A stretch of DNA of 10,380 nt from Neisseriaceae bacterium (GTDB lineage: Bacteria; Pseudomonadota; Gammaproteobacteria; Burkholderiales; UBA11063), in the NCBI GenBank assembly GCA_947470205.1, contig CANISK010000034.1:1-10380 (forward strand), written 5' to 3'. The position numbers were made by a program, and so were the translations under genes. The notes beneath the pieces are model-generated. The model was not told the origin of the DNA. It saw only the letters and a list, made by a program, of their open reading frames with translations, and did not search any database. Shown here in pieces: positions 1 through 10,380 of this stretch (positions are counted from its first letter, which is position 1; each line of letters opens with the position of its first letter).

Positions 1-19
1 AAGCTTGTTTCTTATTCAT
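1..19 (-). CDS. Start of a gene running off the left edge (first six codons only)
   Basis: An ATG at 17-19 on the minus strand opens a frame reading MNKKQA before the window ends. It lies one base past the stop of the RHH gene. A GGAG within the last codons of that gene (GGAGTAAACTAAG before the ATG) gives a well-spaced ribosome binding site, which suggests co-transcription and translational coupling. Nothing can be said about the product from six residues. Genes that directly follow small RHH genes on mobile elements are often relaxases or partition proteins, but that is inference from context only. Confidence 0.4.
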
Positions 20-20
20 C

Positions 21-455
21 TTAGTTTACTCCTTTAAGATTTAATTTAGCTAGTTCATCTTGTGCAATTTTTAAAACTCTATCCTGTTCTGCTTTAGTAA
101 CATCTTGTCCTTTTTGTTCAGTTAATATTCTTTTTGCAACCTCAGCACCAACCACAGTTCTACGGTAGATTACCTTTAACATTTCATTTTGCTTTATCAG
201 TTCTTCAAATAAAATTTGTACCGTAATTTCTAAGTTTATTAATTTTTCTAAAACCGTTGCGGTATCCAATCCATCCACTTTTTTCATCATCCCACTAAAT
301 TCTTTTGCAGAATTATGACTACCGTACAATTCGTTTTCTATAGCCTTTCGTATAAAATCTGACATACTATCATTGCCAATTATGTTTTTTATTTTCTCTA
401 CACAATCGTTAGATAACCGTGTAGTAAGTACATGCGTTTTTTGTTCATTTTCCAT
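21..455 (-). CDS. Ribbon-helix-helix DNA-binding protein, candidate relaxosome accessory factor or autorepressor
   Basis: The 144-residue product has the RHH (Arc/MetJ/CopG) pattern at its N-terminus: a short strand at about residues 7-15 (THVLTTRLS), a helix with CVEKIKNIIG, a turn at GNDS, and a second helix SMSDFIRKAIENEL. Residues 65-140 are predicted helical, with heptad-like leucines and isoleucines around 69-97, and could extend the dimer or contact a partner. RHH proteins of this size include plasmid MobC/TraY/ArtA-type factors that bind oriT and repress their own promoter. The start is ATG at 455 with GGAG seven bases upstream. The gene lies downstream of a hairpin that closes the tra operon and behind its own leader filled with GTATAC dyads, the obvious target for autoregulation. 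DNA binding is well supported; the specific relaxosome role is inferred. Confidence 0.8.
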   Translation of the reverse strand: MENEQKTHVLTTRLSNDCVEKIKNIIGNDSMSDFIRKAIENELYGSHNSAKEFSGMMKKVDGLDTATVLEKLINLEITVQILFEELIKQNEMLKVIYRRTVVGAEVAKRILTEQKGQDVTKAEQDRVLKIAQDELAKLNLKGVN

Positions 456-482
456 TTATATACTCCATTAAAATTCATAATT

Positions 483-505
483 TACTGTATACATTGTATA
501 CAGTA
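483..505. promoter_or_regulatory. Perfect 10-bp inverted repeat, probable RHH operator
   Basis: TACTGTATAC at 483-492 is followed by ATT and then its exact reverse complement GTATACAGTA at 496-505. The site is centred about 39 bp upstream of the RHH start codon. A weak extended -10 (TGTTATAAG on the minus strand, 512-520) would place the transcription start beside this dyad, so binding would block transcription. Small palindromic cores with dimeric symmetry are what RHH dimer pairs bind. The promoter has no convincing -35, so its position is uncertain. Confidence 0.6.
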
Positions 506-511
506 CCAATG

Positions 512-520
512 CTTATAACA
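512..520 (-). promoter_or_regulatory. Possible extended -10 element for the RHH gene
   Basis: The minus strand reads TGTTATAAG here, which fits an extended -10 (TG-N-TATAA-). It lies between the two GTATAC dyads. The hexamer 17 bp upstream (AATACC) is a poor -35, so this is only a candidate. Confidence 0.22.
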
Positions 521-558
521 CCTTGCTGTATCAAGGTATTTTAATTTAAACTTATTCC

Positions 559-585
559 CGTATACATTTGTATACGTGCGTATAC
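559..585. repeat. Second GTATAC dyad plus an extra half-site, phased at 10 bp
   Basis: CGTATACA at 559-566 faces TGTATACG at 569-576 across a TT spacer, and a third GTATAC sits at 580-585. The three cores start at 560, 570 and 580, exactly one helical turn apart. With the cores at 487 and 496 this gives five GTATAC copies in about 100 bp. Such phased arrays suit cooperative loading of an RHH protein, as seen at plasmid operators and oriT accessory sites. Confidence 0.6.
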
Positions 586-624
586 ACCAATAGTGGCAAT
601 AGATTATAACTTTTGAACGTTCCT

Positions 625-659
625 GCTCTCACTACCTTAAGGTAGGTAGGTGTGGGAGC
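625..659. other. Long imperfect hairpin beside a GGTGTGG motif, candidate oriT element
   Basis: GCTCTCAC at 625-632 pairs with GTGGGAGC at 652-659 (one G-T wobble on the plus strand). Inside it TACCT (633-637) can pair with AGGTA (644-648); the alternative is the perfect 14-bp palindrome at 632-645. GGTGTGG at 649-655 equals the core before the nick in F-plasmid oriT. The segment is gene-free and sits between a tra operon and an RHH gene, where an origin of transfer is plausible. The seven-base match alone has little statistical weight, so this is a hypothesis. Confidence 0.3.
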
Positions 660-696
660 TAATCGGGAATCTTTATTTGTACCCACATGTTTTTAT

Positions 697-727
697 AAAG
701 AACTGGGTTTTAACAGCCCAGTTCTTT
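697..727 (-). terminator. Rho-independent-like hairpin ending the tra operon
   Basis: AAAGAACTGGG at 697-707 and CCCAGTTCTTT at 717-727 form a perfect 11-bp stem with a 9-base loop, beginning eight bases past the stop of the last operon gene. On the minus strand the distal arm ends in TTCTTT followed by ATAAAAA, so the U-tract is interrupted and termination may be only partial. The plus-strand side lacks a T-run. Position and stem quality favour a terminator for the minus-strand operon. Confidence 0.6.
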
Positions 728-735
728 GCCCTAAG

Positions 736-963
736 TTAGAAAGTTTTGTCTGCTGTATATCCATGATTGCGTTTATCTACTTTAGGTGGTTCAATTATTG
801 TACTTTTTATTTTAGTTATAATTGCCTCATCAGTAATCTTGTTAGCATGAAAGAGTTCAATTATCATTTTACCGATTTTTACCGCCATAGCCTCCTCCAT
901 CTTTTTTGCCTTAGCAATTAATTTTTTTGCGTTAGCTATAAGTTCTTCACTTGTTTTCTTCAT
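736..963 (-). CDS. Small lysine-rich helical protein at the end of the tra operon
   Basis: The 75-residue product has no signal peptide or membrane segment and should be cytoplasmic. Its first half is a lysine/alanine-rich amphipathic helix (ELIANAKKLIAKAKKMEEA), followed by KIGKMIIELFHANKITDEAI, and it ends in a basic tail. The ATG at 963 has AAAGGA nine bases upstream. The gene follows traW by 26 bp and is followed by a terminator-like hairpin, so it closes the operon. Its size and helix-then-short-motif layout faintly recall small mobilisation proteins (TraD/MobC-like) encoded next to relaxosome genes, and it does face the oriT-like region. That resemblance is by eye only, and the function is unknown. 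An antisense frame at 652-921 covers it but has no comparable start signal or composition. Confidence 0.7.
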   Translation of the reverse strand: MKKTSEELIANAKKLIAKAKKMEEAMAVKIGKMIIELFHANKITDEAIITKIKSTIIEPPKVDKRNHGYTADKTF

Positions 964-989
964 AAATGTTTATCCTTTAAAACAAAACT

Positions 990-1610
990 TTAAATTTCAT
1001 TATTTGATATTTCCATGATTTTCAATTGCTCTCCGTCCTGAGACACAATCGCAGGTACATGTTGTATTTTCAATTTTTGTGTATATTTACCATTCTGGTC
1101 ATAGAAAAACCAGACTTTAAATTGTTTATCCAATTTCATAAATGAGCCTTGAGTTAAAACAACTTTACTTATTACTGAATCAGTTTTTACGTGATTAACT
1201 GCCCATAGAACTTGTTTTGAATTATTCCCATTAATAAATAAAAGTTGCACATCGAATGGTTTATATTTTAATGCATTATATAATCCAGTTTTAGCAATCA
1301 CATGCCCACTACCATCGGTCAAATCATGTTTTAATTGAATCATTGGTTTGTAGTACCATGTTTTAGTTTCAACAGCATCTGTTACATTAGCTATTGGCTT
1401 TGGATTATTAATTTGATTTTTTGCATTAGCTACTGCTTGATTTTGAATTTGTTGCCATTGTCCATTTTTCATCATAACAGCTGCTTTTGCTTTTATCCAT
1501 TCAATCATATCTGGTTCAGCTATTGGATAAACTTTAGCAACAACTCCCAAATCTTCTGTATAACCAAAAAAAGACATTCCAATAAATAATAACGTTAATA
1601 ATATTTTCAT
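990..1610 (-). CDS. traW: TraW, F-type T4SS periplasmic pilus assembly protein
   Basis: TraW is a periplasmic protein needed for F-pilus assembly; it works with TrbC and TraU. This 206-residue product is of normal length for the family. A signal peptide covers residues 1-18 (MKILLTLLFIGMSFFGYT), and the mature protein starts with the family's DLGVVAKVYPIAEPDM segment. Further TraW features follow in order: TWYYKPMI (84-91), DGSGHVIAKTGLYNAL (99-114), LLFINGNNSKQVLWA (123-137), KVVLTQGS (149-156), and the C-terminal FYDQNGKYTQKLKIQHVPAIV (169-189). The ATG at 1610 shares one base with the stop of the upstream transglycosylase gene (TAATG), so translation is probably coupled. In F, traW lies well upstream of traN and directly before traU; here it is the second-last gene of the operon, downstream of traN. 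Confidence 0.93.
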   Translation of the reverse strand: MKILLTLLFIGMSFFGYTEDLGVVAKVYPIAEPDMIEWIKAKAAVMMKNGQWQQIQNQAVANAKNQINNPKPIANVTDAVETKTWYYKPMIQLKHDLTDGSGHVIAKTGLYNALKYKPFDVQLLFINGNNSKQVLWAVNHVKTDSVISKVVLTQGSFMKLDKQFKVWFFYDQNGKYTQKLKIQHVPAIVSQDGEQLKIMEISNNEI

Positions 1611-2029
1611 TATAAATTTCTCATCACTAGTTGTACATATTTTTCTTGCAGTTCTGGTGTCGTTGTATTGTATGCACCAATTGCTTTACGGGTAAATCCA
1701 TACTGTTTAATATTTTGAGCTAATATCCACGCCCCTATTTGTATATTTTTGCAACCGTCTAATAATTCCGCTTCAGAAATTCCAACCCGTTTTAATTTTG
1801 GTAACCAAGTCGAATTAATTTGCATAATACCTACGTCGTAACTATGATTAGAATTCACATGTATAGCCAATGGGTCTAACTTTGTTTCAGTTTTAGCTAT
1901 TGCTTTTAATAATTGTGTTGGGATTTTGTATTGTTGAGATGCTACGCTAAAACATTTATTCAAACCAATTGTATATCCTAAATTAGCAAATAAAATACCA
2001 GATAATATTATTAAAAACCCCCTATTCAT
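1610..2029 (-). CDS. Periplasmic lytic transglycosylase (SLT domain, VirB1/Orf169-like)
   Basis: This enzyme cleaves peptidoglycan to let the secretion apparatus cross the wall. After an N-terminal hydrophobic signal (about residues 5-20) comes a goose-type lysozyme/SLT fold: the catalytic glutamate in AIAKTET (E48), the DVGIMQINSTWLP motif (65-77), a DGCKNIQIGAWIL helix (91-103) and the AIGAYN motif (116-121). C26 and C93 could form the disulfide common in this group. At 139 residues it is a single-domain enzyme typical of conjugation systems. I chose ATG at 2029 because GGAG lies nine bases upstream; a TTG two codons earlier (2035) is too close to that site. The gene follows the second traN part after a 60-bp gap and overlaps traW by one base. 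Confidence 0.9.
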   Translation of the reverse strand: MNRGFLIILSGILFANLGYTIGLNKCFSVASQQYKIPTQLLKAIAKTETKLDPLAIHVNSNHSYDVGIMQINSTWLPKLKRVGISEAELLDGCKNIQIGAWILAQNIKQYGFTRKAIGAYNTTTPELQEKYVQLVMRNL

Positions 2030-2089
2030 TTTCAATCACTCCATATTTTTAATTAAATTTGCAAAAATTATTTGCACGTGTATAAATAT

Positions 2090-3751
2090 TTAATTGTTCT
2101 TTTGTTTCCATTCATTGATTATATTTATTGCATCATTTCCTGCTCTAGTTTGTGTTTTATTTTGAATATTCCCATTTGTAAAACTATTATTGTCAATCAT
2201 CTGATTAACATCAATGGAATTCATTAAATCATTAAAATAATTTCCTTTTGAAAAGTCAATCTGACTAATCATACCCACTGTAACCCCGCCACAAAGACCA
2301 TTTGTATGATTAATCTGGTCAGTGTATTTATTACCACCAGTATAAATATTTAGCAATCCTTGATCATAAGCAGCCAAATTAATATCTAAAGATACTTTTG
2401 AGGTAAAACAACACCATTGCTGTAAAGTTTGTCGTGGTTCACCACCAATACATTTATTGAATATTGGGTCTCTCATTGAACAATAAGCACAAAAATTAGG
2501 GTTTGTAAGTCCACCAGCCCACGCTAATTCACCTTTAATTAAATCACTTGCAGTAGCGTCATCGTCACCACCCTCACAATAGTCGGCAAAATGAACACAA
2601 AGACCATTAATTACTGGATGGTTTGGTGAATCATGCCACCCAAAATGATCACCGCCACTTGAACGAGTTATACCCTCATCAGCAAAAGTGATACTCTTAA
2701 TATTATTTGTGTCTGGTTCTGATTTTTGTCTATTCCAAGCCAAATTAACTGACACATCAGATAAATAAGACTTAAACGCAGTTAAACCCTTTAAATTCTG
2801 TGCAGTATCCTTATTGATAGTTACCGAAACAACTTGATTATTATTTACCCCTATATATTGATTTCTTGAATTATTACCATCAAAATTAATATCTTCATCT
2901 TGATTTACAATTTTACTTCCAGTGTAACGCTGTAAATTAACTGAATTATTAATACCATTATCATTGTCATTGGATAATCCGTAACTGATACTGCTGCCCA
3001 TAATGTTTACACCACCTGATGTTGCTTGAGAATATAAATTTCTGTCTGAAGCACCATAACCAGTTGGGACGTTTGCTTGGGTAAAAAAATCATGATGAAT
3101 CATACAATCTGCTCCATTATTATTCCAACTACCAGGTTGACCTGCTTGAAAAGCGTACATGTAACAGCTAAAATACTTTCCTGAAAATAAGGCACAACTC
3201 ATTGGATCATTTTTATCTGGACATTGCATATCCTGTTCCATTGCTTGCCCCATCTGAATATATGCAATTGCCTGTCCCATATTTTTAGCATTATCTGCAG
3301 ATGGGGGCTTGGGGTCAAAACATTTTTTTGCTGTCCCAGATTCGCTATTTGCACATACAACATTTGTACACACACGGCTTTCTACATCCGCATATCCACC
3401 AGCACAAGAATATTCACTTTGATATTTGTTGCATTTTCCAGTAATATAATCTTTATCCATACATGTATTTTTATTTAATGTACAGTCTGAATTTTTACGA
3501 TATGTTCCGCAGGTATCAACGGTATCCGTGCATAAAAACTGCTCTTGCACATTCCAACAACAATTCACACCTGTTAATCCATTCGCAACACACGCATCTG
3601 ACAATTTAAATGAAATACCATCAATAAATTTTACTGGTTGATTATCTATGCACTGTTTATTTATTAACTTACAATCTGCAAATACACAAAAATTTACTAT
3701 TGTTAAAAATATTGTTATAAAATTTTTGCATAATGTTAAGTTATTAATCAT
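2090..3751 (-). CDS. traN: TraN C-terminal part: secreted cysteine-rich mating-pair stabilisation protein
   Basis: TraN is the outer-membrane adhesin that stabilises mating pairs in F-type conjugation. This 553-residue product matches the region of F TraN after its tip domain. CWNVQEQFLC, CGTYRKNSDCTLNKNTC and YQSEYSC (65-116) are collinear with F's CWAYRDTYVT, CQTYTDNPACTLVSHQC and YATYSC. CAYCSMRDPIFNKC to WCCF (421-449) and LCGGVTVGMISQIDFSKGNY (486-505) match F's FCSKKVLGVCLEKKRSYC and CRGITVDELQKIQFNRLDF. It carries 26 cysteines from residue 27 onward, none between 217 and 384, where an Asn/Asp-rich insert lies. The frame is open back to 3811, but I start at ATG 3751. That start has AAAGGA seven bases upstream and gives a clean signal peptide ending FCVFA (residue 25). 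It overlaps the upstream stop by eight bases (ATGATTAA). Confidence 0.88.
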   Translation of the reverse strand: MINNLTLCKNFITIFLTIVNFCVFADCKLINKQCIDNQPVKFIDGISFKLSDACVANGLTGVNCCWNVQEQFLCTDTVDTCGTYRKNSDCTLNKNTCMDKDYITGKCNKYQSEYSCAGGYADVESRVCTNVVCANSESGTAKKCFDPKPPSADNAKNMGQAIAYIQMGQAMEQDMQCPDKNDPMSCALFSGKYFSCYMYAFQAGQPGSWNNNGADCMIHHDFFTQANVPTGYGASDRNLYSQATSGGVNIMGSSISYGLSNDNDNGINNSVNLQRYTGSKIVNQDEDINFDGNNSRNQYIGVNNNQVVSVTINKDTAQNLKGLTAFKSYLSDVSVNLAWNRQKSEPDTNNIKSITFADEGITRSSGGDHFGWHDSPNHPVINGLCVHFADYCEGGDDDATASDLIKGELAWAGGLTNPNFCAYCSMRDPIFNKCIGGEPRQTLQQWCCFTSKVSLDINLAAYDQGLLNIYTGGNKYTDQINHTNGLCGGVTVGMISQIDFSKGNYFNDLMNSIDVNQMIDNNSFTNGNIQNKTQTRAGNDAINIINEWKQKNN

Positions 3752-4751
3752 CAGCACATCCTTTTGTATATTGGTAATGTTTGACATAATTGTGGGTTTG
3801 TGGTCTATCAAAAGTTATTGACCAAGAAGTAAAAACTCCTCCGCCCACCCATGCTAACGTCAATCCTATCGTACATATTGATGTAGCACTACCTATACCA
3901 CAATTTTGTCCTGCTTCTTGATAAAATGCAATATTTCCACGTTGACTACCAAACCAATCCATATACCATTGCCCCAATAATCTTCGGGATGAGGTTGGAG
4001 TAACAATAATCGAATTAGTTGCACCTCTGCATGGTGTTACACCAGATGTTGCTCCCATTGTGATGGGCAAAAATCCATCGTCAAAAGAACCAGCATTACT
4101 AACAATCATAAACCATGCTCTGTCGCTTTGAGGTATCCATGCTCCACTTGATTGCCCTACTCCACAAACACCTGGACTATCTACCTCATGTAAGACTACT
4201 CCGTCTGCTGGAATTGGGGGAAGTTTTTCACTATACGGCACGATCGTATTACTACATTGATTCTGCTGCTTAACCCCAGTAATACAATTATGCATCGTGT
4301 TATTAATTGGGGCTTTTTTATGAATATATGAACAAGTTGCATCAGCAGGGTCTGGAGTTGTAGAAATCCAATACTTATCTGAGAACCCTTGTGTATATGC
4401 CTGTAATTGCCTTTGTGTATCTTTGTCTCCATACTTATTCAATGTAGTACATCTTGGGTCATCTTTGGTTTCACAATCCTTAATTGCACGCGTTCCTGAA
4501 TTGTAAAGATAATTTGGATCTCTTACTGTACTATTGTACATATCGTTTGCCCCGGCAGTTCCTACATTCGTATTTGTAGCAACAGTAGATTCAAATTTAT
4601 TATTTTGTCCATAACTTGTAATGTTACTATTTTGATTCAAATTTAATTGAAACTGATTTTGTTTCCCCAACTGGATTGCTTGATTAAACAATTCTATGTT
4701 ATCCGCATAGCAAAACACATTCACACATAGAAGAAAATAAAGTCGTTTCAC
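3744..4751 (-). CDS. traN: TraN N-terminal part: secreted tip-domain protein
   Basis: This 335-residue product corresponds to the front third of a large TraN. A short signal peptide (MKRLYFLLCVNVFCYA) is followed by FNQAIQLGK, an Asn/Gln-rich linker, YNSTVRDPNYLYNSG with CETKDDPRC (93-101), and a cysteine-containing globular region (140-332). In TraN the equivalent region holds the tip that contacts recipient outer-membrane proteins. Together with the next gene the two parts total about 890 residues, close to the longer TraN forms of other elements, and they join without overlap of homologous content. The start is GTG at 4751, overlapping the previous stop as GTGA; no strong ribosome binding site is visible, so translation probably depends on coupling. 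Assignment rests on the position before the cysteine-rich part and on weak N-terminal similarity, so it is less certain than its neighbour. It could instead be a separate adhesin. Confidence 0.72.
   Translation of the reverse strand: MKRLYFLLCVNVFCYADNIELFNQAIQLGKQNQFQLNLNQNSNITSYGQNNKFESTVATNTNVGTAGANDMYNSTVRDPNYLYNSGTRAIKDCETKDDPRCTTLNKYGDKDTQRQLQAYTQGFSDKYWISTTPDPADATCSYIHKKAPINNTMHNCITGVKQQNQCSNTIVPYSEKLPPIPADGVVLHEVDSPGVCGVGQSSGAWIPQSDRAWFMIVSNAGSFDDGFLPITMGATSGVTPCRGATNSIIVTPTSSRRLLGQWYMDWFGSQRGNIAFYQEAGQNCGIGSATSICTIGLTLAWVGGGVFTSWSITFDRPQTHNYVKHYQYTKGCADD
3759..3764 (-). promoter_or_regulatory. Strong ribosome binding site for the second TraN gene
   Basis: The minus strand reads AAAGGA with seven bases to the ATG at 3751, inside the last codons of the upstream gene. 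It shows that the second half of TraN is translated on its own, which argues against a simple frameshift error. Confidence 0.7.
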
Positions 4752-5275
4752 TTTGCATATACCATTAATAAATTGACTGTTGATTCATTATCAGTTTGTT
4801 CATTGCTCCATGTTATCGTTACCCGTACCTTTTTAAGTAAAAAAGTTTGATAGTCTAAGTATTCATTTGCTGATATTTGCTTATAAAACCCAAGAAAAGT
4901 ATACCCATTTAAATGCTGTAACTTTAACCCATTAGCTGTAATACTATAATGTACTGGTTTAGTTTTGTTCAAATCAAGGTTCACTTGATTTGCAACTGTT
5001 ATTCCGTCTACTGTAATATTAATTTGACTAATCTTGATTTTATTTACACCACTAATAATTAATTGCCATTGATTATTAAGTGTTACATTAATTCCAGATT
5101 GTGACAACGGTATATTATTTAATTCTTTAACAGTAACTACATTTATTGATTGAGTCAATGCTGATTCAAGAGTTGGTAAAGCCTGTAACTTATCATTAGT
5201 AATTGACGTTAAAGTGTCCGCCCCTACGTAGTGAGATAAAACCCCAACCAATATCATTATTTTTAATTTTTGCAT
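4748..5275 (-). CDS. Secreted protein of unknown function directly upstream of split traN
   Basis: The 175-residue product begins with a signal peptide (MQKLKIMILVGVLSHYVGA, residues 1-19). The mature part has no cysteine and alternates short polar and hydrophobic stretches (QWQLIISGVNKIKISQINITV, RVTITW, STVNLLMVY), which suggests a beta-sandwich fold. I do not recognise the family. The ATG at 5275 has AAGGG six bases upstream, next to the stop of the DsbA-like gene. The stop overlaps the GTG of the TraN N-terminal gene (GTGA), so the two are translationally coupled and their products may act together, for example as a chaperone or outer-membrane partner of the tip protein. That role is inference from position. 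Confidence 0.78.
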   Translation of the reverse strand: MQKLKIMILVGVLSHYVGADTLTSITNDKLQALPTLESALTQSINVVTVKELNNIPLSQSGINVTLNNQWQLIISGVNKIKISQINITVDGITVANQVNLDLNKTKPVHYSITANGLKLQHLNGYTFLGFYKQISANEYLDYQTFLLKKVRVTITWSNEQTDNESTVNLLMVYAK

Positions 5276-5287
5276 AATAAGCCCTTA

Positions 5288-5809
5288 TTAATTTGCCTCA
5301 ATGAGTGAATTTATAGCGTATTCGCCCTCTAATAATGTTGTTTGATCAATCAAAAACGTTGGTGTAGCTCTCACTTTATATTTATCAAGCATTTCTTGTG
5401 CATAGTTCATCTTCAATTTAATTTTTTGTTGCTCTTCAGGTAACCTTAACAATCGCTTCATAGCACTATTTTGCACTAACCCAGCTACATAACTTAATGT
5501 ACTAGAAGAATATGCCACCATGCCCTCAGAAACCGCTTTAAAATATGTATTTTTAAACTCTACCCCAACCCCAGAATCAATAGCTATATAATACAGAATC
5601 ATTGTATTCAATGCTTCTGGGTCTATATTAATGTCTAAATATTTAATTTTATTAGTTGCAACGTATTGATTAAGTTTCATATTAATTGAGGCACAATGCA
5701 CACACTTAAACGAAAAAAACTCTACAATTGTTTTAATTTTATTATTTTCAGCACTTGATGCAATGGCATTAAAAGCAAACAATATGAAACATACTAAAAT
5801 CTTTAACAA
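5288..5809 (-). CDS. DsbA-like periplasmic thiol:disulfide oxidoreductase (CVHC)
   Basis: A signal peptide (about residues 1-19) precedes a thioredoxin-fold protein of 173 residues. FFSFKCVHC (31-39) holds the CxxC active site directly after the first core strand, and RATPTFLI (147-154) holds the cis-proline loop opposite it. The long helical middle (60-145) is the insertion that separates DsbA-type from plain thioredoxins. CVHC resembles the CPHC of DsbA, which points to an oxidase. The probable substrates are the cysteine-rich TraU and TraN encoded around it. Translation starts at TTG 5809: an in-frame stop lies immediately upstream, no ATG fits, and GGGAG sits seven bases before it (5817-5821). 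F plasmid uses TrbB and TraF for comparable roles, but this protein is closer in layout to DsbA. Confidence 0.85.
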   Translation of the reverse strand: MLKILVCFILFAFNAIASSAENNKIKTIVEFFSFKCVHCASINMKLNQYVATNKIKYLDINIDPEALNTMILYYIAIDSGVGVEFKNTYFKAVSEGMVAYSSSTLSYVAGLVQNSAMKRLLRLPEEQQKIKLKMNYAQEMLDKYKVRATPTFLIDQTTLLEGEYAINSLIEAN

Positions 5810-5838
5810 TTACTTGCTCCCATTCAACTTATAATGAA

Positions 5839-6228
5839 TTATGGTTGACATATCACACCGTATTTGTCGTATAAAGCAGGAATACTCTCATTTGTTATAT
5901 ACACTCCATCCACATCTGCTATCCGTTTATAAACGTTATTTTTATAAGAATGAATTATAATTTTATTAACAACATTATTGATGCTATCTCTAATTACCTC
6001 TTGCTCTATTGTGTCTGGTAATTTTATATTCATGTTTTTTAAAATCATAATAAATGTGTCTAATTTTTTTGGATGACTATCTTTTATATCTAAATTAGAC
6101 CAGAATGGATTATCAATATCGTCTTCTTTCTCAATAACCAAAAAGAAACCTTGCAACGGCTTATCCCAACCCAATAAAATGTGAGTCTTTTTATCATGAT
6201 GTAAAGTAAAAAAATGATGTTGTGACAT
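5839..6228 (-). CDS. Conserved-looking cytoplasmic protein of unknown function
   Basis: The 129-residue product lacks a signal peptide and transmembrane segment, unusual in an operon otherwise dominated by exported proteins. It starts MSQHHFFTLHHDKKTHILLG, then WDKPLQGFFLVIEKED, with a later helical region and the end GVYITNESIPALYDKYGVICQP. The alternating N-terminal strands suggest a small alpha/beta fold. I have a vague memory of similar short proteins (FFT...GWDRPLQGFF...) in other bacterial accessory regions, but I cannot name a family. The ATG at 6228 has GGGA seven bases upstream, and gaps to both neighbours are under 30 bp. It lies between the two disulfide enzymes, and nothing in it suggests a redox role: it has a single cysteine near the end. 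Confidence 0.75.
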   Translation of the reverse strand: MSQHHFFTLHHDKKTHILLGWDKPLQGFFLVIEKEDDIDNPFWSNLDIKDSHPKKLDTFIMILKNMNIKLPDTIEQEVIRDSINNVVNKIIIHSYKNNVYKRIADVDGVYITNESIPALYDKYGVICQP

Positions 6229-6256
6229 GCTATTATCCCAAAAAAGTAAACTATTT

Positions 6257-7066
6257 TTATTTTTTTAAATATTCATTTACAGCTTCAATATCTGCACCCA
6301 TAATTAAATCCCCAGCTCCAGTTATAATTACTGGTGTTGCATTTATATTTAATACTCGTGCTGTCGAGCCTGTTCTTTCTAATACTGGTTCAATGTTACA
6401 GTCTGGAATTAATTTAACATCTGGGTTCTCATTATTTTTAACCATATAATCTTCTAACGTCCTAATTGAATTTGTTGAGCATAAAATATTTTTGCTGTGT
6501 TCTTTAGCATTAGGGTGCATTGATAACGGCATCAACACATAGTATATATTTGCTTTTTTACCTATATTATGTGATGAAATTTGTTGCTCCAATTGTCTAC
6601 AATAGGGACAATCTGGATCAATAAATATGATCAACTTTTTATTAACCTTGTTAGGTGACTTAACCATAATCGCATCCGCAATATTAATTTTTGAAATATC
6701 TATCTTAGGTGTATTTATCTTTTGTAGCCGTTCTGTAATATCATCTTGTGTATATATGTTAAACATATGCCCAGCAATTAAATAAGGCGAACTTAAATTA
6801 CCGTAGACCAAATTAACTCCAATTACTAAAGCATATGTATCTGGATATGGTGTGGTATATACACTATCAATTGTGGTTGTCGGCAACAATTGATGAAAAT
6901 AGTTTAAAACTTTTTTATCCATAGTTGTTTGTGGCGCAAAATTAGCAGATATTGTTTTAGGTGCTGCAAGATTAGTCTTGTTTGTAGTTGCGTCTGCCAT
7001 TGCACTGTTAAATAAACTTACGGCAGACAAAATGAGCAGTAATTGTTTAATTTGTTTTAGCTTCAT
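6257..7066 (-). CDS. DsbC-like periplasmic disulfide isomerase (CPYC)
   Basis: DsbC-type enzymes repair wrongly paired disulfides in the periplasm. This 269-residue product has a signal peptide (residues 1-24, ending SAMA), an N-terminal domain (50-125) in the position of the DsbC dimerisation domain, and a thioredoxin domain with IDPDCPYC (149-156) and the cis-proline loop ATPVII (243-248). A second cysteine pair (C196, C223) matches the structural disulfide of DsbC. The CPYC active site, GDLIMGA segment and overall length fit the DsbC/TraF-associated isomerases found in many F-type and related transfer regions. The ATG at 7066 has AAAGGA eight bases upstream (7075-7080). It follows trbC with a 3-bp gap. 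Isomerase activity is most useful for TraN and TraU, which carry many cysteines. Confidence 0.92.
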   Translation of the reverse strand: MKLKQIKQLLLILSAVSLFNSAMADATTNKTNLAAPKTISANFAPQTTMDKKVLNYFHQLLPTTTIDSVYTTPYPDTYALVIGVNLVYGNLSSPYLIAGHMFNIYTQDDITERLQKINTPKIDISKINIADAIMVKSPNKVNKKLIIFIDPDCPYCRQLEQQISSHNIGKKANIYYVLMPLSMHPNAKEHSKNILCSTNSIRTLEDYMVKNNENPDVKLIPDCNIEPVLERTGSTARVLNINATPVIITGAGDLIMGADIEAVNEYLKK

Positions 7067-7069
7067 TGT

Positions 7070-7969
7070 TTATTTCCTTTTATTGTAAAAATTATCATTC
7101 TCTAATACATGTAGCTCATTTGTAGCTATTTGCGACAACTCTGTAATCTTCGAATTCTGCAGTTGGGTTAGTGCATATTGAACTGGCACATCACCACTCA
7201 CCTTTACATAAGTTGGTGATACATTACACGCTGTTTTCATCAAATCTTGCGATGATTTATATAATGCAAATGTTGGTACACTATCAATCGCAAGTGCTTT
7301 AAATAGCGTTGGATTTATCATTATTCCAACAGTGTTATCTCCTTTTAACCCATAAAAATACTTATACGTTTTAACATATGAACCATTCATTACACCCCTT
7401 ACAATAAAAACTGCCCCAGTGCTTGATGATTGTGCCATTAGATTAATAATCGTTTTTTTAGGCATTGAGCTACTTATAAAAATTAATAATTTACTTTGTC
7501 CGAGATTGGATTTGGAATTTTTTAACATCGCATTATAATCGCTGATGGTTTGATTGATATCAATGGGTGTATGATTGGAAAAACTATCAGTATATTGTTT
7601 AGCGTCACTAACAATTGATTCAGAATACAACCGATACTTTTCTCCAGTAGGTAATTTAATATTTAATGGTTGAATATGTTTAAACACTTCATTTGCTTGT
7701 TGTATCTCAGATTCAGTTGATGATAATTCTAATTGCTTTAGTTTAATTGTGGAAAGTTCTTTTTGTGTCGGCTGGGCTTTTGCAATAGCATCATTTCCCT
7801 GTTTCATAATTTCACTTTGTGTTTGTTGCAATTGTTCATGATTTAATATGACTGTATTATCCGCATATAGTTGACTAACAAGTCCAAAGCAACCAATAGT
7901 AAATATATTTCTAAACATGACATTAATTTTACTTTGTATTTTTTGGCTAATTTTTATATTTGCTTGCAT
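7070..7969 (-). CDS. trbC: TrbC, F-type pilin assembly protein
   Basis: TrbC is a periplasmic protein needed for F-pilus assembly and acts with TraW and TraU. The C-terminal half carries the family core: LLIFISSSMPKKTIINLMAQ, then GAVFIVRGVMNGSYVKT, then NTVGIMINPTLFKALAIDSVPTFALY (about residues 161-237 from the ATG at 7969). The N-terminal half is Gln-rich and helical, as usual for TrbC. Three starts are possible. ATG 7969 has GAAAG five bases upstream and lies nine bases past the traU stop; ATG 7918 gives a shorter, cleaner signal peptide (MFRNIFTIGCFGLVSQLYA); TTG 7993 lies inside traU. I use 7969, but 7918 is nearly as likely. In some elements TrbC is fused to TraW; here the two are separate and far apart. 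Confidence 0.92.
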   Translation of the reverse strand: MQANIKISQKIQSKINVMFRNIFTIGCFGLVSQLYADNTVILNHEQLQQTQSEIMKQGNDAIAKAQPTQKELSTIKLKQLELSSTESEIQQANEVFKHIQPLNIKLPTGEKYRLYSESIVSDAKQYTDSFSNHTPIDINQTISDYNAMLKNSKSNLGQSKLLIFISSSMPKKTIINLMAQSSSTGAVFIVRGVMNGSYVKTYKYFYGLKGDNTVGIMINPTLFKALAIDSVPTFALYKSSQDLMKTACNVSPTYVKVSGDVPVQYALTQLQNSKITELSQIATNELHVLENDNFYNKRK

Positions 7970-7977
7970 ACACACTT

Positions 7978-9147
7978 TCACAAAAAACAACAATCACGTT
8001 CATGATACATCATGTAACTAAAATCTTCCCCCGTGTATGGGAAAGAAGCCCCAGAGTTCCATAATACATCGGTTTCACCAAATGAATTACAGCATACTGG
8101 AGTATAGGCAGTTTGTGGCACAGGAAATCCCATTGAATACTTCCACTCCGATTTATCCATAAACATGTCGGGAATTAAGTTATTGCACATACCAAAAATT
8201 CCAGTCGTGTAATCTTCTATACCCATCCTATGAACCAATCCAGTAACTTTTTCAGCAGATAAAATCGTGGTTTGTACAGCATACGCACTATCTGAATTAT
8301 TACCATCTAATGGATATAATGAACCTTGACATCCACCACACCAAAACAATGCTTTACTTGGATTGCTTGCAGATGCAGGGTTGGTTGGTGTTGTCAGTCT
8401 GATATAATATGGTGTAGGTAGGATCGGCGTATTGTCTGTTGGAATATTTGGCAAACTAGTAGCAATACAATCAGCCCCACAAGCCAATTGTGCTGGCAAT
8501 GAACTAAATAAAACAACTTCAGGTGAGAAAATAATAGATAATGAGTCATCATTCCAGGTTGGGTCAACCTCTGACATAAACATTAAATCCATTGATTTAC
8601 TCATACCTAGATTGCAACCAGTATCAATAATACCCAAAATCGCCATTATAGGATCCATAAACCAATGCACTTGATAAAAGCTGCTTTGCGTTTCCAATCC
8701 ATGCTTCTCATCTCCATATCCAGGTGCTGGAAGTAACCCAGATAGTCCTGCAGACATATCAACCCCACCCAAACCAACCATACAAAAAGGTGACTTGGTT
8801 ACATCAACAAATCTTGATGGTTCATAATATGACATCATCAACCCTATTGGCATTAGTGCCACATCTCGCTCAGGACAAGCACATAACCCCGCAGGTAATC
8901 TACCGGGCACGACTCCAGGTATTCCAGGTGGAATAATTTTGTCATCATCTATAATCGTTCCACCTTTTTGATTGCCAATATTAAATACCATTGGTATTGG
9001 ACCTATAAACATAGGAAACAAACATGACCAACAAATATCTGTAATTGGGTTCATGAAACTACCATGACAATTAGTTGGTACTGCATAACTATTGAAAGTA
9101 GTACCCACCAACATTGCACCAACAATAGATAACATTAACTTTTTCAA
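7978..9147 (-). CDS. traU: TraU, F-type T4SS periplasmic assembly/mating protein
   Basis: TraU is a cysteine-rich periplasmic protein needed for DNA transfer and efficient pilus assembly. This 389-residue product has a signal peptide (residues 1-22, ending SYA) and then the family signature GSFMNPITDICWSCLFPMFIG (29-49). Further TraU features are GLCACPERD, FWCGGCQGSLYPLDG and the C-terminal cysteine pairs (PVCCNS, DCCFL). It has 16 cysteines, so it probably depends on the two Dsb-like enzymes encoded downstream. The start is TTG at 9147, directly after the stop of the small upstream gene, with AGGTG five bases before it (9153-9157). An ATG four codons later lacks such a site and would remove the basic KK of the signal peptide. 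Length is slightly above F TraU (330). Confidence 0.95.
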   Translation of the reverse strand: MKKLMLSIVGAMLVGTTFNSYAVPTNCHGSFMNPITDICWSCLFPMFIGPIPMVFNIGNQKGGTIIDDDKIIPPGIPGVVPGRLPAGLCACPERDVALMPIGLMMSYYEPSRFVDVTKSPFCMVGLGGVDMSAGLSGLLPAPGYGDEKHGLETQSSFYQVHWFMDPIMAILGIIDTGCNLGMSKSMDLMFMSEVDPTWNDDSLSIIFSPEVVLFSSLPAQLACGADCIATSLPNIPTDNTPILPTPYYIRLTTPTNPASASNPSKALFWCGGCQGSLYPLDGNNSDSAYAVQTTILSAEKVTGLVHRMGIEDYTTGIFGMCNNLIPDMFMDKSEWKYSMGFPVPQTAYTPVCCNSFGETDVLWNSGASFPYTGEDFSYMMYHERDCCFL

Positions 9148-9438
9148 CTATGCACCTGTTTTAATAAAATCATTTTTTTGTTGCTCTAGTTGCTTAATTT
9201 GTTCTATTTGTTGATTATTCAGTGATGGTTTATTTTCAATATAATTCCAACGATTGATAATAGCAAATACATCACCAATCCCATAAAGCATAGTTGTTTT
9301 ATTTGCACCAATATTTGCAATCTCGGCTTCTTGAGATGCAATTAACATTAATTGTTCCTGTAGTTTTGAATTATCAGCAAAAATGCACTGCATACTAAGA
9401 GCCATAGAAATTACATAGGTTTTTCTTAATAAAGACAT
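9148..9438 (-). CDS. Small secreted helical protein of unknown function, upstream of traU
   Basis: The 96-residue product has an N-terminal signal peptide (about residues 1-21, MSLLRK then a hydrophobic run ending CIFA). The rest is polar and helical, with a Gln/Glu-rich end (NNQQIEQIKQLEQQKNDFIKTGA) that could form a coiled coil, and a GIGDVFAIINRWNY segment in the middle. I do not recognise it. The ATG at 9438 has GGGGA nine bases upstream. Its stop TAG is followed immediately by the TTG of traU, so the two are probably co-translated and the product may assist TraU. Small periplasmic helical proteins are common T4SS accessories, but no specific role can be assigned. Confidence 0.7.
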   Translation of the reverse strand: MSLLRKTYVISMALSMQCIFADNSKLQEQLMLIASQEAEIANIGANKTTMLYGIGDVFAIINRWNYIENKPSLNNQQIEQIKQLEQQKNDFIKTGA

Positions 9439-9502
9439 CTTAATGTATCCCCATTAATATCACTTTTATTTCCCCTTAAATACACCAATTAGATTACGTA
9501 GT

Positions 9503-10102
9503 CTATTGCATAATGCTCAATTTTTGGCTATATTCATCAGCATACTTTCGTGTCTCATCTAAAATCACATGCACAATTTCCCAGTGCAAATCCTGCACCT
9601 TTTGAAAAATTCTACTATTAATAAGTTTATCGTCTGGTTGATGATTTGTCTTTAATTCACGTTCTACCATAATATTATCTACCCAGCCAGCAAACGTATC
9701 CTCCCATATAATATTTTTACCATCATAACTTACTTTTTTTGCAAGAGCAAACTCTAAATTCATTGGTTCTTGTTTTCCAACTTCAGCATAATGCTTACCT
9801 TCATCATTATAATTTGCATAAAATGCTCGCACTTGTTCACCTTGTGCAATCCAAATATTTAATTCTTTTAACATTGGTCTTATTAGTTCTAATACGTCAA
9901 TATAAGAATTTTTTAGGAATGGTTGACAAAATTTCTCCAACTCTAAAACCTGATCAATTCCTGCTTGAATATTATTAACGCTGAGTAAAATAAATGCATT
10001 CATTACCTGTTCAAGCATCTTAATTGTATTTTGCTTAATTTCTGGATATAAATTTAAATCTTTGATTATTAAAAAATATTGCTCATCATTTATTGGAAAC
10101 AT
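9503..10102 (-). CDS. Cytoplasmic protein of unknown function, first gene of the operon
   Basis: The 199-residue product lacks a signal peptide and membrane segment and looks all-helical: helices around 1-35, 35-60 and 68-90, then a mixed segment with MNLEFALAKKVSYDGKNIIWEDTFAGWVDNIM (114-145) and a final helix to the end. I recognise no catalytic motif. The ATG at 10102 has AGGGGG ten bases upstream, but that site can be paired in a leader hairpin (10113-10140). It is the first gene after the promoter-like segment and lies 64 bp before the small secreted gene, a looser join than elsewhere, so its place in the transfer machinery is uncertain. It could be a regulator or cytoplasmic T4SS accessory protein; neither is shown. 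Confidence 0.75.
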   Translation of the reverse strand: MFPINDEQYFLIIKDLNLYPEIKQNTIKMLEQVMNAFILLSVNNIQAGIDQVLELEKFCQPFLKNSYIDVLELIRPMLKELNIWIAQGEQVRAFYANYNDEGKHYAEVGKQEPMNLEFALAKKVSYDGKNIIWEDTFAGWVDNIMVERELKTNHQPDDKLINSRIFQKVQDLHWEIVHVILDETRKYADEYSQKLSIMQ

Positions 10103-10112
10103 ATTAGACTAA

Positions 10113-10140
10113 CCCCCTAAAAATTAATTTGTCTAGGGAG
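10113..10140 (-). promoter_or_regulatory. Leader hairpin that could hide the first ribosome binding site
   Basis: On the minus strand CTCCCTA (10134-10140) can pair with TAGGGGG (10113-10119) across a 14-base loop, with one G-U wobble. The 3' arm contains the AGGGGG that is the only ribosome binding site for the gene starting at 10102. Pairing would reduce translation of the operon's first gene. The stem is short and its stability has not been calculated. Confidence 0.4.
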
Positions 10141-10168
10141 TATTTTAAAAGATTGTATGGTAGATGGT

Positions 10169-10187
10169 ACTCGCCCATTTGGCGAGT
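10169..10187. promoter_or_regulatory. Perfect 7-bp dyad (ACTCGCC-N5-GGCGAGT), probable operator
   Basis: ACTCGCC and GGCGAGT flank CATTT as exact reverse complements, in the untranslated leader of the operon. A near-copy with the same 19-bp layout is centred 74 bp away at 10243-10261. There is no T-run after it on the minus strand, so a terminator is unlikely. A repressor or activator site is the simplest reading. Confidence 0.5.
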
Positions 10188-10223
10188 TAATGAATTATTT
10201 TTTAAGTTAAGTTATTGATTTTT

Positions 10224-10251
10224 AATATATTGACTGGTTGTATCTCGCCAA
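10224..10251 (-). promoter_or_regulatory. Candidate promoter for the tra operon
   Basis: On the minus strand TTGGCG (10246-10251) and TATATT (10224-10229) are spaced by 16 bp, a reasonable sigma-70 pair. The -35 lies inside the second CTCGCC dyad, so a protein bound there would occlude it. Another -35-like TTGACT occurs slightly upstream without a good -10. In sequence this AT-rich such pairs arise easily, so the dyad overlap is the main support. Confidence 0.35.
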
Positions 10252-10261
10252 AAAGACGAGT
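10243..10261. promoter_or_regulatory. Second, imperfect CTCGCC dyad overlapping the promoter
   Basis: TCTCGCC-N5-GACGAGT shares 12 of 14 arm bases with the perfect dyad at 10169-10187. The 74-bp centre-to-centre distance is close to seven helical turns, so two bound dimers would face the same side of the DNA and could form a loop. As minus-strand RNA it can also form a six-pair stem with one wobble. Confidence 0.45.
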
Positions 10262-10380
10262 CAACTTTTTAACAAGTTAGAATTAACAAAGAAATTATGA
10301 ATCATTGGCTTTTAAACCGGTGCAGAGGTTAAACAACATGTAGTAATTCATTCAATATAGTTTTGCAAAATCCTTCAATG

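What the first reader, a model, noticed from the sequence alone, without database searches (positions are those of the whole stretch)
2090..4751. TraN is divided into two separately secreted proteins at a domain boundary
The sequence of an approximately 890-residue TraN is encoded by two genes. The first carries a signal peptide and the region equivalent to the recipient-contacting tip; the second carries its own signal peptide and the cysteine-rich base, collinear with F TraN from about the CWAYRDTYVT segment on. The second gene has a strong ribosome binding site and an ATGATTAA overlap, so it looks like a maintained arrangement, not a sequencing error. Gaining a signal peptide at the junction would allow the tip to be exchanged independently of the base, a modular mating-specificity system.
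Basis: partly seen in the sequence, partly recalled or inferred. Interest (0 to 1): 0.72.

Follow-up and report, generated by a model that had tools for sequence, protein, structure and literature searches.

The report
TraN adhesin split between two genes
The protein that lets a donor bacterium grip a mating partner during F-type DNA transfer appears to be made here as two separately secreted halves, the tip of the first half has been swapped, and the same two-gene layout turns out to be common in other bacteria, where that half is usually labelled only as a protein of unknown function.

Summary
On the minus strand, gene A (4751-3744, 335 aa) and gene B (3751-2090, 553 aa) are two secreted, overlapping genes that together cover TraN. 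A holds the N-terminal base segment, a three-cysteine neck and a predicted beta-sandwich tip. B holds the cysteine-rich C-terminal base. The split is not local: in 11 of 14 other Burkholderiales genomes with a match (399 searched) a B-type TraN follows an A-type gene, and finished plasmids such as pALIDE201 show it, with A called 'hypothetical protein'. Natural A-B fusions lacking the second signal peptide make up 6 of 49 close rows and need 6 changes on the tree, so A and B act as one unit. Tips are exchanged, but in the window the breakpoints lie inside A (residues ~175 and ~320). A's N-terminal half varies with B, so the gene junction is not the exchange point. Some relatives carry a second, related tip inside B: a two-gene counterpart of the two-tip TraN-V. 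Known kind (TraN), new variant (two-gene, sometimes one tip per protein). Nine searches of an open-access library found no report of a split TraN. Function and complex formation are inferred.

The parts
3744..4751 (-). Gene A: secreted N-terminal half of TraN (signal peptide, N-terminal base segment, three-Cys neck, tip), 335 aa, GTG start overlapping the upstream gene by 4 nt
4254..4703 (-). Gene A residues 17-166: conserved N-terminal base segment ending in the neck Cys140-Cys156-Cys166
   Evidence: neck cysteines invariant in the 22 rows of A1; profile match to Burkholderiales A genes E 4.6e-6, probability 86.5%; neck motif also in F, RA1, an IncH-type TraN and single-chain TraN
3765..4247 (-). 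Gene A residues 169-329: tip domain, predicted beta-sandwich
   Evidence: block means of pLDDT 73-95 from residue 171 to 330; tip classes
3792..4229 (-). Replaced tip segment (about residues 175-320), P0053-like inside a P0052-like gene
   Evidence: 42:3 against 12:36 sites, Fisher p 7e-12; five 60-base bins at 55-63% identity to L015 (window about 4095-3796), the lowest within A and B
3744..3751 (-). A/B overlap ATGATTAA
3759..3764 (-). AAAGGA ribosome-binding site of gene B
   Evidence: sequence
2090..3751 (-). Gene B: secreted cysteine-rich C-terminal base of TraN, 553 aa
3677..3751 (-). Gene B signal peptide (residues 1-25)
   Evidence: cleavage site by inspection (VFA|DC)
3320..3673 (-). 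Gene B Cys repeat (residues 27-144), counterpart of the F CWAYRDTYVT region
5288..5809 (-). DsbA/thioredoxin-like protein of the same gene run
6257..7066 (-). DsbC-like disulfide isomerase of the same gene run
7070..7993 (-). TrbC
7978..9147 (-). TraU
990..1610 (-). TraW
   Evidence: 172.2 bits, just under the cut-off of 174.75

Best explanation
A and B are the two halves of an F-type TraN, the outer-membrane protein that stabilises mating pairs. [quoted passage not shown] Recombination replaces the tip segment inside gene A while the rest of A and all of B stay together as the base. Shown here by sequence: homology, gene order, signal segments, repeated natural fusion, tip replacement. Inferred: export, disulfides, complex, receptor binding.
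For: Single-chain TraN of other Gammaproteobacteria is matched by an A-type profile over nearly its whole length (hmm 5-386, residues 36-381, E 7e-23), followed at once by the B profile (370-673). F TraN 1-172 matches an A gene (E 5e-8), and its C-terminal part matches B genes (E down to 1e-33). In 6 of 49 close rows A and B are one protein with no signal peptide at the joint; the tree needs 6 changes, starred branches force at least 5, and a single fused clade is rejected (p-AU 3e-45). A's N segment tracks B (0.69), its tip only weakly (0.25). Neck cysteines shared with F, RA1 and others. Tip modelled as a beta-sandwich, as described for TraN tips (PMC9246713 and PMC10516633, passages). pALIDE201 has traW-traU-trbC-A-B-(hypothetical)-traF-traH-traG.
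Against: The window's A matches the F-like single-chain profile only at the neck (E 9e-4, probability 23%), and its class of tip aligned with neither that profile nor the Burkholderiales A profile. A hits no TraN family model; B stays far under the curated cut-offs. No two-chain structure was predicted; the fused model is only moderate (pLDDT 69.7, pTM 0.50, tip poor) and its coordinates could not be inspected. Some B genes have no A-type neighbour in the stretch fetched (G101, G181, G177, second copy in G042).
Confidence: 0.83

Rival explanations
1. B alone is the whole TraN of this lineage, and A is a separate co-transcribed adhesin or accessory protein with its own role.
For: Where the plasmid records name one of the two TraN, it is B; four B genes without an A-type neighbour were seen; A hits no TraN model.
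Against: A-type profile covers the N half of single-chain TraN; six fusions in register; A's N segment varies with B; shared neck.
Confidence: 0.1
2. The split is itself an adaptation for tip exchange: the second start and signal peptide free the 3' end of the tip from staying in frame with the base.
For: Tips are exchanged, and the state with a separate B is the commoner one among close rows (37 separate plus 6 insert of 49).
Against: Both breakpoints found in the window lie inside A; fused and single-chain TraN vary their tips too (PMC9246713, passages). A neutral balance of fission and fusion explains the layouts as well.
Confidence: 0.2
3. Annotation or assembly artefact: one traN broken by a frameshift.
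For: A single chain of 833-868 aa exists in six relatives (P0010, P0023, P0039, P0043, P0045, P0047).
Against: Own signal segment on 41 of 41 complete unfused B; same layout in finished plasmids of isolates; 19 of 20 genome junctions printed overlap, in keeping with coupled genes.
Confidence: 0.01
4. The tip divergence in the window is fast evolution under selection, not import of a foreign segment.
For: Surface-exposed receptor-binding domains often evolve fast (established knowledge).
Against: The tip is closer to P0053 than to the otherwise nearest relative (36 against 12 sites); silent changes are also raised, 41% against 20% in B (p 4e-6); other relatives have unrelated tips on near-identical N segments.
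Confidence: 0.07

Closest known systems
F-type TraN, short form (TraN-S; F, R100, pKpQIL)
   Same: N-terminal base segment, neck, variable tip, Cys-rich C-terminal base in the same order; same place after trbC in F and in the split plasmid pALIDE201
   Different: One chain of 550-660 aa there; two secreted chains here, with a tip that does not match theirs in sequence; in the window four genes stand between trbC and A
TraN-M and TraN-L (IncA/C RA1, IncH R27)
   Same: Base plus one beta-sandwich tip that starts a few residues after the third neck Cys (RA1: Cys224, tip from 230 in PMC13104618 Table 1)
   Different: Single chains of 880-1,070 aa
TraN-V of Acinetobacter baumannii plasmid pABAY10001
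   Same: Base with two tips; order N-tip1-Cys repeat-tip2-Cys repeat-C-terminus, as in the 'insert' relatives (motif order by inspection)
   Different: One chain of 891 aa there; in the relatives tip 1 is on A and tip 2 on B. The window itself has only one tip
Two-gene TraN of Burkholderiales and Pseudomonas plasmids (pALIDE201, pSTY, pBVIE01)
   Same: Same split point, overlapping or adjacent genes (own signal peptide on both halves read for pALIDE201 and pSTY)
   Different: Not described as split in the papers seen; A is mostly called hypothetical (28 of 30 listed records) and in 2 of 40 records of another listing 'conjugative transfer aggregate stability protein'

Membership tests
F-type TraN | Cys-rich C-terminal base collinear with F TraN | tested here: met
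   B 26-201 with F 304-458, E 7.5e-8; 430-516 with F 505-580, E 6.5e-6
F-type TraN | N-terminal segment and three-Cys neck before the tip | tested here: met
   A against Burkholderiales A profile E 4.6e-6; that profile covers the N half of single-chain TraN, E 7e-23; neck motif; directly against the F-like profile only the neck aligns, E 9e-4
F-type TraN | Variable beta-sandwich tip after the neck | tested here: met
F-type TraN | One polypeptide | tested here: not met
   two genes, two signal peptides
F-type TraN | Score over curated NCBIfam cut-offs | tested here: not met
   B 33.9 and 32.4 bits against 1267 and 604; A none
F-type TraN | Place in an F-type tra gene run | tested here: met
   TraU, TrbC, Dsb-like, A, B, TraW in the window; F-type traEKBVC and trbI-S26-traF-traH runs on other contigs of the genome (names other than TraC from position and inspection)
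F-type TraN | Outer-membrane location and mating-pair stabilisation through a recipient receptor | not testable with these tools
   -
TraN-V (two tips) | Two distinct tip domains | tested here: not met
   Window B has no insert (553 aa); 6 of 49 close rows do

The most novel reading that the evidence does not exclude
F-type conjugation systems of this lineage use a two-protein mating adhesin in which each protein can carry its own tip, and tips are drawn from a shared pool: the same tip module is found at the end of A in some systems and inside B in others (65% identity over 121 aa, P0079 and P0006), beside an A with a different tip. A donor would then grip recipients through two exchangeable receptors presented by two subunits of one base.
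Probability: 0.45. Interest if true: 0.75.

Novelty: new variant of a known kind. Interest (0 to 1): 0.62.

Why it matters
The TraN tip decides which recipients a conjugative element can mate with, and a recent survey collected TraN by its annotated name (PMC13104618, methods section), which in split systems finds at best the base. A 2023 review says TraN of about 600 aa occurs only in IncF plasmids and that in other plasmids other mechanisms act (PMC10516633, passages). If the 'hypothetical' gene before traN is the tip-bearing half, the receptor-binding part of many Burkholderiales, Pseudomonas and some alphaproteobacterial elements can now be read from sequence, and tip replacement can be followed in genomes.

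Full report
What is there. On the minus strand of the window (10,380 bases, the whole of contig C34 of a 1.43-Mb draft genome) the gene order is TraU, TrbC, a DsbC-like protein, a 129-aa ORF, a DsbA/thioredoxin-like protein, a 175-aa secreted protein, gene A, gene B, a lytic transglycosylase and TraW. A runs from 4751 to 3744, B from 3751 to 2090. They overlap by ATGATTAA, with AAAGGA seven bases before the B start. Both begin with a signal peptide (by inspection for A; hydrophobic peak 2.54 for B). The named relatives are drafts of uncultured Neisseriales/Burkholderiales bacteria (3 loci).

B is the C-terminal part of TraN. NCBIfam TraN models match it at E 8e-9 and 3e-8, far under their cut-offs. 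A profile of B aligns with a profile of ten single-chain TraN in two stretches, B 26-201 with F 304-458 and B 430-516 with F 505-580.

A is the N-terminal part, including the tip. This was shown in steps. First, an order-wide search with the B profile hit 17 of 399 genomes, 3 of them of the window's genus. Of the other 14, G357 (a fragment) was not examined. In the 13 that were, TraN starts with its own signal peptide at the B position (by inspection), and in 11 an A-type gene lies directly upstream; in G101 and G181 none was seen. A in G130 and G135 was found by profile; A in the other nine genomes had been picked by position and built that profile (ten sequences), so their own profile matches prove nothing. 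Second, that A-type profile was turned on TraN genes that had no part in it: it covers nearly the whole N half of single-chain TraN in G702 and G529 (36-381 of 677, E 7e-23; 116-460 of 756, E 3e-20), and the B profile follows directly. It also hit single-chain frames of G648 and G931, but not the other single-chain TraN searched. F TraN 1-172 matches an A-type gene at E 5e-8. Third, the N-terminal 200 residues of the window's family match the A-type profile at E 4.6e-6, probability 86.5%. Fourth, a neck of three cysteines (140, 156, 166 in the window) recurs with similar spacing in F, RA1, an IncH-type TraN, Burkholderiales A genes and single-chain TraN (11 sequences looked at). In RA1 the published tip starts at residue 230, six after the third neck Cys. 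The window's tip was predicted as a beta-sandwich (strands from residue 169 to 329, block means of pLDDT 73-95 from 171 to 330), while the N-terminal part was poor when folded alone.

A and B are one functional unit. The close set is the window B, two genus loci and 50 database homologues (53 rows, two of them duplicates), less 4 fragments: 49 rows, of which 37 are separate B proteins, 6 are longer B proteins with an insert and 6 are A-B fusions. 'Separate' is judged from length and own signal peptide. An A partner was seen in the window, L015 and L012 and, by equal longest-contig length, for nine database pairs, one of them L015 (P0006/P0064 also carry names of one assembly); for the rest it was not checked. 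The fusions lack the second signal peptide. They sit in different places of the B tree: six changes are needed, starred branches force five, and a single clade is rejected. Change counts cannot tell gain from loss, but the fusions are nested among separate forms, so repeated fusion is the simpler reading.

The split is widespread. In class- and phylum-wide samples (26 of 369 and 21 of 398 genomes with a match, the window's own included) 14 of 25 and 11 of 20 other genomes were classed single-chain. A-type genes precede B in G720 and G532 (class) and in G042, G865 and G1070 (phylum; G042 was already counted in the order); G503 looks split by position only. The rest were cut by contig or locus ends, lacked an A-type neighbour or were arranged otherwise. 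In a 50-row tree (26 single, 20 split, 4 B-only) ten split and the four B-only rows fall in one mainly Burkholderiales group (support 80/81, not starred); the window's genus, G130 with G374, G865, G532, G503 and G1070 stand apart; six changes between single and split, with long-branch warnings (G014 was scored split although its A and B lie on different contigs). Finished plasmids show it: pALIDE201 has traW-traU-trbC-[432-aa hypothetical]-[TraN, 414 aa, 4-nt overlap]-hypothetical-traF-traH-traG; in pSTY and pBVIE01 A and B are 12 and 25 nt apart. In 28 of the 30 listed plasmid records (459 matched) the A match is annotated hypothetical or conserved hypothetical; in 2 of 40 listed records of another query (401 matched) it is 'conjugative transfer aggregate stability protein'. 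Of 20 genome junctions printed, 19 overlap, eleven of them by exactly 4 nt; L040 has a 4-nt gap (13, with L015 and L036 read from the sequence; 7, read from the sequence).

Tips are exchanged, inside A. Tips fall into several unrelated sequence classes. P0054 and P0067 have N segments 91% identical and unrelated tips; L012 and P0075 83%. The window shows it directly. Its N segment sides with P0052 over P0053 at 42 to 3 sites and B sides with P0001 over P0002 at 81 to 8, but the tip sides with P0053 at 36 to 12; the switch falls at about residues 174-179 and reverses at about 319-321. Nucleotide identity to L015 is 55-63% in five bins of the tip and mostly 80-100% in the rest of A and B, apart from 75% in one flanking tip bin and 65% in the bins at the start and the end of B. 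Silent change is 41% in the tip, 29% in A's N segment, 20% in B. Across 17 systems (136 pairs, not independent; 6 of the systems are fused) N identity follows B (0.69) and tip similarity does so weakly (0.25). In the window the breakpoints thus sit just after the neck and just before the end of A, not at the gene junction.

A second tip. In 6 of 49 close rows B has an insert of 286-309 residues after its first Cys repeat. The published two-tip TraN-V has the order N, tip 1, Cys repeat, tip 2, Cys repeat, C-terminus (by inspection); an A gene aligns with its residues 1-265 and a B gene with 548-891. The insert relatives have this order with the cut after tip 1. That both tips work there is inference.

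Mechanism and limits. The best reading is a two-subunit TraN: A's N segment and B form the base, the tip of A binds the recipient. Export, disulfide formation by the adjacent Dsb-like proteins, complex formation and receptor binding are inferred from TraN biology (PMC9246713, passages; PMC13104618, abstract, passages and sections 5, 11, 13). The fused model is only moderate (pLDDT 69.7, pTM 0.50) and no coordinates were available, so A-B packing was not tested. Whether the split has an advantage is open.

Noticed in passing
4748-5275 (minus strand): A 175-aa secreted protein without Pfam or NCBIfam match overlaps gene A by 4 nt (GTGA); L015 and L012 have a 175- and 170-aa gene in the same place, so three genes look translationally coupled.
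   Followed up: partly
5839-6228 (minus strand): A 129-aa ORF lies between the two Dsb-like genes; the nearest relative L015 has no gene there and the sequence does not align.
   Followed up: no
L107, L108, L117, L118 (G000 contigs C93 and C53): The genome has two F-type TraC ATPases over the curated cut-off in two tra runs, but only one B and one A match were found; the second TraN may be missing from the draft.
   Followed up: partly
L012 5298-6407: A 370-aa TraC-like ATPase matches only TraC 417-719; a full TraC lies on another contig of that genome, so this may be a short extra copy.
   Followed up: partly
L029, L035, L076, L094: B-type TraN genes with no A-type gene in the stretch fetched; orphan bases, or A too divergent or too far away to see.
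   Followed up: no
L051, L069: TraN-like genes of G632 and G446 seem divided at a different point.
   Followed up: no
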